From Luteitalea sp. TBR-22 (lineage in GTDB: Bacteria > Acidobacteriota > Vicinamibacteria > Vicinamibacterales > Vicinamibacteraceae): a stretch of DNA of 64,000 nt. The position numbers and the translations under genes are program-made. Positions 1-64,000 of the stretch are shown in pieces. The stretch lies in the NCBI RefSeq assembly GCF_016865485.1, contig NZ_AP024452.1, positions 766,501-830,500 on the forward strand, given 5' to 3'. Under the pieces are notes generated by a model. The model worked only from the letters and a program-made list of their open reading frames with translations, had not been told where the DNA came from and did not search any database. Within the stretch, counting starts at the first letter, position 1. Each line of letters starts with the position of its first letter.

Positions 1-42
1 GCCTATCGGCCCAGTCTGCGTAGGTATGAGGAGCTTGCGCCG

Positions 43-231
43 TCATGGGCGGGCGGCGCGCCGGCGTATTAGCAACACATCACTCGGGACGAGATCCCAT
101 GCCGGCAACTGGCTCGCGAGGGGTGAGTCCTTCGGCACCGGCTCCATGGCTGGTCCGGTGGTGTCGGGCAATGCCGGAGGCGGCACCGGCGTGGGGGTGT
201 CGCTGGAATCGATAAGTGGCCTATTGGGCAT
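43..231 (-). CDS. Small proline-rich hypothetical protein, last gene of a five-gene operon
   Basis: This 62-residue protein has no recognisable domain. It is rich in Pro, Asp and Ser in its first half and ends in a basic tail (RRRAARP). No membrane segment or signal peptide is visible. It is supported as a real gene by a strong ribosome binding site (GAGAGGAG, 6 bases before the ATG) that overlaps the stop codon of the preceding gene, only 12 bases upstream, so it is probably translated with that gene. The role is unknown. The window edge lies 42 bases downstream, so operon continuation cannot be judged. Confidence 0.55.
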   Translation of the reverse strand: MPNRPLIDSSDTPTPVPPPALPDTTGPAMEPVPKDSPLASQLPAWDLVPSDVLLIRRRAARP

Positions 232-243
232 GGCGGACTCCTC

Positions 244-1977
244 TCAGGCGACGGTGGCGCGCGGGTGCTCGGGACGCTGCAGCACGAACTGTGGCGAGCT
301 CAGGGACTCTAGGAACGCCGTGACTTCTTCGGCCTTCGCCTCCTCCCGCTGCATCTCTCGCCTCAGGTCAACCAGTTCGGCGAGCGATGCCTTCAGGACC
401 TGCGTCGCCTGCTCGTGCTCACGCTCAAGGTGCTTGCGTGCGTCCTCACGCCTCCGAGAAAGGCCCGAGTACTGCGTCCACGTGTACGCGATCGATCCGA
501 GCATCAGGATGAGGCCAAGCGGGATGCTGCCGCTGGACACGAACAGAAGGCCGACCGCGACGCCAATTGCCAGCACAATCCACGTGACCGGACTCATGCC
601 GACGGCGCTGACGGCTTCCTCGATCTTCTCCGCGTAGTAGGTGGAGAGACTGTCGAGCAGTCCTCGTTCGTTCGACCCGTCTGCGGAGATGCCTGACCAG
701 GAGGCACACACGATCTCGGCCGCCGCCGGCACCTGGGCGCGGTCTCGCGCAAGAAGATCCTTGTGGGCCGTCAGAATCCAGTTCCGCGATCGCGACAGTG
801 CGTATCGCTGCGTGGCTTTCGTCGCGCCGAACTGCTCGGGGTTCATGGCCGAGTTGGTTAACATCGCCGCGAAGTTGGTTTGAGGGGCGAAACTGTCCGC
901 CTCCGCAGCCATGATTGCCTTGGCGGCATTCACATCCCCTCGCTCCTGCACGATCAGCTGCAACAATCGCAATTCACGCCGTAAAGGCAGCTCCTCGTCG
1001 TCATAGTTGGTGACCAGGCTCTCGAGCAATGAGTCAACAGCCGCCTCCAGACTGGGAGGGACGACGATCGCACCTTCGAAGATGGCAGTGAAGAAGGCCA
1101 GTACGACGGCATGCCGGCGCGACAGCGCCAGAGATCGCTCGAAGTGATTCCACGATGGACTGAACCGTCGCAGGCTGGGGTACTCCCCTGGGGCCACCGA
1201 CGGCGTCATGACGTCCAGGCGCTCCATCCATCTCGCTCGCTGCTCGTCAAGGAAGCCCGCCTGGAGCTCCAGTTCAGTGAGCCACGTCTCTATGACCTGG
1301 GAGCACTCGGTGAGCGCGGCGCCACCGAAGACCCCATTGGCCATCGCGTCGAGCATGAGCACCACTTCCCGATCCATCGCCTGAGGGTTCTGAATCTGGA
1401 AGTACCGCTTGAGCCACTGATTCCCCGCGTCGAGCCGCCGTGCGCGGCGACAGACCAGCGCAAAGAACAGCGATGCCTTGCAGTCATCACGTCGAAGCGC
1501 CTCCGTGGCGGCCTTTTCGGCCAGTGGCCGATTGTCGGCAAACCAGGCGGTCAGTGCGACAAGTGCAGGCGCCAGCCAATAGCCGGGCGCCGAGAGCATC
1601 AGCGCCTCCGTGGCACTGCGCATCGTTTCCTGGCGAACGAGGGCGACGTCGGACGCCTGCAGGATTCCGGTGGTTGTGCGGCGGACCTCGTCGTAGTGCC
1701 CGAACCGCGTCTCGATGTCCTGGTTGACCTCAATCAGCCGGGTCTGCGCGAACTGTCGTTCCTTGTGCTTGCGATCCGCAGCGACGAACTCCGAGAACTC
1801 CTCGTACAGAGCCTCTAGGCGATCCTGCGTCTCACTCTGGAGGGTGGCGACCGCCTCGACCTTGTCGTTGACGATCTCCAGCCGGCTGTTGATGACGTGC
1901 AGATCGCGCTGTACTTCGGCCGACAGGTTGTTGATGCTCCTTACAACCGGCCCAAGGTCGACTGATACATCTGGCAT
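244..1977 (-). CDS. Membrane-anchored coiled-coil protein of unknown function
   Basis: The 577-residue protein has three visible parts. Residues about 10-90 are heptad-like and charged (predicted coiled coil). The middle, about 100-450, is alpha-helical with Ala/Leu-rich helices resembling TPR-type repeats. A pair of hydrophobic segments (starting near WIVLAIGVAVGLLF and LGLILMLGSIAYTW) is followed by a second coiled coil rich in Arg/Glu. There is no signal peptide, so both long domains probably face the cytoplasm and are tethered by the hairpin of membrane helices. I do not recognise a family. The start at 1977 follows AAGGATCC. It lies 13 bases after a 159-residue gene and just before a small Pro-rich gene, with two zinc-ribbon proteins further upstream in the same operon. 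Confidence 0.7.
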   Translation of the reverse strand: MPDVSVDLGPVVRSINNLSAEVQRDLHVINSRLEIVNDKVEAVATLQSETQDRLEALYEEFSEFVAADRKHKERQFAQTRLIEVNQDIETRFGHYDEVRRTTTGILQASDVALVRQETMRSATEALMLSAPGYWLAPALVALTAWFADNRPLAEKAATEALRRDDCKASLFFALVCRRARRLDAGNQWLKRYFQIQNPQAMDREVVLMLDAMANGVFGGAALTECSQVIETWLTELELQAGFLDEQRARWMERLDVMTPSVAPGEYPSLRRFSPSWNHFERSLALSRRHAVVLAFFTAIFEGAIVVPPSLEAAVDSLLESLVTNYDDEELPLRRELRLLQLIVQERGDVNAAKAIMAAEADSFAPQTNFAAMLTNSAMNPEQFGATKATQRYALSRSRNWILTAHKDLLARDRAQVPAAAEIVCASWSGISADGSNERGLLDSLSTYYAEKIEEAVSAVGMSPVTWIVLAIGVAVGLLFVSSGSIPLGLILMLGSIAYTWTQYSGLSRRREDARKHLEREHEQATQVLKASLAELVDLRREMQREEAKAEEVTAFLESLSSPQFVLQRPEHPRATVA

Positions 1978-1990
1978 CTGAGGGATCCTT

Positions 1991-2470
1991 TCAGGACTCG
2001 ATCACGGCAACCGTGCCGTCGGCCGCTACCGCGCACAGGCGTTCAGCGTAGACCTCGATGAAGGCATAGCTTGGATGCCGTGCCAGAGCCCGGGCACGTT
2101 CGAAGAGCGCTGGCAAGGCCTTGGCGCGTTCGAAGTGCTCGATGATCGCCAACGAGACGTCGAGCGTGTGGACGTCGTACGGATCGCCGAGGTAGCACCG
2201 CCCAAGGATGCCTACCGGGCGCTGTTCGATCGTCAGTTCCGGGAACTCGGCGGATATCTCAGCGATCAACTGGGTGAGTGCGGCCCGGTCCGAGACATGG
2301 GTGCCAGCATCGAGCTTTCTCAGGGCCTCGAGGTATGGTCCCGTTCGCTGCTGACGCAGTCGCTGCTGCAGTCGAGCCCCGGTGAGCATGATGCGCGACG
2401 GAGCGGACACGGCCGCTCTGGAGTCAATCGTTGTCGACGCTTGCGTGGGGGTGAGGAGCGGGCGTGGCAT
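1991..2470 (-). CDS. Hypothetical 159-residue helical protein
   Basis: No family is recognised. After a Ser/Thr-rich start of about 25 residues the protein is mostly helical, with Arg/Leu/Gln-rich segments and no Cys motif, signal peptide or membrane span. An in-frame ORF extends further upstream, but that extension overlaps the preceding gene. I chose the ATG at 2470 because GGGAG lies 6 bases before it and it falls 20 bases after the upstream stop. It is the third gene of the minus-strand operon running from 4172 to 43, between a membrane zinc-ribbon protein and the large coiled-coil membrane protein, so it probably works with them. Confidence 0.6.
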   Translation of the reverse strand: MPRPLLTPTQASTTIDSRAAVSAPSRIMLTGARLQQRLRQQRTGPYLEALRKLDAGTHVSDRAALTQLIAEISAEFPELTIEQRPVGILGRCYLGDPYDVHTLDVSLAIIEHFERAKALPALFERARALARHPSYAFIEVYAERLCAVAADGTVAVIES

Positions 2471-2490
2471 TGGCATCTCCCAGGGCCGGC

Positions 2491-3030
2491 TCAATGCCGG
2501 GTGAACTCGCGAACCTCGTTCCAGACTGTTCCGCAGGCCAAGCACGAGTAGGTGGCTTCCCACCGTTCCTTCGTGGCAGGTACGAAACGCGTCGCGCGGA
2601 CCAGCAATCGGCCGTCGGAGTCGCGCGCCTCGTCGTCTACCATTCGTGTTCCGATCCACGAATCAGCCTTGATCTGTCTGATCGCTCTGAAGCGTCGAGA
2701 CCCGCACCGAGGGCACTTGACGGCTCTCCAGCGGGAGACCGCCCATGCCAACGCGGCGACCACAGCTCCGAATGTGACCCATTCGCGCAATGGGAAGGGC
2801 GCGGCGTCAGCGGGTCGCCCCGTACCCGCTCGCGAGGTCTGTGACGGCAGTTCCGATGCGGGTCTCGCCGTAAGTGAGCTGCCTATGCCCTGGCTCCAGT
2901 TCCGAGTCAGAACGGGATCCCGACCGAACAGAGCCACGTGCGCCGGTGCGCTGCGAGCCTGCTGTCCCTGAGCAGGCCACCCCAGCGCCAGGACATACGC
3001 GACGCCGATCATGAAGGGAGTGAATCGCAC
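2491..3030 (-). CDS. Signal-peptide or membrane-anchored protein with C-terminal zinc ribbon
   Basis: The 179-residue protein starts with a hydrophobic leader (MIGVAYVLALGW region) and has a second hydrophobic segment near residue 90 (WVTFGAVVAALAWAV). Directly after this segment comes a zinc-ribbon pair: CPRCGS near residue 108 and CLACGT near residue 165, spaced like a rubredoxin-type knuckle domain. With two spans the ribbon would face the cytoplasm. The GTG at 3030 is chosen because GAGG overlaps the upstream stop (TGA at 3042) 8-9 bases before it; an ATG at 3012 is an alternative. The function is unknown. The preceding gene also carries a zinc ribbon next to a membrane span, suggesting a membrane complex. 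Confidence 0.6.
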   Translation of the reverse strand: MRFTPFMIGVAYVLALGWPAQGQQARSAPAHVALFGRDPVLTRNWSQGIGSSLTARPASELPSQTSRAGTGRPADAAPFPLREWVTFGAVVAALAWAVSRWRAVKCPRCGSRRFRAIRQIKADSWIGTRMVDDEARDSDGRLLVRATRFVPATKERWEATYSCLACGTVWNEVREFTRH

Positions 3031-3041
3031 GGCTGCCTGCC

Positions 3042-4172
3042 TCAGGGCACCGCCGGATCCGACGCCGGTACCGGCGTGGCGGCCAACGTGGCATCGTGGC
3101 GCTCCAGGAACCGTGTGATGGCCTGTAGCAGTTGCGGGGCTGTTTCTACTTCGAGGCGCTTGCGAAAGAACTCGATTGTATTGTCCGGATTGGCCGACAA
3201 GATGAAGGCCGCCTTGTAGCAGCCCAAAGCCGCGTCGCCCTCTCCGTCGAGCGCCAGAACGTGCCCGAGGTTGGCCCAAGCGGACGCGCGAGATGGTGCC
3301 AGCATGACCGAGTCCATCGCGAACCCACGAGCGCGGACAGGGTCCCCGGACCGCCACAAGACATACGCGTAGTTCTCGCGAATTTCCGCATCGCGTGGGT
3401 CAACGGCTGCGGCCTCGGCAAGCAACGGGACCGCCGACGCATACATCTCCGCATTCGACAATGCCAATGCGCGCGTGTTCAAGGCCCGCGCGGCGCCCGA
3501 GTCGCCCTGCAGTGGCAGGGTCAGCTGGCCGAGGGCTCCGGTGACGGCCTGTAGGGACTCTGGAGTCGGATCGCTACCCAGGACACGAAGGGCTTCTTCC
3601 ATGTTGCCGGTGGAGAAGGTTGTCGGCTCCGCAGGCTTCTGATCAACGGGCGCAGCGTCCGCGGGTGCTGATGCCGTTGGGGCGACGTGACTCTCAGCGC
3701 TCGTCGTTTCGAGCGAGGCCGAGATCGACGACGGCTCAATGGTGGCGATGTGTGCAGCGTAGTAGTCATACGCCCACCACCCGGCGAGAGCGAGGAACAC
3801 CAGGATCAGCAGGACGCCGGTGCCGGCGCTCGGACCCTGGGCCGCGTCGTGCGGGCCGGCTACGGACACCGTCGACGGTGCGTCCGGTGAGCTCTGCGAG
3901 AGGGCACTCCCGCAGGCACTACAGAATTGCGCCCCGGTCCGAGCGGCCGGCGAACCACAGTAAGGGCAGCCCTGAGTCCCCGCGATTGGCGCTACAGTGG
4001 CGATGCTGATCGACTCAACGCGACCGCGCTCGTCCGCCGCGCGCTGAGCGACCGAGTCCATGAAGCGAAAGGCGCTGCTACGAGACCGGCCGCGGCGGCG
4101 GAATCCGTCGAGTGCGGTACTGCAGATGATTCTGAAGAGTCCCACAACGTCTCCCTGGGCGGGTACCGGCAC
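3042..4172 (-). CDS. Zinc-ribbon, single-span membrane protein with TPR domain
   Basis: The 376-residue reading frame holds an N-terminal double-zinc-ribbon motif (CPYCGS followed by FCSACGS, about residues 70-95), a transmembrane helix (VLLILVFLALAGWW, near residue 120) and a C-terminal region of about 200 residues with TPR-like helices (for example NLGHVLALDGEGDAALGCYK, close to the TPR consensus). This layout is common in bacterial proteins annotated as 'zinc-ribbon domain-containing TPR protein'; no enzymatic activity is implied. The GTG start at 4172 has no good ribosome binding site and the true start may be the ATG at 4061, closer to the ribbon. It is the first gene of the operon ending at 43. 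Confidence 0.65.
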   Translation of the reverse strand: MPVPAQGDVVGLFRIICSTALDGFRRRGRSRSSAFRFMDSVAQRAADERGRVESISIATVAPIAGTQGCPYCGSPAARTGAQFCSACGSALSQSSPDAPSTVSVAGPHDAAQGPSAGTGVLLILVFLALAGWWAYDYYAAHIATIEPSSISASLETTSAESHVAPTASAPADAAPVDQKPAEPTTFSTGNMEEALRVLGSDPTPESLQAVTGALGQLTLPLQGDSGAARALNTRALALSNAEMYASAVPLLAEAAAVDPRDAEIRENYAYVLWRSGDPVRARGFAMDSVMLAPSRASAWANLGHVLALDGEGDAALGCYKAAFILSANPDNTIEFFRKRLEVETAPQLLQAITRFLERHDATLAATPVPASDPAVP

Positions 4173-4532
4173 CTTGTGGTGCGATGCGCAGAGAGCCGCG
4201 TAGCGACCGGAGCGGTACTTCGCTGAAGGACGCGGCTTGGAGATGAGTGCCGCAAGGCCCGTACCTTACAACGAGATTCGAGCGTGAACCGAACAACCAC
4301 TTGGAGCCGCGATAGCTGTCGTGACTTATGTAGTAAGAATTACTCACTGCCCGGAGTTCCGCGTGATGGACTGCAACATGGCCACGCCGGTTCAATCGAC
4401 ATCGCGTGGCCCGTCGTGATAGCCCCTCTTCGGAAGTCGCATGAGCGTCGCGCGACCAAAGCCGGCATGGAGCAATCCTACCCATCCTTCCGCTGTCCTA
4501 GGCGTAGGATACGTCCGTCGTAACATCGCCGC
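4173..4532. promoter_or_regulatory. Non-coding spacer with AT-rich stretch and small palindrome, probable operon promoter
   Basis: No convincing gene is seen in these 360 bases; the short frames here lack ribosome binding sites and recognisable protein features. The stretch around 4320-4350 is notably AT-rich for this genome and contains the perfect palindrome AGTAA-GAA-TTACT at 4332-4344, a plausible operator. Its position upstream of the minus-strand operon starting near 4172 makes it the likely promoter region. No regulator can be named. Confidence 0.3.
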
Positions 4533-4748
4533 TTACGGATCGCACGAAGGGCACCTGCGCGTGTGTCCACTGAACGCGTCAATGAGCATGCGGAACCCGA
4601 GACTGGCGACCGGGTTCCCACTCAATGAGGAGGAGACGGCCCGGCCCCACAGGGAGCCACGGCAGACTGCACAGTAAGTCAAACCACACTTCGTGCAACG
4701 GTAGACACTTTGGGACTTCCCGCATTGCGGACAACACAGCTCGGCCAC
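4533..4748 (-). CDS. Cys-rich zinc-binding mini-protein
   Basis: Seventy-one residues hold four CxxC pairs: CPQC (6-9), CTKC (18-21), CAVC (26-29) and CPSC (66-69). The first three follow one another closely and the last sits at the extreme C-terminus, giving enough ligands for two zinc ions. A Ser/Gly-rich stretch lies between. I chose the GTG at 4748, preceded by AGGG at 8 bases; a TTG at 4817 in frame would add 23 residues with no ribosome binding site. The family is not recognised. It is separated by 360 bases from the zinc-ribbon operon downstream on the same strand, so it may be a separate transcript or the head of that operon. Confidence 0.55.
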   Translation of the reverse strand: MAELCCPQCGKSQSVYRCTKCGLTYCAVCRGSLWGRAVSSSLSGNPVASLGFRMLIDAFSGHTRRCPSCDP

Positions 4749-5185
4749 GTCGTCATCCCTGAGATGAACACCTGCGCGCACCGCGTCGCATTCGCGACGG
4801 TCGGCTCGACAGCTCAATCGGCCCGCGCGCTACGGAACAAGAGGGGTAGAACTGCTCTGCGCTCGCGAGCATTAGGGATGTGCGTGAGTGTTGTGGGCAC
4901 GCATCGGACGCGCTGACCATCCGAGAGCTCTAGGTGGCGTATGCACGGAGGGCTGCAATGGCGTCTTGCGGCCGGTCGGGGTGTCCTGCACCTCAGGGCG
5001 TTCCAGCCGCCGTTCTGTTCGTGCCATTTCTGACGACGAGCCGCCGGGCACAGGCGGGACGTGCCTCAACCATGGACAGCTCGATTCAATAGGCTCTCAT
5101 CTCAGGTGTCAGACCCTCCCACCTCCCGCCGTCATGCCCCCGGACGCACCACACACGCGCCGGGTAGCCCGGGAAGGGGACAGGG
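4749..5185. other. Intergenic spacer without recognisable gene
   Basis: These 437 bases lie between the divergently transcribed Cys-rich mini-protein and the helicase. Short open frames here lack ribosome binding sites. The end of the spacer (GGGAAGGGGA near 5170-5180) is the helicase ribosome binding site. CAGGTGTCAGACCCT near 5103-5117 resembles one arm of a REP-type repeat but no second arm is present. Both promoters are expected here, but I cannot place them. Confidence 0.4.
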
Positions 5186-7753
5186 ATGGTCATCGTCAAC
5201 GAGATCGCGCGCACGCTGGAAGACGCCGGATTCGCCGTCACCGATCGGGTGACCCTCCCCGCGCGCGCCGCGACGTACGCACCCGTCCCCGCGGGACTGG
5301 CCGCGCCACTGGCGACCCGCCTCGCCGCTGACTACCCGAAGGGCCTCTACCGGCACCAGTCCGAGGCGCTCGCCGCGTCCGCCGGAGGCGAGGACGTGTG
5401 CCTGGCCACGCCGACGGCCTCCGGAAAGTCCCTCGTCTTCATGGCCGCGGCCGCGGATGCCTGCCTCGAGGACAAGTCCGCGCGCGTCCTGGCGCTGTAC
5501 CCCGCGAAGGCCCTCATCCAGGATCAGCTCGAGAAGTGGAAGGCCTTCCTCGGGCCGCTCGGCATCTCGGTCGGCTTCATCGACGGCAGCGTGCCGGTCA
5601 AGCAGCGCGACGCCATCCTGATCGCGTCGCGCGTCGTCGCCATGACGCCCGACGTGGCGCACGCGTGGCTCATGAGCCACCTCACTACCACGCCCGTGAG
5701 CGCCTTCCTGTCGCGCCTGCAACTCGCCATCCTCGACGAGGCGCACGTGTACGACGGCGTGTTCGGCACGAACATGGCCTACTTCCTCCGCCGTCTCGAC
5801 GCGTCGAGCCGCGCCCACCGCGTGATCAGCAGCACCGCCACCATCGGCGAGCCCGCCGCCTTCATGCAGCAGCTGACCGGCCGCGAGATGCGCGTGGTCG
5901 ACGGCACCGTGGACGGCAGCGGCGCGTCGGCGAAGACGCTGCTCCTCGCGCCGAGCGTCGGCAAGGACGCCTTCGACCGCACGGTCACGCTGCTGGCGAA
6001 GCTTGCCGAGACGGGTGCCGGCCGCTTCCTCGCGTTCGGCGACTCCCGCAAGGCCGTCGAGCGCATCGTGGCCGCGGTGCTGCGCCAGCGGAAGGGCAAG
6101 CCGGCCATCGCGGCAGACGACGAAGACGATGACGACATCGAGCCGGAGGTGGCGTCGGCCCTGCAGCACGTGCTGCCGTATCGCGCCGGCTACGAGGCCG
6201 AGGACCGCGCCAGGATCCAGCAGGCCCTATCGACCGGTGAGCTCTCCGGCGTCGTCTCCACGAGCGCCCTCGAGCTCGGCATCGACATCGGCGACCTCGA
6301 CATCGTCGTGCTCATGAACACGCCTCCCTCGGTGAAGGCCTTCCGCCAGCGCATCGGGCGCGCCGGCCGTCGTCGCGAGGCCGTGTGCATCCTGCTCGAC
6401 GACCGTGAGGTGATGGCGCCCCTCGCGACGTACGTCGCGCGGGAGCCCGAGCCGAGCTGGCTGTATCTCGAGAACCGCTTCATCCAGTACGCGCACGCGC
6501 TGTGCGCGGCGTCCGAAACTCAGGCGACCGGCCGCGCCATCGTCGACGCCGACGGCATGGACTCGCTGCCGCGGGCGTTCCGTCGCCTGGTGATCAACGA
6601 ACTGCAGCCGACGGAAGGCATCGCGCCCGACCTGTATCCGCTCAAGCAGCAGGCGCAGGACTGCCCGCACTACGAGTTCCCGATCCGGTCCGCCGGCGAG
6701 CAGAGCCTGAACATCGTCGGCCCGTTCGACAAGCCGCTCGGCTCCGTGTCGTACTCGCAGATGCTGCGCGAAGCGTATCCGGGCGCTGTGTACTACTACA
6801 TGGCGCGTCCGTACCGTGTCACGTCCGTGGACCTGCGCACGCGCGAGATCCGCACCAAGTCTTCCAGGTACGTCACGACGCGTCCGATCACCGAGACGAT
6901 GGCGTTCCCCGACATGCTGAACGGGGTGCTGCAGGCCTGGACGATGGATGCGGGGTACGTGTGCGAGACGGAACTGCAGGTGAGCCAGCGCGTGAAGGGG
7001 TTCACGGAACAGCGGGGCAGCCAGAAGCACACCTTCGAGTACGGGCCGCTCTCGCCGCACGCGCAGCGTCCGCTCAACAGGTTCTTCCGGACGACCGGCG
7101 TGGCGTGGACGTTCCAGGGCGTGGCGCGCAGCGAGGCCATCGCGGAGGCCATCCTGCAGGCCTTCTGCGTGGTGTGCGGCGTGCACGACCGTGACCTCGG
7201 CTACGCCTACTTCAAGGCGGAGACAACGCCGTTCATGTCGGGGCCGTCGGTCGGCACGGTGATCTTCGACGCCACCAACGGTAGCCTTCGTCTCACGGAG
7301 CGACTGGCCGAGCGGTTCGCCGAGGTGGTCAGCGTGGCGGCCGAGGCGGCACAGGACCCCGCGGTGCGTCAGGACCTCACGACACTGCTGCGAGCGGTGA
7401 CCGACCTGGCGCCGCGGTCACTCGCCACGGCAGGCACGCCGGCGTCGTCCGACGAGTGGACGGTGCTCATTGCGCGCGGCACGACCGCGATGCACGCCCA
7501 CGCGAAGAGCGGCCTCATCGAGGTCACCGTGAAGGACTACCGCTACACGCCGCAGGGGCTCCTCTACGAGCTCGAGCCGCTCCGGGCGACCGTCCGGCGC
7601 GACCAGGACGGCGAGCTCGTCGAGGTGCCGAAGGGCAAGTGGCTGGTGCCGGCCGGCAGCGTCCAGGCCATCAATGGTCAGACGCGGCTGATGCGCGTGA
7701 ACCTGGTGACGGGTGAGGAGGAGACGTCGACCTCCATCGATTCAGCGGCCTGA
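5186..7753 (+). CDS. DEAD/DEAH-box superfamily 2 helicase (COG1205 / YprA-like)
   Basis: This 855-residue protein is an ATP-dependent nucleic-acid helicase. It shows a Q-like RHQ motif (56-58), Walker A TPTASGKS (75-82), Walker B DEAH (184-187), motif III SSTAT (215-219), and in the second RecA lobe the STSALELGIDIG segment and QRIGRAGRR (motif VI, about 388-396). This set, and the long C-terminal region after residue 430, match the COG1205 group that includes the repair helicase MrfA. The four-Cys zinc cluster typical of the DUF1998 end of MrfA is not evident; only FCVVCG is seen. An acidic insert (DDEDDDDIE) lies between the lobes. The ATG follows GGGAAGGGGA. It stands alone; a DNA repair role is inference from family. 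Confidence 0.85.
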   Translation: MVIVNEIARTLEDAGFAVTDRVTLPARAATYAPVPAGLAAPLATRLAADYPKGLYRHQSEALAASAGGEDVCLATPTASGKSLVFMAAAADACLEDKSARVLALYPAKALIQDQLEKWKAFLGPLGISVGFIDGSVPVKQRDAILIASRVVAMTPDVAHAWLMSHLTTTPVSAFLSRLQLAILDEAHVYDGVFGTNMAYFLRRLDASSRAHRVISSTATIGEPAAFMQQLTGREMRVVDGTVDGSGASAKTLLLAPSVGKDAFDRTVTLLAKLAETGAGRFLAFGDSRKAVERIVAAVLRQRKGKPAIAADDEDDDDIEPEVASALQHVLPYRAGYEAEDRARIQQALSTGELSGVVSTSALELGIDIGDLDIVVLMNTPPSVKAFRQRIGRAGRRREAVCILLDDREVMAPLATYVAREPEPSWLYLENRFIQYAHALCAASETQATGRAIVDADGMDSLPRAFRRLVINELQPTEGIAPDLYPLKQQAQDCPHYEFPIRSAGEQSLNIVGPFDKPLGSVSYSQMLREAYPGAVYYYMARPYRVTSVDLRTREIRTKSSRYVTTRPITETMAFPDMLNGVLQAWTMDAGYVCETELQVSQRVKGFTEQRGSQKHTFEYGPLSPHAQRPLNRFFRTTGVAWTFQGVARSEAIAEAILQAFCVVCGVHDRDLGYAYFKAETTPFMSGPSVGTVIFDATNGSLRLTERLAERFAEVVSVAAEAAQDPAVRQDLTTLLRAVTDLAPRSLATAGTPASSDEWTVLIARGTTAMHAHAKSGLIEVTVKDYRYTPQGLLYELEPLRATVRRDQDGELVEVPKGKWLVPAGSVQAINGQTRLMRVNLVTGEEETSTSIDSAA

Positions 7754-7845
7754 CAATCCCTGCGTGGTGCCTCGGTGGCGCGACGCCGGCCCCACAACTG
7801 TTCTGACCGTCGAGCCCCGCGTGCATCCGGCGCTCGATGCGAGCG

Positions 7846-7866
7846 TGGTATATTCGTTTGGTATAT
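7846..7866 (+). promoter_or_regulatory. Direct repeat upstream of vapBC, candidate autoregulatory operator
   Basis: The octamer TGGTATAT occurs at 7846-7853 and again at 7859-7866, 13 bases apart, within the only AT-rich stretch before the vapB start at 7886. VapB-type antitoxins bind repeats overlapping their own promoter, so this is the best operator candidate. The repeats also resemble -10 elements, and the promoter and operator may coincide. Confidence 0.4.
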
Positions 7867-7885
7867 CTCATCATGGAGGTGCAGG

Positions 7886-8131
7886 GTGGACACCGCCAAG
7901 GTCTTCTGGTCCGGTCGCTCGCAGGCGGTGCGGTTGCCGCGTGCCTTTCGCGTCGATGCCGGTGAGGTTCGTATCCGGCGCCGCGGGCGCGCGATCGTGC
8001 TGGAACCGGTTCCCGAGTCATGGGAGTGGCTCGATGCGCTCGTCGGCAACGTCGACGATGACTTTGCGTCAGCGGTGCGGGAGGAGCCGGATGCGCCGGA
8101 GCGTCGCGGGTTGAGCCAGGTGTTCCGCTGA
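7886..8131 (+). CDS. vapB: VapB-type antitoxin (AbrB-like)
   Basis: The 81-residue protein has the swapped-hairpin AbrB/MazE DNA-binding signature of VapB antitoxins near its start (TAKVFWSGRSQAVRLP, residues 3-18; compare the family consensus NGRSQAVRLPKEFR), followed by an acidic C-terminal tail that would wrap the toxin. It neutralises the VapC nuclease encoded next and probably represses the operon. I chose the GTG at 7886 because GGAGG lies just upstream and the protein then begins right at the conserved domain; the longer in-frame extension is not conserved-looking. The stop overlaps the toxin start by one base (TGATG), so translation is coupled. Confidence 0.85.
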   Translation: MDTAKVFWSGRSQAVRLPRAFRVDAGEVRIRRRGRAIVLEPVPESWEWLDALVGNVDDDFASAVREEPDAPERRGLSQVFR

Positions 8132-8553
8132 TGCGGTATCTCCTCGACGCGAACGCCGTCATCGCGTTGTTGAACGACACGACCTCGCCGATCGCCAGGC
8201 GTGTCCGTCGCCATGCGCCTCGCGAGTTCGGGGTGTCGGCGATTGTCATCCACGAGTTGTACTACGGGGCGTACAAGAGTCAGCGGGTGGAGCAGAACGT
8301 CGCCCGCGTGGACGCGCTCCGGTTCTCGGTGTTGGAGTTCGACGACGAGGACGCCCGTCAGGCGGGCCAGATCAGGGCCCACCTCGCGTCGAAAGGAACG
8401 CCGATCGGCCCCTTCGACGTGTTGATCGCTGGCCAGGCCAGGGCACGCGGGCTGACGCTCGTCACCCACAACACGAGCGAGTTCCAGCGAGTGCCCGGGT
8501 TGATCGTAGAGGACTGGAAGGCTGTCACTCGACAGCGCCGTGGCCGGGCATGA
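8131..8553 (+). CDS. vapC: VapC-type PIN-domain ribonuclease toxin
   Basis: The 140-residue protein is a complete PIN domain. Acidic residues expected to bind Mg/Mn are in place: D6 (LLDANAV), E42 (HELYYG) and D96 (GPFDVLIA), followed by the VTHNTSEF segment (111-118) that closes the active site in VapC. Family members cleave tRNA or rRNA; the target cannot be read from sequence. The ATG overlaps the antitoxin stop, and the toxin stop overlaps the next start (ATGA at 8550), so a DUF4174 gene is in the same transcript. All key residues are intact, so it is probably active. Confidence 0.9.
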   Translation: MRYLLDANAVIALLNDTTSPIARRVRRHAPREFGVSAIVIHELYYGAYKSQRVEQNVARVDALRFSVLEFDDEDARQAGQIRAHLASKGTPIGPFDVLIAGQARARGLTLVTHNTSEFQRVPGLIVEDWKAVTRQRRGRA

Positions 8554-9065
8554 CCAACGCTCATCCAGCGTCACGACATGCCATCCCCCGTGCTGGCGTC
8601 CGCCGACGATCCGTGTTCGTCGCGGCGCTCGCCCTGTGCGTCATGTCCCCGCTCATCGTCGAACCCAGCCGCATGCAGGCAGACCCGCTCGCCACCTGGC
8701 GCTGGACCCACCGGCTGCTGGTCATCGACGTGCCCGACACCGCATCAGGCCGGCAGACGCTCGCGGCCTTCCGCAAGGCCGTCGACGCGGAGGTGGACGC
8801 ACTCCTCGATCGCGACCTGCTGATCGTGCCGGTAGGCGACCTGCCGCGCCCGCGAGAGACGCGGCGACCCTGGGTCGATCTCCCGGCCGACGCTCGACAG
8901 GCCGTGCGACGTCAGCTCGGGATGCAGGGCAGCGGCGCCGAACTCGTGCTCGTCGGCAAGGACGGCGGCGCCAAGGCGCGTCAGGCCGGCACGTTCGATC
9001 TGCCGCGAGTCTTCACCGAGATCGACGCCATGCCGATGCGGCGCGCCGAACGCAAGCAGCCGTAG
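8550..9065 (+). CDS. DUF4174 domain protein, probably exported or membrane-anchored
   Basis: This 171-residue protein has an N-terminal hydrophobic segment (VFVAALALCVMSPLIV, about 22-37) after a basic stretch, consistent with a signal peptide or anchor. The body matches the DUF4174 family: RLLVIDVPD near the start, the GKDGGAKARQ loop (136-145) and the terminal IDAMPMRRAE motif. DUF4174 has a thioredoxin-like appearance but this protein has no CxxC, so redox chemistry is not implied. Its ATG overlaps the vapC stop, which is an odd neighbour; the coupling may be positional rather than functional. It converges on asparagine synthetase. Confidence 0.7.
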   Translation: MTNAHPASRHAIPRAGVRRRSVFVAALALCVMSPLIVEPSRMQADPLATWRWTHRLLVIDVPDTASGRQTLAAFRKAVDAEVDALLDRDLLIVPVGDLPRPRETRRPWVDLPADARQAVRRQLGMQGSGAELVLVGKDGGAKARQAGTFDLPRVFTEIDAMPMRRAERKQP

Positions 9066-9110
9066 TGTGGTCCCTCTACACGTCGGTCAGACGCGGATTG
9101 GAAGCCCGCC

Positions 9111-11042
9111 CTAGTTCGCGATCCCCAACCCCTCGTGCATGAAGACGAAGCTCAGCGCCAGGGTGAGCGGCTGGTCCATCACCGTCCGCTGACCCGCATC
9201 CAGGGCGGGATCGTTCAATGAGTCCAGGGCGGCGACGATCTTCTTCTGGTCGAGGAACGGCACCTCGCCCCCGGCCTTGCCGCGCAGGGTGTCCTGCATC
9301 AGCGCGTGCAGCGGCTCCTCGGGATGCAGCGTCGCCGGCGGGCTCAGGAACGGATGCTTCTGCCGGTGGTACACGGTCGGCGTGATGACGTCCTTGACGG
9401 CCTCGCGCAGGATGTACTTCTCGGTCATCCCGCGGATCTTCATGGAGACCGGCGTCTGGTGCAGGTACTCCGCGACGTTGTGATCCATGAAGGGCACCCG
9501 CCCCTCGATGGAGTGGCCCATCTCCATCCGATCGCCTAGGTTGGACAGGATGTAGTGCGGGAGGATGGTCTTGGCCCAGAGGTAGAGCGCGGCGTGCACG
9601 GCGTTGCGCCCCTTGAGCCGACGCTCCACGTCGATGGACGCCAGCAGCGTGCCGATGATGTCGGCGCCCTCGTGCGCGCGCACGAACTCGTCCTTCATCA
9701 TCGCGTGTTGCCGGACGGCGCTCCCGCCCATGCCCTCCAGCCACGACGGCACGAAGCCGAGCAGCGACTGGCACGTGGCGCCGACGTCGCCCTGGCCCTC
9801 CGGCATCAGCAGGCCGCGCGACACCTGGTTGTTGTCCACGAGCTGCTGGAGGAGGCGCGCCACCTCGCTCGCGTCCTGCCCGGACGTGTGGTACAGCAGC
9901 ATGTCGCGGCGGAAGTGCGGATACCCGGCCAGGATCTCGTCCGATCCCTCGCCGGTCAGCACCACCTTGTAGCCGCTGTCGCGCACCGCCCGGCTCAACA
10001 TGAACTTCGCCACGGTGTGCCCGTTGACGAACGGCAGCTCCGACTGGATCACCGCGGCGCGGAAGTTGTCGGCCAGGTCGGCCTGCTTCATCGCGATCGG
10101 CTGGTACGTGGCGCCCGCGTGCCTGGCCATCTCCTCGGCGATTACGCTCTCGTCGTACTGCGCGCCGTCGAAGGTCAGCGTGTACGCGCGCACCGGCCCG
10201 GCGTGATGGAGCGACGCGAGTCCCAGCACCGCGCACGAATCGATGCCGCCGCTCAGGTAGCAGCCGACGGGCACGTCGGCGCGTAACCGCGTCTTGACCG
10301 ATTGCTCCAGCACCTCCCTGAAGTCGTCGACCCACTCGGCCTCGCTGCGCGGAGGCGGCGGCGCGTCGTCGCGCGGATAGTCCACGTCCCAGTACTGCTG
10401 CAGGCGATGGCCTTCACGCGTGGCGCGCAGGAAGTGGCCGGGCGGAACGGCCTGCACCCCCTTGAAGAGGGTGCGTTCGCTCGGGATGATGAACCCGCCG
10501 GCGTAGATCGCCTCGTCGCTCCACCGCGCCGGGACGCCCATGGCGAACAGGGCCTTGACCTCCGACGCGAAGTACAGCGCGTCGCCGTGTTCGGCGAAGA
10601 ACAGCGGCTTGACCCCGAACCGATCGCGTCCCGCGATGAGGCGCTGGTTGCGCTCGTCCCAGATGAGGAACGCGTATTCGCCGCGCAGCTGGTGCAGGCA
10701 CTCCGGCCCGTAGTCCTCGTACAGGTGCAGCGCGATCTCGCTGTCCGACTTCGTGCGGAACCGGTGGCCCCGCGCCTCGAGTTCGCCTCGCGTCCGCTCG
10801 AAGTCGTAGAACTCGCCGTTCACGACGATGTGGATGGAGCGGTCCTCGTTCGAGATGGGCTGCTCGCCGGTGGTGAGGTCGATGATCGACAGGCGGGTGT
10901 GCCCGAGCGCCACCTGCCGGTCGGAGGCGAGCCAGTGCTGCCGGCCGTCGGGCCCTCGATGGTGGAGCGCCGCCATGCCTGCCTGCACCGTATCGGGGGC
11001 GATGGCTGATCGGCGCGACAGGATGCCCGTGATTCCGCACAT
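9111..11042 (-). CDS. asnB: Asparagine synthetase, glutamine-hydrolysing
   Basis: This 643-residue enzyme makes asparagine or an amide analogue from aspartate, glutamine and ATP. The N-terminal Ntn glutaminase domain has the catalytic Cys2 (MCGITG), the RLSIIDL and NGEFYD segments, and the synthetase domain has the ATP pyrophosphatase loop SGGIDS (264-269) and GEGSDEI. The length and end resemble the XrtA/exosortase-associated and cell-envelope AsnB-like group as well as biosynthetic AsnB, so a role in amidating a cell-wall or secreted product is possible. The ATG at 11042 puts Cys at position 2 and follows GGGAGGAG; an in-frame start 9 codons earlier would block the nucleophile. A 13-bp-stem hairpin lies in the leader at 11067-11094. 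Confidence 0.9.
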   Translation of the reverse strand: MCGITGILSRRSAIAPDTVQAGMAALHHRGPDGRQHWLASDRQVALGHTRLSIIDLTTGEQPISNEDRSIHIVVNGEFYDFERTRGELEARGHRFRTKSDSEIALHLYEDYGPECLHQLRGEYAFLIWDERNQRLIAGRDRFGVKPLFFAEHGDALYFASEVKALFAMGVPARWSDEAIYAGGFIIPSERTLFKGVQAVPPGHFLRATREGHRLQQYWDVDYPRDDAPPPPRSEAEWVDDFREVLEQSVKTRLRADVPVGCYLSGGIDSCAVLGLASLHHAGPVRAYTLTFDGAQYDESVIAEEMARHAGATYQPIAMKQADLADNFRAAVIQSELPFVNGHTVAKFMLSRAVRDSGYKVVLTGEGSDEILAGYPHFRRDMLLYHTSGQDASEVARLLQQLVDNNQVSRGLLMPEGQGDVGATCQSLLGFVPSWLEGMGGSAVRQHAMMKDEFVRAHEGADIIGTLLASIDVERRLKGRNAVHAALYLWAKTILPHYILSNLGDRMEMGHSIEGRVPFMDHNVAEYLHQTPVSMKIRGMTEKYILREAVKDVITPTVYHRQKHPFLSPPATLHPEEPLHALMQDTLRGKAGGEVPFLDQKKIVAALDSLNDPALDAGQRTVMDQPLTLALSFVFMHEGLGIAN

Positions 11043-11066
11043 GACCTGGCTCCTCCCTTCGACTCC

Positions 11067-11094
11067 CACGACGCGGCGGGGCCGCCGCGTCGTG
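11067..11094. promoter_or_regulatory. Perfect 13-bp-stem hairpin in the asnB leader
   Basis: CACGACGCGGCGG (11067-11079) is followed by a two-base loop and its exact reverse complement (11082-11094). The element lies 24 bases before the asnB start codon and just upstream of its ribosome binding site, in the spacer after the crystallin-like gene. It could end transcription from the upstream gene, protect the asnB mRNA or serve as a protein-binding palindrome. No T-run follows in either direction, which argues against a simple intrinsic terminator. Confidence 0.5.
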
Positions 11095-11243
11095 ATCGTT
11101 CAGGGCCACGTCGTCGCAGCCTGTGCGGCCGCCGGCGGCGCGGTACCACTCCTGGTTAAACTCGACTGTAGGTGTGGTGGAGTGTACAGGTTTTGCGAGA
11201 TGAAGCGGTGCCGTTCGGGTCTTTTCCTTGAAATATGTGAGCG

Positions 11244-11993
11244 TCAGTACCCGCGGCCTTCAGGCGTGTTGCGCAACGCCTGCTCGAGCTGACGCTGGCT
11301 CCAGCCGTTCTTCAGGACTTCGTCGACCCACGGCTGCGCGTCGCGATCCGGTTCGCGCCCGAACACCCGACGGTACGCCTGCTGCACCATGCGCGCGGCC
11401 TCCTGATACGACCCGCGGTTGACGCCGCCCTGGTAGCGACCCTGATCGCGTCCATAGCCATACGCCGGGTCGTCGTAGCGTCCGTTCCCATAACGGCCGT
11501 TGCCGTATTGCCCGTTGCCGTACCGGCCGTTGTTGTCGTAGCCACCATAACCGTAGCCAGGGTTGCCGTAGCCCTGGTTGCCATAGCCCTGGTTGCCATA
11601 GCCATAGCCGCCGTTGGAGTAGCCGCGGTCGGCATAGCCGCGCGGCTGCACCACGAACGAGGTCAGGCGATCGTTGAAGCCGCTGTTGCGCAGGTCCCTG
11701 ACGCTATTTGTGAAGCGTCGCGCCTCGCCGCGCATCGAGCCGTCGCGGAAGACGAGCACTTCCGCGCCCCCGAACACGCGCACGGACGAGATCTCGTCGT
11801 TCAGCTGCGAGGGCACCCGTTCGGCGGCGGCGCCCATCCGCGTGCAGAAGTAGCGGCCACCGAAGTTGATGTCCTCGTAGAAGCAGGCGCCGGCTTCGGG
11901 GTACGCGCCACGCCCCCAGGACTGCGCGGACGCAGTCGAGGCGGCTCCATACATCATCAGTCCGGCAACGAGAGACGTGGAAAGCAGTCGCAT
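11244..11993 (-). CDS. Secreted beta/gamma-crystallin-like protein with Gly/Tyr-rich repeats
   Basis: The 249-residue protein starts with a clear signal peptide (MRLLSTSLVAGLMMYGAAST...A-S-A-Q, cleavage about residue 24). Residues about 30-115 look like a beta/gamma-crystallin or peptidase-inhibitor I36 domain (ACFYEDINFGGRYFC and the VRVFGGAEVLVFRD strand). Then come short tandem repeats built on GYGNQ and RYGNG units (about 125-185), and a C-terminal helical segment (AYRRVFGREPDRDAQPWVD) resembling DUF4214-type repeats. Secreted members of such families bind calcium or matrix; the role here is unknown. The start follows GGAGGGG. The repeat section is encoded by near-identical 15-base units and may vary in length between strains. 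Confidence 0.7.
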   Translation of the reverse strand: MRLLSTSLVAGLMMYGAASTASAQSWGRGAYPEAGACFYEDINFGGRYFCTRMGAAAERVPSQLNDEISSVRVFGGAEVLVFRDGSMRGEARRFTNSVRDLRNSGFNDRLTSFVVQPRGYADRGYSNGGYGYGNQGYGNQGYGNPGYGYGGYDNNGRYGNGQYGNGRYGNGRYDDPAYGYGRDQGRYQGGVNRGSYQEAARMVQQAYRRVFGREPDRDAQPWVDEVLKNGWSQRQLEQALRNTPEGRGY

Positions 11994-12438
11994 GGGTTCG
12001 TCCCCTCCGTGGTGCGGCGTCAGGCCTGCCGCGTCCACCTGGCGCCTGCAATTGCGAACACCATGCCAGCGTCCGTGTCATGTCCCAGCGACAGGTGCGT
12101 CGACCAACCCAACACCGAGAAAGCGCGGGTGACGGAGACGCACCGCTCTGCCGCTCGCCTTCGTGCTCGGGCTTCCGCTGCACGCTGCAATGTGCGATCG
12201 CTCGCACGCCAGCGTTGTTGATAGTGACGGTGCAAGAGCCACCGCTGCCATTCGGCCCTGCGCGGTGACGCAGGCCCGCCACCTCACTTCCACGCGCACG
12301 TCAGCCGGCCTGCTCCAGGCCGGTCGCCCCGACAAGGACGGGCCGGATCGCCATCGACCGCGATTCGGCAGGGACCGCTCGGAGAGCGGCCCTCGTCTGC
12401 CCACCACCGCGCGTACAGCCTTCCAGAGGATTGTTGCC
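11994..12438. other. Divergent intergenic region, 445 bases, no gene seen
   Basis: The spacer separates the minus-strand crystallin-like gene from the plus-strand metalloprotease gene, so it should hold both promoters. I see no recognisable small protein or RNA. The palindromic octamer GCGATCGC occurs near 12193. An in-frame extension of the plus-strand gene reaches to 12163 but has no ribosome binding site and low-complexity Arg-rich sequence, so it was left non-coding. Confidence 0.4.
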
Positions 12439-15165
12439 ATGGGTGTCGAAGCAGGGCGCGTCAACGGTTGGGTACTGATTCAAGGGCAACGTGCCCCTGG
12501 CAGGCCGGTGCGACTTCGCGTGACGGTCCCCGGCGAGGGCACGACGCTCGCCGAGGGCCTGTCGCTTCCCGACGGGCAGTTCGCGCTCGTCGTCCCGCCG
12601 GCGGCCGAGCGACCTGCGGTGGTGCAGCTCGAGGCGGTCGATCGATCCGGCGAGGTCCTGGCGCGACTCGAGACGCGCGGCGACCGGGCCGTCGTGCTCC
12701 CGCTCGAGCGCAGGCCACCGAACGAGGAAGACACCCCACCGTTGCTCACCGACGCCGTGACCGCCCTCGCCACGCAGGTGGCTCAGCTGGAGCAGGCAGG
12801 AGAACTGCCCACCGGTGCGCAGCAATGGCTGGCCGCCGCGGTGGGACGGCTGTCGTGGCTCGGCGCGCTCGTCGAGCCGGCGCGTCGCGCGATGCTCGGC
12901 GATCAGTCCGCCGCCGTTGTCGTGCGCGAGGCGCTCGGCGCCTGGGCGCGCGAGACGCCATGTACCGATGCATCCGCTGACGAGGTGCCAGGCGAGCAGG
13001 AGGAACCGCGTCGAGACGACGTGTCGGTGGTCGCGGAGACGCTGATCTCGGCAGACGCGGTGGGCACCCTCATGGCGTCGATTCTTTCCGTCGGCCGCTC
13101 CCTCGATGAACAGGTGGAGCTTGCCGAAGGTCTCGGCGCCGCGCTCTCCGTGCGCACGACGCTGGAGGCCCTCGCACGTGCGGCCTCGCTGGGCGACGTC
13201 CCCGTGATGTCGGTGATGATGGGCGCGCCCGGACCCATGCCGCTCGGCATGCCCGGTCTCGGCCTTCCCGGCGGCGGGCTCCCCGGTGGCGGGCTCCCGG
13301 GTGGCGGCTTCCCGGGTGGTGGCTTCCCCGGCGCGCCGGGCGGGCTCGGCGGCAGGCCGAAGGGGCCGTCGATCGTGCGGGTGCATCCGACGGTCGCCGA
13401 CGTCGTGGAACGCTTCCGGTCCGCCGATATGTTCCCGCCGTCGGACAAGCAGCGCTGCCTGATCTTCGCCGTCACCGAGGTCGCCCGACTGCAGGCCTCG
13501 TTTCCCGATTACCGCATCACCGCCCTGTCGCCAGCCGACGCGTGCCCGGGGCAGGAACTCACGATCACCGGCGTGCACTTCGGCACTCATGGCTCGGTGG
13601 TGTTCCCGGGCACGGCCGCGCCCATCACCAGCGCCGCCGCGATCGAATGGACCGACACGCGCATCCGCGTCACCATCCCGAGCGGAGCGGCTCCCGGCCT
13701 GATCACGCTGAGCATCCTCGAGGCGTCGTTCATGCGCTGCGGGCAGGTGTTCACCGTCTTCCGCCGGGGCGCCAGTGACGATGCGTTCGCGGGAGGCACT
13801 GCCGCGGTCACCGCCTTCCGGCTCGACGGCTCGAAGGATCCGCAGCGCGTCGAACCGGGCGCCGTCGTGTCGATCTCCTGCGACGTCACCGTGCATCCGA
13901 CCACGAGGACGCGCGTGTTCGTGACGCGGGACGGCACCACGCTCGCCGACTTCGGGACGCTGGTCGGCGGTGGTCACCGTCAGCACGACTTCACCGCGCC
14001 TGTCGTGACCCAGCCGGCCACCTGCATCGTCCACCTGCTCGTCGGCGGGCCGTGCGGAGAGGTCGACCACCTGCAGACGATCACCGTGGCGGCCAGGCCG
14101 CGCCTTGGCGTCGCGCACCTCGAGGTGACGCAGGGCGTGCAGGACGCCGCGCACACGGTGCAACTCGTGGAGGGCCGTACGACCGGCGTGCGCGCCTACC
14201 TGACCAGTGGTCTCGGCGCGTTCACTTATACCGGTGTGCCGGGCGAGGTGGCCGGCGTCACGGGCACGCTGCAGGTCGAGCGTGGCGGCGTGGTGGTGGC
14301 CTCGATTGCTCCGGCCGGTCCCGTGACGATCAACGCCGGTTTCGCCGACGTGGATCGATCCGGCACGGCGCACGCGCTGCTGTTCGTCGTGCCCGGCGCG
14401 CTGATGAGCGGCGACGTCACGATGCGGGTCACGGCTCGCGCGCCCGGGCTGCCGGGATTCGGCGCCGACACGCCGTCGGCGAGCGGGTCGCGCGTCGTGC
14501 GTGCCCGGCCCGCCGGCACGCTGACCGTGATCCAGTTGCGGATGGGCCTCACCAACCCCGCGCATCCGACCCCGGCCCCCAGCGACGCCGACTGGAAGTT
14601 CTCCGCCGTCGGCACGCAGGACCGCTATCCACTGGGCGACACCGACCTGTGGGTGGCGGTGCCGGCGACCGGCGACCTGCTGTCCACCGATCACTTCCTG
14701 GGCAAGAAGGGCGGATGGGAGGACGCGCTCGACGACCTCGACGACTACGCCGATCGCTACAACGAGTTCACGTTCATCTTCGCGTGCACGGTGCCGTCGG
14801 GGGCGTTCGCGCTCAACGGCATCTCGCACGCCGCCAACGATCGGCCCTGGCCGCTCGAGAACGATCGCCGCTGCTTCCTCTCGCAGTCGCGTCGGCGCGC
14901 GACGTTCGCCCACGAGATGGCGCACACCCTCGGCGTCGGGCACGCGCCGTGTGCCGACCCGGGGACGGACTTCCCCGAAGGCATCGACCCGAACCTCGGG
15001 CCGAACATCGGCGCCGGCGTGGTCGGGTGGAGGACGTCGGACGGCGCGCTGATGCCGCCCATGTGGGCCGAGCTCATGTCGTACTGCACCCCGGCCAACG
15101 GCATCTACGACGACCGGTGGCCGTCGATCGCCCTCTGGCACATCCTGATCGACCAGCTGAATTGA
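12439..15165 (+). CDS. Large metzincin-like metalloprotease with IPT/TIG domain, no signal peptide
   Basis: This 908-residue protein opens with a beta-rich domain (about 1-90, carboxypeptidase-regulatory-like), a helical region, a collagen-like GLPGGG/GFPGGG repeat (about 270-300) and an IPT/TIG domain (about 355-430, ITALSPADACPGQELTITG). After further beta-sandwich sequence the C-terminal domain has the zinc site HEMAHTLGVGH (H825, E826, H829, H835), the HExxHxxGxxH signature of metzincins, followed by a plausible Met-turn (AELMSYC). It should be a zinc endopeptidase. No Sec signal is visible, so it may be cytoplasmic, leave by another route, or act after lysis. The ATG at 12439 follows AGAGGA. 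An Ig-like protein is encoded 7 bases downstream. The substrate is unknown. Confidence 0.75.
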   Translation: MGVEAGRVNGWVLIQGQRAPGRPVRLRVTVPGEGTTLAEGLSLPDGQFALVVPPAAERPAVVQLEAVDRSGEVLARLETRGDRAVVLPLERRPPNEEDTPPLLTDAVTALATQVAQLEQAGELPTGAQQWLAAAVGRLSWLGALVEPARRAMLGDQSAAVVVREALGAWARETPCTDASADEVPGEQEEPRRDDVSVVAETLISADAVGTLMASILSVGRSLDEQVELAEGLGAALSVRTTLEALARAASLGDVPVMSVMMGAPGPMPLGMPGLGLPGGGLPGGGLPGGGFPGGGFPGAPGGLGGRPKGPSIVRVHPTVADVVERFRSADMFPPSDKQRCLIFAVTEVARLQASFPDYRITALSPADACPGQELTITGVHFGTHGSVVFPGTAAPITSAAAIEWTDTRIRVTIPSGAAPGLITLSILEASFMRCGQVFTVFRRGASDDAFAGGTAAVTAFRLDGSKDPQRVEPGAVVSISCDVTVHPTTRTRVFVTRDGTTLADFGTLVGGGHRQHDFTAPVVTQPATCIVHLLVGGPCGEVDHLQTITVAARPRLGVAHLEVTQGVQDAAHTVQLVEGRTTGVRAYLTSGLGAFTYTGVPGEVAGVTGTLQVERGGVVVASIAPAGPVTINAGFADVDRSGTAHALLFVVPGALMSGDVTMRVTARAPGLPGFGADTPSASGSRVVRARPAGTLTVIQLRMGLTNPAHPTPAPSDADWKFSAVGTQDRYPLGDTDLWVAVPATGDLLSTDHFLGKKGGWEDALDDLDDYADRYNEFTFIFACTVPSGAFALNGISHAANDRPWPLENDRRCFLSQSRRRATFAHEMAHTLGVGHAPCADPGTDFPEGIDPNLGPNIGAGVVGWRTSDGALMPPMWAELMSYCTPANGIYDDRWPSIALWHILIDQLN

Positions 15166-15172
15166 GCGCATC

Positions 15173-16027
15173 ATGAGCGACCGCATCCGTTTCTCGGCGA
15201 GGATCGACCGCGAGGGTCGCCTCACCGTCCGCCCGGCCTTCCTCACGGCCATCCCGCCTGCCCGCTGGACCAGCGACACGCTCGTGTACGTCGCCGAGGT
15301 CTTCGACGCAGAGGGCCGCGCCCTTTCGCGCGTCCCGCTTTCCTCGTCAGGCACCTGCGAGGGCCAGAGCATCTCGCTGCGTGGATCGGTGGACCTGCCC
15401 GACGGCGCGACTCGCCTCGACGTCCTGCACGTGGACGGATCGGGGCGCGAGCCGATCGTGCTCGGTTCGGTGGCAGTTCCAGCGCGCGCACCGGAAGTCC
15501 GGTTGCTCGAGACACCCGATGGCCAGGCCGAGGGGGAGTTCAGGCTGGCATGGGAGGCGACCGGCGAACCGGCGCCCGTCCGGTTCCACGTCGACTACAG
15601 CGCTGGCGGCGGCGCCTGGCGGCCGCTGTCGCTGGGCCTCTCCGAGTCGAGTGTCACGATCGACCTTGCGGCGCTCGCCGGTGGTGAGGGCTGCCGCCTT
15701 GCCGTGACGGCGTCGAACGGAATGCGCGCCACGCGTGTCGAGAGCCCGCCGTTTCGCGTGCCCATCAAGCCGTGCGCGGCAGTCATCCTGCGGCCCGTCG
15801 ATGGCGACACGGTCGCGTCGGACGTGCTGCTCGTCGGCAACGGCTGGTGGCGTGAGGAGGGACGGCCGGAGCTGGAAGCCCTCACCTGGTTCTCGGACGT
15901 CCAGGGCGAACTCGGACGGGGGCGGTCGCTGGCCGCCCATCTCGAGAGAGGCATGCATCGCCTCACCCTCCGGGCTGGCGGCCAGGAGCGAGTGGGTGAG
16001 TCGAGCGTGACCGTGCAGGTCGCGTAG
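15173..16027 (+). CDS. Ig-like/beta-sandwich partner of the upstream metalloprotease
   Basis: The 284-residue protein is almost all beta-strand by composition, with two or three repeats of immunoglobulin/fibronectin-III type: LLETPDGQAEGEFRLAWEAT (about 105-124) and VDGDTVASDVLLVGNGWW (about 208-225). There is no catalytic motif, membrane span or signal peptide. It starts 7 bases after the metalloprotease stop, so the two are co-translated. It may be a structural, targeting or inhibitory subunit for that protease; this is inference from adjacency. It ends 31 bases before a terminator-like hairpin. Confidence 0.6.
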   Translation: MSDRIRFSARIDREGRLTVRPAFLTAIPPARWTSDTLVYVAEVFDAEGRALSRVPLSSSGTCEGQSISLRGSVDLPDGATRLDVLHVDGSGREPIVLGSVAVPARAPEVRLLETPDGQAEGEFRLAWEATGEPAPVRFHVDYSAGGGAWRPLSLGLSESSVTIDLAALAGGEGCRLAVTASNGMRATRVESPPFRVPIKPCAAVILRPVDGDTVASDVLLVGNGWWREEGRPELEALTWFSDVQGELGRGRSLAAHLERGMHRLTLRAGGQERVGESSVTVQVA

Positions 16028-16058
16028 CTCCGACGGGCACGATCTCGCCGCGGACCGG

Positions 16059-16086
16059 CAGGGCAGCCTCTGGTGTGGCTGCCCTG
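16059..16086 (+). terminator. Hairpin after the metalloprotease operon
   Basis: CAGGGCAGCC (16059-16068) pairs with GGCTGCCCTG (16077-16086) across an 8-base loop, a perfect 10-bp GC-rich stem located just after the Ig-like gene and before the PadR promoter. There is no U-tract, so termination may be partial or factor-assisted. Confidence 0.5.
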
Positions 16087-16118
16087 GGCGGAACCGTGAG
16101 AGCCCTTGCTTCGTCTAG

Positions 16119-16137
16119 TGTCTTGTGACGCAAGACA
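16119..16137. promoter_or_regulatory. PadR-type operator palindrome upstream of padR-like gene
   Basis: TGTCTTG (16119-16125) and CAAGACA (16131-16137) form a perfect 7-bp inverted repeat around TGACG, 21 bases before the PadR start codon. Family operators often carry ATGT/ACAT half-sites with about 8 bases between; here TGT...ACA fits. PadR proteins usually repress their own operon, so this is the probable autoregulatory site for padR and the following membrane gene. Confidence 0.65.
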
Positions 16138-16157
16138 TCTTGCGGTACCGTGAAACC

Positions 16158-16526
16158 ATGACACCGCCACCAGCCGACGGCCGCAAGGACAGCATCGTTC
16201 GCGAGCTAAAGCGGGGTTCGCTCGAGCTGATCGTGTTGCACCTGCTCGCGCCCGGCGAGGCCTATGGCTACGAGATCGTCACGAAGCTGACCCGCGAGTC
16301 GGGCGGCGCGCTCGAGGTCACCGACGGCACGTTGTACCCCGTCCTCTACCGGCTCGAGCGGGCCGGCTTCGTCACCGTCCGCTGGGACACGGCCGGGCGT
16401 GGCGTCCCTCGCAAGTACTACCAACTCACGGACCTCGGGCGCCAGGAGCTCGCCACTCTCACCACCGAGTGGTTCGCATTCGCCGACGCGATGGCCCGAC
16501 TGCTCGGGCAAGGCAGGGACCGATGA
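16158..16526 (+). CDS. PadR family transcriptional regulator
   Basis: This 122-residue winged-helix regulator has the family signature: LKRGSLELIVLHLL (helix 1), GEAYGYEIVTKL (helix 2), DGTLYPVLYRLERAGFV (recognition helix and wing), then the GRGVPRKYYQLTDLGRQEL wing/dimer segment. PadR proteins sense ligands or envelope stress and repress adjacent membrane or transport genes. The ATG at 16158 is chosen because the protein then has the usual length; the ribosome binding site is weak. The stop overlaps the next gene's start (ATGA), and a perfect palindrome at 16119-16137 suggests autorepression. Confidence 0.9.
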   Translation: MTPPPADGRKDSIVRELKRGSLELIVLHLLAPGEAYGYEIVTKLTRESGGALEVTDGTLYPVLYRLERAGFVTVRWDTAGRGVPRKYYQLTDLGRQELATLTTEWFAFADAMARLLGQGRDR

Positions 16527-17128
16527 CCACCGACACGTATCTCGATCAGGTGCTTGCGCACCTGCCGCCGACCACGCCACAGCGCCAGCAGATTGCCCTC
16601 GAGCTGCGTGGCCACATCGAGGAGCGACTGGCCGCGGGCACGCCGCTCGACGAGGTGGTGCGGCAACTCGGTGCGCCCGACGTGCTGGCCCGGTCGTACC
16701 TGGCGGGATTGCCGCTCACGCCGGCCGACTTCGGCCCGCGCCTGGTCGCGAAGGTGTTCGATGCCGGCGCCTTCATCCTCGCCGCCGTCGTGGTGGGCGG
16801 GTCGGCATGGCTGTACCCGCGCGAGGGCGTGGCGCAGGTGCTGATGCTGCTGGCGATTGCCATCGCCGCCTTCGGCTACGTCACCTACACGATCATCGCC
16901 GAGTGGCGCACCGGGCAGACGTTCGGCAAGCGCTGGTTCGGCCTCTCCGTCGTCCAGGAGAGCGGCGCGCCGATCACGCTGGGACAGGCCGTCGTCCGGC
17001 AGCTCTCGACGATGCTGCAGGTGTTCTGGATCGACGCGATGTTCGTGTTGTTCACCGAGCGTCGGCAGCGCGCCTTCGAGCTGCTGTCGAAGACGCGCGT
17101 CGTCAAGGCCACGCCTGGCTCCGTGTGA
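16523..17128 (+). CDS. RDD-family membrane protein with HAAS-like N-terminal domain
   Basis: The 201-residue protein begins with a helical HAAS/DUF1700-type segment (YLDQVLAHLP... ELRGHIEERL...DEVVRQLGAPDVLA), which is the usual partner of PadR regulators. An RDD-type membrane domain follows: hydrophobic helices near 75-95 and 100-120, then the FGKRWFGLSVV motif and a third span. RDD proteins are implicated in transport or stress sensing. ATGA overlap with the PadR gene means translational coupling, and the PadR/HAAS pairing implies that the regulator controls this protein. Confidence 0.75.
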   Translation: MTTDTYLDQVLAHLPPTTPQRQQIALELRGHIEERLAAGTPLDEVVRQLGAPDVLARSYLAGLPLTPADFGPRLVAKVFDAGAFILAAVVVGGSAWLYPREGVAQVLMLLAIAIAAFGYVTYTIIAEWRTGQTFGKRWFGLSVVQESGAPITLGQAVVRQLSTMLQVFWIDAMFVLFTERRQRAFELLSKTRVVKATPGSV

Positions 17129-17172
17129 GCGCCACGCCTCGCCATGGTCCGCGCATCACGCACGTCGCTGGC

Positions 17173-17196
17173 ACGCCGGGACTCCAATCCCGGCGT
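17173..17196. terminator. Bidirectional hairpin between convergent genes
   Basis: ACGCCGGGA (17173-17181) and TCCCGGCGT (17188-17196) form a perfect 9-bp stem with a 6-base loop, midway between the stop codons of the RDD membrane gene and the serine hydrolase that converges on it. Position and symmetry suit a shared terminator; no clear U-tract is present. Confidence 0.55.
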
Positions 17197-17267
17197 CGCC
17201 CTGCTCGACATGATGCTGCCGTACTTCGTCGAGGCGCGGCCACGCCAGGACCGGCACCGCCTGCGCC

Positions 17268-18857
17268 TCACTTGCGCGGACGCACCGGCCCGAACAGCAG
17301 GTCCTGGTAGTCGAAGCTGAAGTCGGCCAGGTCCGAGGTCGGCACCAGCTTCATCGTGTCGACCTTGCCCGTCTCGTCGAGCGCGAAGGTCACCAGCGCG
17401 TCGGGGATGGTGTCGTCGCGAAAGACGGCCTTGAACGTGTCGTACTGCCAGTGCTCCAGATCGGCCACGGCGGCCGGCGTGCGGGAGAGGCGCAGCACGA
17501 GGCGACCACTCTCGGTGGCAAGCGACGCGCCGCCGTACCACGCGTCGGCGTAGTTGCCGGCATAGCCGTCGAGCGACAGGGATGGCCGCGACGCGCGGTT
17601 GCGGGCGGCCGCCTGCTTCTGCTCCTCGTCGCGCGCCTTCTTCAACTGGTCGTCGCGCACCTGGCGGTACGCCGCGATCCAGTCGGTCGTCGGGGCGCCC
17701 AGGTACGCGTCGAGAATGTGATATCCGATCGCGCTGAAGGCGCCGCCCTCCTCCTGGTTGGTGAGTACGACAATGCCGAGGCCCTCGGACGGCACGAGCA
17801 TGACCAGCGTGACCATGCCGGTGAGGCCGCCGGTGTGCGACACGATCTTGCGGCCGCGATAGTCGCGCAGGTTCCAGCCGAGGCCGTAGCCGGCGAAGTT
17901 CGCCTTCGTGGCCGCCAGCGGCCCCGGCGGGTCGCTCACCCGGAGCGGCGTGGTCACCTGCCACATGTCGTCGGATACCCGCGGCGAGAACAGCTGCCGT
18001 GTCTCGTCGATCCGACCGCGCGCGAGCTGCACCCGCATCCACCTGGTCATGTCCTGCAGGTTCGACTTGATACCCGCCGCCGCGGCCCAAGTGTCGTCGC
18101 GCGTCGCCTGGATCGGCTTCAGCCTGCCCTCGAGGCGCCAGCCGCGGGAGTGGGGCGAGGCGACGTTGTCGGCCGGCGTGAGGCCGACGTTGCTGATGCG
18201 GCTGTCGTTCATCCCGAGCGGTACGAAGATCCGTTCGCGGATGACGTCGTCCCACGACTTGCCCGTCGCAGAGGCGATCACCTGGCCGGCGACCACGAAC
18301 ATCAGGTTGTTGTAGGCGTACCGGCTGCGGAAGCTCGAGGCCGGCGGAATGGACCGTGCCGCGGCCACGACCTGGTCACGTGACACGTCGGTGTCTGGCC
18401 AGAAGAGCAGGTCGCCGGCGCCGAGCCCGAGCCCGCTGCGATGACTGAGCGTGTCGCGGACGGTGATCTCGCGCGACGCGTACGGGTCGGCCATCGAGAA
18501 CCCGGGCAGGTGCTTGCCGACCGGATCGTCCCACGCGACCTTGCCCTCGTCGACAAGCATGCCGATCGCGGCAGCCGTGAAGGCCTTGGTATTCGACGCG
18601 ATGCCGAACAGCGTCCTGTCGTCCACCGGCGCGGGATCGCCGAGGCGACGCACGCCATACCCCTTCGCGTGCACCACCGTGCCGTCCTTGACGATGGCGA
18701 CGGCGATGCCGGGGACGTCGAAGGTGGTCATCGCCCGGGTGACCCAGGCGTCGAGATCGGCGGGCGGCGCCTGGGCGAACGCGCCGGCGGGGAAGACGCA
18801 GAGCGCGAGCAGAAGGGTGAGCAGATGGCGACGCTGGGCTCGTTCGAAGCAGCTCAT
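17268..18857 (-). CDS. Secreted serine hydrolase, beta-lactamase/class C family
   Basis: The 529-residue protein has a signal peptide (basic start, LLTLLLALCVFPAGAFA, cleavage near residue 29) and a class C beta-lactamase/penicillin-binding-type domain with S88-N-T-K91 (catalytic Ser and Lys), Y182-N-N184 (YxN) and SHTGG (third motif). A further domain of about 150 residues follows, of the type seen in secreted peptidases and esterases of this family (DUF3471-like). It probably hydrolyses D-amino-acid peptides or esters in the periplasm; substrate not predictable. I chose the ATG at 18857, giving a compact signal peptide, over one 11 codons upstream. Confidence 0.85.
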   Translation of the reverse strand: MSCFERAQRRHLLTLLLALCVFPAGAFAQAPPADLDAWVTRAMTTFDVPGIAVAIVKDGTVVHAKGYGVRRLGDPAPVDDRTLFGIASNTKAFTAAAIGMLVDEGKVAWDDPVGKHLPGFSMADPYASREITVRDTLSHRSGLGLGAGDLLFWPDTDVSRDQVVAAARSIPPASSFRSRYAYNNLMFVVAGQVIASATGKSWDDVIRERIFVPLGMNDSRISNVGLTPADNVASPHSRGWRLEGRLKPIQATRDDTWAAAAGIKSNLQDMTRWMRVQLARGRIDETRQLFSPRVSDDMWQVTTPLRVSDPPGPLAATKANFAGYGLGWNLRDYRGRKIVSHTGGLTGMVTLVMLVPSEGLGIVVLTNQEEGGAFSAIGYHILDAYLGAPTTDWIAAYRQVRDDQLKKARDEEQKQAAARNRASRPSLSLDGYAGNYADAWYGGASLATESGRLVLRLSRTPAAVADLEHWQYDTFKAVFRDDTIPDALVTFALDETGKVDTMKLVPTSDLADFSFDYQDLLFGPVRPRK

Positions 18858-18909
18858 GGGAGCCAACTCTAGCAGCAGGGCGCTGAACATCCGGAGCTCC
18901 GCACAGGGG

Positions 18910-18944
18910 CAGGGCGCGGTGTCTCACCGCGCCGTTCGCCCTAT
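18910..18944. repeat. REP-like hairpin element, GGCGCGGTG family
   Basis: GGCGCGGTG-TCT-CACCGCGCC is a perfect 9-bp stem with 3-base loop, and AGGG/CCCT sequences flank it to extend the pairing. The same core recurs at 45669-45703, with diverged versions at 45715-45747 and 48406-48447. It sits in the divergent spacer between the serine hydrolase and the GH140-like gene. Confidence 0.7.
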
Positions 18945-19031
18945 CTCTGATCCAGCAGCAGCGGCACACCGTCGCGGTGCCCGCTTCCGCCCATCTGGCA
19001 GAGCCGCGGCGTCTTGCGTAGGCTACTGGCC

Positions 19032-20456
19032 ATGTCCCTCACCCTGATCCGTCGACTCACCGCGCTGGGGATCGCCGCCTGCACCCTGCTGATGACGGGT
19101 CACCCGGCCGTGGCGCAATCGCTGCCGCGGCTGAAGGTGTCCGAGAACCGGCGCTTCCTCGTGACGGCTGATGGCGCCCCCTTCTTCTGGCTCGGCGACA
19201 CCGCGTGGGAACTGTTCCATCGGCTCAACCGCGAGGAGGCCGAGCGCTACCTGCGCAACCGCGCGGAGCGCCGCTTCACCGTGATCCAGGCCGTCGCCCT
19301 GGCCGAACTCGACGGGCTCGGCGTGCCGAACCCCTACGGGCACACGCCGCTGGTCGACAACGACCCGACCAGGCCGAACGAGGCGTACTTCGCGCACGTC
19401 GACTGGATCGTCGCCAGGGCCAACAGCCTCGGGATGTACGTGGGCCTGCTGCCCACGTGGGGCGACAAGTGGAACAAGAAGTGGGGTGTCGGCCCCGAGA
19501 TCTTCACGCCGGAGAACGCCGAGGCCTACGGCCGCTGGCTGGGGCAGCGCTACAGGAACGCGGGCGTCATCTGGATTGTCGGCGGCGACCGCCCGATCGA
19601 GTCCGACGCCCACCGCGCCATCGTCGCGGCCACCGCGCGCGGCCTCCGCGCCGGCGACGGCGGGGCGCACCTGATCACGTTCCACCCCAACGGCGGCCAC
19701 GGTTCGGCCGAGTGGTTCCACGACGCCGACTGGCTCGACGTCAACATGCGACAGAACGGGCACGCGGTCGAGTTCACCGGGCGGTACGACCAGACGCGCG
19801 TGGACTACGACCGCACCCCCATCAAGCCGGTGCTCGACGGCGAGCCGGCGTACGAAGACCACCCCGTTGCCTTCAACGCGAAGCAGTCGGGCCACACCAT
19901 CGCCGGCGACGTACGTCGTCCGCTGTACTGGAACCTGTTCACGGGCGCCTTCGGTCACACGTACGGTCACCACTCCGTGTGGCAGATGTGGACGCCGGAG
20001 CGGCAGCCCATCAACAACCCGCTGATGCCGTGGCACGAGGCGATCGACCAGCCGGGAGCGGCGCAGATGCAGCACGCGCGCGCCCTGCTGGAGTCGCGCC
20101 CGTTCCTCACGCGCGTTCCCGATCCTTCGGTGATCGCCGAGACGAGCATCCCGACGGCGATGCCCGGCTCGGGGCGCTATCACTTCACCGCAACGCGCGA
20201 CGAGGCCGGCACGTACGCGATGGTCTACGCGCCTGTCGGCCGCACGTTCCGCGTGCGGATGGCAGCGATCACTGGACCGAAGGTGGTGGCCTGGTGGTTC
20301 AACCCGCGCACCGGGCAGGCGACGCGCATCGGAACGTTTGCGAACACGGGCGAGCGGGCGTTCACGCCACCCGACGCGGGCGAAATGCTCGATTGGGTGC
20401 TGGTGCTCGACGACGCGGCGAAGAAGTACGGGCCGCCGGGCGCGCCGCTGCGGTAG
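19032..20456 (+). CDS. GH140-like glycoside hydrolase (DUF4038), secreted
   Basis: The 474-residue protein has a signal peptide ([18 protein letters not shown], cleavage about residue 28). The body is a TIM-barrel of the DUF4038 / GH140 type: [19 protein letters not shown] near the start, [10 protein letters not shown] and VLDGEPAYE as probable acid/base and nucleophile regions, and a C-terminal beta domain (about 390-474) of the putative collagen-binding type commonly fused here. Characterised GH140 enzymes are apiosidases acting on rhamnogalacturonan II, so a plant-polysaccharide substrate is plausible but not proven. The ATG at 19032 is preferred to an in-frame TTG six codons upstream. Confidence 0.8.
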
Positions 20457-20560
20457 GGGCCGCTCTCGCCTTCGACTGCGCTCGGGGAGACCGAGCTCGA
20501 TGCCCCACCACGGACGCTCGAGGAGCCGGCCCTGCCGATTGAGGTAGCCTTCCCGGAGCC

Positions 20561-22255
20561 ATGATGACCCGAGCCTGCCTGCGCCTGTCGCGCCTCGCCT
20601 GCGTTGCCGCCCTGCTGTCCCTGGCGGCGCCCCCCGCCGCGCGTGCCCAGCCCGCGCCCGCGGCGGCCCGCTTCGACGCCGTCCTTACCAAGGGCTTCAC
20701 CGCTGATCAGCCCGGCGCCGCCGTCATCGTCGTCAAGGACGGCGCGGTGGTCTACCGCAAGGCCGTGGGCATGGCGCACATGGAGCTCGGCGTGCCGCTG
20801 CAGCCAGACAGCGTGTTCCGCCTCGGCTCGATCACCAAGCAGTTCACGGCCGCGGCGGTGATGCTGCTGGTGGAGGACGGCAAGGTCGCGCTCAGCGATC
20901 CCGTGGAGAAGTACCTGCCCGGTTACCCGACGCAAGGCCACGTGATCACCGTGGAGCACCTGCTCACGCACACGTCGGGGATCAAGAGCTACACCTCGAT
21001 CCCCGGGTACTTCCCCAAGCGCATCCGCGCCGACCTGTCGCTCACCGAGCTGATCGACGGCTTCAAGCAGGAGCCGATGCAGTTCGCGCCCGGCCAGCGC
21101 TACGAGTACAACAACTCGGCCTACGTGATGCTCGGCGCAGTAATCGAGAAGGCTTCTGGCCAGCGCTACGAGGACTTCCTGCAGGCGCGCATCTTCGGCC
21201 CGCTCGGCATGACGCGGACGACGTTCGGCAGCAACGAACCGCTCATCAAGGGGCGCGTGCAGGGCTACACGCGCGACAAGGACGTGGTGAGGAATGCCGA
21301 CTTCCTGAGCATGACGCAGCCGCACGCGGCGGGCTCGCTCGTGTCGTCGGTGGACGATCTGGCGAAGTGGGACGCGGCGCTGACGGCCGGGAAGGTCCTG
21401 AAGCCCGCATCGCTGGAGAAGATGGCCACACCGTACACCCTGAAGGACGGCACGAGCACGGGGTACGGCTATGGGCTGCAGGTCGACACGCTGCGCGGGC
21501 GCGCGACGCTGGAGCACGCCGGCGGCATCCCCGGGTTCTCCACGTATGCGATCCGGGTGCCGAAGGATCGGGTGTACGTCGCCGTGCTGGCCAACAGCGA
21601 CAGGCCGACGGCCTCACCCGAGACGATGGCCCGCCGCATGGCCGCCCTGGCCCTGGGCGACCCGTTCCCCGAGCGCACGGCGATCACGGTGGCTCCCGAG
21701 GTGCTGGCGCGGTACGCGGGGGTGTACGAGGCGAAGCAGGGGCGCCGCACGGTGATCGCGGAGGGCGGCAAGCTCTACACGCTGCGCGGCGGCGAGCGCG
21801 TCGAGGCGCGGCCGTTCTCGCCCACCGAGTTCTTCTTCGACGACGACCTCACGACGCTGAAGTTCGAGGTCGGGGCCGATGGACGGGCCACGACGCTGTT
21901 GCGGTACGTCAGCGGCAGCGACACGCCGGAGCGCGCCGAGCGGACCGCCGATGCGCCGTCGGCCCCACCGGCGGCTGCGGGCGGGAACGTCCGCGTCGAT
22001 CCGGCCATCTACGACACGTACGTCGGCGACTACGAGCTCGCCCCGAACTTCATCCTCACTGTGAGCCGCTCGGGCGATCGCCTGATGACGCAGGCCACCG
22101 GCCAGCAGCAGATCGAGATCTTCCCGCTGTCGGAGACCGAGTTCGCGCCGAAGGTCGTCGAGGCCCGCATCACGTTCGTGAAGGGGCCCGACGGGAAGGT
22201 CACGCAACTCGTGCTGAAGCAGAACGGCCGCGACATGGTGGCTCGCCGCAAGTAG
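20561..22255 (+). CDS. Secreted serine hydrolase, beta-lactamase family
   Basis: The 564-residue protein has a signal peptide (ACVAALLSLAAPPAARA, cleavage near residue 29) and a class C beta-lactamase-type domain with S90-I-T-K93, Y183-N-N185 and HAGG motifs, all intact. Two C-terminal lipocalin-like/DUF3471 domains follow (about 365-455 and 470-564), a usual arrangement in acidobacterial serine hydrolases. It is about 35 residues longer than, and only distantly similar to, the hydrolase ending at 17268. It probably cleaves peptides or esters in the periplasm. GGAG precedes two consecutive ATGs; either may be used. It converges on a methyltransferase with a hairpin between. Confidence 0.85.
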   Translation: MMTRACLRLSRLACVAALLSLAAPPAARAQPAPAAARFDAVLTKGFTADQPGAAVIVVKDGAVVYRKAVGMAHMELGVPLQPDSVFRLGSITKQFTAAAVMLLVEDGKVALSDPVEKYLPGYPTQGHVITVEHLLTHTSGIKSYTSIPGYFPKRIRADLSLTELIDGFKQEPMQFAPGQRYEYNNSAYVMLGAVIEKASGQRYEDFLQARIFGPLGMTRTTFGSNEPLIKGRVQGYTRDKDVVRNADFLSMTQPHAAGSLVSSVDDLAKWDAALTAGKVLKPASLEKMATPYTLKDGTSTGYGYGLQVDTLRGRATLEHAGGIPGFSTYAIRVPKDRVYVAVLANSDRPTASPETMARRMAALALGDPFPERTAITVAPEVLARYAGVYEAKQGRRTVIAEGGKLYTLRGGERVEARPFSPTEFFFDDDLTTLKFEVGADGRATTLLRYVSGSDTPERAERTADAPSAPPAAAGGNVRVDPAIYDTYVGDYELAPNFILTVSRSGDRLMTQATGQQQIEIFPLSETEFAPKVVEARITFVKGPDGKVTQLVLKQNGRDMVARRK

Positions 22256-22269
22256 CGCCTCTCGGCACG

Positions 22270-22299
22270 GGGAGCGCCCGGCGCAGGCCGGACGCTCCC
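22270..22299. terminator. Bidirectional hairpin between convergent genes
   Basis: GGGAGCG (22270-22276) pairs with CGCTCCC (22293-22299) and the interior CCGGC/GCCGG extends the stem past one mismatch. It lies centrally in the 51-base space between the serine hydrolase and methyltransferase stop codons. Confidence 0.55.
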
Positions 22300-22306
22300 G
22301 TCACCG

Positions 22307-23116
22307 TCACCGGCGCGTGCCGATCGTGATCAGGTAGTCACGCGGCACGCAGATGCCGAGCTCGGTGGCGAAGCCCTCGTGGAACGCGATGAAGTCCTCG
22401 CGCAGTGCCCGCCGGCGTTCGGGGTCGAGGCTCTCGGCCAGCGTTCGCGTCGGGCCGTAGCCGGTCGAGAAGGTCTCCCACGCGGCTTCGGCCGACGGCT
22501 CGCGATAGAACGACGTGCCGGGCTCGAACCGCAGGTCGAACGCCTGACCGAGGAGTTCGCGAACGCGCGCGGTGTCGCCCCACGCGAAAGGCGACGGCGG
22601 CGCGGGCGTCGGCGCCGCCGGCATGTACGGCTTCATCGTCATGAACATGCCGTACACCGCGCCCTGTGGTGCCCAGGTCGCCAGCGCGATGCGGCCGCCC
22701 GGCCGCACGACACGTGCCAGCTCGGTGGCCACCGCCTCGGGGCGCGAGGCGAACATCACGCCGAACGTCGAGATCACCGCGTCGAACTCGCCATGCCCGA
22801 ACGGCAGCTGCTCGGCGTCGGCGACGCGGTACTCGATGTCGAGTCGCTCGGCGGCCGCGCGCAGGCGCGCCGACTCGATCAGCTCCTCGGCGATGTCGGC
22901 CCCGATCACGGCGGCGCCGTGACGGGCGACCTGCCGCGAGGTCCACCCGGTGCCGGTCGCCAGGTCGAGAATCCGGTCGGGCGCCTGCGGGTCGAGCCGC
23001 AACACGCAGTGCGCGATGGCATCCGAGATGCCGCGGCTGATCTCGTCGTAGGCCTTGCCGCCGCGGCTCCAGACGGCGGCGGCGCGAAGGTTGTGGGGCT
23101 GGATGGTGGTGCCCAT
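22307..23116 (-). CDS. Class I SAM-dependent methyltransferase
   Basis: The 269-residue protein is a Rossmann methyltransferase of the UbiE/COQ5-like group: motif I ILDLATGTGW (about 49-58), motif II acidic end IGADIA, motif post-I DAEQLPF, and FDAVISTFGVMF with the RVVRPGGRIAL strand. Full length, no membrane segment. The methyl acceptor cannot be inferred. The ATG at 23116 follows TGGAG; this ribosome binding site lies inside one arm of a 10-bp inverted repeat (23118-23127 with 23161-23170), so the mRNA could hide it. A cupin gene precedes it on the same strand. Confidence 0.85.
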   Translation of the reverse strand: MGTTIQPHNLRAAAVWSRGGKAYDEISRGISDAIAHCVLRLDPQAPDRILDLATGTGWTSRQVARHGAAVIGADIAEELIESARLRAAAERLDIEYRVADAEQLPFGHGEFDAVISTFGVMFASRPEAVATELARVVRPGGRIALATWAPQGAVYGMFMTMKPYMPAAPTPAPPSPFAWGDTARVRELLGQAFDLRFEPGTSFYREPSAEAAWETFSTGYGPTRTLAESLDPERRRALREDFIAFHEGFATELGICVPRDYLITIGTRR

Positions 23117-23117
23117 G

Positions 23118-23170
23118 GATGACTCCAGGTGAAACGGCGGACCCGTCACTGGGCCCGCATTGGAGTCATC
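23118..23170 (-). promoter_or_regulatory. Leader hairpin that would mask the methyltransferase ribosome binding site
   Basis: GATGACTCCA (23118-23127) is perfectly repeated inverted as TGGAGTCATC (23161-23170), with 33 bases between. In the minus-strand mRNA the 3' arm contains the Shine-Dalgarno TGGAG and ends one base before the ATG. The stem would therefore block translation until melted. The loop contains a 4-codon ATG frame ending in TGA. Confidence 0.45.
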
Positions 23171-23199
23171 GAGAACCGTCGGCGGAAGGCGACAGCGGA

Positions 23200-23222
23200 C
23201 CGTCGGGCCTGAAGGCCGACGG
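23200..23222. repeat. CCGTCGG-type hairpin repeat, terminator position
   Basis: CCGTCGGGCC-TGAA-GGCCGACGG folds into a stem with one bulged base. It lies directly after the stop of the cupin gene. A related hairpin, including the shared flank GTAGCCGTCGG, occurs at 61391-61410 before the microcompartment aldolase. It may be both a dispersed repeat and a terminator for the cupin gene. Confidence 0.5.
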
Positions 23223-23227
23223 CTACG

Positions 23228-23665
23228 TCACTTGCTCTTCGCCTTCCAGTTCACCACGTGGTAGGTCGCCGGCACCTTGCCGACGTTGCGCACCGTGTGC
23301 GGCACCATCGTCGCGTAGAAGATCAGCGATCCGACCGGGGCGCGCTGCCACGTGCCGTTGACGTACGCCTCGACCTCGCCCGACTTGATGATGAGGATCT
23401 CCTCGTTCGGGTGGGTGTGCGGCGGGTGCGGCGACTGCCCGGGGTTCAAGGTGGTCGAGTGGTACTCGAGCTCGTCGAGGGTTGCCGTCGGCGCGGCGAA
23501 CACCGTGCGGCGCCCGCCCACCTTGGTCGCCACTTCAGGCACCGACTCCCAGGTGAACAGCGCCGACTTCATGAGCAGCCCGTCGTCGGCGCGACGGTGG
23601 GCGAGCAGGCCGGCCGCCGCGGCGGCAGAGAGGACGAGGGCGAGGGCAAGGACACGCACGCGCAT
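23228..23665 (-). CDS. Cupin-domain protein, exported
   Basis: The 145-residue protein has an N-terminal hydrophobic signal segment (VLALALVLSAAAAAGLLA) and a single RmlC-type cupin barrel. Motif 1 reads HPPHTHPNEEILIIKSG with metal-binding His and Glu, and motif 2 lies near GSLIFYATMVPHTVRNVG (His). It would hold one metal ion. Small secreted cupins of this type have varied roles, from sugar isomerase-like to stress proteins, and no substrate is predictable. The ATG follows AGGAG at 7 bases. It is followed at 111 bases by the methyltransferase, with two hairpins between them. Confidence 0.75.
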   Translation of the reverse strand: MRVRVLALALVLSAAAAAGLLAHRRADDGLLMKSALFTWESVPEVATKVGGRRTVFAAPTATLDELEYHSTTLNPGQSPHPPHTHPNEEILIIKSGEVEAYVNGTWQRAPVGSLIFYATMVPHTVRNVGKVPATYHVVNWKAKSK

Positions 23666-23849
23666 GGGCAGCTCCTGAGCTGGTTCGGGACCACCAATCC
23701 TATCAGTCCACCGGACAGGACCGGCGCGGCAGCGGCGGCCAGCCCTCCGCGTCCACGTGTCGGTACGCGTTCGCGCCTTTCGTCGTTCATGAAAGAGCGA
23801 GGCCACGCGCACGCGTCCTCCACGTCACAACTCGTCAGGAGTCACTGAC

Positions 23850-24626
23850 ATGATCCGAGACACAGCCGACCTGTCCCAGCTGGAGCGCGAGTTCGAGCTC
23901 GAGATGGACGACGACCCGACAGGCGGGCTCGAGATGGAACTCGAGGCCGACGATGGCGAGCTCGACGATGGCGCGGCGCCGACGTCCTACGAAGCCGGTG
24001 ACGACGCGACGGAGGGCTTCGCGGAGCGGTTCCACGAGCTGTCGCAGGGGTCTTACGAGTCCGAGCACGAGCTCGACCAGGACGTGAACCGCCTCGTGGC
24101 AGAGATGGAGCAGGAGTTCTTCTTCAAGAACATCGGCGCGCGCTTGCGGCGCGCCGGCAAGGGGCTGTTGCGCAAGGGGTTGAAGGCTGCCGCGGGGCGC
24201 ATTCCGGCGCTCAAGGCGCTGCAATCGGTGACGCAGCTTGCGCGGGGCAACCTCAAGGGCATGCTCGCCTCGCTCGCCAAGGCTGGCCTCGCGAGCGCCA
24301 TCCCGGGCGGCGCTGTCGCACTCCCGGCGCTGCAGGCACTCGGGTTCGAAGCCGAAACGGGCGCCGATGATCGTGAGGCGTGGCGCACCTACGGCGAAGT
24401 CTCCCGGGAGGCCTTCGAGCACCTCGCCGAACACCTGCACGAGCAGGCCGATACACCGGCGGAGGCCAGCCGCCTGGCCGCGGCGGCGCTGCAGGCCGGG
24501 CTCGCCAACGCGCAGGCCCGCACCCGGCGGCACCGTCGTCGTCGGTCCGGCGCGGGTGCGACAGGTGGCGGCACGCGCGTCATCCGGCTGCGGCGCGGCG
24601 AGCGCCTGGTGGTCACCGTCGAGTGA
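23850..24626 (+). CDS. Protein with acidic leader and cationic amphipathic core, first gene of a five-gene cluster
   Basis: The 258-residue protein falls into three parts. Residues 1-70 are strongly acidic and repetitive (LEREFELEMDDD at 11-22, LEMELEADDGELDD). Residues about 95-170 are cationic and amphipathic with Gly/Ala/Leu-rich helices (GARLRRAGKGLLRKGLKAA), resembling membrane-active peptides. The C-terminal part has more helices and an Arg-rich cluster (RTRRHRRRR) ending in beta-like GTRVIRLRRGERLVVTV. No family, signal peptide or enzyme motif is recognised. The start follows CAGGAG at 8 bases. It begins a same-strand run of genes with gaps of 19, 29, 27 and overlap, so it is probably in one operon with the proteases downstream. 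Confidence 0.6.
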   Translation: MIRDTADLSQLEREFELEMDDDPTGGLEMELEADDGELDDGAAPTSYEAGDDATEGFAERFHELSQGSYESEHELDQDVNRLVAEMEQEFFFKNIGARLRRAGKGLLRKGLKAAAGRIPALKALQSVTQLARGNLKGMLASLAKAGLASAIPGGAVALPALQALGFEAETGADDREAWRTYGEVSREAFEHLAEHLHEQADTPAEASRLAAAALQAGLANAQARTRRHRRRRSGAGATGGGTRVIRLRRGERLVVTVE

Positions 24627-24645
24627 GTGACTGACGAGGTCGTGC

Positions 24646-25977
24646 ATGACCGGTCACGCACAGGACCTGACCCGGCGCTACGCGTCCGCGCTGCGGCGGA
24701 TCGGCAGCCTGACGAACCTCCGACGGCTCGTCGGCCTGCCTGCGGACCGCGACATCACGCCGCGGCAATGGGAAGTGATCGACGCCCAGCTGGCCACGGC
24801 AGCCGAGCGACTGTCGGCACGCGTGAAGGCCGCGGGGCGTGCCTACCTGCCCACCGCGCACGAGCCTGCCTCGGCGCGACGCATGAACGCGATGCTCGGG
24901 GAACTCGAGCTCGATCTCGCCGAGACGTTCGGCTTCTTCGACGCGTGCATGGACGTGTTGACGCAGCGGCACGCCCCGAACCTCGGGCCGCTGCTGGCCG
25001 GATGCGACGCGCTCGCGCGCGAGTCCCTTCACAAGCCCCACGCCGCCCTCCGCATCGTCGAGCCGCCGCTCGTGTACTGCGACCGCGGGTTCGGCGCGTC
25101 GACGTTGCGCGAAGGGGTGCGCCTGCGTCACGGCATCCCCAACCCGTTGCCGCTCGTGCAGATCCCGTACTCGCGCCTCGTGGAGAAGTGCACGCTGACG
25201 TCGATCCTCCATGAGGTGGGGCACGAGGTGCTGGTGAGGCTGGGCCTGGTGGCCGTGCTGCCGGTCGCCGTGCGCGCCGCCCTCACTCACGCCCGCGCCC
25301 CGCGCCAGGTGTGCGACTACTTCCCGCTGTGGACGTCCGAGATCGGCCCGGACTTCTGGACCTTCTGCGACGCCGGCCTGGCGTCGGCGGCCGCGATCCA
25401 GGACATCCTCGCGCTTCGCCCCGACGACGTGTTGCGCGTGTCGGGCACCGACCCGCATCCGCCTCCGTACCTGCGCGTCCTGCTCGTGTTCGAGTGGTGT
25501 CGGCAGGCCTGGGGCCGCGGGCCGTGGGACGCGTGGGAGGCCCGCTGGCGCGAACTCTACGACCCCGCCGACGCCACGCCGTCGGCCCGGCTGCTGTTGC
25601 ACGCAGCGCTGCCGTACCTGCCCGTCGTGGCGCGCACGTTCTTCACCACTCGTTTCCGCGTGCTCGAGGGGCGCAGGCTGCCCGACCTCTTCGCCCTCGA
25701 CGCGCTCGCGCCGGCGCGGCTGGCCCCGCTCGTCGAGCGGCGCGAGGGCGACGCGTTCCGGGCGCTTCCTGCCGCGGCGCAGCTGGCCGTGTTCCGCCTG
25801 GCGAGCGAGCAGGGCCTGCCCGACACGCGACTCGACGCGGAGATGACGGCATGGCTGGTGGCGCTCGGCCGACCTGCCGACGCGCTCCCGACGGCGTCCC
25901 TCACCACGCCTCGACGACGGCAGCCCCCGCCGCTGGTCGTCCAGGCCCAGGACCGACGAGGCGCTGGCCTGCACTGA
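24646..25977 (+). CDS. HExxH-containing putative metallopeptidase, unknown family
   Basis: The 443-residue protein carries HEVGH (H189, E190, H193) in a helix (SILHEVGHEVLVRLGL), the minimal zincin motif; a third ligand is not obvious, although SEIGPDFWTF about 50 residues later offers a Glu in gluzincin-like spacing. The N-terminal part is helical with GELELDLAE segments, and the C-terminal tail is Pro/Arg-rich. There is no signal peptide. It is the second gene of the 23850-29440 cluster, 19 bases after the acidic/cationic protein. A cytoplasmic or non-classically released protease is the best guess. Confidence 0.6.
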   Translation: MTGHAQDLTRRYASALRRIGSLTNLRRLVGLPADRDITPRQWEVIDAQLATAAERLSARVKAAGRAYLPTAHEPASARRMNAMLGELELDLAETFGFFDACMDVLTQRHAPNLGPLLAGCDALARESLHKPHAALRIVEPPLVYCDRGFGASTLREGVRLRHGIPNPLPLVQIPYSRLVEKCTLTSILHEVGHEVLVRLGLVAVLPVAVRAALTHARAPRQVCDYFPLWTSEIGPDFWTFCDAGLASAAAIQDILALRPDDVLRVSGTDPHPPPYLRVLLVFEWCRQAWGRGPWDAWEARWRELYDPADATPSARLLLHAALPYLPVVARTFFTTRFRVLEGRRLPDLFALDALAPARLAPLVERREGDAFRALPAAAQLAVFRLASEQGLPDTRLDAEMTAWLVALGRPADALPTASLTTPRRRQPPPLVVQAQDRRGAGLH

Positions 25978-26006
25978 GCCGCGCCACACAGGAGAGCGAG
26001 ATCCCC

Positions 26007-27419
26007 ATGGCCAACAAGGAGTCACGAGAAACGCCCGGCACGGCGAACCCCGCACAGGCTGGCGCATCGTCACCCGAACAGGCGCTGCCGTATGGCGACC
26101 TGGCGCGGTTGATCCGCGAGCTCGCGCAACAGGGAGGTTTCCCGGTGGCGCTGTCGGCGACGCGCCTGCCGCCCGTGGATACGGGCGCGCGGCTCCGGCA
26201 GCGACTGCGGCGCAGCATCGTGTTCCCGCCCTGCGCCGACACGTTGCTGGGCCTGGTGCGCACCGCCGATACCGACGAAGTGACGGCCGACTTCAAGGAC
26301 TACTTCACGTTCGCCCGCCATGTCACGTTCGGGCAGTTCACCAATGCCGCTGGCGCGCCCGAGGACCTCACGACGCAGCTCGGCACGACGCTCGACCCGA
26401 CGCTTGCCTCCTGCGGGCAGGCCGGGCCGTTCTCGACGCAGTCGCACGGCGGCGCGTCGTGGCCGAGCGACTGTTGCGTGTGCACGCCCTGCGTGACGCT
26501 CGACGGCATCCGCAACACCGACGGCACGCGCCCGGGTATCCGCCGCCTGTTCATCGGCGACCTTGTGTGGCTCTTCTACATGGAACGGCTCGGCCTGTTC
26601 CAGATCCTCGGCGCCATCCTCGACGCGTTCGCCTACAGCGGACGCCTGCCGATCTCCAATGGCGCGCTCGACGCCGACGGGGTTGCCGACGACGTCACGG
26701 CGCTGATCCTGGAGGTGATGGTGCGGGAGACGCGGTCGGGGCAGTCGTCGACCGTCCGGGATCGCCTGGCGGCCTACAGGACGTGCCTGGCGTGGACGAC
26801 GGAGGGCGGTCGGAAGCTGGATCTCGACACGCAGGTGAACGGCGCGTTCACGACGCTCTTCCACAAGTTCATCTACCACGCGCTCGAGTTCTACAAGGAC
26901 CGTCGTCTCGCCGTCGCGATCCAGGGCACGGCTGCGGGCTCCACGCCACCGTCGGCGGCCACCCTCATCACGCTGAGCGACACCATCGAGGTGCTCAAGA
27001 ACCGCTTCGAGGCCTTCGACTACGGCCGCAATGCCGTCAACGCACTCGGCGGCCTGGTGTGGGCGATCAGCGCGATGACGATCATCCGGGCGCTGCGCAC
27101 CACGATCGGCATCCCGGAGGCGTTCAACCAGCCGCACGAGTACATCCCCGCGGCCTACGACATCCTGGTGTTGAAGCGCGCGGTCACCCACGGGGACGCC
27201 AACCGCTACCTGATTCACCGGGAGTGCGCCCGGAGCGGTCGCGACATCCTGCTCGACATGGAGGTCGTCGACCACACGTCGCGCAGCGCCGGAGGCGAGC
27301 TCGAACGGTGGATCACGCAGATCGAATCGCGCGTCGAGGCGTACCGCACCGCCTACCGGAACATGACGGGCGTGGACATCGGCGCGAGCGCCACGCCGGC
27401 AATCGAGCAGCAGGCCTGA
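26007..27419 (+). CDS. Hypothetical 470-residue protein of the protease cluster
   Basis: No family is recognised. The protein begins with a polar stretch of about 25 residues, then helices; a Cys cluster CCVCTPC lies near residue 155, and long amphipathic helices rich in aromatic residues follow (LFYMERLGLFQILGAIL; HKFIYHALEFYKD). A moderately hydrophobic segment (LGGLVWAISAMTIIRAL, about 350) may be buried rather than membrane-spanning. No signal peptide. The ATG at 26007 follows AGGAGAGCGAG; a longer frame upstream overlaps the previous gene and was rejected. It is the middle gene of the cluster and could be a scaffold or toxin; the sequence gives no decisive clue. Confidence 0.6.
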   Translation: MANKESRETPGTANPAQAGASSPEQALPYGDLARLIRELAQQGGFPVALSATRLPPVDTGARLRQRLRRSIVFPPCADTLLGLVRTADTDEVTADFKDYFTFARHVTFGQFTNAAGAPEDLTTQLGTTLDPTLASCGQAGPFSTQSHGGASWPSDCCVCTPCVTLDGIRNTDGTRPGIRRLFIGDLVWLFYMERLGLFQILGAILDAFAYSGRLPISNGALDADGVADDVTALILEVMVRETRSGQSSTVRDRLAAYRTCLAWTTEGGRKLDLDTQVNGAFTTLFHKFIYHALEFYKDRRLAVAIQGTAAGSTPPSAATLITLSDTIEVLKNRFEAFDYGRNAVNALGGLVWAISAMTIIRALRTTIGIPEAFNQPHEYIPAAYDILVLKRAVTHGDANRYLIHRECARSGRDILLDMEVVDHTSRSAGGELERWITQIESRVEAYRTAYRNMTGVDIGASATPAIEQQA

Positions 27420-27446
27420 ACCGGGCACAGGAAGCGAGGCGACGTC

Positions 27447-28319
27447 GTGGTCATCGCGGAGCGACGCAGGTTCGAAGCGGAACTGGCCGACCTCGAGGTC
27501 TTCCCACCAGACAGGCGTGCGCGGGTACCCCCTGCGCAGACACTGGCGATTCCCAACCGGTGGATCTGCCGGCTGACCGCGCCGGACATCGACGCGACCG
27601 CCGGGTCGTACGGCATGGGCACGGGCGTGTTGATCGGCCCACGCCACGTCCTGACCGCGGCGCACGTCCTGGTCTCGGTGCAGGACCAGAGGCGGACGGT
27701 GGGCGATCGCCTGCGCGTGCAGATCGCTCGCAACGGTGAGACGGCGCCGTTTGCGCCAGTGGGCATCCGCGGCTGGCGGGTGAACCCGCGCTGGGTGCGG
27801 GCAATCCAGCAGCCGGCGGCGAACGGCCGCCCGGCGCGGACGCGATGGATCCTGCAGCCCCAGCACGACTACGGGCTGGTGACGCTCGACCGGGACGTGT
27901 CGTCGTGGCCCATCGGGCCCTGCACGCTGGGTCATTGGGGCGCGGCGGGTCCCTGCGCCAACGGCGCCTTCATCGGCATGGCGCCTGCCGACGTTCAAGG
28001 CCAGCAGGCAGTCGTCACCGGGTATCCCGGCGACAAGGGGGGCACCGCGTTGTGGACGGCGGGCGGGCCGATCAGCCTGGAACCCCGGCTCGGCACGCTC
28101 CTGCACACGATCGACACCTGCCCCGGTCAGAGCGGGGCACCCGTCTGGGCGATGCAAGGCGATCGCTGCCAGTTGATCGGTGTGCATTCCGGTGCGAACG
28201 GGCGTTGGACCACCGACGCGAACCACCGGCAGGTACTCTCGCACAACGGCGCGGCCCTGTTGTCGCCTGCCGTGGTCCAGCAACTGCGCCTGTGGATGGG
28301 CACGTCCGCGAGGCCCTGA
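27447..28319 (+). CDS. Trypsin-like serine protease with N-terminal ELADLE tag
   Basis: This 290-residue protein is a chymotrypsin-fold protease with complete triad: H73 (TAAHVL), D141 (HDYGLV) and S229 (PGQSGAPVW), as in glutamyl-endopeptidase-like bacterial enzymes (S1B). No signal peptide is present. Instead residues 8-18 read RFEAELADLEV, which matches 10 of 11 positions of the unrelated hydrolase encoded next (RFEQELADLEV, residues 6-16). A shared tag on two unrelated enzymes suggests a common destination or partner. The GTG start follows GAGG, and the stop overlaps the next ATG (ATGA-type TGATG), so the two enzymes are made together. Confidence 0.8.
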   Translation: MVIAERRRFEAELADLEVFPPDRRARVPPAQTLAIPNRWICRLTAPDIDATAGSYGMGTGVLIGPRHVLTAAHVLVSVQDQRRTVGDRLRVQIARNGETAPFAPVGIRGWRVNPRWVRAIQQPAANGRPARTRWILQPQHDYGLVTLDRDVSSWPIGPCTLGHWGAAGPCANGAFIGMAPADVQGQQAVVTGYPGDKGGTALWTAGGPISLEPRLGTLLHTIDTCPGQSGAPVWAMQGDRCQLIGVHSGANGRWTTDANHRQVLSHNGAALLSPAVVQQLRLWMGTSARP

Positions 28320-29440
28320 TGCGCACGCGCGGCAGGTTCGAGCAGGAGCTGGCCGATCTCGAGGTGCCGAGCCGTGCGCCCATCACGGTGACCCACTTCC
28401 ATGTGCGCAAGGCGATCGACCCGAGCATTCGCGCGTTGATGCCCGACCCGTCACCCGGTGCGATGACGCCGGCCCGCATGGCGCCCGGATACGTGCTGCC
28501 GTCGGATGCGCGGCGCCGCCAGTTGCAGGATGCCCTCGACGCGTTGCTGCGCGCGTCGTACGCCGACGGCCTGGCCCCGCCGGTGCACCTGCGGGTGGGC
28601 CTGGTCGATCTCACGGGCGTGCGCTACCACGCGCCGGTGTTCGCCGGGCACTGGGCATGGGGCGGGAGTGCGGCGCTGGAGGCGGGCAGTCTTGCCAAGA
28701 TCCTGCCGCTCTACGCGCTGTACCAACTGCGCTTCGACCTCGACACGACCGCCGCGCAGCAGGGCATCACGACCGGCAAGGCGCTGCTCGCGTTCATGAA
28801 AGCTGAGTGGAAGCGCCAGGGGCTCGTCGATGCCCCCGACGTGCCGGCGCTGTTCACGTTCGCCGGGCGTTCCGGCGACCCCGTGGTCGCCAGACTCCGG
28901 CAGGTGCACGACGTGCACCACAATCACGTCGCCCGGAACCTCATCGTGATGCTCGGCTTCCCGTACATCGGGTCGGTGGCGCTGCAGTCCGGACTCTTCG
29001 ACCCCGCGCACGGTGGACTGTGGCTCAACGCGGCGTACAACGAGCCCGCGCTCACGTGGACGACGAGTCCGTTCCCGAAGCAGCACCGGCACAACGCGAC
29101 GGCGCTGGCGACCGCCACGTACTTCACGCTGCTCGCCCAGGGCCGCCTGGTGAACGAGGCCACCTCGGCAGAGATCCGCAAGGTGCTCGGGATGCGGCTG
29201 TGCATGGGCAACGGCCCGCTCGACGGCATCCGCGGGCTCGGCGGCGCCGTGAACCCCGTTGCCAACAAGTGCGGGTTGTTGAAGCCCTTCTACCACGAGG
29301 GCTGCCACGTCATCCGCCGTGCTTCCGGGGGGCGCACGCTCTCGTATGCCCTGGCCATGCTCACCAAGCGGCCGCCGAACCTCGATCTCAAGGAACTCGG
29401 GCGGAACATCGACGCGCTGGTGGACGCCGCCAACCCGTGA
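28319..29440 (+). CDS. SxxK serine hydrolase (class A beta-lactamase-like) with N-terminal ELADLE tag
   Basis: The 373-residue protein has S124-L-A-K127 in the context LEAGSLAKILPLYALYQL, as in class A beta-lactamase and D,D-peptidase folds, and a later GCHVIRRASGGRTLSYALAM segment that corresponds to the KTG strand region in modified form (RASGG). It lacks a signal peptide. It starts with the tag RFEQELADLEV (residues 6-16), nearly identical to that of the protease encoded directly upstream, whose stop its ATG overlaps. It probably acts on peptide-like bonds, perhaps peptidoglycan; substrate unknown. It is the last gene of the cluster and converges on the sulfotransferase across a period-7 repeat region. 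Confidence 0.7.
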   Translation: MRTRGRFEQELADLEVPSRAPITVTHFHVRKAIDPSIRALMPDPSPGAMTPARMAPGYVLPSDARRRQLQDALDALLRASYADGLAPPVHLRVGLVDLTGVRYHAPVFAGHWAWGGSAALEAGSLAKILPLYALYQLRFDLDTTAAQQGITTGKALLAFMKAEWKRQGLVDAPDVPALFTFAGRSGDPVVARLRQVHDVHHNHVARNLIVMLGFPYIGSVALQSGLFDPAHGGLWLNAAYNEPALTWTTSPFPKQHRHNATALATATYFTLLAQGRLVNEATSAEIRKVLGMRLCMGNGPLDGIRGLGGAVNPVANKCGLLKPFYHEGCHVIRRASGGRTLSYALAMLTKRPPNLDLKELGRNIDALVDAANP

Positions 29441-29470
29441 GGGGAGATGCCTTCGCCGTCCCTGACGGAA

Positions 29471-29675
29471 CCAAGGGACGAGGGACGAGCGACCAGTCAC
29501 AAGGGAGGCGAGGGACAAGGGAACGGGACGACCAGAGACGAGGGAAGAGACGGGCCGTTCGCGACGTCCGGCGGTTCCGACGAGCGCCAGACTGTTCCCT
29601 GGTCCCGACGCGTCCTTGTCCCAGTCCCTTGCCGTCCTGGTGACTTGCGTCCCTGTCCCTTGTCCCTGGTTCTGC
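29471..29675. repeat. Period-7 degenerate repeat region with complementary arms
   Basis: The 5' part (29471-29553) is purine-rich with units such as AGGGACG-AGGGACG-AGCGACC-AGTCACA. The 3' part (about 29594-29675) is the pyrimidine counterpart with CTGTCCC-TTGTCCC-TGGTTCT. The arms are roughly complementary and could fold into a long imperfect hairpin between two convergent genes. No coding potential is seen in the 261-base spacer. Confidence 0.65.
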
Positions 29676-29701
29676 CGGGAACGGGACCATGCCGTGTCCG
29701 G

Positions 29702-30610
29702 TCACACGATGCGCCAGACGACGACGTCGCCGGTGCGTGCGACGCACGCGCACTGGCGCTCAAGGGCGTCCATCAGCGCCGGGTACGTCCCGGTGAACCA
29801 GAAGGCCGGCCATCCCAGCACGAAGTACTCGAGGCCTTCCGCGCGCGCTCGTGCCAGTTCCTCGCAGGCGTGTGCGTCGTCTGCCGGCGGACCCCAGTAC
29901 GTCCCGTCGCGCTGCGTGAAGGGCACCGGTGTGCGGTCGGGCGCGAAGTCCCGACCGAAGGCATCGAGGTCGGCGAGCACGAACCGGGCACCCTCGGGGA
30001 TGCAACCGAGGATGGTCCTTTGCGCCGCGAGCCAGCGGTGCATCCATTCGTTGGCGTGAGGGAAAGGCACGGGCGGATTCGGCGTCGGTACGCCGAGGAA
30101 CGGGCACAGCGCGTCCCAACCGTCGCCTGCCGCCACGTCCATCACGAGGAGGTCATCGGGCCGGCCGGCGAAGTAGGCGAGCACGCCGGCGCGATGCTGC
30201 GCATACGCGCGCGCGAAGCGATCGCGATCGAACTCCACCGCGCCGTACACCACCCCGCTGATGAACTCCTGGAAGCGGCGGAAGTCTTCGGCGCGCTGCC
30301 ACCAGTCCATCATCAGCTGCCAGTGCAACTCCACCGAGCGCAGCCAGGCGCCCTCTTCCCGCACCGTGAGGATGAACTTGCTGCCCGGGTAGGCCGCGTC
30401 CAGCTGCGCGTAGTACGGCGCCACGGGGATGTCGACGGCGGCGTCGTAGGACGCCATCACCGTCAACGAGGTGCAACCCGCGCGCAGTTCGCGCAGCGTC
30501 GTCGCATCGGACGGGTAGTGGATCGTACGGATGCCGAGCAGGGTGAGCGCCTCGGCGAGGCTAGAGGTGCCGGTCTTGCTCAGGCCGAGGCCGAACACCT
30601 TGCGATTCAC
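29702..30610 (-). CDS. Sulfotransferase-family protein with C-terminal accessory domain
   Basis: This 302-residue protein begins with the PAPS 5'-phosphosulfate loop GLGLSKTGTSSL (7-18) and the ILTVREEGAWLRS segment that corresponds to the 3'-phosphate-binding motif, as in the Sulfotransfer_4 family. The last about 95 residues (FVLADLDAFGRDF to the end) do not belong to the sulfotransferase core and resemble small domains appended to glycan-modifying enzymes. It would transfer sulfate from PAPS to a hydroxyl, perhaps on the product of the neighbouring glycan genes. The GTG at 30610 overlaps the stop of the GT4 gene (GTGA) and follows GGGAG. Confidence 0.75.
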   Translation of the reverse strand: MNRKVFGLGLSKTGTSSLAEALTLLGIRTIHYPSDATTLRELRAGCTSLTVMASYDAAVDIPVAPYYAQLDAAYPGSKFILTVREEGAWLRSVELHWQLMMDWWQRAEDFRRFQEFISGVVYGAVEFDRDRFARAYAQHRAGVLAYFAGRPDDLLVMDVAAGDGWDALCPFLGVPTPNPPVPFPHANEWMHRWLAAQRTILGCIPEGARFVLADLDAFGRDFAPDRTPVPFTQRDGTYWGPPADDAHACEELARARAEGLEYFVLGWPAFWFTGTYPALMDALERQCACVARTGDVVVWRIV

Positions 30611-32037
30611 GACGCGGCTCCCGAAGCGTTCGCCCGCCCGATCGGCGCGGGCGTCGCGCCGAGCAGCGCCTGCGCCAACTGCGCGCCCACCACGGGCAGC
30701 GCGAAGGCGCGCTCGATCCGTTCCCTCGCCCGGAGGGCCATGCGCTCGCGCCGAGGGTCGTCGCGGAGCAGTTCGACGAGCGCCGTCGCCAGTGCCGGCG
30801 GGTCGCCGGGCTCGACGAGCATCCCGCCTTGGTCTGTCGCCCTCGGCGCCCCAAGGATGTCCTCGATGCCAGGGGCGCGACAGGCGACCACCGGCACGCC
30901 GCACGCCATCGCCTCGAGTGGCGCCACCGGCAGGCCTTCGTGCCTCGACGTGAACGCGTAGGCGTCGGCGGCGGCCAGGCAGTGCCCGATCAGGCTGCGG
31001 TCGTTGACGTACCGATCGATCCAATGGACGCGACCGGCGGGCAGGGCGGCCACGGCCTCGCGCAGTCGAGCGACATCGACCCCGTTGCCAAGCAGCAGGA
31101 GCACGTCCCTGCCGGTGGGATCCCGCGCCACGATCCGCCGCCATGCCTCGACGAGGACATCGAGCCCCTTTCGGTGCCAGTCCACGCGGCCGTGCCAGGC
31201 CACGACCCGCCCCTCGTCGCCCAGCCCAATCGCGCGCCGCGATTCGCGCTTGTCGCGCGCGGGCCACAAGGTCAGGTCCACAGGATTGAAGATGGCGTGC
31301 AGCCGCGACGGCGGCAGGCCGTAGGTGGCCTGCACCCGTGCTCGTTCCGCCGCCGACCCGGCGATCACTCCGGCGCAGCGCCGCATCGTGTGGCCGCGCA
31401 CCCGCCGCTGGAGCGCGTCGAAGGGCGTATCGCCGCCCTGGAAGGTCGAGTAGACGGGGCGCCCAAGCAAGCCACCCAGGGCGACCATCTGGTCGAATCT
31501 CGCATGCTCGTGTTCCTGGCACAGGATGGCGAGGCAGCGATCCTCGCGCAGCGCGCGAGCCGTCGCACGCAGTGGCGTCGCAAGGTACGGCGCGGCGGCG
31601 TGCAGCGCACGGTACCAGGTGCGGCGCATGCCGGTCGGTGGCCGGGCGGTGACGAGCGTCGGGGCGTACGGGTCCAGGATCACCCGCCGGGTCGCGCGGT
31701 AGGCGGCCGGCGCTGGCAGCACGCGGATCCGCGCGCCAGTGGGCCGGTGTACCCGGACCGTGGGTGACGCAACGTCGCGCGAGTAGCAGAGGAGGGTCGT
31801 CTCCACGCCCACGGCGGCGAGCGCCGCCACGTACCCGAACATCCAGCCGCCCGTCATCTCGTTGCAGAACGCGTCGAGCGAGACGCCGAGGGGGTCGAGG
31901 AAGTCCTCGACGAGATGCGTCCAGTCGACGAGCGCAATGCGGGGCCGGGCGCCGCCAGCGCCGGTCGCGCTATGCTCGGCGGCACTCACGTCCGTCGCCA
32001 CGCCGCGCTGTCCATGGTTCCGTTGCCTTCCCTTCAC
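30607..32037 (-). CDS. Glycosyltransferase family 4
   Basis: The 476-residue reading frame has the GT-B fold C-terminal signature: GRVDWHRKGLDVLVEAW, then SLIGHCLAAADAYAFTSRHEGLPVAPLEAMACGVPVVAC with the EGLPVAPLEAMA E-x7-E motif of retaining GT4 enzymes. It would add a sugar from a nucleotide donor to the acceptor of this cluster. The start is uncertain: the first in-frame GTG at 32037 lies only 2 bases from the divergent GT2 start, and GTGs at 32001 or 31989 would fit as well; none has a strong ribosome binding site. The stop overlaps the sulfotransferase start. Confidence 0.85.
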   Translation of the reverse strand: MKGRQRNHGQRGVATDVSAAEHSATGAGGARPRIALVDWTHLVEDFLDPLGVSLDAFCNEMTGGWMFGYVAALAAVGVETTLLCYSRDVASPTVRVHRPTGARIRVLPAPAAYRATRRVILDPYAPTLVTARPPTGMRRTWYRALHAAAPYLATPLRATARALREDRCLAILCQEHEHARFDQMVALGGLLGRPVYSTFQGGDTPFDALQRRVRGHTMRRCAGVIAGSAAERARVQATYGLPPSRLHAIFNPVDLTLWPARDKRESRRAIGLGDEGRVVAWHGRVDWHRKGLDVLVEAWRRIVARDPTGRDVLLLLGNGVDVARLREAVAALPAGRVHWIDRYVNDRSLIGHCLAAADAYAFTSRHEGLPVAPLEAMACGVPVVACRAPGIEDILGAPRATDQGGMLVEPGDPPALATALVELLRDDPRRERMALRARERIERAFALPVVGAQLAQALLGATPAPIGRANASGAAS

Positions 32038-32039
32038 GC

Positions 32040-33017
32040 ATGACGCCCACCGTCAGCCTCGACGTCATCGTCTGTACATGGAACAACGCCGCGCTCCTCG
32101 ACCGCACGCTGCGGTCGCTGGAAGCGCAGCACCCCGTGCCCGGTCTCGACTGGAGCCTGCTGGTGGTCGACAACAATTGTACGGACGACACGTCCCTGGT
32201 GCTGCAGGCGGCACTCTCCAGGGGCCTGCCCCTCCGTGTCGAGCACGAGCCGGAGCAGGGGCTGACGCCAGCGCGCCTGCGCGGCGTGCGCAGCACCACC
32301 CGCACCTGGCTCGCGTTCGTGGACGACGACTGCGTGCTGGACCCGGCATGGCTGGCCCAGACCGCCGCCTTCATCGGGGCGCACCCGGACTGCGGAGCCT
32401 TCGGCGGACGGATCACGCTGGCCTGGGAAGGCTCGCCGCCCGCGTATGCGCTCAGGGTCCCTTACGCATTTGCGGGCAAGAACCACGGCGATACCCCGCA
32501 TCGCCGCACCTGGCTGGCCGGCCTCGGGATGACGGTCCGCCGCGCCGCGCTCGAGTCCACCGGGTGGGTCGAGCGGCCGCTGCTCGCCGATCGCATCGGC
32601 AGCCGGTTGGTGTCCGGCGGCGACATGGAGATCGGCCTGCGCATCGCCTCGAGGTCCCACGAGGTGTGGTATGCGCCGGAGTGCCGCATCACCCACTGCA
32701 TCCCGGAACGCCGCACCTCGCGTGACTACCTGGCGAGGCTGCTCGCCGGGCTGGGTGCGAGCCGGCACCAGGTCGCGGCGCTCACCTGGGCGCGGTCGGC
32801 ACCGGCCTTTGCCGGCTTCTCGATCGCCGTGGCGGTCGGATTCGCCGCGCGTGGGCTGCTCGACACGGTACTCGACGTCGGTCGGCCCGCGCCCCGGGCC
32901 GGACCACGCGTCGCCTTTGCGCCCCTGACCGGTTGGGTCCATGCGATGCGGCACCTGTGGCGACTCCCCGAGTCCGAGCGCCGGGCGCTGATCGGGGCAG
33001 CCAGGCCTGTGGGATGA
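32040..33017 (+). CDS. Glycosyltransferase family 2
   Basis: The 325-residue protein is a GT-A inverting enzyme: VSLDVIVCTWNNAALL (5-20) with nucleotide-binding residues, VVDNNCTDDT, the metal-binding triplet FVDDDCVLD (near 98) and the W/GGDMEIG acceptor motif (about 200), and a C-terminal hydrophobic segment (FSIAVAVGFAARGLL, about 260-275) that may attach it to the membrane. It is divergently arranged with the GT4 gene and followed 22 bases later by a sulfotransferase fusion on the same strand. The donor sugar is unknown. Confidence 0.85.
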   Translation: MTPTVSLDVIVCTWNNAALLDRTLRSLEAQHPVPGLDWSLLVVDNNCTDDTSLVLQAALSRGLPLRVEHEPEQGLTPARLRGVRSTTRTWLAFVDDDCVLDPAWLAQTAAFIGAHPDCGAFGGRITLAWEGSPPAYALRVPYAFAGKNHGDTPHRRTWLAGLGMTVRRAALESTGWVERPLLADRIGSRLVSGGDMEIGLRIASRSHEVWYAPECRITHCIPERRTSRDYLARLLAGLGASRHQVAALTWARSAPAFAGFSIAVAVGFAARGLLDTVLDVGRPAPRAGPRVAFAPLTGWVHAMRHLWRLPESERRALIGAARPVG

Positions 33018-33039
33018 TGCGCCACCCGCATCACACGTC

Positions 33040-34146
33040 ATGCCCAGGTACTCGACCACCGTCACCCACGCGCTGTCGCAATCAGAGGCCGTCGACAGGC
33101 TCACCGCGGCGGTGGACCGCGCGCGGGCCATCTCGGATATCGTCGCCTCCTGGAGCGGCTCCGTCCTCACGTTCACGGTGACGATGCAGGGCATCGCCGT
33201 CCAGGGCACGGCGGATGTCCGGGACCGCGCCATCAGGGTGGACTGCCAACTGCCCCTCCTGGCCATGGCGTTCCGGTCATGGATCCCCGGCATCATCGGC
33301 AAGGCGCTGGCGCCGGCGCCGGGTGGTCCCGCGGCGCCTCGTCCTGAGGGCATGCGCGACACGCCCGTCGTGCTGTTCATGCACATCCCCAAGGCCGCGG
33401 GTACCACCTTCGCCGAGTTCATCCACGCGCACTGCGGTGATACCAGCCTGGGCGCCGACGAGCTGCTCCGCGACGGTGTCCTGTTCCTTCCCTACGGGTT
33501 CCGGAAGCCCGAGGATCTCGTCGTGCCCTCGTACGCCAGGTCGTTGCTCGCCCGCCCCGACCTCCGCGCCGTGTGCGGCCACTTCTGGTTCGGGCTGCAC
33601 GAGCACGTCAGCCGGCCTTCGACGTACGTCACCGTCATCCGCGATCCGGTGGATCGCGTCGTGTCGCTCTACAACTTCCTGCGGATCGACGGGGAGATGT
33701 CGCTGGACGCGTTCGCCGCGTCGCCGGCGTACCGGGAGGTCGACAACGACCAGGTGCGACGCCTGGCCGGCGTGGAGCCTCGCTACGGCGAGTGCACCGA
33801 GCAGATGCTCGACGCGGCCTGCGCTCACCTCGAGCAGCACTTTTCGGTGGTCGGCGTGACCGAGCGCCTCGAGGAAACGATGGCGGTGGCGCGCCGGACA
33901 TTCGACTGGGGCGGCGACTACACGCCGCCCCGCCGGAACGTGACGACGGCGGAGGCGCCGGCCGTCGTCGTGTCCGAGGCGCAGCGCGACGTGATCCGCC
34001 GGCGAAACGCCCTCGACGTGCGCCTGCACGCGTGGGCCAACGCGTGGCTCGACCGCGCGGCCGCGTCGTCGCCGGCGGCTGGCCGGCCCGATCAGGCGAG
34101 CACGTCGTCGAGCAGCCGCGACAGCACCGCGCCCGCGTCGAAGTAG
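33040..34146 (+). CDS. Fusion of polyhydroxyalkanoic-acid-system-like domain to sulfotransferase
   Basis: Residues 1-90 of this 368-residue protein match the small polyhydroxyalkanoic acid system family (PF09650-like): MPRYSTTVTHALSQSEAVDR at the start, ASWSGSVLTFTVT and VDCQLPLLAMAF. Following a Pro/Ala linker, residues 109-330 are a Sulfotransfer_2-type domain with the PAPS loop HIPKAAGTTF (115-124) and the TVIRDPVDRVVSLYNF 3'-phosphate motif. No stop separates the parts; an internal ATG at residue 105 with GAGGG before it might also give the enzyme alone. The last 18 codons overlap the convergent glycosyltransferase gene. The pairing is unusual and unexplained. Confidence 0.75.
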   Translation: MPRYSTTVTHALSQSEAVDRLTAAVDRARAISDIVASWSGSVLTFTVTMQGIAVQGTADVRDRAIRVDCQLPLLAMAFRSWIPGIIGKALAPAPGGPAAPRPEGMRDTPVVLFMHIPKAAGTTFAEFIHAHCGDTSLGADELLRDGVLFLPYGFRKPEDLVVPSYARSLLARPDLRAVCGHFWFGLHEHVSRPSTYVTVIRDPVDRVVSLYNFLRIDGEMSLDAFAASPAYREVDNDQVRRLAGVEPRYGECTEQMLDAACAHLEQHFSVVGVTERLEETMAVARRTFDWGGDYTPPRRNVTTAEAPAVVVSEAQRDVIRRRNALDVRLHAWANAWLDRAAASSPAAGRPDQASTSSSSRDSTAPASK

Positions 34147-35246
34147 TCCTGTGCGACACGCCGGGCGGCTGCGCACTGCGCGTCGTACTCGCGGTCGAGG
34201 CGCGCCAGCTGGTCCAGCGCTTCCTCGGGCGACGAGAACGGCAGGACCCCAGCGGGGACGCGGAGCCAGCGGGTGAACGCCGAGTCCTGCACGATGACCG
34301 GCTTGCCGCTGGCCAGGTAGGCCGCGCTGCGCTCGCTGAACCATCCACTGCGGCTGTCGACGTAGCCGGCCTTGGCCACCGAGAACTCCGCCCGCGACGC
34401 CGCGATGAAGTCCTGGTAGCTCCACGGGTCGCGAGTGACGGCAAGCGGATCCACGAGGCTCCACCGGTGGGCGGCCAGCGCCTCTCGCGGTGCCGTGGCG
34501 CTCCCCATGGCGACCAGGAAGGGGCGGCCCGAGCGCGTCGGCAGGTCGGCATACGGCTGGAACGACGCCGACTTCATGCCGTAGACACGACCGGCATGGT
34601 GGCGCGGCGCGTAGCTGTCCCATTGCATGACCGTAGTGAGGGGCCCGTGCGGTGCCGGCGAGGCGACGGGCCACTGCTCGAGCACGATCGGCTGGCGCGT
34701 GGCGCGCCAGGGCAGGCTGTCGTCGGGGATCGCACACCCCGGTTGCCCGACGTTCTCGCCGAACGACAGGAAGTGCGTGTGATTCCTCGCGCGCGCCATC
34801 GCCGCCGGGTCGTCGAGGTGCCGGATCTGGGTGAACGCAGGGTCGGTGTCGATCAGCACGCGACAGGGGACGTGTTGCATCCAGTCGCGCAGCGGGTTGA
34901 CGCCGGACACATTCAGCAGCACGTCGGCACCCTCTCGTCCTGCCGCGAACCGCCCTGCGGCCGGACCGTGCCATCGGGACCGGTGCGCGTCGTGATAGGC
35001 CCATCGGTCCGCGAGCCCGGCGCGCCGAAACACTGCCTCGATGAAGCGCAGGCCGTACGTGGGGTCGACGTCCACCTGCCCGGTCGACGGGTCGTAGCAG
35101 CCCGGGTAGTCGTCGCTGTCCTCAACGAACCACGCGTCATGACCGAGCGCCACCAGCCCGAGCACGTACTGCAGGTGGTGCCACGCCAGTCCACCCAGGG
35201 GACCGCGGACCATGTAGCCGAGGACGACGATGCGGAGGCGCTTCAC
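34092..35246 (-). CDS. Glycosyltransferase (CgeB-like), last gene of the biosynthetic operon
   Basis: The 384-residue protein resembles glycosyltransferases of the CgeB/GT-B type: it opens with RLRIVVLGYMVRGPLGGLAW and ends with FSVAKAGYVDSRSGWFSERSAAYLASGKPVIVQDS, the sugar-nucleotide-binding helix region. It is paralogous to the protein at 38766-40007 (shared GYM/I...GGxAW, DADPxFTQI, GWFSxRSAxYLAxGxPVI). GTG at 35246 overlaps the upstream stop (GTGA). Its 3' end overlaps the 3' end of the plus-strand sulfotransferase fusion by 55 bases, so the two transcripts are antisense at their ends. Donor and acceptor unknown. Confidence 0.75.
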   Translation of the reverse strand: MKRLRIVVLGYMVRGPLGGLAWHHLQYVLGLVALGHDAWFVEDSDDYPGCYDPSTGQVDVDPTYGLRFIEAVFRRAGLADRWAYHDAHRSRWHGPAAGRFAAGREGADVLLNVSGVNPLRDWMQHVPCRVLIDTDPAFTQIRHLDDPAAMARARNHTHFLSFGENVGQPGCAIPDDSLPWRATRQPIVLEQWPVASPAPHGPLTTVMQWDSYAPRHHAGRVYGMKSASFQPYADLPTRSGRPFLVAMGSATAPREALAAHRWSLVDPLAVTRDPWSYQDFIAASRAEFSVAKAGYVDSRSGWFSERSAAYLASGKPVIVQDSAFTRWLRVPAGVLPFSSPEEALDQLARLDREYDAQCAAARRVAQDYFDAGAVLSRLLDDVLA

Positions 35247-36043
35247 GGCTCTGCTCGATCGAAGGCCGGAAACAGGTCGAACAGCACGGCCTCCCGGGCG
35301 CGTACGACGCGGGCGAGTTCCGGCGTGTAGTGACGCGTCCAGGCGTCGCCCGGACCGCGGCCCCGGCCGCCTGGCAGCACGCGCGGCATGGCCGCGATGA
35401 AGGCAATCGCCTCGGCTGGATAGCCAAGGTTGCGCAGGCACGCGTGTAACTGCGCGTTCAGGTCGTGCGTCAGCAGGAACGTGACCGGATGCAGGTCGCG
35501 ACGCACCGCCTCGACGTCGTCGGGCGCCGCCCTGAGGCGCGCGATCACCTCGTGTGGGTGTCGACAGTAGTAGCGCACGAACCGCTCGGTGAGTGGACCG
35601 GGTCCCTCTTCCGGCGGCAGTCCACCGAGGTCGGCGCGGAACGCCGCGTGCGAGAGCGACACGTACTCCGCGAACCCGAGGTCGGGGAAACCGGGAAAGC
35701 GCCTGCCGAACTCGGGGACGCGCGCGTAGTGGCCCCGCATGTCGCGGCGCTTCCACCAGCCGAACTCGAACTCGGAGACCAGCAGCTCGAGTGGATGGCG
35801 CACGGTCGCGACGAACGGCCGATCGCGGTAGCGGATCGGCGTGTCGTTGCACGTGCCGTGCTTGTGATTGTTGTAGACGAACCTGCCCAGCGGGCCGGTG
35901 CGGACGTTCTCGGCCCGCAGCGTGGTCATGACCCTGAACCAGGGCGTCCAGGCCACGCCGTGCACGCGCATGAGCGCCGAGGTCACGAAGGTGCCCCCGG
36001 TCTTGGGCTCGTGGACGTACACCAGTCGGTCGGTGATGATCAC
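35243..36043 (-). CDS. Sulfotransferase-family protein
   Basis: The 266-residue protein has the PAPS loop VYVHEPKTGGTFV (8-20) and VATVRHPLELLVSEFEF (about 77-93), the 3'-phosphate-binding motif, so it belongs to the sulfotransferase superfamily. Single compact domain, cytoplasmic. It starts with GTG 33 bases after the acetyltransferase-like gene and ends overlapping the glycosyltransferase start. With the two other sulfotransferases nearby it suggests that the glycan product is sulfated at more than one place. Confidence 0.75.
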   Translation of the reverse strand: MIITDRLVYVHEPKTGGTFVTSALMRVHGVAWTPWFRVMTTLRAENVRTGPLGRFVYNNHKHGTCNDTPIRYRDRPFVATVRHPLELLVSEFEFGWWKRRDMRGHYARVPEFGRRFPGFPDLGFAEYVSLSHAAFRADLGGLPPEEGPGPLTERFVRYYCRHPHEVIARLRAAPDDVEAVRRDLHPVTFLLTHDLNAQLHACLRNLGYPAEAIAFIAAMPRVLPGGRGRGPGDAWTRHYTPELARVVRAREAVLFDLFPAFDRAEP

Positions 36044-36076
36044 GGCGTCACATCCGGTGTGCCGGGGCGGCGTCGG

Positions 36077-36706
36077 TCACCGCGTGCATTCGGCGAGGGC
36101 CCGTCGCCGCGCGTCCTCGTCGTCGTCGGGATCGAGCATGCGGACGATGCGCACCGGATCGCCGGCCACGACGGCATACGGAGGGACGTCGCCGCGCACC
36201 ACGCTGCGGCTGCTGACGACCGCGCCACGACCGATCGTCACGCCCGGCATGATGACCGCATCGAAGCCGACCCACACGTTGTCGCCGAGCACGACGGGCG
36301 TCGGCGATGCGCCGTGCGCGAGCCAGCGGTCGGGGTGACGGTGTGCGTCGCGCAGCAGTTCCCGCCGGAACTCGACGGGAGCGGCGCCGGACCAGGCATC
36401 GGTGATCACCGCGCCCCACGCGATCAGGCAGTGGTTCCCGATGGTGATCCTCGACTCGGCGACGAGCGTGCACCCGTTGAGCACGGTGTAGGCGCCAACC
36501 TCGATCGCGCCAGCCGGCCCGACAAGCAGGGCCGCCCTGTCGTAGGCGCCGGTGGCCTCCCCCAGCGACACGCATCCTTCGACGTCCGACACCACGCCGT
36601 CGAAGCCGTACGCGCTGTCGATGTACACGTCTCGGCCGAGGCGCAGCCCGGCTGGCAGTCCACGCCCGAACCAGTCGCCAGGCATCAGCGTGCGGCCCGC
36701 AGTCAT
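36077..36706 (-). CDS. Left-handed beta-helix acyltransferase (hexapeptide repeat)
   Basis: The 209-residue protein has hexapeptide repeats of the LbH family (for example [20 protein letters not shown], then [20 protein letters not shown] and [30 protein letters not shown]), the signature of O- or N-acetyltransferases of the WbbJ/maltose-acetyltransferase type. The catalytic His is not clear; an AHGAS segment is present. ATG at 36706 overlaps the stop of the neighbouring paralog. It would acylate a sugar hydroxyl or amine of the cluster's product. Confidence 0.8.
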
Positions 36707-37305
36707 GGTCCGACCACCGTCGCCGGGTTTCCGGCCACGGCCGCCCCGGGTGGCACATCGCGCGTGACCACGGCGCCCGGCTCGATCACGGCGCCCTCGC
36801 CGATCGTCACGCCCTTCAGCACCGTCGCATTCCAGCCGATCCAAACGTCGTCGCCGATGCGCACGGGGCGAGCCTCGAGGGACGGCCGACGCGCCCGGTC
36901 CCCACGCGGGCTGAGCGCGATCGTGTCGGCGAGCCGCGCCGCCGGTGCGAGCGGGTGGAAGTCGGCGTCGACGACGGTGACGCCGCCGGCGATCAGCACG
37001 CGTGCGCCGATGGTGATCTGCGAGGCGCACACGATCGAGGCGTTGGCGACGTAGGTGCCGTCACCGATCGAGATCCGCCCGTGCTCCTCGGTGGCCAGTG
37101 ACGTCCGCCACAGCGTCACGTCGCGCCCGAGCGTCAGTCCGGCTGGCTCGACCGAGTAGAAGTGCTTGAAGCAGAACGAAGAATCCACGACGCAGTTGTC
37201 ACCGCAGACGACATTGGCGGGAATGCGACCCGCGAACCAGTCGCACGCGAGCGCCTGCCCGGGCACGATCGCCTGGAACCGCGGCACGTCGCCCGGCGTG
37301 TTCAT
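36703..37305 (-). CDS. Left-handed beta-helix acyltransferase (hexapeptide repeat), paralog
   Basis: This 200-residue hexapeptide-repeat acyltransferase has [30 protein letters not shown] (the H of the family active site, VVDADFHP) and the terminal [20 protein letters not shown] / [20 protein letters not shown] coils. It is therefore the better of the two for an intact catalytic His. It overlaps the ketoacyl synthase stop at its start and its own stop overlaps the following acyltransferase start. Acyl donor may be acetyl-CoA or, given the ACP next door, an acyl-ACP. Confidence 0.85.
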
Positions 37306-38525
37306 GCGGCGCTACCGTCCCAACGCCGGAATGCCAGCACCGCGTTCAGCCCGCCGAACGCGAACGAGTTCGACAGCGCGACCTCCGCCTGTGTGTGCCG
37401 CGGCTCGTTGGGGATGACGTCGAGATCGCACTCCGGATCGCGCCCGACGTAGTTGGCGGTCGGCGGCAGCAGGCCATGGCGCAACGCCAGGACGGTGGCC
37501 ACGGCCTCCAGCGCGCCGGCCGCCCCAAGCGCGTGCCCGTGCATCGACTTGGTCGAGCTCACCGCCAGTCGGTCCGCATGCGGGCCGAATGCCAGCCGGA
37601 TCGCGGCGGCCTCCATGGCGTCGTTGGCCGTCGTGCCGGTGCCGTGGGCGTTGACGTACCCCACCGCTGCCGGCGCGACGCCGGCATCCTGGAGCGCTGC
37701 GGTGATCGCGCGTGCGGCGCCCTCGGGATGCGGCTGCGTGATGTGGTGCGCGTCGGCCGACATGCCGAACCCGGCGAGCTCGGCATGGATGGGGGCGCCG
37801 CGCGCCAGCGCAGCGTCGGCGGGCTCCAGCACGAGCATCGCGCCTCCCTCGCCGAGGATCATGCCGTCGCGTCCCAGCGAGAACGGCCGGCAGGTGTCCC
37901 TGGCCACCACCCGCATCGCCTCCCAGGCCTTGAGGTGCCCCAACGAGAACGGCGCCTCGCTCCCGCCGGCGATCGCCATGTCCACCTGGCCGGTGCGGAC
38001 CATCCAGAAGGCCTGCCCGATCGCGTGATTGGCCGATGCGCACGCGGTGGAACAGGTGAACGTCGGCCCCGTGACCCCGAAGGCCATCGCCAGGTGACTT
38101 GCGACCGCGCTCGGCATGAAGCGCGGGATCGTCAGCACGGGAACGCGGCTCCTGCCCTGGCGCCAGAGGTCCTCGAAGACGCGTTCGATGGATGCCTGTC
38201 CCCCCGCAGCCGAGCCCGTCACGATCGCGGTCCGCGACCGTAGCGCCGCATCCCAGGTGACCCGCGCATCCCGCACCGCCTCCCGGCCGGCCACCAGTCC
38301 GAACTGCGCGAAGCGGTCGAGGAGCTCGACGGCCTTGCCGTCGAAGTGCGCAGCGGTGTCGAACCCCCGCACCTGGGCCGCGTTGGCGATCCGCACCGTC
38401 TCCCGCTCCGGCACGTCGAGCGGCCCGGCGCCCGACCGTCCCGCCGCCAGCGCCTGCCAGGTATCGCTCGCCGTGTGGCCGAGCGCGCAGATGGCGCCCA
38501 CGCCGGTGACCACCACGCGCTTCAT
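37302..38525 (-). CDS. Beta-ketoacyl-ACP synthase II-like (KAS)
   Basis: The 407-residue thiolase-fold condensing enzyme has the C-H-H triad: C162 ([10 protein letters not shown]), H294 (NAHGTGT) and H331 ([12 protein letters not shown]), plus the GGSEAPFS and SNSFAFGG motifs. Family members elongate acyl chains on ACP with malonyl-ACP. A KAS/ACP pair inside a glycan operon, outside a fatty-acid gene set, suggests a dedicated acyl chain or a polyketide-like acyl group. The ATG at 38525 overlaps the ACP stop. No ketoreductase or dehydratase is in the operon, so reduction would rely on the cell's own fatty-acid enzymes or not occur. Confidence 0.9.
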
Positions 38526-38773
38526 GCGTCGTCGCGCGGCGCGAGCGCGCGGTCGAGGCACGCGATGGCGTCTGCGACGGTTCGCAAGCGCAGGATCTCC
38601 TCATTGGGGAGTGTCACGTCGAACTCCTCCTCGAGGTCACCGGCCAGGCTGACGGCCGACAGCGAGTCGAGGGCGATGTCCTCGAACGTGTGTTCGACGT
38701 TCACTGAACCCGGCTCGCGCCGGGCTGCTTCCGCCACTCGGAGCAGCACGCGTTCGATCTGTGCATCAGTCAT
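38522..38773 (-). CDS. Acyl carrier protein
   Basis: The 83-residue protein is an ACP: the 4'-phosphopantetheine attachment site is S37 in ALDSLSAVSLAGDLEEEF, with flanking acidic helix II and FDVTLPNEEI. Acidic, no other motifs. ATG at 38773 follows GAGGAG and sits within the end of the upstream glycosyltransferase gene. It likely carries acyl groups for the adjacent ketoacyl synthase and perhaps hands them to the acyltransferases or GNAT-like proteins of the operon. Confidence 0.9.
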   Translation of the reverse strand: MTDAQIERVLLRVAEAARREPGSVNVEHTFEDIALDSLSAVSLAGDLEEEFDVTLPNEEILRLRTVADAIACLDRALAPRDDA

Positions 38774-40007
38774 GGGATCTCCTCGGGACGCCGGCAACCG
38801 TCGGCCGTGTGCCGTCCACGTCGGCGAGCAACCGGCCGATCACCTTGCGGCCGTCGAAGCAGGCGTCTGCGATCTCGCGGGCGCGACGGCCGTGCCGCAC
38901 CGGATCGGACAACAGGCGGTCGACGGCATCGGCGGCGCCGGCGATGTCGTCGAATGCCAGCAGTCCCTCACCCGAGGGAAGGACGTGACTCCACCCGGTA
39001 TCCTGCGTGATGACCGGACGGCCGGCCGCGAGGTAGCACGCGGATCGGCACGAGAACCAGCCCGTGCGGGCCTTCACGTAGGTCTGCTTGGCCACTGAAC
39101 ACTCGCCCAGCGACCGCATGATGAAGTCGCGGTAGTCTCCGACGCTGGAGGCGACGCGCGAAGGATCCAGGACGCGCCACCCGGCGGCCCGGAGTCGCTC
39201 CGCAGGGAAGTCGGCGCCGCCGGTCTGTCCGATCGCGACGGAGAACGAGACCTCCGGGCAGCGGCGCGGCAGGTCGAGCACCTTCAGGAACTCGACGTCC
39301 TTCTGCCCCCATGTTTCTCCGTCGAAGTTGAGCGGCCGGCCCGCACTCCAGTTCATGACGGTCGTCAGGGACCTGCCGTCGACGGCATCTGGTGGTGGGG
39401 CCGTCCAGCGATCGAGGCAGATCGGCTGGCGCGTGGGGCGCCAGTCGACGCCGGTCTCCGGCATCCGGCAGTCGGCGGCGCCGACCCGCTCGCCGAACGT
39501 GAAGTGATGCGTGTGCACGGCCATGGCTGCGCGCATGCCGTTGTCGCCCGGCGTGAAACCCTCCGCCTGATGGCACTGGATCTGCGTGAACATCGGGTCG
39601 GAGTCGATCATCACCCGAACCGGGATGTCGAGGTACGCGTCGCGCACGGGCGTGGCGCACGAGACGTTGAGCAGGACGTCGGCGCCAGCGATCCAGCCGG
39701 ACACGGCACTCGCGTCTGCGCCGAACCACGCGCCGGTGATCTCGTCGCGATAGGCCCACTCGTCCTCGAGCCCGAAGCCTCGCATCACCTCGGCCAGGGA
39801 GCGCACGGTCGCCGAGCAGTCCGGCGCCGTGGTCCCCCTGGCCCCGTAGACGGGCCACAGGCGCGTGTCCTCGATGTACCGGGCGTCGTGCCCGAGCGCA
39901 CGCAGGGCCAGCACGTACTGCGCATAGTCCCAGGCCACGCCGCCGGCGGGCAGCAGGCCGATGTAGCCCGACACGACGACCCGCAGGCGCGAAGCGGCGC
40001 TAGTCAT
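38766..40007 (-). CDS. Glycosyltransferase (CgeB-like), paralog of 34092-35246
   Basis: The 413-residue protein matches the gene at 34092-35246 along its length: RLRVVVSGYIGLLPAGGVAW at the start, DSDPMFTQIQ, and GWFSCRSACYLAAGRPVITQDTGW near the end. The GT-B-like C-terminal segment supports a sugar transferase. The two paralogs frame the ACP, ketoacyl synthase, acyltransferase and sulfotransferase genes, so they probably arose by duplication and add two sugars of the same type. The start ATG at 40007 overlaps the stop of the preceding gene by 8 bases. Confidence 0.75.
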   Translation of the reverse strand: MTSAASRLRVVVSGYIGLLPAGGVAWDYAQYVLALRALGHDARYIEDTRLWPVYGARGTTAPDCSATVRSLAEVMRGFGLEDEWAYRDEITGAWFGADASAVSGWIAGADVLLNVSCATPVRDAYLDIPVRVMIDSDPMFTQIQCHQAEGFTPGDNGMRAAMAVHTHHFTFGERVGAADCRMPETGVDWRPTRQPICLDRWTAPPPDAVDGRSLTTVMNWSAGRPLNFDGETWGQKDVEFLKVLDLPRRCPEVSFSVAIGQTGGADFPAERLRAAGWRVLDPSRVASSVGDYRDFIMRSLGECSVAKQTYVKARTGWFSCRSACYLAAGRPVITQDTGWSHVLPSGEGLLAFDDIAGAADAVDRLLSDPVRHGRRAREIADACFDGRKVIGRLLADVDGTRPTVAGVPRRSHD

Positions 40008-40986
40008 TGGCGCTGACGTACCAGCGAGCGGGCGCCACGGCGTCGTGCCGGCAGCCGTCGCCGAAGGCCTGCACCACGAGAGGGAAGTCGTACGCGTCTC
40101 GTACGAAGCCGACGGCGGCCACCGCCGGTGCCATCGCCGGCGTCACCGCGAGCGCCACCTTGTGGACTGGTTTGGTCGCCGGCGCCTCGCGGCTGCGCCG
40201 ATCGGCCAACAGGCACACCGCCACGAGGGTGGCGCGCAGCGCCTCATCCAGATCGGCCGCGAACACGTCGCCGACGAGCCACTGCCGATCGCCCTTCTGG
40301 CGGGACGCCGCCAACCCGACGAGCGTGCCCCGGGCTCGCACGCCCAGGACTTCCCAGTCGCCTCGACCTACCTTCCACCGCAGGGCCGCAGCGTCGCGGA
40401 CGATGGCGGCGCCGTGCTGAGTCGACGCCGTCTGCCAGAGCGCATCCACCTCGGCGCCGAAGGTCGTGATCGGCTCGACCGTGAATCCCGCGGGCAGTGC
40501 GAGCGGCTCCGCGAGTGGCAGGGCCAGGCTGTGGAGCGGCACCTTGCCCGATTGCAGGCCCGTGAACATCTTCAGGAATCGCACCCATCGCGGGTCGGGC
40601 AGCATGTACACCACGCCCGGACCCTCGGCCTCGATGGCCGCCATGGTGCGGGTATACATCTCTGCGACCGGGTGGCCGAAGGGGTTGGCCAACTGGAGGA
40701 GGCTGCTCACCCGCTTGCTCAGGATCGGCGCGGCCGGCCTGAAGCCGCGATGCACCTGGCCGTCCACCTGAACCAGCGCGCGGATGAACGGGAACTGGCC
40801 CACGATGTCGCCGGTCGCGCTGTCGATGGCGACCACGCCGGCAGGCGGGCCGAGCGGTGCGTCGACGACGTAGTCCTGCCACATCCTCGGCGTGATCACG
40901 CCCCACGTCGTGTCGCGGAGCCAGAGGGTCTCGAGCTTCTGCAGGTCGGCGGCCTCGAACGGCCGATACTCGAGCGCAATGGCCAA
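40000..40986 (-). CDS. GNAT-like acyltransferase, paralog 2
   Basis: The 328-residue protein belongs with the neighbour at 40989-41993: both start with a Y/R-P-x-x-ADxxxLxxLW segment, share GxITxxxWxxxxxxAP and end with APxxWYxS. The overall pattern suggests a GNAT-fold or FemABX-like enzyme with two halves; no clean acetyl-CoA loop is visible. I chose the TTG at 40986 (mRNA AGGAG, 7 bases before it) which follows the upstream stop by 2 bases; an extended frame from 41385 overlaps that gene. It may transfer an acyl or aminoacyl group to the sugar. Function is inferred only. Confidence 0.6.
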   Translation of the reverse strand: MAIALEYRPFEAADLQKLETLWLRDTTWGVITPRMWQDYVVDAPLGPPAGVVAIDSATGDIVGQFPFIRALVQVDGQVHRGFRPAAPILSKRVSSLLQLANPFGHPVAEMYTRTMAAIEAEGPGVVYMLPDPRWVRFLKMFTGLQSGKVPLHSLALPLAEPLALPAGFTVEPITTFGAEVDALWQTASTQHGAAIVRDAAALRWKVGRGDWEVLGVRARGTLVGLAASRQKGDRQWLVGDVFAADLDEALRATLVAVCLLADRRSREAPATKPVHKVALAVTPAMAPAVAAVGFVRDAYDFPLVVQAFGDGCRHDAVAPARWYVSAND

Positions 40987-40988
40987 CT

Positions 40989-41993
40989 TCAGTCTCCTGA
41001 CGCCAGGTACCACGCCGATGGGGCCAGCGCCTCGAGCGGCACCGCGTCCTGGTCGAGCGTGTCGGCCATGAAGCCGAATCGATAGTCGATCTCGCGGAAG
41101 CCGGCGGCGCGGCACGCCTCGCCACAGGCGCCGTGGTCGAGCGCCGTGAGCGCTGCAGGCACAGCCGGGTGCGCGCCGTGGCTGGCTCGCCGCAACCAGG
41201 CCACGGCAGACCGCAGGACGTCCGGAAGGTCGCCCGGCGTGGCACTGAAGGCATTGGTGAGCGCCGCGCGCCGCGTACCGATCGCAAGGAATCCAGCGAG
41301 CGCGCCGCCCGGCCCCCGGACCTTCAGCCGCAGGTCGCCTCGGTGCTTGTAGGCGAGCCATTCGGGTGAGCGCTCCACGGCGCACCGGATGGGGAACTGC
41401 CGGACGGCTGCGCGCCAGAGGCCAGCAAGCTCATCGTCGAACGTCGTCGAGACCTCCGTGAGCAGGCGGTCGGGATGCGACGAACCGTCGGCTGTCGCGA
41501 GTTCCAGCGAGAGACATCCGGTGGTGATCCGGTGGCGCGGCAGGCCCGCCAGGGCTCGGGCGGCGCGGCTGATGAACGGGACCCAGCCGCTGTCGGGCAG
41601 CATGTACGTCACGGCGTGCCCCGTGGCGGCCGCAGTCGCCAGACCGGCGAGGTACAGCGCCAGCGCGGGCGAACGTGCCGCCGACGCCCCTCCGACCCGG
41701 AGCGACGGGTGGAGGATGGGCGCCGATGGCCTCACGGCCTTGACGACGTGGCCATCGACGCACACGCGCGACGGCAGCATGACGTTCATGCCGACGACCT
41801 GCCCATCCTCGTCCTCCGCCACCGAGACGATGGCCGGGCCGTACGGGGCCTCTTCGTACCACGAGCGCCACTGCGTCATCGTGATGGCGCCCCAGCCGGA
41901 GTGCTGCGTCCACAGATCGAGCAGGCGCGGCACGTCGGCTGGGCCAGCCACCCGGTAGCGCAAGGACGAGGGAGGCGTCAGCGACTCGCTCAC
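40989..41993 (-). CDS. GNAT-like acyltransferase, paralog 1
   Basis: The 334-residue protein opens with LRYRVAGPADVPRLLDLW, a GNAT-type start, and shares the GAITMTQWRSWYEEAPYGP and C-terminal APSAWYLASGD elements with the next gene. It may acylate an amino sugar or use acyl-ACP made by the operon's ACP/KAS pair. GTG at 41993 has AGGAG 8 bases upstream and lies 4 bases after the glycosidase-glycosyltransferase stop. The tandem pair probably arose by duplication and diverged strongly. Confidence 0.6.
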   Translation of the reverse strand: MSESLTPPSSLRYRVAGPADVPRLLDLWTQHSGWGAITMTQWRSWYEEAPYGPAIVSVAEDEDGQVVGMNVMLPSRVCVDGHVVKAVRPSAPILHPSLRVGGASAARSPALALYLAGLATAAATGHAVTYMLPDSGWVPFISRAARALAGLPRHRITTGCLSLELATADGSSHPDRLLTEVSTTFDDELAGLWRAAVRQFPIRCAVERSPEWLAYKHRGDLRLKVRGPGGALAGFLAIGTRRAALTNAFSATPGDLPDVLRSAVAWLRRASHGAHPAVPAALTALDHGACGEACRAAGFREIDYRFGFMADTLDQDAVPLEALAPSAWYLASGD

Positions 41994-41997
41994 GGCG

Positions 41998-44571
41998 TCA
42001 CTCCTGCGCCTCGAACTGCAGCTTGCGGAGGATGCGGACCGCAGAGCCCATCGACATCGCCGTCTCCTGGACGGCCCGGAGCATCGTCAGCAGCACGAGG
42101 GCCCAGAGCGCGAGGGACACGGGCAGCGGTGCGGCCAGCCAGTGCGCTGCGGCCAGCAGCACGCCGAGCAGGCCCATTACGCGCGACAGGGCGTGCGAGA
42201 GGGCTGGTGTCACCGCCAGGCGAAGGTACTGCCGGCCGGCGCCGTGCTCCTCGATGGCGAGGAGGAAGCGCACGCGGCCGAACATGCCGCCGCGCACCTC
42301 GAGATCGACCCGCTGGAACTCGTCGCCGCGATGCACGATCGCGCCGCCCTCCCACAGCCACCACTCGATCTCGTCGAGCCAGCGGTCGGGCCCGCGCCAG
42401 GTCTCCGACCACAGGGAGAATCGCCGCGGCAGCGGCAGCGCGAGCCCGCGCAGTTCCTTCGTCCACCGCCATGGCGTGAGGCCGTGCTGCACGCGACCGC
42501 GCAGCCGCGCCACCGGCTGGATCAGGTACAGCCACGCCACCACCGCATGCAGGGCCCACCGCCGGGCGGCGCCGATCGGGACGCTGAACTGCGCGCGTCG
42601 CGCGCTCAACCCGGCATGCAGGACCGGCGGCACGAGCACTGCGAGCCCGAGCGCGGCGCACACCCACAGCGGCAGCCACTGCGATCCCCACAGCATCATC
42701 ACCAGCATGGCGATGGTCAGCAGGTGCCACTCGGGCGTGGCCGTGATCTCGAGCCCTCCGGACCTGCCGCTGTCGTACACGCGCTGGAACGGGGCGCTGC
42801 CCCAGATGCCGTAGTAGATCCGCTGACGCTGGCTGCCGAACACGTGTAGCAGGCCACGGCCGTACAGCCGGCCATGCCAGGTCACGTGGCCGAGCGTGTT
42901 GTATTTCTCCGGCCACTTGCGTTCGAGGAGCGCCTCGGCCTTGCCATACCCCTTCTGCTGCCGCCAGTAGGCCCGCAACGAGGCGCGGCGGTGGTGCCAC
43001 ACCATCGCGCCGGGCACGAACCCCACCGTCCAACCACGCTCCTGGATGCGCCAGCACAGGTCCACGTCGTCGCCGGCCACGCGGAACTGCGTGTCGAAGC
43101 CTCCGATGGCCTCGAGCACGCTGCGTCGGACGGCGAGGTTGCACCCGGGCACGTGCTCGGCCACGCGGTCGTCGAGCAGGACGTGTACGGGCCCGCCGGG
43201 CGCGTTGGCCACGCACTGTGCCAGGAGGGGGTCATGGCGCGGCGCGATGTTGGGACCGCCGAGGGCGGCGTGCGTGGTCCGTGCGAAGGTCGCGGCCAGG
43301 TGCATCAACCAGTCACGATCGGGATACGCGTCATCGTCGATGTAGGCCACGATGCTGCCGTTGGCGGCCTGCCAGCCGACGTTGCGGGCGGCACTGAGGC
43401 CCTGGTTCACCGTGCGGATCACCCGCAGCCCGTACCGCTCCGCGATGCTCGCCGTGCGGTCGGTGGACCCGTCATCGACGACGATCACCTCGAAGTGCGG
43501 GTAGTCCAGCGCCAACAGGCCGCGACATGTGTCCTCGATGGTGCGTGCGCCATTGAAACTGCAGACCACCACCGACACCCGGGGGCACTCGTCGCTCGAG
43601 GCCACGAGGGGATCGTCGAAGGCCGCCTGGACGGCAGCCAGCGCCGCTTTCGGCCTGCGTTCCCGATCGGTCAGGCCGAAGTCCCAGTCCGTGATGTCGT
43701 GGCCACCCCGGTGCCACTCGTCGGTCCAGGCGAACACGAAGGCGCCAGCGCAGCCCGCGAGTCGGGCCGTGCGGACCTGCCAGTCGAGCACCTCGGCCTG
43801 GCGCGCCTCGCCATGGCGCTGGCTGTCGAGGCCGATCTCGGCCATCACCACCGGGCGTTCGCCGGCGAGGTTCTGGATGCGTGCCAGGTACGCCTCGAGT
43901 CGATCCTGTGACTCCAGGTACACGTTGCACGCCAGCAGATCGGCCGACAGCTCGAGGTACTCGGTGGACGGGAAGTTGACGTAGGTGACCAGAGCGCCCG
44001 AGTCCTCGGTCTTGGCGGCGCGGTAGAGGCGGTCGAGGAACTTCTCGACGCGCCTGGCGCCGTGGAACCGCACGATCGACGATGGGATCTCGTTGCCGAC
44101 GGCGAAGCAGGCCACCGCCGGATGGCCCGCGCAGCAGGCCACGGCCGTCCGCACGCGATCCTCGATGACGCGCACGCGCCTGGCATCGTCGAGGAAGGTG
44201 ATGTGCTGTTCCCACGGGATGCCGACCATCAGCCTCACGCCCGCCTCGAACGCCATGTCGAGCATCCAGCGTGGTGGCACCGTGTACGTGCGGACCGCGT
44301 TGAACCCGTGGGTCGCCATGCGGGCGAAGTCGTCCGCGACGCGAGCCCGATCGGCGAACTCGTGGCCGTCGGGGTCGGGGCGGAACGTCCCGTAGGTGAC
44401 GCCGCGCAGGAAACACTTGCGAGGACCGGCGTAGAGGTACTTGCCCCGTACTTCGAGGCGGTCGTGTCGATCGGCGCCGTCCCTGAAGTCGGGCGGCACG
44501 ACACGCGCGTGAAGCCGCCGTTCGGCGGCGGGTGCGCGGGCGCCCGACAGTTCGGGGTGCGAGGTCGACAT
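41998..44571 (-). CDS. Glycosidase-like domain fused to membrane glycosyltransferase family 2
   Basis: Residues about 38-325 of this 857-residue protein form a TIM-barrel of the GH2-C/GH5-like type with both catalytic Glu candidates: N160-E161 (FAVGNEIP) and E245 (VVMAEIGLDS). Residues from 331 are a GT2 domain (VSVVVCSFNGA, VVDDGSTDR, YIDDDAYPD, then GGFDTQFRVAGDDVDLCWR), followed by transmembrane helices (about 620-660 and 800-830). One enzyme thus makes and possibly trims or transglycosylates a glycan at the membrane. The ATG at 44571 lacks a good ribosome binding site; TTG at 44613 is the alternative. First gene of the ten-gene operon. Confidence 0.8.
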   Translation of the reverse strand: MSTSHPELSGARAPAAERRLHARVVPPDFRDGADRHDRLEVRGKYLYAGPRKCFLRGVTYGTFRPDPDGHEFADRARVADDFARMATHGFNAVRTYTVPPRWMLDMAFEAGVRLMVGIPWEQHITFLDDARRVRVIEDRVRTAVACCAGHPAVACFAVGNEIPSSIVRFHGARRVEKFLDRLYRAAKTEDSGALVTYVNFPSTEYLELSADLLACNVYLESQDRLEAYLARIQNLAGERPVVMAEIGLDSQRHGEARQAEVLDWQVRTARLAGCAGAFVFAWTDEWHRGGHDITDWDFGLTDRERRPKAALAAVQAAFDDPLVASSDECPRVSVVVCSFNGARTIEDTCRGLLALDYPHFEVIVVDDGSTDRTASIAERYGLRVIRTVNQGLSAARNVGWQAANGSIVAYIDDDAYPDRDWLMHLAATFARTTHAALGGPNIAPRHDPLLAQCVANAPGGPVHVLLDDRVAEHVPGCNLAVRRSVLEAIGGFDTQFRVAGDDVDLCWRIQERGWTVGFVPGAMVWHHRRASLRAYWRQQKGYGKAEALLERKWPEKYNTLGHVTWHGRLYGRGLLHVFGSQRQRIYYGIWGSAPFQRVYDSGRSGGLEITATPEWHLLTIAMLVMMLWGSQWLPLWVCAALGLAVLVPPVLHAGLSARRAQFSVPIGAARRWALHAVVAWLYLIQPVARLRGRVQHGLTPWRWTKELRGLALPLPRRFSLWSETWRGPDRWLDEIEWWLWEGGAIVHRGDEFQRVDLEVRGGMFGRVRFLLAIEEHGAGRQYLRLAVTPALSHALSRVMGLLGVLLAAAHWLAAPLPVSLALWALVLLTMLRAVQETAMSMGSAVRILRKLQFEAQE

Positions 44572-44722
44572 GGGCGCGGATCGCCGGTCGCGCCCGAATC
44601 GTCGGAGCAACAATGGCTGACTTGAGATACCTGTGACCTTACGGATCAGTCAAGCAGGAACTTCGAGGTCAGCCTTCGGCCGTCGGCCGGACCCGCCGAT
44701 GCCGCTCCCGTATCGCCGCTGA

Positions 44723-45628
44723 TCAAGGAATCTGCTGGCCTTGCGCGGCCTCCCAGAGGGCATACCAGTCCTCGCGCTCGAGGACGATGGCGTCGGCCTG
44801 CGCCGCCGCGGCGATGCGTTCGAGCTTGTTGGTGCCGATGACGACGACCGGCCGGCTCGGGTGCGCGAGGATCCACGCGTAGGCGAGCTGCTCGAGGGTT
44901 GCGCCGCCGTAGCGCGAGGACATGGCCGTCGCGGTCGCTGCCAGTCGTGCGGCCGCCGGGTGGGTGGCGTCGAACAGCCGTCCGCCGGCGAGTGGGCTCC
45001 ACGCCATCGGCAGGATGCCGCGCTTCTCGCACTGGTGCAGCGTGCCGTCGAGGATCGGAGCCATGTGCAGCAGGTGGAACTCGATCTGGTTGGTCGCCAG
45101 CGGCTGGTCCATCAGGCTGTCGAGCAGGTCGAACTGCGGGGCCGTGTAGTTGGACACGCCGGCTGCGCGGATCCTGCCGTCGCGCAGCAGGGCGTTGAGG
45201 CCGGCTGCCGTGTCGTCGGCGCGCGTGAGCCAGTCGGGCCGGTGCACCAGGAACAGGTCCACGTGGTCGGTGCCGAGCCAGCGCAGCGACTTCTCGAGGC
45301 TCTTGACGAGCCGCGGGCCGGTGGCGTTGTAGTGCGCGGTCCGCCGCTCCGGGTGGTAGGCGTTGGGCACGTAGATGCCCGCCTTGGTGACGATCTCGAG
45401 CCGGTCGCGCAGGCCTGGCGAGAGCGCGAGCGCTTCGCCGAGGGCCTTCTCCACCTCGTACCCGCCGTAGATCTCGGCGGTGTCGATCGTGGTGATCCCG
45501 TGCTCGACGCACGCGTGCAGCCGTCTGTTGATCTCCTGCGCGGAAGGCTTCGTGTCGAGCAGTCGCCAGGTGCCGTAGATGATGCGCGAGCACTCGGGAC
45601 CCGCGCCGCTGAGTCGTGTTCGAGTCAT
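44723..45628 (-). CDS. Aldo/keto reductase
   Basis: The 301-residue TIM-barrel oxidoreductase has the full catalytic set: D49 (TIDTAEIYGG), Y54, K82 (IVTKAGIY) and H129 (LFLVHRPDW), and the NADPH-binding end (VVVIGTNKLERI). It resembles the YdhF-type group. Cytoplasmic and probably acting on small aldehydes or ketones. It starts 113 bases after the CocE-type gene, with a nested REP-type repeat between, and ends 151 bases before the biosynthetic operon, so it is probably separately transcribed. Confidence 0.85.
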   Translation of the reverse strand: MTRTRLSGAGPECSRIIYGTWRLLDTKPSAQEINRRLHACVEHGITTIDTAEIYGGYEVEKALGEALALSPGLRDRLEIVTKAGIYVPNAYHPERRTAHYNATGPRLVKSLEKSLRWLGTDHVDLFLVHRPDWLTRADDTAAGLNALLRDGRIRAAGVSNYTAPQFDLLDSLMDQPLATNQIEFHLLHMAPILDGTLHQCEKRGILPMAWSPLAGGRLFDATHPAAARLAATATAMSSRYGGATLEQLAYAWILAHPSRPVVVIGTNKLERIAAAAQADAIVLEREDWYALWEAAQGQQIP

Positions 45629-45644
45629 GAGAGAGCCAGTCTAG

Positions 45645-45747
45645 CCAGGTAGGGCGCGGTGTCGTACCCCAGGTAGGGCGCGGTGTCTCACCGCGCCGTT
45701 GGTCCATCAGTTCCACCAACGGCGGCGTGGGACACGCCGCCCTACCT
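45645..45747. repeat. Compound REP-like element with nested inverted repeats
   Basis: Three copies of one unit lie in about 100 bases. A half copy (45645-45668, CCAGGTAGGGCGCGGTGTCG), a full copy (45669-45703) with the 9-bp hairpin GGCGCGGTG-TCT-CACCGCGCC, and an inverted copy (45715-45747). The second and third are inverted around an 11-base centre and differ by compensating changes (GGCGCGGTG versus GGCGGCGTG) that keep each hairpin intact. The last copy runs into the CocE-type gene and supplies its TAG stop (45742-45744). Confidence 0.75.
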
Positions 45748-47706
45748 CCGAGGCACCACCGTCACCGTCACGCTCGACGGGTACTGTGTCGAGTGGTGTA
45801 CGACGTTGCGGGCGACCACGCCAGTGGCCTCGTCGTAGTTGTTGCCACCCGTGTTCATGTTGCGATCGAAACGCGGGAAGTTGCTGCTCGACACCTCGAT
45901 GCGCAGCCGGTGTCCCGCCGCGAACCAGTTGCTCGTCGTCAGTGGCTGCAGCGTGACCTTGTAGACCTTGCCCTTCTCCATCCACACCGGCGCGCCCGTG
46001 TAGCCCTCGCGCCAGCGCATGCGCTGGATCGACTCGTCGAGGTTGTAGGCGCGGCCGTCCGGGTAGACGTCGAGCACCTTCACCGTGAAGTCGGTGTCCT
46101 TCGCGTCCGACGACACGTACAGGGTCGGCGTGATCGGGCCGCTGATCTCGGTGCCTTCGGCGAAGGGCTCGCTCGTGTACACGAGGATGTCGTGACGGGC
46201 CTCCATCCGACGCTGGTCGAACGAGCCGGCCGTGATGGCGGTGCCCGTGCAGCACACGTTCCCGCCGTACGAGCGCACGGGGTTCATCGGATCGTAGGTG
46301 AAGGCGTCCGGCGCGTCGGTGGCAGGCGCGGCCGCCGCGAGCACGCCATCGCCGTACAGCGAGTTGGCCTTGCCGCCGCTGGACAGGAAGAACGTCGTCG
46401 GGCGCGCGCCCTTCGGCGGCCACGTGTCCGACGTCTGCCAGGTGTTGTCGCCCATGCGGAAATAGGTCACGCGGGGCAACTTCTCGAGACGCGGCGAGGG
46501 GACGCCCTTCACGAACCGATCGAAGAAGCCGTACACGATGTCGTTGTAGTCGAGGCGGGCGTCGCCCATGCTGCGCTCACCGACCACCGTGTCGGCCGAG
46601 GCGCGGGTGTAGGAGCAGTGCCCGACCGGCGCGATGATGGCCCACTGCTGATCGGCAATCTCCGGCTTCGCGGTCGCGCGCACGTGGTTGTACATCGCGA
46701 GGTTGGGCCCCACAGAGACGTCGTACCAGGACATGAACCAGAGGCCGGGCAGGTTCAGCGGCTTGTCGTCGTGCCAGAGGCCGCCCTTGTACCAGGCCGG
46801 ATCGTTGGGCGTGCGGCGCACCATGGCGCCGCCGGTGGGCACGGGCATCGCGTCTGCAAAGATGCCGCGCGGGCCGTTGGCGGCCTTCATGATGTCCTGC
46901 GACGGCAACGTCCACAGCACCTTGTCCCAGTCGACCGGCGGCATCTGCGGCGCCAGGTCGAACAGGCGCGCCGCCTCCACCAGGTCCTCGCGCGGCGTGT
47001 CCTTCGGGAACTGCGGCCGCACCTGGTTCTGCTCGCCGTAGAGCCAGGTGATGAAGAGCATCTGTATCGCGCCGCCGCGGTACCAGTTGCCCTGCTCGAA
47101 GTACGGCCCCACACGGCCGACGCCGGCGCCGAAGCCCTGCACGTTCATGGCGGCGAACCCGGGATGCCCGAGCGCGGCGACCGCGGGCTGCCACTCTGCC
47201 GTCGAGGAGCAGCCGGTGGTGCCGACCTTGCCGTTGGACCAGGGCTGCTTCGTGAGCCACTCCATCGCGTCGTACCCGTCGGTGACCGGCGCGCCCAGGA
47301 TGTCGTAGTTGCCCTCGGAGAAGAAGTGCCCGCGCTCGTTCTGCACGACGTACGCGTAGCCCCGCTTGACGGCCGCGATTGGCGTGGACATGTCGGCCGG
47401 CACGCGGTTGCGCACGTCCCAGTGGTTGAAGTTGTAGGGCGTCTTGGAGAAGACGACGGGCACCGGGCCGGTCGCGTCCTTGGGCCGGTAGATGTCGGTG
47501 GCCAGGCGGACGCCGTCGCGCATCGGCATCATCACCTTGCGCTCGACGACCGCGATCGACTGCAGCTCCTTCTCGAGGTCGCGGCGTCGCTGCTGTTCGG
47601 CGGGCGAGAGCGTGCCCTGTTGGGCGGGCAGCAGGGCGGTGGCCGCGATGCAGCCGGCGGCAAGGGCGAACGAAAAGCGACGGAGTCCGGGTCGGAACAG
47701 GCGCAT
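45742..47706 (-). CDS. CocE/NonD-type alpha/beta hydrolase (X-Pro dipeptidyl-peptidase family), secreted
   Basis: The 654-residue protein begins with a signal peptide ([20 protein letters not shown], cleavage about residue 28). The alpha/beta-hydrolase core has the family start [14 protein letters not shown] (62-75), the nucleophile elbow G165-C-S167-S in place of the usual GxSY, then D and H later, and a C-terminal jelly-roll domain ([16 protein letters not shown] onward). Family members cleave acyl or peptidyl esters. The last codons and stop lie in a REP-type repeat, so the C-terminus may have been set by the repeat's insertion. A period-7 array lies directly upstream of the start. Confidence 0.8.
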
Positions 47707-47742
47707 GCGGGGCCGCCCCCTTCGAGCGGCGACGGCATTATG

Positions 47743-47806
47743 GGCTCAAGACTCAGGACTCAAGAACTCACGAGGCCTTCTGAGCCCTGAGCCCTGAGCC
47801 CTGAGC
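47743..47806. repeat. Period-7 repeat array (CTCAAGA / CTGAGCC units)
   Basis: Two runs with 7-base period: CTCAAGA-CTCAGGA-CTCAAGA, then CTGAGCC repeated four times in succession. It fills the spacer between the PNPOx-like gene stop and the CocE-type gene start, so it is in the leader of the latter. Confidence 0.75.
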
Positions 47807-47827
47807 CGTACGCCGTGGTTCCGAGCC

Positions 47828-48310
47828 TCAGTCCTCCCCGCGCAGTGCGGCGAGCGTGTCCTGCGTGACGTTGGCGGCGGCGCCGAAGTCGGTCACCAGG
47901 CGCCCCCCGGCAATCGGGAGCACGTAGAACGCGAAGTCCCCGAGGGTGGTCATGAGTTCCGCTTCCGGATACTTCTGCAGGTACAGCCGTCGCAAGGCGT
48001 CGTGGGCGGGCGTGCCGGGCTCGGGCACGTGCACGGGGCCGCGGAGCGTCAGCCGCCTGACGCGGAGCGGGTCGACGTCGCCGACCACGGGTTCGTGCAG
48101 CAGCGCGTCGAACTGGGCGCCGTCGTGCAGGCCCTTCGTGTGGCGCGCCAGGCTCGAGGCGTGCACCACCAGGGCCCGATAGTCGGGCGTCACCACGAAG
48201 GGCAGCAGCCCGATGACCGGAGCGTCCTCGACGATCAGCGCGAGCGACAGCACGCGCGACCCGGTGAGCAGGTGGCGAACGGCATCGAGCTGGACCGGCG
48301 TCATGGGCAT
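47828..48310 (-). CDS. Pyridoxamine 5'-phosphate oxidase-related flavin-binding protein
   Basis: The 160-residue protein resembles the PNPOx/HugZ-like split barrel: VQLDAVRHLLTGSRVLSLALIVEDAPVIGLLPFVV, then ALVVHASSLARHTKGL (phosphate/flavin segment), LRVRRLTLRGPVHV, and the HugZ-type end LGDFAFYVLPIAGGRLVTDFG. It probably binds FMN or heme; activity unknown. Two in-frame ATGs are 6 bases apart (48310, 48304). A period-7 array begins 10 bases upstream of the start and another lies after the stop. Confidence 0.8.
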   Translation of the reverse strand: MPMTPVQLDAVRHLLTGSRVLSLALIVEDAPVIGLLPFVVTPDYRALVVHASSLARHTKGLHDGAQFDALLHEPVVGDVDPLRVRRLTLRGPVHVPEPGTPAHDALRRLYLQKYPEAELMTTLGDFAFYVLPIAGGRLVTDFGAAANVTQDTLAALRGED

Positions 48311-48319
48311 GGGGAAGAG

Positions 48320-48368
48320 TAACGTTTAACGTTTAACGTGTGACGTGTGACGACCAACGTTGGACGCG
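48320..48368. repeat. Period-7 repeat array (TAACGTT units)
   Basis: Seven consecutive 7-base units read TAACGTT-TAACGTT-TAACGTG-TGACGTG-TGACGAC-CAACGTT-GGACGCG. The unit is closely related to those at 50771 and 61301 (TGACGTT), showing that distant spacers can share a unit. It lies between divergent genes, next to a REP-like hairpin. Confidence 0.8.
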
Positions 48369-48405
48369 TCGCGTCTGCCGCCTGAGGCGCCTGCCCTCGC
48401 CCGAA

Positions 48406-48447
48406 GGCTCACGGCGGGGTGGGACACCCGGCCCTACCCTGTGAGCC
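48406..48447. repeat. REP-like hairpin element, GGTGGGACACC variant
   Basis: Outer arms GGCTCAC (48406-48412) and GTGAGCC (48441-48447) are perfectly complementary, and the inside carries GGGTG-GGA-CACCC. Core similarity to the elements at 18910 and 45645-45747 (GTAGGGC...GTGTCCCAC) places it in the same family. It lies just upstream of the DUF6807-like gene. Confidence 0.65.
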
Positions 48448-48480
48448 AGCGATGCTACAGTGCCGGGCATCGAGGAATTC

Positions 48481-49542
48481 ATGTCCCAACTTCGCGCGTC
48501 CTTCACGTCGCTGGTCCTCACGGTCATGGTGCTCGGCATGACACCCACGCCCACTCACGCCCAGGTCGCCATCACCGCGACGGCCGACCAGGTGACCGTC
48601 GACATCGACGGCAAGCCGTTCACCGTCTTCCACACCGGCGGGCCGACGCTCAACCGCGTGTACCTGCACCCGCTGCGGGCGGCGACCGGCACGGTGGTGA
48701 ACCGGTCGTTCCCGGCCGGCCAGCTCCCCGGCGAGACCACCGACCACCCGCACCACGCCGGGCTGTTCTACGGCCACGGCGACGTGAACGGGTTCAATTT
48801 CTGGGCGATCCAGAACGTCGCGACGCGCGTCGGCGAGCCAGCGGCCGACCCCACCCGCCCGCTGCCCGGCAGCGCTGGGCCGGCGCCGACCGATGCCACG
48901 CTGGGGCGCATCGTGCCCAAGGGGCCGGTCAAGGTGTCCAGCGGCAAGCAGGTGGGCACGATCGACGTCGTGCTGTCGTGGAACAAGCCCGACGGGGCGC
49001 CGCTGCTCACCGAAACGCGGCGCATGACCTTCCATGCCCATCCGACGCTCCGCATCGTCGACGTCGACATCGATCTGCAGGCGATCGAGCGCGCGCAGTT
49101 CCGCGACACGAAGGAAGGCACGTTCGCGCTGCGCGTCGCCACGGCGCTCGAGGAGCCGCCGAAGGTGGCCAAGGCGGGGGCCCCGGTCCGCACGGGACGG
49201 CTCCGCAATGCCGAGGGCGGGGAGGGCGAGGCCCAGGTGTGGGGCAAGCGGTCGGCGTGGGTGGACTACGCCGGGCGCATCGGCGAGGAACCGGTGGGCA
49301 TCGTGCTGATGGACCACCCGTCCAACCCGCGCCACCCGACCTACTGGCACTCGCGCGGCTACGGGCTGCACGCCATCAACCCGTTCGGCCTGCACGACTT
49401 CCTGAACGATCCGAAGGCCGACGGCTCGATGACGCTCGAGCCGGGGCAGCACGCGCGCTTCCGCTACCGCATGGTGATCCATCCCGGCCTTGCGCCCGAG
49501 AAGCTGGCGGCGCTGTACAAGGACTGGGCCGCGACGCGGTGA
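48481..49542 (+). CDS. DUF6807 / PmoA-like secreted protein
   Basis: The 353-residue protein has a signal peptide (SLVLTVMVLGMTPTPTHAQ, cleavage near residue 28) and the family features: FTVFHTGGPTLNRVYLHPL near the start, then DHPHHAGLFYGHGDVNG (His-rich, about 87-103), DHPSNPRHPTYWHSRGYGLHAINPF near the end. NCBI names this group 'DUF6807' or 'PmoA family' although it is not methane monooxygenase; it is often found near sugar oxidoreductases. It may bind or modify a carbohydrate. ATG follows GAGG at 5 bases. Confidence 0.75.
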   Translation: MSQLRASFTSLVLTVMVLGMTPTPTHAQVAITATADQVTVDIDGKPFTVFHTGGPTLNRVYLHPLRAATGTVVNRSFPAGQLPGETTDHPHHAGLFYGHGDVNGFNFWAIQNVATRVGEPAADPTRPLPGSAGPAPTDATLGRIVPKGPVKVSSGKQVGTIDVVLSWNKPDGAPLLTETRRMTFHAHPTLRIVDVDIDLQAIERAQFRDTKEGTFALRVATALEEPPKVAKAGAPVRTGRLRNAEGGEGEAQVWGKRSAWVDYAGRIGEEPVGIVLMDHPSNPRHPTYWHSRGYGLHAINPFGLHDFLNDPKADGSMTLEPGQHARFRYRMVIHPGLAPEKLAALYKDWAATR

Positions 49543-49753
49543 TGGGCGCGTGCCGCCTGGCCGCCCGGCTTGGCGCAGTCCACCGCTTTCACCGGGGCGG
49601 TTCCACCCCGGGCGTGGCGCCCTCTCAGCTCGTCAATTCGTAAGCACATCTGCACAAAAAGCGTGCGCCAGCGGTCGTCGATCCACTAGGATCACGGCCG
49701 CTCTCCTTTTTTGCCCTCCCGCTCGCGCACGTTCGATCCAAAGGAAGGTCCCG

Positions 49754-50770
49754 ATGTCCCTCGCCCCGATCGTCCGGCCACTGGCCGCGGCGTTCCTTCT
49801 CGTGGTGTCACTGGCCCACCCGACCCAGGCGCAGCCGGCGCCGCGTCACGACGCCCTCTACGTGTTCGGCGACAGCCTCGCCGACGTCGGCAACGTGTGG
49901 CGCACCGCGCAACTGCTGGGCATCACGCCGGCGCCGCCGCCCTCGACCTCGCCCAACCTGACCTACTTCCGGGGGCGCTTCAGCAACGGGCCGGTGGCTG
50001 TCGAGTACCTGTGGCAGCGCCTGAGCGGCCACGCCCCTGGCAGCGCCGGGGGCCTTCGCCCGTGGATCACCAACCCCATCGCGACGACGGCGGCGCTCGA
50101 CTTCGCATTCGGCGGAACCGGCACGCCCGACATGGACCAGACGCCGGGCGGGCTCTACGCGCCAGGCCTGAAGGGGCAGGTCGAGCTGTTCCGGGTGGCG
50201 ATGGCCGGCCGCACGCCCAGTCGTCGGGCGCTGTACGTGATCAGCACGGGCGCCAACGACTATCGGGCCGACGCCTACAACGTGCCCATGGCGCCGCAGG
50301 CGGTGGTGGCCAACATCGCCGAGTCGATCACCCGGCTGTATCGACTGGGCGCGCGCGAGTTCGTGATCCTCACGTTGCCCGACCTCGGCGCCCTGCCGTA
50401 CCTGTCCCCCGAGCAGCGGGCGCAGGGCAGCGCCGTGACCGCGGGGCACAACGCGCTGCTGGCGCAGGCGGTGGCCGGCCTCCGGACGCAGTTGTCCAAG
50501 GCGACGCTCCGCCTCGTCGATGCCAACGTCGTGTTCACGGATCTGCGCGGCCGCATGAACGCCGACGTGCCGGCACTCGACACGCTGCTGCTGCCCATCG
50601 ATGCGACGACGCCGATGTCGGCGTGCCTGTTCGTCGACGTCACTGCCTGCCGCGACGTCCCTGACGGGGTGTTCGACGTCGGCGGATTGTTCCTCTTCTG
50701 GGACGTCGTGCATCCGACCACCGACGCGCATCGCGCCCTCGCCGACTACATGTACGAGCAGCTGCGGTAG
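49754..50770 (+). CDS. Secreted GDSL/SGNH-family esterase-lipase
   Basis: The 338-residue protein has a signal peptide (AAAFLLVVSLAHPTQAQ, cleavage near 26) and an SGNH hydrolase core: block I FGDSLADVGN with S41, block III-type GANDY (about 170), and DVVHPT (about 319-324) giving the Asp and His. It resembles the thermolabile haemolysin/phospholipase-like subgroup. It hydrolyses esters or lipids outside the cytoplasm. The ATG at 49754 follows AAGGAAGG. The gene stop abuts a period-7 array. Confidence 0.85.
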   Translation: MSLAPIVRPLAAAFLLVVSLAHPTQAQPAPRHDALYVFGDSLADVGNVWRTAQLLGITPAPPPSTSPNLTYFRGRFSNGPVAVEYLWQRLSGHAPGSAGGLRPWITNPIATTAALDFAFGGTGTPDMDQTPGGLYAPGLKGQVELFRVAMAGRTPSRRALYVISTGANDYRADAYNVPMAPQAVVANIAESITRLYRLGAREFVILTLPDLGALPYLSPEQRAQGSAVTAGHNALLAQAVAGLRTQLSKATLRLVDANVVFTDLRGRMNADVPALDTLLLPIDATTPMSACLFVDVTACRDVPDGVFDVGGLFLFWDVVHPTTDAHRALADYMYEQLR

Positions 50771-50840
50771 TGACGTTTGACGTTTGACGTTTAACGCTTG
50801 GCGCTTAACGGCTGACGCGTGACGTCTGACGTCGACTGCC
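50771..50840. repeat. Period-7 repeat array (TGACGTT units), ten units
   Basis: Units read TGACGTT three times, then TAACGCT, TGGCGCT, TAACGGC, TGACGCG, TGACGTC, TGACGTC and a decayed tenth. It begins at the base after the esterase stop codon. Adjacent 200 bases to 51044 contain no gene that I can support. Confidence 0.85.
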
Positions 50841-51044
50841 GACCTCGAGACACACCTCGGCCACCGCGGGGCGCGGAGGACGGGAGGACATGTTGGGGCG
50901 TTGGGGAGGCCTGGGGCCTCGGGACGGCACGCCGCGAGGAGATGTGCGGCGGTGCGCAGGGAATCTGGCGGCAAGCCCGGAAGGGCGAGCCGGCGCCACA
51001 GGCGGCGGACGGACCGGCGACGAAAGTGACCGGTGCGCCGACGC

Positions 51045-51269
51045 CTAGTGGAAAATCTGCATGTGGGCGGGGACGCGCGGCGCCTCGTCCACTTCGTCGA
51101 TCCACACGGCCCCACCCTGCTGGTGGGCGACGAGCAAGCCGAGCGAGATCGCGGAGAATCGGTCGTTGAAGCGCTGGTCGAGCACCGGCCTGTCGGCGTG
51201 GTCGACCACCACCCAGTGGTCGCCCTCGGCTCGAACCGCCACATCGGCGAAGTTCAATGGTCGTGACAT
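51045..51269 (-). CDS. Small hypothetical protein, divergent from tilS
   Basis: The 74-residue protein reads as a compact alpha/beta fold (VAVRAEGDHWVVVDHADRP, then a helix and a terminal VPAHMQIFH) without signal, Cys or metal motif. Family not recognised. The start at 51269 (ATG) gives a natural N-terminus; a longer in-frame alternative reaches 51407 with no better binding site. It lies alone on the minus strand between the esterase and tilS, so its status as a gene is moderate. Confidence 0.4.
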   Translation of the reverse strand: MSRPLNFADVAVRAEGDHWVVVDHADRPVLDQRFNDRFSAISLGLLVAHQQGGAVWIDEVDEAPRVPAHMQIFH

Positions 51270-51481
51270 GTGAGGATCGACGAGCACGAGGCGTGCCACG
51301 TTCCCGTCGCAAGATGTGAAAAGAAAAATGATGACGAGGGACTGGTCACGCCGCTCATCGCGTGCCTGCGACGTGGCCGATCCCGCACAGGGTGCATAAG
51401 ACTGCATTCGAAGCCTCGCGGTTCCCAGCCGGTCGTGCCTTTTTGCCCCACTCGCCCTTCGTCCAGTCCGATGGTCGTGTC

Positions 51482-52959
51482 ATGACCAGGTTTCCGACCC
51501 GTGTCTGGGCGACCATCACGCGCCACGCCATGCTTGCCGAGGGCGACCGCGTGCTCGTCGCGGTGTCCGGCGGCGCCGATTCCGTGGCGTTGCTGCACGT
51601 CCTGGCTACGCTCGTGCCGCGGGCCGGCGCCCGTCTGGCTGGCGTGGTCCACGTCCACCACGGCCTGAGGGGGCCCGAGGCGGACGCCGACGCGGCGTTC
51701 TGCGAGCGGCTGGCGGCCGACCTTGGCGTCCCGTTCGATCTCGTCCCGGTCGACGTCAGCGGGGAAGCCCGACGACGGCGCTGGTCCATCGAGCGGACCG
51801 CCCACCTCCTTCGTCACGCCGCCTACCGGCAGGCAGCGCGCACGCGCATGGCGACCCGCATCGCCCTGGGGCACACCCTCGACGACCAGGCGGAGACGGT
51901 GGTCCTCCGCTTCCTGCGAGGCGCCGGGACCCGCGGCTTGTCCGGCATGTGGCCCGTCCATGGCCTCGTGGTGCGTCCCCTCCTCGAGGTGCGCCGGGCA
52001 GACGTGGAACATTACGTCGCCACACGGGGTCTCACATGGAGGGACGACGCGTCCAACCGCGATACCGCGATTGCGCGCAACCGGGTGCGTCACGAGTTGC
52101 TGCCGGCCTTGACGAGCGTCGCCGGCGCGTCCCTGCCCGAACGGCTGGCGCGGCAGGCCGACGCGTGGCGCGACGATGAACAGTGGCTGGCGGCGTGCGC
52201 GGCGGTGGAAGTGCCGTCGGTCCTGACGCCCGACGCCGACGGCGGCTGGTGGCTCGACATCGCACGGCTGGCCGACGTGCCGCCGATGCTCCGGCGCCGG
52301 GTCCGCCTGGCGGCCCTGGAGCAGGTGCTGCCGCGAGGACGGGTCACGCTGGCGCTGGTCAACGCGCTCGAGCGAGTGGAGCGAAGCGCCGAGGGACGAA
52401 CGGCCCGGCTGGGCGGCCTGGACGTCCGTCGGCAGGGGCGACGACTCCGGATCGTCGCGGCAGGGTCGGGTGACATACCCCGGCCTTCCCGAAAGGGTCG
52501 CACCCACCGGGAGAGGTCGGCGTCGAGTGGGAGCGGCCGGGGCGAACTGGTCGAGCGGGTCGTGGCGGTGCCAGGGACGCTCGAGGTGGAGGACGCCGGA
52601 ATCTGCATGGTGGCGTCAGTCCTCCGACGCGAGGCGTGGGAGGCCGACGCTGGACCGTTGGCGCCAGGCACCTGGGCCGTGGCCCTCGATGCTGACCGCG
52701 TCGGCACGATCATTCGGGTCCGAGGGCGGCGTCCGGGAGACCGGATGCGGCCGGTTGGCGCCCCGGGCAGTCAGAAGATCCAGGACTTGATGGTGAACAG
52801 GAAGGTGCCCCGGCGCGAACGTGACCGGGTGCCAGTCGTGACGACGGAGCTCGGGCAGATTGCGTGGGTGGTTGGCCTCGCAGTCGGCGAGGAATTTGCA
52901 GTCCAGCCACACACGACCGCCGTGCTACTCTTGCAAGCCACGCGGTCAGGAGGAAAGGC

Positions 52960-52963
<4 letters not shown>
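51482..52963 (+). CDS. tilS: tRNA(Ile)-lysidine synthase
   Basis: The 493-residue enzyme attaches lysine to C34 of the CAU-anticodon tRNA-Ile so that it reads AUA. The ATP-PPi loop is SGGADS (29-34), with [14 protein letters not shown] (about 58-71) and [19 protein letters not shown] signatures of TilS, and a C-terminal domain with the [19 protein letters not shown] motif (tRNA-binding TilS_C). All parts are intact. It lies directly before ftsH and its stop overlaps the ftsH TTG start, an arrangement common in bacteria (tilS-hpt-ftsH clusters, here without hpt). The ATG at 51482 has no clear ribosome binding site. Confidence 0.9.
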
Positions 52964-54876
<1,913 letters not shown>

Positions 54877-54906
54877 GCGCCGCGTTCGGCGCCCACCGTG
54901 CTCGCT

Positions 54907-54936
54907 GAAAAGGCGCCTCGCTCGAGGCGCCTTTTC
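54907..54936 (+). terminator. Intrinsic terminator after ftsH
   Basis: GAAAAGGCGCCTC (54907-54919) pairs perfectly with GAGGCGCCTTTTC (54924-54936) across the loop GCTC, and ends in TTTTC. This is a classic strong hairpin 30 bases after the ftsH stop; the symmetrical A/T ends could allow bidirectional function. Confidence 0.8.
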
Positions 54937-55035
54937 AATTGCAGAAGTTCAGAATTGCAGGAATTTCATTGGCATTGCCAACCTTCGAGGCGTTCCGGTG
55001 GTGATGAAATTCTGCAATTCTGAAGTTCTGCAATT
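54937..55035. repeat. Long inverted repeat with 8-base internal period
   Basis: Arms 54937-54969 and 55004-55035 are almost perfect inverted copies (AATTGCAG-AAGTTCAG-AATTGCAGG against CTGCAATT-CTGAAGTT-CTGCAATT). The unit of 8 bases repeats three times within each arm. The arms enclose a 34-base centre and end 3 bases before the folP ATG, so the mRNA could form a hairpin that influences folP translation. Confidence 0.7.
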
Positions 55036-55038
55036 CCC

Positions 55039-55926
55039 ATGACCCCCACATTCCGTCGCCACTACACCCTCGCGCTGCCCGGTGGCCGCACCCTCGAACT
55101 GGGCCGACGGACACTCGTGATGGGCATCCTCAACGTCACGCCCGACAGCTTCTCCGACGGCGGGCGTTTCGACGACGTGCCGCGGGCGGTCGATGCGGCG
55201 CTGGCGATGGTGGCGGCGGGGGCCGACCTGATCGACGTCGGCGGCGAGTCGACCCGACCGGGGGCGCCGGCGGTTGATGTGGCCACCGAGCGCGCCCGGG
55301 TCGAGCCGGTGCTGAAGGCGCTCGCGGCGCAGGTGCCGGTGCCGCTGTCGGTGGACACGACCAAGGCCGCGGTGGCCCGGGTCGCCATCGACGCCGGAGC
55401 GTCCATCCTCAACGACATCAGCGGGCTACGGCACGACCCCGGCCTGGCGCGGGTGGCGGCCGAGACCGGCGCGGCGCTCGTGCTGATGCACATGCGCGGG
55501 ATGCCTGCCGACATGTACCGGTATGCGCAGTACGACGACGTCGTGACCGACGTGGCCGCGGAGCTGGCGTGGAGCATCGCGCAGGCTGAGGAGGCGGGCG
55601 TCTCGCGGGGCGCCTTGATCGTCGACCCGGGCCTCGGCTTCGCCAAGCAGGCCGAGCACAGTTGGGCAGTCCTGGCCGGGCTCGCCCACCCGCGCCTGCG
55701 CGACCTCGACCGCCCGATCCTCGTGGGCGCCTCGCGCAAGTCCTTCCTGCAGGCGGCCATCGGCGAGTGTCCGGCGGCGGAGCGGGACCCGGCCAGCCTG
55801 GCGGCAGCGACCGTCGCGGCCCTGTCCGGCGCCCACGTCCTGAGGGTGCACGACGTCGCCGGCAGTGTGCAGGCCGTGCGGGTGGCAGATATGATCAGCG
55901 CCGCAGCCGAGGCACGCCCGCACTGA
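55039..55926 (+). CDS. folP: Dihydropteroate synthase
   Basis: The 295-residue TIM-barrel enzyme joins p-aminobenzoate to dihydropterin pyrophosphate in folate synthesis. Signatures are intact: MGILNVTPDSFSDGG (28-42), DLIDVGGESTRPGA, SVDTTKAAVAR, LILMHMRGMP and DPGLGFAKQ, VGASRKSFL. It is the target of sulfonamides. The ATG lies at the end of a long inverted repeat with no evident Shine-Dalgarno, which is unusual. It is followed after 20 bases by cdaA. Confidence 0.95.
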   Translation: MTPTFRRHYTLALPGGRTLELGRRTLVMGILNVTPDSFSDGGRFDDVPRAVDAALAMVAAGADLIDVGGESTRPGAPAVDVATERARVEPVLKALAAQVPVPLSVDTTKAAVARVAIDAGASILNDISGLRHDPGLARVAAETGAALVLMHMRGMPADMYRYAQYDDVVTDVAAELAWSIAQAEEAGVSRGALIVDPGLGFAKQAEHSWAVLAGLAHPRLRDLDRPILVGASRKSFLQAAIGECPAAERDPASLAAATVAALSGAHVLRVHDVAGSVQAVRVADMISAAAEARPH

Positions 55927-55946
55927 GCGGGCCTGCCGCCCCGCTC

Positions 55947-56750
55947 ATGGACGCCATCTTCTCGTGGATCAGCCGCACGCCAGCGACCTGGTGGGACGTC
56001 ATCGACGTCCTCGTGGTGGCGCTGATCATCTACGAGTCGCTGAAGCTGATCCGGGGGACCCGCGCCATGCAGATGGCGTTCGGGTCGGCGCTGCTGGTGG
56101 CGCTGTACTTCTTCTCGCTGGCCGCGCCGCTGCAGACGGTCAACTGGCTGATCCGCAACATGATCGGCTACGTCGTCTTCGCGGCGATCGTGCTGTTCCA
56201 GAACGACATCCGCCGGGCGCTCGCGCATTTCGGGCGGACGCCGTTCGTGCGGGCGTTCTCGCGCTCCGAGACCGATGAGGAGACGATCGAGGAGGTGGTG
56301 ACGGCGGCGACCCAGATGGCCGACCGGCGCACCGGCGCGCTGATCGTGATCGAGCGGCAGATCGGCCTGCGCAACTACATCGAGAGCGGCATCCCGCTCG
56401 ACGCGATGGTCACCCACGACCTGCTGGTCACGATCTTCCAGACCAGTGGTCCGTTGCACGACGGCGCGGTGATCATCCAGGAGAACCGGATCGCCGCCGC
56501 GTCGTGCTTCCTGCCGCTCACGGTGAACCCGGGCGTCGGCTCCGACCTCGGAACCCGGCATCGCGCCGCGATCGGCCTCACCGAGGAGAACGACGCCGTG
56601 GCGGTGGTGGTTTCGGAGGAGACCGGACGGATCTCACTGGCCACCGAGGGCCACATCTCGCGCGGCTTCACGCCGGAGACCCTCCGGTCGCGGCTCACCC
56701 AGCTGGTGCTGAACAAGAAGACCGGGCGCCGGCAGTTCCCGCGCCCCTGA
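55947..56750 (+). CDS. cdaA: Diadenylate cyclase CdaA
   Basis: This 267-residue membrane enzyme makes c-di-AMP from two ATP. Three N-terminal transmembrane helices (about 18-30, 41-60, 69-84) precede a DisA_N/DAC domain with the catalytic LHDGAVII (D172-G-A) and GTRHRAA (202-208) motifs. Together with the following ybbR and glmM genes it forms the conserved cdaA-cdaR-glmM operon, in which c-di-AMP controls cell-wall and osmotic balance. The ATG at 55947 gives the correct first helix; a longer frame upstream overlaps folP. It lies 4 bases before ybbR. Confidence 0.95.
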   Translation: MDAIFSWISRTPATWWDVIDVLVVALIIYESLKLIRGTRAMQMAFGSALLVALYFFSLAAPLQTVNWLIRNMIGYVVFAAIVLFQNDIRRALAHFGRTPFVRAFSRSETDEETIEEVVTAATQMADRRTGALIVIERQIGLRNYIESGIPLDAMVTHDLLVTIFQTSGPLHDGAVIIQENRIAAASCFLPLTVNPGVGSDLGTRHRAAIGLTEENDAVAVVVSEETGRISLATEGHISRGFTPETLRSRLTQLVLNKKTGRRQFPRP

Positions 56751-56754
56751 CGCC

Positions 56755-57666
56755 ATGGCCCTGCAACCGTTGGCGAACCTGCCTCTGAAGGTCGTGTCGC
56801 TCGCCGTGGCGGTCGTGCTGTGGCTCGCCGTCGCCGGTCAGAGCGTCGTCGAGCGGAACATCCGCGTGCCGCTCGAGTACCAGAACGTGCCGCCCGGGCT
56901 GGAGATCGTCGGTGACCCGCCGGGCGCGGTGGACGTGCGCCTGCGCGGATCGTCGGGCAACCTCGCGCGCGTCGTGCAGGGCGACGTGGTCGCGGCACTG
57001 GACCTGGTGGGCGCCCGTCCCGGAACGCGGATCTTCAACCTGCAGGCGAGCGAGGTGCGGGTGCCCTTCGGTGTCGAGGCGGTGCAGGTTGCGCCGCCGA
57101 CCGTCTCGCTCGAGTTCGAGCGCGCCGGCCAGAAGGTGGTGCCCGTGTCGCCGGTCGTCGAGGGTGATCCCGAGCCGGGGTTCGTGGTGGGCCGGATCAC
57201 CACGTCGCCGTCGACCGTGCAGGTGCTCGGGCCGTTGCGCACCCTCGAGGCGCTGAGCGCGGCGACCACCGAGCCGGTCAACGTGGACGGGGCTCGCAGG
57301 GTCGTGCAGGACCGCGTGACGGTGGGTGTCGAGGACGCCGCGGTGCGCCTGCGCGAGCCGGTGGTCGCCATCGTCACGGTGGAGATCGTGCCGGCGCCGG
57401 CGCAGCAGACGCTGGTCGGCGTGGCGGTGCGCGCGTCGAGCGTCGGCAACGGACTCTCGGCGCGGATCACGCCGGGCACCGTCTCGGTCGTGGTGCGGGG
57501 GACGCGGGAGCGCATCGCCGGCATCGGCGCCGGCGACCTGCAGGCCGACGTCGATCTCGCCGGCCTGTCGCGCGGCCGCCACGTGGTGCCGGTCCGCGTG
57601 CCGAGCCGTGAAGGCGTCGCCGTTGAGAAGGTGGAACCGGCGACGGTCACGGTGGTGATCAGGTGA
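56755..57666 (+). CDS. cdaR: YbbR-like CdaA regulator
   Basis: The 303-residue protein has one N-terminal membrane helix (LPLKVVSLAVAVVLWLAVA, about 7-25) and extracytoplasmic YbbR repeats with the VPLEYQNVPPGLEIVGDPPGAVDVRLRG signature at the start, recurring in modified form later. YbbR/CdaR proteins interact with CdaA and GlmM and tune c-di-AMP synthesis. Gene order folP-cdaA-ybbR-glmM supports this. The stop is followed directly by a 230-base period-7 array before glmM. Confidence 0.85.
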   Translation: MALQPLANLPLKVVSLAVAVVLWLAVAGQSVVERNIRVPLEYQNVPPGLEIVGDPPGAVDVRLRGSSGNLARVVQGDVVAALDLVGARPGTRIFNLQASEVRVPFGVEAVQVAPPTVSLEFERAGQKVVPVSPVVEGDPEPGFVVGRITTSPSTVQVLGPLRTLEALSAATTEPVNVDGARRVVQDRVTVGVEDAAVRLREPVVAIVTVEIVPAPAQQTLVGVAVRASSVGNGLSARITPGTVSVVVRGTRERIAGIGAGDLQADVDLAGLSRGRHVVPVRVPSREGVAVEKVEPATVTVVIR

Positions 57667-57677
57667 TGCAGGCCCAG

Positions 57678-57910
57678 AGCTCGAGGCTCAAGGCTCAGGG
57701 CTCGGGGCTCAGGGAGGACCCAAGGCCGAAGGCCCCAGCACCAAGGCCCAAGGCCCAAGGCCCAAGGCCCCAGCACCAAGGCCCAAGGCCCAAGCACCAA
57801 GGCCCAAGCACAATGACCAAGCCTCATCAGGTAGCCTGTAGCCTGCGACCGTCCTCGTCCGTAAGCCGTAAGCCTGCTTTCTGAGCCTTGAGCCTTGAGC
57901 CCTGAGCCTT
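57678..57910. repeat. Longest period-7 array in the window, between ybbR and glmM
   Basis: About 33 successive 7-base units fill the spacer. They run GCTCGAG-GCTCAAG-GCTCAGG, then CAAGGCC-type units interrupted by CCAGCAC, then GTAGCCT, CCGTAAG and CTTGAGC units to the glmM start. Unit identity drifts but the 7-base phase persists. The spacer is inside a conserved operon that normally has tight spacing. Confidence 0.85.
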
Positions 57911-57911
57911 T

Positions 57912-59249
57912 ATGAAACTGTTCGGAACCGATGGCGTGCGCGGCGTGGCAGGTGAGTGGCCGCTCGATGAAACCACCATCCTGCGACTGGGGGCGGCCCT
58001 CGTGCGGGTGCTGCCGCACCAGGGGCCGGCACGCCTGCTGACCGGGCGTGACACGCGCGAGTCCGGGTTCTGGATCGAGCGCACGCTGGCCCGGGGCATT
58101 CGCGCCATGGGCGGCGACCTGCTGTCGGCCGGCGTGGTGCCGACGCCGGCCGTGGCGGTGATCACGCGCGCCCAGGACTTCGACGCCGGCATCGTCATCT
58201 CGGCGTCGCACAACCCCTACCAGGACAACGGCATCAAGGTCTTCTCCGGGCACGGCCAGAAGTTCGACGAGGGGCTCGAGCGCCAGATCGAGGCGCTGGT
58301 GGCCGACCCGCACTTCGTCGTGTCGGCCGACGCCTCGGCCGACATCGAGTACCACGAGGTCGTGGAGCCGTACATGCAGCACTGCGAGCAGGCGCTGCCG
58401 CTGTCGGGCGCCTTGTCCAACCTGCGCATCGCCCTCGACTGCGCCAATGGCGCCACGACCACCGTCGCGCCGCGCCTGTTCAGGGCGCTCGGCCTCGACG
58501 TGCACGTGATCGGCAACGATCCCGACGGCCGCAACATCAACCTGCACTGCGGGTCGACGCACCTCGAGGCGCTGCAGGCCTACGTGCGCGAGCACGGCCT
58601 CGACCTCGGCATCGCCTTCGACGGCGACGGCGACCGCTGCCTGATGATCGACGACCAGGGGCAGGTGATCGACGGCGACGCGATCATGCTGATCCTCGCC
58701 CTCCACCTGCAGCGGACCGGCGGCCTGGCCAAGGACACCGTCGTCGCCACCGTGATGAGCAACCTCGGGCTCGAGCGTGCCCTCGAGTCGAACGGCATCC
58801 GGTTGCTGCGCACTGCCGTCGGCGACAAGTACGTGATGGAAGAGATCCGCGAGCACGGCTACGCGCTCGGGGGCGAGCAGTCCGGGCACGTGATCGTCGC
58901 CGAGCACCTGTTCACCGGCGATGGCATCGTCACCGCCCTGAGCGTGTTGCGCGTGATGGCCGAGACCGGCCGATCGGTGCGCGACCTCGCGTCGGCGCTG
59001 GTCACCTACCCGCAGGTGCTGGTCAACGTGCGGGTGGGCCGGCGGGTGCCGGTCGCCGAGGTGCCGGCGATTGCCGCCGCCATCGACGCCGTGGAACGGC
59101 GACTGGGCCAGGAGGGGCGCCTGCTCGTGCGGTACTCGGGGACCGAGCCGCTGCTGCGCATCATGCTCGAGGGCCGCGATCAGGCCGAGATCGAGGCCTG
59201 GGCACACGAGATCGCCGACGCCGCGAAGGGTGCGCTCGGCGCGGGGTAG
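57912..59249 (+). CDS. glmM: Phosphoglucosamine mutase
   Basis: The 445-residue enzyme converts glucosamine-6-phosphate to glucosamine-1-phosphate for peptidoglycan and lipopolysaccharide precursors. Active-site serine S99 lies in VISASHNPYQDNGIKV; the metal loop is FDGDGDR (about 236-242); GGEQSGH and the C-terminal RYSGTEPLLRIML phosphate-binding loop are intact. It is full length. Placed after cdaA-ybbR as in many bacteria, where GlmM and CdaA interact. No ribosome binding site is visible upstream, since the array reaches the ATG. Confidence 0.95.
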   Translation: MKLFGTDGVRGVAGEWPLDETTILRLGAALVRVLPHQGPARLLTGRDTRESGFWIERTLARGIRAMGGDLLSAGVVPTPAVAVITRAQDFDAGIVISASHNPYQDNGIKVFSGHGQKFDEGLERQIEALVADPHFVVSADASADIEYHEVVEPYMQHCEQALPLSGALSNLRIALDCANGATTTVAPRLFRALGLDVHVIGNDPDGRNINLHCGSTHLEALQAYVREHGLDLGIAFDGDGDRCLMIDDQGQVIDGDAIMLILALHLQRTGGLAKDTVVATVMSNLGLERALESNGIRLLRTAVGDKYVMEEIREHGYALGGEQSGHVIVAEHLFTGDGIVTALSVLRVMAETGRSVRDLASALVTYPQVLVNVRVGRRVPVAEVPAIAAAIDAVERRLGQEGRLLVRYSGTEPLLRIMLEGRDQAEIEAWAHEIADAAKGALGAG

Positions 59250-59255
59250 ATAGTT

Positions 59256-59380
59256 CGAAATTTGACATTTGAAATTCTCGCGGCGCCGGCCTTCGGCCAG
59301 GCGCCTCGGGATATCTCGAGCGAGCGAAGGCCGCAGGCCGAGCCGCCGGCAATTTCAAATCTCGAATCTCAAATTACCAG
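59256..59380. repeat. Period-7 inverted arms flanking a GC-rich hairpin, glmM-pdxJ spacer
   Basis: GAAATTT-GACATTT-GAAATTC (59257-59277) and AATTTCA-AATCTCG-AATCTCA-AATTACC (59351-59378) both have a 7-base period and are largely complementary. Between them is a GC-rich stretch with GGCCTTCGGCC hairpins and a palindrome centred on GATATC. AT-rich arms are striking in this GC-rich genome. Confidence 0.7.
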
Positions 59381-59394
59381 CACGTCGAAGCACG

Positions 59395-60138
59395 ATGGCC
59401 AAACTCTCCGTCAACGTCAACAAGGTCGCCACCATCCGCAACAGCCGTGGCGGCGCGATCCCGTCAGTGGTCGATGCGGCCCGTGTGTGCATCGAGGCCG
59501 GTGCGCCGGGCATCACGGTGCACCCGCGCTCGGACGCACGGCACATCACGTTCAAGGACGTGCACGAGCTGAAGGACCTGCTCGAGCCCTGGAAGAACGT
59601 CGAGTTCAACATCGAGGGCGACCCGCGGCCCGACCTGCTGAACCTCGTCGAGACGGTGCGGCCCCACCAGTGCACGCTGGTGCCGGTGCGTCCGGGGGAG
59701 ATCACCAGCGAGGCGGGCTGGCCGCCCGACACCGACGAGAAGGACCTCCGCGACGTGATTGCGCGCCTGCGGGGATTCGGCATCCGCGTGTCGCTGTTCA
59801 TCGACGCGACCGAGGCCGCCGTTCGCCTGGCCGAGCGCGTCGGGGCGGACCGTGTCGAGCTCTACACAGAGCCGTACGCCCGCGGGTTCAACACGAAAGG
59901 CGTCTCGCTGGACGACGCGCTGGCGCCGTACGTGCGGGCGGCGGGGCTGGCCGCCGACCTGGGGATGGGCGTCAACGCCGGCCACGACCTCGATCTGGAG
60001 AACCTGCCCGACTTGGTGGGCGCCCTGCCACGGCTCGACGAGGTGTCCATCGGTCACGCCCTCATCAGCTACGCCCTGTACGTCGGCCTGCGCCAGGCGG
60101 TGCTCGAGTACCGGGAAGCCGCGGGAGATACAATCTGA
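59395..60138 (+). CDS. pdxJ: Pyridoxine 5'-phosphate synthase
   Basis: The 247-residue TIM-barrel enzyme forms pyridoxine 5'-phosphate from 1-deoxyxylulose-5-phosphate and aminoacetone phosphate in de novo vitamin B6 synthesis. Signatures: LSVNVNKVATIRNSRGG (start), TVHPRSDARHI, LVPVRPGEITSEAGW, VELYTEP and GVNAGHDLDLENL. Length fits the family. The ATG at 59395 is chosen to start at the conserved LSVNVNKVA; it ends 180 bases before the TPR gene with a period-7 spacer. Confidence 0.95.
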   Translation: MAKLSVNVNKVATIRNSRGGAIPSVVDAARVCIEAGAPGITVHPRSDARHITFKDVHELKDLLEPWKNVEFNIEGDPRPDLLNLVETVRPHQCTLVPVRPGEITSEAGWPPDTDEKDLRDVIARLRGFGIRVSLFIDATEAAVRLAERVGADRVELYTEPYARGFNTKGVSLDDALAPYVRAAGLAADLGMGVNAGHDLDLENLPDLVGALPRLDEVSIGHALISYALYVGLRQAVLEYREAAGDTI

Positions 60139-60145
60139 GGAACTT

Positions 60146-60316
60146 CCGGCCTTCGGCCTTCGGCCGTGGGCCTTCGCGTTCCGCGGCGCGTGTGGCGCCG
60201 TCTCTGCAGCCCGCGACGATCCGGGACGGCCTGTGGGCGCCCGGAACCGGGCGACTCCGGGCATTGACTTTCGAAGGCCGCCGGCCCCCGGCCCAAGGCC
60301 GAGCAGCGAAGCCGAG
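60146..60316. repeat. Period-7 GC-rich repeats in the pdxJ-TPR spacer
   Basis: Two short arrays flank the spacer: CCTTCGG-CCTTCGG-CCGTGGG-CCTTCGC (60149-60176) and GAAGGCC-GCCGGCC-CCCGGCC-CAAGGCC (60273-60300). They are partly complementary. The middle of the 180-base spacer is GC-rich without recognised gene. Confidence 0.65.
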
Positions 60317-60318
60317 TA

Positions 60319-60987
60319 ATGAAACCAGAATCGATCATCGTCGGAATCGCGGGGGCCCTTTTCGGGCTGCTCTGCGGGTGGATGCTGGGCGCCCAGCAGG
60401 CCGGGATCGGGACCCCGGCGGCGGCGCCGGTGGCGCAGGCGGCCCCGGCAGCGGCGCCCGGTGGAGCGGGAGCGCAGGGGGCCACGGCCCCGGCCCTGGA
60501 CCTCGCGCGGGTGCAGGCCCTGGAGAAGCAGGCCGCCGACCAGCCACGGGACGCCGACGTCCGGACCCAGCTCGGCAACCTCTATTTCGACTCCGAGAAG
60601 TACGCCGAGGCGGTCAAGTGGTACCAGGCGTCGCTGACGATTGCGCCGCGCAACCCGGACGTGAGCACCGATCTGGCGGTGAGCTACTACTACTCCAATC
60701 AGGTCGATCAGGCGCTCGCGCAGTTCCAGAAGTCCCTGGAAGTCGACCCGAAGCACACCAAGACCTGGCTGAACCTCGGGATCGTGCGCGCCTTCGGCAA
60801 GCAGGATCTGGCCGGCGCCGGCGAGGCGTGGCAGAAGGTGCTGGAACTGGCGCCCGCCGACTCGCCGGAAGCGCGCGCGGCCAAGCAGGCGCTCGACGGC
60901 CTGAAGGCCGCGCACCCCGAAACCGGCGCTCCCGCGACGGGCGGCGGCCCGGCCGCCACGACCGCGGCTCCCAAGCAAGGCGCCTGA
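60319..60987 (+). CDS. Membrane-anchored TPR protein
   Basis: The 222-residue protein has one N-terminal membrane anchor (IIVGIAGALFGLLCGWMLG) then an Ala/Pro-rich linker and two or three TPR units (for example VRTQLGNLYFDSEKYAEAVKWY and NLGIVRAFGKQDLAGAGEAW). It is of the c-type-cytochrome-assembly/CcmH-like TPR layout but no cytochrome genes are near. It probably holds an extracytoplasmic or cytoplasmic binding scaffold. It is followed 4 bases later by a YHS-like protein, suggesting one transcript. Confidence 0.7.
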   Translation: MKPESIIVGIAGALFGLLCGWMLGAQQAGIGTPAAAPVAQAAPAAAPGGAGAQGATAPALDLARVQALEKQAADQPRDADVRTQLGNLYFDSEKYAEAVKWYQASLTIAPRNPDVSTDLAVSYYYSNQVDQALAQFQKSLEVDPKHTKTWLNLGIVRAFGKQDLAGAGEAWQKVLELAPADSPEARAAKQALDGLKAAHPETGAPATGGGPAATTAAPKQGA

Positions 60988-60991
60988 CCCC

Positions 60992-61303
60992 GTGCTCGGC
61001 TGGCTCCTCCGACTGCTGCTCCTGTTCCTGCTCGTCAGGGCGGTGATGCTCGTGGTCGGCGGGCTGTTCCGGGGGCTGATCGAGTCGGCGCGCGTGCCGA
61101 CCGACGACCGCGCGCCGGGTGGCGGCGCGAGCGGCGGCCCGGTCGCCCGGTCGCAGGGCACCCTCGTGCAGGATCCGGTTTGCGGGACCTACGTCCTGCA
61201 GGAGCGTGCGCTCTCGGCGCGCGCCGCCGGGGGCGGCACGGCCTACTTCTGTTCAGAGCGCTGCCGTTCCGCCTATGATGCGCAGGCGGCCCGGCCGAAC
61301 TGA
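60992..61303 (+). CDS. Membrane protein with YHS-like Cys domain (PP0621-like)
   Basis: The 103-residue protein starts with a strongly hydrophobic helix (LGWLLRLLLLFLLVRAVMLVVGGLF) and ends in a short metal-binding domain with DPVCGTYV, YFCSERCRSAY, resembling the YHS/PP0621 group. GTG is taken as start, directly after the TPR stop. Cys residues could hold a metal. The stop codon is the first triplet of a period-7 array (61301 onward). Function unknown. Confidence 0.7.
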   Translation: MLGWLLRLLLLFLLVRAVMLVVGGLFRGLIESARVPTDDRAPGGGASGGPVARSQGTLVQDPVCGTYVLQERALSARAAGGGTAYFCSERCRSAYDAQAARPN

Positions 61304-61356
61304 ACGTTTGACGTTTGACGTTTGACGTTTTAACGCCTGACGGCTGACGGTGAACG
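61301..61356. repeat. Period-7 repeat array starting at a stop codon (TTGACGT units)
   Basis: The run TGAACGT-TTGACGT-TTGACGT-TTGACGT continues with degenerate TGACGGC and GAACGAG units. The stop codon of the YHS-like gene is the first three bases of the first unit. The unit is the same as at 50771. Confidence 0.8.
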
Positions 61357-61390
61357 AGACGGAGCCCGGCTTCTGGCACCCGGCTCGTAG

Positions 61391-61410
61391 CCGTCGGACA
61401 AGTCCGACGG
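61391..61410. repeat. Perfect CCGTCGGAC hairpin before the microcompartment aldolase
   Basis: CCGTCGGAC-AA-GTCCGACGG is a perfect 9-bp stem with 2-base loop, 26 bases before the aldolase start. With flank GTAGCCGTCGG it is related to the hairpin at 23200-23222. It may act in the aldolase leader. Confidence 0.6.
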
Positions 61411-61436
61411 TCAGTGATTTTCTGTCGAACGACTGA

Positions 61437-62306
61437 ATGCTTCCCCGCGAAGAAGAGCTCCGCGCCCTGATCTGTGAAGTCGGGCGACGTGTGTACGCGC
61501 GGGGCTACGTGGCCTCCAACGACGGCAACATCAGCGTCAGGCTCGACGACCGGCACCTGCTCGCCACGCCCAAGAGCGTATCCAAGGGCTTCATGACCCC
61601 GGACATGATGGTCGTGACCGACATGCAGGGGAACAAGGTGGCCGGTCACCGCGACGCGTCGACCGAGCTGAAGATGCACCTGGCGGTGTACGAGATGCGG
61701 CCCGACGTGACGGCCGTCGTCCACGCGCACCCGCCGCTGTCGACCGGCTTCGCCGTCGCGGGCATCCCGCTGAACAAGTCCTCGCTCGCCGAGATCATCT
61801 TCTCGCTGGGCAGCGTCCCCATCGCCGAGTACGCCACGCCGTCCACGCAGGAACTGCCCGACGCGGTGAAGAAGTACATCACCGCGCACGACGGCCTGCT
61901 GCTGGCCAACCACGGCGCGCTGACGTGCGGCCAGGATCTCCTGAACGCGTACTTCAAGATGGAGACGATGGAGCACTTCGCGCAGATCACGCTGGTGGCG
62001 CGACAGCTCGGGCGGGAGAACCTGATCTCGCGCGAGGAAGTGGACCGCCTGCAGGGGCTGCGCGACTTCTACGGCATCCGATCGCCGGCTCCGATCTGCA
62101 CCGATCCGGCGCAGGCCACCGACGGCCCGGTGACGTGCCAGTTCGTGGAGGCGCCGTCCTCCGACGGGCCGCGCATCGTGCCGTCGCCGGTCGTGCCCCC
62201 GGGCGGTGGGCTGCCGGGCGGCGGGGGCGGGGAAATTCGGCTAACATACCGCGAGCTTTCGGCCCTCATCGCCGACGCGGTACGCCAGGTGACGCGCGAC
62301 GCGTAG
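61437..62306 (+). CDS. Class II aldolase (fuculose-phosphate aldolase-like) with C-terminal encapsulation helix
   Basis: The 289-residue enzyme is a class II (zinc) aldolase of the fuculose/rhamnulose-phosphate aldolase type: the zinc-binding HAH motif (H96, H98) with HPPLSTGFA, catalytic E77 in STELKMHLA and H159 in LLANHGALTCG. Cleavage yields dihydroxyacetone phosphate and lactaldehyde in that family. Residues about 240-265 are a Pro/Gly linker and 267-287 form an amphipathic helix (IRLTYRELSALIADAVRQV), the pattern of encapsulation peptides that target enzymes to bacterial microcompartments. Shell genes follow at once, so the aldolase is probably cargo. Such aldolases mark the PVM-like fucose/rhamnose microcompartments. 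Confidence 0.85.
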   Translation: MLPREEELRALICEVGRRVYARGYVASNDGNISVRLDDRHLLATPKSVSKGFMTPDMMVVTDMQGNKVAGHRDASTELKMHLAVYEMRPDVTAVVHAHPPLSTGFAVAGIPLNKSSLAEIIFSLGSVPIAEYATPSTQELPDAVKKYITAHDGLLLANHGALTCGQDLLNAYFKMETMEHFAQITLVARQLGRENLISREEVDRLQGLRDFYGIRSPAPICTDPAQATDGPVTCQFVEAPSSDGPRIVPSPVVPPGGGLPGGGGGEIRLTYRELSALIADAVRQVTRDA

Positions 62307-62390
62307 TCGCGCGCCGCGCAGGCGGGCACCATGTCCAGGACCGCGCGGAATGGCCGCGCAAGCCGGCGCGAGGCGCCAGGGAATTCGACT

Positions 62391-62678
62391 ATGGGTGAAG
62401 CACTCGGGATGATCGAGACCAAGGGCCTCGTGGCAATGATCGAGGCTGCCGACGCGATGGTGAAGGCCGCCAAGGTCAACCTCGTCGGCTGGGAGAAGAT
62501 TGGCGCCGGTTACGTGACCGCGATCGTGCGCGGCGACGTCGCCGCCGTGAAGGCCGCCACCGATGCCGGGGCCGCGGCGGCCCGCCGCGTCGGCGAGCTC
62601 GTGTCGGTGCACGTCATCCCGCGGCCGCACAGCAACCTCGAGGACGTGCTGCCCATCGGCAAGGCCGCCGGAAAATGA
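62391..62678 (+). CDS. BMC-H microcompartment shell protein
   Basis: The 95-residue protein is a canonical hexameric BMC shell subunit (EutM/PduA-like): [20 protein letters not shown] at the start, [22 protein letters not shown] (pore loop and first fold), ending in [16 protein letters not shown]. It forms the facets of the shell and the pores. The ATG at 62391 follows AGGGA at 9 bases, and its stop overlaps the first BMC-P start (ATGA). Confidence 0.95.
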
Positions 62679-62941
62679 TCCTCGGCAGGGTCGTCGGCAC
62701 CGTGGTGGCGACCCGCAAGGACGAACGGCTCCTGAGCGCCAAGCTCATGCTCGTTCGTCCCGTGTCGCCCGAGGGGCAGCTCGAAGGCACGCCCCTGGTG
62801 GCCGTGGACACCGTGGACGCCGGCACCGGCGAGACCGTGCTGGTGGTCTCGGGCAGCTCGGCGCGCATGGCCGACGGCCTGTCGCAGTCGCCCGTCGACG
62901 CGGCCATCGTCGGCATCGTCGACACCGTGTCGATGGCCTGA
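62675..62941 (+). CDS. BMC-P (EutN/CcmL family) pentameric vertex protein 1
   Basis: The 88-residue protein matches the EutN/CcmL/GrpN family: [45 protein letters not shown] and the terminal [10 protein letters not shown]. Pentamers cap the shell vertices. Start overlaps the BMC-H stop. Two further copies follow, giving three different vertex proteins. Confidence 0.95.
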
Positions 62942-62957
62942 ACGCGCACTCCCGCCC

Positions 62958-63227
62958 ATGCACCTCGCCCGCGTCGTCGGCACCGTCGTCTGCACGCACA
63001 AGGACGCGCGGTTGTCCGGCGTGAAGCTGCTCGTGATCCAGCCCGTCGCGCGCGACGGCGCCGACACCGGTCGTCCGCTCGTCGCCACCGATGCGGCAGG
63101 CGCCGGCGTCGGCGAGCGCGTCTTCTTCGTGCGCGGCCGCGAGGCCGCGTTCCCGTTCCATCCCGTCGACGTGCCGACCGATGCCAGCATCGTCGGCATC
63201 GTCGACTCCACCGACGTGGTCGCCTGA
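62958..63227 (+). CDS. BMC-P (EutN/CcmL family) pentameric vertex protein 2
   Basis: The 89-residue protein repeats the family pattern (ARVVGTVVCTHKDARLSGVKLLVI, TDAAGAGVGERVFFVRG, ASIVGIVDSTD) with its own sequence. It starts 16 bases after paralog 1; GTG of the third copy follows its stop by 1 base. It probably forms another vertex class or mixes with the others. Confidence 0.95.
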   Translation: MHLARVVGTVVCTHKDARLSGVKLLVIQPVARDGADTGRPLVATDAAGAGVGERVFFVRGREAAFPFHPVDVPTDASIVGIVDSTDVVA

Positions 63228-63228
63228 C

Positions 63229-63507
63229 GTGCAGATCGGCACCGTCGTCGGCACCGTCGTGTCCACGCAGAAGCACGCCAAGCTGCACGGCGCCAAGCTG
63301 CTGCTCGTGCAACCGGAGCTGCCCGACGGCACCGCGAAGGGCAACGCCGTGCTCGCCGTCGACAGCGTCGGCGCCGGGGTCGGCGAGCGGGTGCTGTTGG
63401 TGATCGAAGGCAAGGCCGCCGGTGATGCGCTCGGCCGCAAGGCCGCGCCGGTGGATGCCGCGATCATCGGCATCGTCGACGCCCTCGAGACCAACGGAGC
63501 CTGGTGA
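63229..63507 (+). CDS. BMC-P (EutN/CcmL family) pentameric vertex protein 3
   Basis: The 92-residue protein reads IGTVVGTVVSTQKHAKLHGAKLLLV, VDSVGAGVGERVLLVIEG and AAIIGIVDALE, as expected for a EutN/CcmL family member. GTG at 63229 follows the TGA of paralog 2; a longer in-frame start would overlap that gene. Its stop overlaps the next start (ATGA). Three tandem BMC-P genes are usual in PVM-type loci. Confidence 0.95.
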   Translation: MQIGTVVGTVVSTQKHAKLHGAKLLLVQPELPDGTAKGNAVLAVDSVGAGVGERVLLVIEGKAAGDALGRKAAPVDAAIIGIVDALETNGAW

Positions 63508-63752
63508 TGACCGAAGAACAGGTCCGCGCCCTCGTCCGCGACGCGCTTGCGCGGCATCTCGACTCGGCCCGGGCCGGGACGACCGGCCCTGCCGCGGCGA
63601 GGGCCTGCGTTCCGGCCGCAACCTCCTTGAAATCACACCTGGCGTTCGGTCGCTTCGTCTCGCTCGCGCCGACCGAGCCCGACGCCCCGTGCGTCGTCGA
63701 GCCGCAGGTCACGTGTCACCACTGCGGGTTCTGTCAGTCCTACGGTCATTGA
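63504..63752 (+). CDS. Small microcompartment protein with encapsulation-type helix and Cys motif
   Basis: The 82-residue protein starts with an amphipathic helix (TEEQVRALVRDALARHL, 3-19) like encapsulation peptides; it resembles the aldolase's tail in A-L-x-x-D-A spacing. A linker (20-42) follows, then KSHLAFGRFVSL and the C-terminal motif CHHCGFCQSYGH with Cys71, Cys74, Cys77 and His residues that can bind zinc or an Fe-S cluster. No family is recognised with certainty. It lies between the third BMC-P and the dehydrogenase in the same operon, so it is probably enclosed cargo or a shell-associated electron carrier. Confidence 0.7.
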   Translation: MMTEEQVRALVRDALARHLDSARAGTTGPAAARACVPAATSLKSHLAFGRFVSLAPTEPDAPCVVEPQVTCHHCGFCQSYGH

Positions 63753-63771
63753 CCGTTTCTCCCGAGTGCCC

Positions 63772-64000
63772 ATGTCGAGCCCATCGCGCCCGCGCGTCTT
63801 CGTGTCGCGTCGCCTCTTCCAGGAAACCCTCGACCTGATCGCGCAGCACGCCGAGATGGACGTGTTCGATTGCAGCGGCAGCCCGACGCCGGAGGAGCTC
63901 GTCGCGCGCACGAAGAAATGCCATGGCCTGGTGGCGCAGGGCACCGATCGCATCGACGCGGCGTTCCTCGACCAGTGCCCGGACCTGCGCGTCGTGTGCA
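63772..64000 (+). CDS. D-isomer 2-hydroxyacid dehydrogenase, N-terminal fragment (runs off the window)
   Basis: The 76 codons visible match the N-terminal part of D-isomer-specific 2-hydroxyacid dehydrogenases (RPRVFVSRRLFQETLDLIAQH, then CHGLVAQGTDRIDAAFLDQCPDLRVVC). The NAD-binding domain lies beyond the window edge. In related loci, such an enzyme may reduce or oxidise glyoxylate, lactate-like or glycerate substrates; which one here cannot be read. ATG is taken at 63772 after a short gap behind the Cys-rich gene, so it is likely in the microcompartment operon. Confidence 0.8.
   Translation, partial: MSSPSRPRVFVSRRLFQETLDLIAQHAEMDVFDCSGSPTPEELVARTKKCHGLVAQGTDRIDAAFLDQCPDLRVVC

What the first reader, a model, noticed from the sequence alone, without database searches (positions are those of the whole stretch)
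27447..29440. Shared N-terminal 11-residue tag on two unrelated leaderless hydrolases
A trypsin-like protease (R8-F-E-A-E-L-A-D-L-E-V18) and an SxxK hydrolase (R6-F-E-Q-E-L-A-D-L-E-V16) begin with nearly the same peptide, 10 of 11 positions, though their folds differ. The first gene of the same cluster has a related acidic stretch (LEREFELEMDD). Neither enzyme has a signal peptide, and their genes overlap (TGATG). The tag looks like a docking, sorting or packaging signal for a shared carrier. An alternative is a fragment left by recent gene duplication or fusion; the lack of similarity elsewhere argues against this. No carrier (contractile injection system, encapsulin, T6SS) is visible in the window.
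Basis: partly seen in the sequence, partly recalled or inferred. Interest (0 to 1): 0.75.

Follow-up and report, generated by a model that had tools for sequence, protein, structure and literature searches.

The report
Shared address tag on enzyme cassette
Unrelated enzymes in distantly related bacteria begin with the same short peptide when their genes follow one particular trio of uncharacterised genes, which suggests that the peptide is an address that hands interchangeable enzymes to a common, still unknown, machine.

Summary
The shared peptide is real and is not limited to these two genes. It lies behind a three-gene core (ORF1-3) that matches no named family; ORF2 bears a zinc-peptidase signature. 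I found seven loci with this core, in Acidobacteriota and Bacteroidota. Nine relatives of the same enzymes beside more distant cores lack the motif, and in one fusion the tag stays at the N-terminus although the enzyme domain starts 240 residues later. So it is a portable N-terminal module that goes with this core, not with an enzyme family. The complete home genome has no contractile sheath of either family tested. Most likely the tag docks leaderless hydrolases on the ORF1-3 proteins; binding is inferred, and what follows (storage, export, regulated release) is unknown. New variant of a known kind: N-terminal sorting modules of polymorphic effectors.

The parts
23850..24626 (+). ORF1, 258 aa: acidic N-terminal region, conserved middle (ELSxxxFESE..EMEQEFFF), hydrophobic Gly/Ala-rich stretch, basic tail; first core gene
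   Evidence: The gene before ORF2 in 7 of 7 near-type loci, 32-49% identical; no match in Pfam or NCBIfam at E<=1, PADLOC or PHROGs at E<=0.1
23880..23912 (+). LEREFELEMDD stretch of ORF1 (residues 11-21), partly tag-like (FELE)
   Evidence: S[EQ][LM]Exx[FYL]ELE in ORF1 of the 7 loci; lacks the L at +7 of the client tag
24646..25977 (+). ORF2, 443 aa: predicted zinc peptidase with an N-terminal three-helix bundle; second core gene
   Evidence: H189, E190, H193 (HExxH), E232, D236 and H271 invariant in 22 aligned sequences; model pLDDT 90.5; residues 112-407 resemble BepA (M48), Z 8.0, 146 aligned, rmsd 4.0
25210..25224 (+). HExxH motif of ORF2 (H189-H193)
   Evidence: invariant over 22 sequences
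26007..27419 (+). ORF3, 470 aa: all-alpha protein of unknown fold; third core gene
   Evidence: 40-57% identical in the 7 near-type loci; model pLDDT 59.3, no clear structural match
27447..28319 (+). ORF4, trypsin-like peptidase, tagged client 1
   Evidence: PF13365 E 1.4e-11; homologue L096:8805-9653, 26% identical, also tagged
27468..27500 (+). N-terminal tag RFEAELADLEV of ORF4 (R8-V18)
28319..29440 (+). ORF5, SxxK-type protein (S124-K127), tagged client 2
   Evidence: 37% identical to part of L096:9692-11623, where the motif is S363-K366, and 36% to an untagged relative in L098; no family above cut-off
28334..28366 (+). N-terminal tag RFEQELADLEV of ORF5 (R6-V16)

Best explanation
The window holds a five-gene run made of a conserved core (ORF1, ORF2, ORF3) and two interchangeable clients. 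Each client enzyme is made without a recognisable signal peptide and carries a short N-terminal address, R-F-E-x-E-(L/I/M)-x-x-L. The spacing F1, hydrophobic 5, L8 would put three hydrophobic residues on one face of a short helix, with acidic residues around them. This address docks the enzyme on a core protein encoded next to it, so that an enzyme that acquires the tag becomes a client. Shown: the tag is a portable module, it goes with this core and not with the enzyme family, and the clients differ from locus to locus. Inferred: that the tag binds a core protein. Guessed: that the receptor is ORF2 (its N-terminal three-helix bundle carries two arginines, R26 and R40, that are invariant where the tag occurs and nearly always absent where it does not) or ORF3, that the ORF2 zinc peptidase then trims or releases the clients, and that the purpose is regulated deployment of lytic enzymes.
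For: Seven loci with ORF1-ORF2-ORF3 in the same order, from two phyla; the gene after ORF3 is tagged in 7 of 7, with 1 to 4 tagged genes each, 11 in all. F1, E4 and L8 are present in 11 of 11; F..E...L is found in 0 of 536 background N-termini and nowhere in 4605 interior residues of the same proteins (the motif was read off the same 11, so this is descriptive). Apart from the first 25 residues the 11 proteins fall into 8 groups without similarity; Pfam names trypsin, OmpA, PG_binding/Amidase_2/SLT and PG_binding/M74. In L096:9692-11623 the SxxK domain starts about 240 residues later than in the window while the tag is still at residues 5-15. Nine relatives of the trypsin, SxxK and PG-binding clients beside distant ORF2 homologues lack the motif in their first 60 residues, 0 of 9. 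Conserved tag residues use different codons. ORF2 R26: 7 of 7 near-type, 1 of 15 distant; R40: 7 of 7 and 0 of 15.
Against: No binding was or could be tested. The hydrophobic moment of the tag does not exceed shuffles in any of 11 (L095 is out of register there), so the helix is a reading of the spacing only. ORF1 shares only FELE with the tag, and not in all loci. Other ORF2 residues (E86, E88, F97) are also near-type only, so R26 and R40 may mark the subfamily rather than a binding site. The ORF2 helix-bundle match is of a very common kind. The set is small: 7 loci, 11 proteins. Tagged proteins were collected by position after ORF3, and tags elsewhere in the six other genomes were not searched.
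Confidence: 0.62

Rival explanations
1. The tag is an export or particle-loading signal: the core proteins form a new secretion route or particle that carries the leaderless enzymes out of the cell to attack other cells.
For: Of the 5 clients with a Pfam match above the cut-off, 3 carry domains that bind or cut peptidoglycan (OmpA; PG_binding/Amidase_2/SLT; PG_binding/M74) and 2 are trypsins, activities mostly at work outside the cytoplasm (general knowledge), yet none has a strongly hydrophobic N-terminus. In known systems N-terminal peptides or domains load such cargo (PMC11495950, start of abstract in a listing; PMC10435454, abstract).
Against: By eye, no membrane channel, secretion ATPase, sheath or shell gene recurs among the neighbours printed for the seven loci; the complete home genome lacks both sheath families. 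ORF1-3 have no strongly hydrophobic N-terminus.
Confidence: 0.25
2. The tag is a self-associating peptide that gathers the enzymes into an intracellular condensate or store, as encapsulation peptides of microcompartments do; the core is scaffold and processing enzyme.
For: Short terminal peptide on unrelated enzymes, as described for encapsulation peptides (PMC12339742, passages). ORF1 is acidic and low in complexity at its N-terminus and shares FELE in 4 of 7 loci.
Against: Encapsulation peptides are typically 18 residues and amphipathic; the tag is shorter and its hydrophobic moment does not exceed shuffles. ORF1-3 match no Pfam family, so no known shell protein.
Confidence: 0.2
3. The shared N-terminus is only a scar of gene birth: client genes were inserted behind a common 5' gene end, and the peptide has no function.
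For: In the window the two tags are also similar in DNA (27 of 33 bases over R-V, counted), and the genes lie in tandem.
Against: The peptide recurs in two phyla while its codons differ; in the four-client locus L096 the tags have diverged but keep F1, E4 and L8.
Confidence: 0.08
4. The resemblance of the two window proteins is chance or part of a homologous domain.
For: None found.
Confidence: 0.01

Closest known systems
Effector-associated domains (EADs) of bacterial conflict systems (PMC7159879; sections 30 and 31 and passages read)
   Same: One small module is shared by unrelated effectors (trypsins and peptidoglycan-attacking domains among them) encoded near a core, and is proposed to couple them to that core
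   Different: EADs are small domains and one copy is fused to a core component; here the shared part is about 11 residues, the resemblance in ORF1 is only partial, and ORF1-3 match no Pfam family, so none of the vWA/MoxR/VMAP/GTPase components
RIX domain of polymorphic T6SS effectors (PMC10435454, abstract and outline)
   Same: N-terminal module found on proteins with diverse toxic domains, necessary and sufficient for sorting
   Different: RIX is an arginine-rich domain, widespread in Vibrionaceae and tied to T6SS; here the tag is short and acidic and the home genome has no T6SS sheath match
Encapsulation peptides of bacterial microcompartments (PMC12339742, passages)
   Same: Short terminal peptide, linker, unrelated cargo enzymes
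   Different: Longer (typically 18 residues) and amphipathic; belongs to a shelled organelle, of which nothing is in the cluster
N-terminal loading peptides of the Photorhabdus virulence cassette (PMC11495950, listing with the start of the abstract)
   Same: N-terminal signal on payloads of one delivery device
   Different: An extracellular contractile injection system; the home genome has no match to the sheath family
M48 zinc peptidases such as BepA (6sar, 6ait)
   Same: ORF2 residues 112-407 align (6sar: Z 8.0, 146 residues, rmsd 4.0); HExxH plus a later Glu
   Different: No Pfam M48 match; a Z of 8 is near the level of common arrangements; whether the HExxH motifs superpose was not seen

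Membership tests
EAD-coupled conflict system | the same module is fused to a core component and to effectors | tested here: inconclusive
   ORF1 has FELE near its N-terminus in 4 of 7 loci (Y or L for F in the other 3) but not the full F..E...L motif
EAD-coupled conflict system | module is a small domain | tested here: not met
   Similarity among unrelated clients is confined to about 11-16 N-terminal residues
EAD-coupled conflict system | core with vWA/MoxR/VMAP, iSTAND or GTPase components | tested here: not met
   No Pfam match at E<=1 for ORF1-3; no PADLOC match at E<=0.1 for ORF1-3
T6SS effector with N-terminal sorting domain (RIX type) | a T6SS in the genome | tested here: not met
   PF05943: no match in complete G000; present in 3 of 7 near-type genomes
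eCIS payload | contractile sheath in the genome | tested here: not met
   PF04984: no match in complete G000; present in 2 of 7 near-type genomes
Microcompartment cargo (encapsulation peptide) | BMC shell proteins in the genome | not tested
   No such match in the five cluster genes or nine neighbouring genes scanned; the genome was not searched (cap reached)
Encapsulin cargo | encapsulin shell protein in the genome | not tested
   Only the cluster and nine neighbouring genes were scanned
Zinc peptidase (gluzincin) | HExxH with a downstream Glu ligand | tested here: met
   H189, E190, H193 and E232 invariant in 22 of 22; metal binding and the role of E232 not tested
M48 peptidase family | sequence match to the family | tested here: inconclusive
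   No Pfam match; structural match to BepA Z 8.0
Serine beta-lactamase / DD-peptidase superfamily (ORF5) | SxxK plus family profile match | tested here: inconclusive
   SxxK present and kept in the L096 homologue; PF13354 at 12.2 bits, below the cut-off of 22; no PDB sequence match at E<=1
Sec/Tat secreted enzyme | N-terminal signal peptide | tested here: not met
   Crude hydrophobicity scan only: best 12-residue mean in the first 45 residues is below 1.0 in 10 of 11 clients; L096 client 3 reaches 2.0

The most novel reading that the evidence does not exclude
ORF1, ORF2 and ORF3 are a new machine for deploying leaderless lytic enzymes: a portable N-terminal address of about 12 residues makes any enzyme its client, and the zinc peptidase ORF2 reads or removes the address. 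More distant relatives of ORF2, beside other acidic, repeat-rich ORF1-like proteins and some of the same enzyme families, would then be sister systems with different addresses, that is, a whole class of tag-addressed polymorphic enzyme systems.
Probability: 0.3. Interest if true: 0.9.

Novelty: new variant of a known kind. Interest (0 to 1): 0.7.

Why it matters
If the tag is an address, it predicts clients directly from sequence and offers a small, transferable peptide that recruits enzymes to a three-protein core without a known secretion or packaging apparatus. It gives three protein families with no annotation a common, testable role, and may explain why enzymes that attack peptidoglycan and proteins are made without signal peptides in these bacteria.

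Tried and rejected
Contractile injection carriers: both sheath families were searched in the seven near-type genomes; neither is in the complete home genome. Two genomes have the first family and three the second, four of seven have at least one, so they do not go with the tag.

Viral or plasmid origin: no relatives of ORF2 or ORF3 in viral contigs at that sensitivity; only distant ORF2 homologues on plasmids, 6 of 72,556 records. No PHROG match for ORF1-3.

Fold of ORF3: the model is poor (pLDDT 59.3). Foldseek gave no match at E<=0.001 in PDB or BFVD. The aligner's best rows reach Z 4.0 and include several alpha-pore-forming toxins (AhlB, SmhB, XaxB, the Bacillus cereus hemolysin component, MakA); with that Z and that model I give it no weight. 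Foldseek also gave nothing at E<=0.001 for ORF2, nor did sequence profiles find an ORF2 relative in the PDB (best E 0.071, interleukin-10, over the helical N-terminal part).

Amphipathic helix by hydrophobic moment: does not exceed shuffles (5% level) in any of 11, so the claim was reduced to the F1/5/8 spacing. In that table L095 was aligned on the wrong F.

A general acidic-tag rule for distant loci (19 loci with ORF2 selected): 4 of 60 downstream ORFs and 6 of 202 others have 12 or more D/E in the first 40 residues; all 6 of the latter are ORF1-like proteins upstream of ORF2, so setting them aside it is 4 of 60 against 0 of 196. That is suggestive, but most downstream genes are not acidic. 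A [SN]P[FY] motif shared by the ORF1-like protein and a downstream gene is seen in L049, L098 and L099 only; in L082, L100, L103 and L104 only the ORF1-like protein has it, and 11 of 159 background ORFs have one copy.

Strict pattern across the phylum as a way to find clients: 7 places outside the window, none a convincing N-terminus. L032 is an internal stretch of a 507-residue protein.

Literature: searches gave nothing relevant; some searches gave the analogues named. No paper on this gene trio was seen in those six searches, a weak statement because the families have no names to search for.
Full report
What is there. The window lies in a genome of a single 6.47 Mb contig. It is an acidobacterium: G307, of the same phylum, holds a contig of the same length as the record titled Pyrinomonadaceae, and that family is in Acidobacteriota. 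Five genes on the + strand form a tight run: ORF1 23850-24626, ORF2 24646-25977, ORF3 26007-27419, ORF4 27447-28319 and ORF5 28319-29440, with gaps of 19, 29 and 27 bases and a one-base overlap. ORF4 is a trypsin-like peptidase (PF13365, E 1.4e-11). ORF5 has an SxxK motif and only a sub-threshold beta-lactamase match. ORF1-3 match nothing in Pfam or NCBIfam at E<=1, nor in PADLOC or PHROGs at E<=0.1.

Is it only in this window? A scan of the genome collection with ORF1 gave two relatives, one from a Pyrinomonadaceae MAG and one from a Phaeodactylibacter MAG, a bacteroidete. Both hold ORF1, ORF2 and ORF3 in the same order (ORF2 48-53%, ORF3 46-48% identical to the window), followed by one gene, unrelated to ORF4 and ORF5, that starts MRERLRFESEIGLLL or MKETSRFSREFEILL. 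Searching an ORF2 profile in sampled genomes gave 5 of 396 in the home phylum (E<=1e-10), and at E<=1e-6 7 of 395 in the phylum of the bacteroidete, 7 of 258 in its order, 3 of 98 and 6 of 119 in the orders of two other carriers, and 1 of 149 in the home order, that one being the home genome; four genomes of its own genus and two more of its family have no match (the sets overlap). The matches are of two kinds. Seven loci score above 580 bits (near type: window, L041, L042, L076, L095, L096, L097). The others score about 35-181 bits (distant type).

The seven near-type loci all have ORF1, ORF2 and ORF3 in this order, and in 7 of 7 the next gene carries the tag. L096 has four tagged genes in a row: MKERNRFEHEIADLEF, MQERTRFEHERLNLDV, MERSRFDAEMKDLAV and MRQRTRFESESSYLRL. 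L076 has MRHESWFEREIADLQI, L095 MRERFSFEREMRDLGI, L097 MRERQRFERELQALEL. Over the 11 tagged proteins F1, E4 and L8 are invariant; position 2 is E in 9 (D, S once each), position 5 is hydrophobic in 9 (R, S once each) and the residue before F is R in 9 (W, S once each). F is at residue 6 to 9. Where another gene on the same strand follows the tagged one (L042, L076, L095), it lacks the motif.

How strong is it? With at most 3 of its 8 fixed positions wrong it fits 10 of 11 tagged proteins (the exception, L042, has 4), 1 of 508 background ORFs from the fetched loci (3 of 508 if their first 40 residues are used), and 0 of 178 interior blocks of the tagged proteins. Two of the 11 are the window proteins that gave the pattern. 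The refined motif F..E...L is in 11 of 11 against 0 of 536 background N-termini and no place in 4605 interior residues, but it was read from the same 11. In the home genome 40 places match the DNA for FExE[L/F]; I looked at the 38 others and none looks like the N-terminus of a real gene.

Portable module or homologous domain? Without the first 25 residues the 11 proteins fall into 8 groups. The only links at E<0.01 are the trypsins (26% identical), the SxxK proteins (37%) and a PG-binding repeat in L042 and L095. Pfam names trypsin, OmpA, PG_binding/Amidase_2/SLT and PG_binding/M74; L076, L097 and three of the four L096 clients match nothing at E<=0.1. In L096:9692-11623 the SxxK part starts at about residue 266 but at about residue 26 in the window, while the tag sits at residues 5-15 and 6-16: the two proteins differ by some 240 residues between tag and enzyme domain. 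Conversely, nine ORFs in distant-type loci are relatives of the trypsin, SxxK or PG-binding clients, one of them 36% identical to ORF5 over 353 residues, and none has the motif in its first 60 residues. The tag therefore follows the type of core and not the type of enzyme. Codons for the conserved residues differ between loci (TTC/TTT, GAA/GAG), so the constraint is on the peptide.

The core. ORF2 has HExxH, E232, D236 and H271 invariant in 22 aligned sequences and a confident model (pLDDT 90.5) with an N-terminal three-helix bundle and a second part that aligns with the M48 peptidase BepA (Z 8.0, 146 residues, rmsd 4.0). I take it as a zinc peptidase; the family is not settled. In helix 1 and at the start of helix 2, R26 and R40 are present in 7 of 7 near-type proteins and in 1 and 0 of 15 distant ones; E86, E88 and F97 are also near-type only. 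That is the pattern expected of a site that reads an acidic tag, but it is equally what any subfamily shows. ORF3 is predicted all-alpha, without a known fold. ORF1 is acidic and repetitive at its N-terminus; its LSELExEFELEMDD shares FELE with the tag in 4 of 7 loci but not L8.

What is the carrier? The home genome is complete and has no match to the phage/eCIS sheath or the T6SS sheath family; of the seven genomes two have the first and three the second. By eye, no other gene recurs among the neighbours printed for the seven loci, except that in the three Pyrinomonadaceae-type loci (L041, L096, L097) a winged-helix regulator (my reading) lies shortly upstream on the other strand. Microcompartment shells and encapsulins were not searched in whole genomes. 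The simplest receptor is thus one of ORF1-3.

How it probably works. The clients lack signal peptides by a crude scan, though some have domains that act on peptidoglycan. I think the tag docks them on the core, which keeps, processes or passes them on; this is inference. The closest described principle is the effector-associated domain, proposed to couple effectors, trypsins and peptidoglycan-attacking domains among them, to a core (PMC7159879, sections 30 and 31 and passages), but that is a domain with other core proteins. Encapsulation peptides (PMC12339742, passages) and N-terminal sorting domains of secreted effectors (PMC10435454, abstract) are the other precedents. I rate this a new variant of a known kind: a shared N-terminal module is a known principle, while the peptide, the core families and the combination were not found under any name in the libraries and searches used.

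Limits. Seven loci, no experiment; some carriers are draft genomes (two are 75% and 86% complete); start codons were chosen by reading frame (ORF4 and one L096 client start with GTG); the function of the system remains a guess.

Noticed in passing
L049-L056, L077-L082, L098-L104: A broad distant-type family: ORF2 homologues (21-27% identical to the window's in the 15 aligned), many behind acidic, repeat-rich ORF1-like proteins (several starting MH[ND][IL]DRT), with neighbours that I read as an NtrC-like regulator, a PLP enzyme, a metal-dependent hydrolase, an M20-like peptidase and trypsins; CHAT proteins are annotated in L056. Some lie on large plasmids of Rhizobium, Ensifer, Paraburkholderia and Bradyrhizobium.
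   Followed up: partly
L100:14590-15369 and L080:15754-16992: A second possible tag: a trypsin-like protein starting MRDLIDEILEMDD and another protein starting MQYLIDEIIDTG in two distant-type loci.
   Followed up: no
L098 (reverse strand, three genes after the ORF3 relative): Three consecutive genes begin MKQDPFLFESE, MRDLFIIKAEP and (at an internal start) MKNQFIFEVNP, perhaps a third tag class; the last is a relative of ORF5 (36% identical).
   Followed up: partly
L049:11655-13880, L099:12387-13847: A downstream gene and the ORF1-like protein of the same locus share SPF/SPY motifs, as if the motif of the client follows that of the local ORF1.
   Followed up: partly
window 29447-29720: Intergenic stretch behind ORF5 with GGGACAAGGG-like repeats and an inverted copy (CCCTTGTCCC).
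   Followed up: no
window 17268-18890 (-) and 20561-22255 (+): Two PF00144 serine hydrolases with DUF3471 on either side of an apiosidase-like gene.
   Followed up: no
window 12391-15165: 924-residue protein with a TIG domain and an HEMAHTLGVGH metalloprotease-like motif, followed by an unmatched 284-residue gene.
   Followed up: no
L096:9692-11623: The part of this client between tag and SxxK domain has its own HExxH motif at residue 182, so it may be a two-enzyme fusion.
   Followed up: partly
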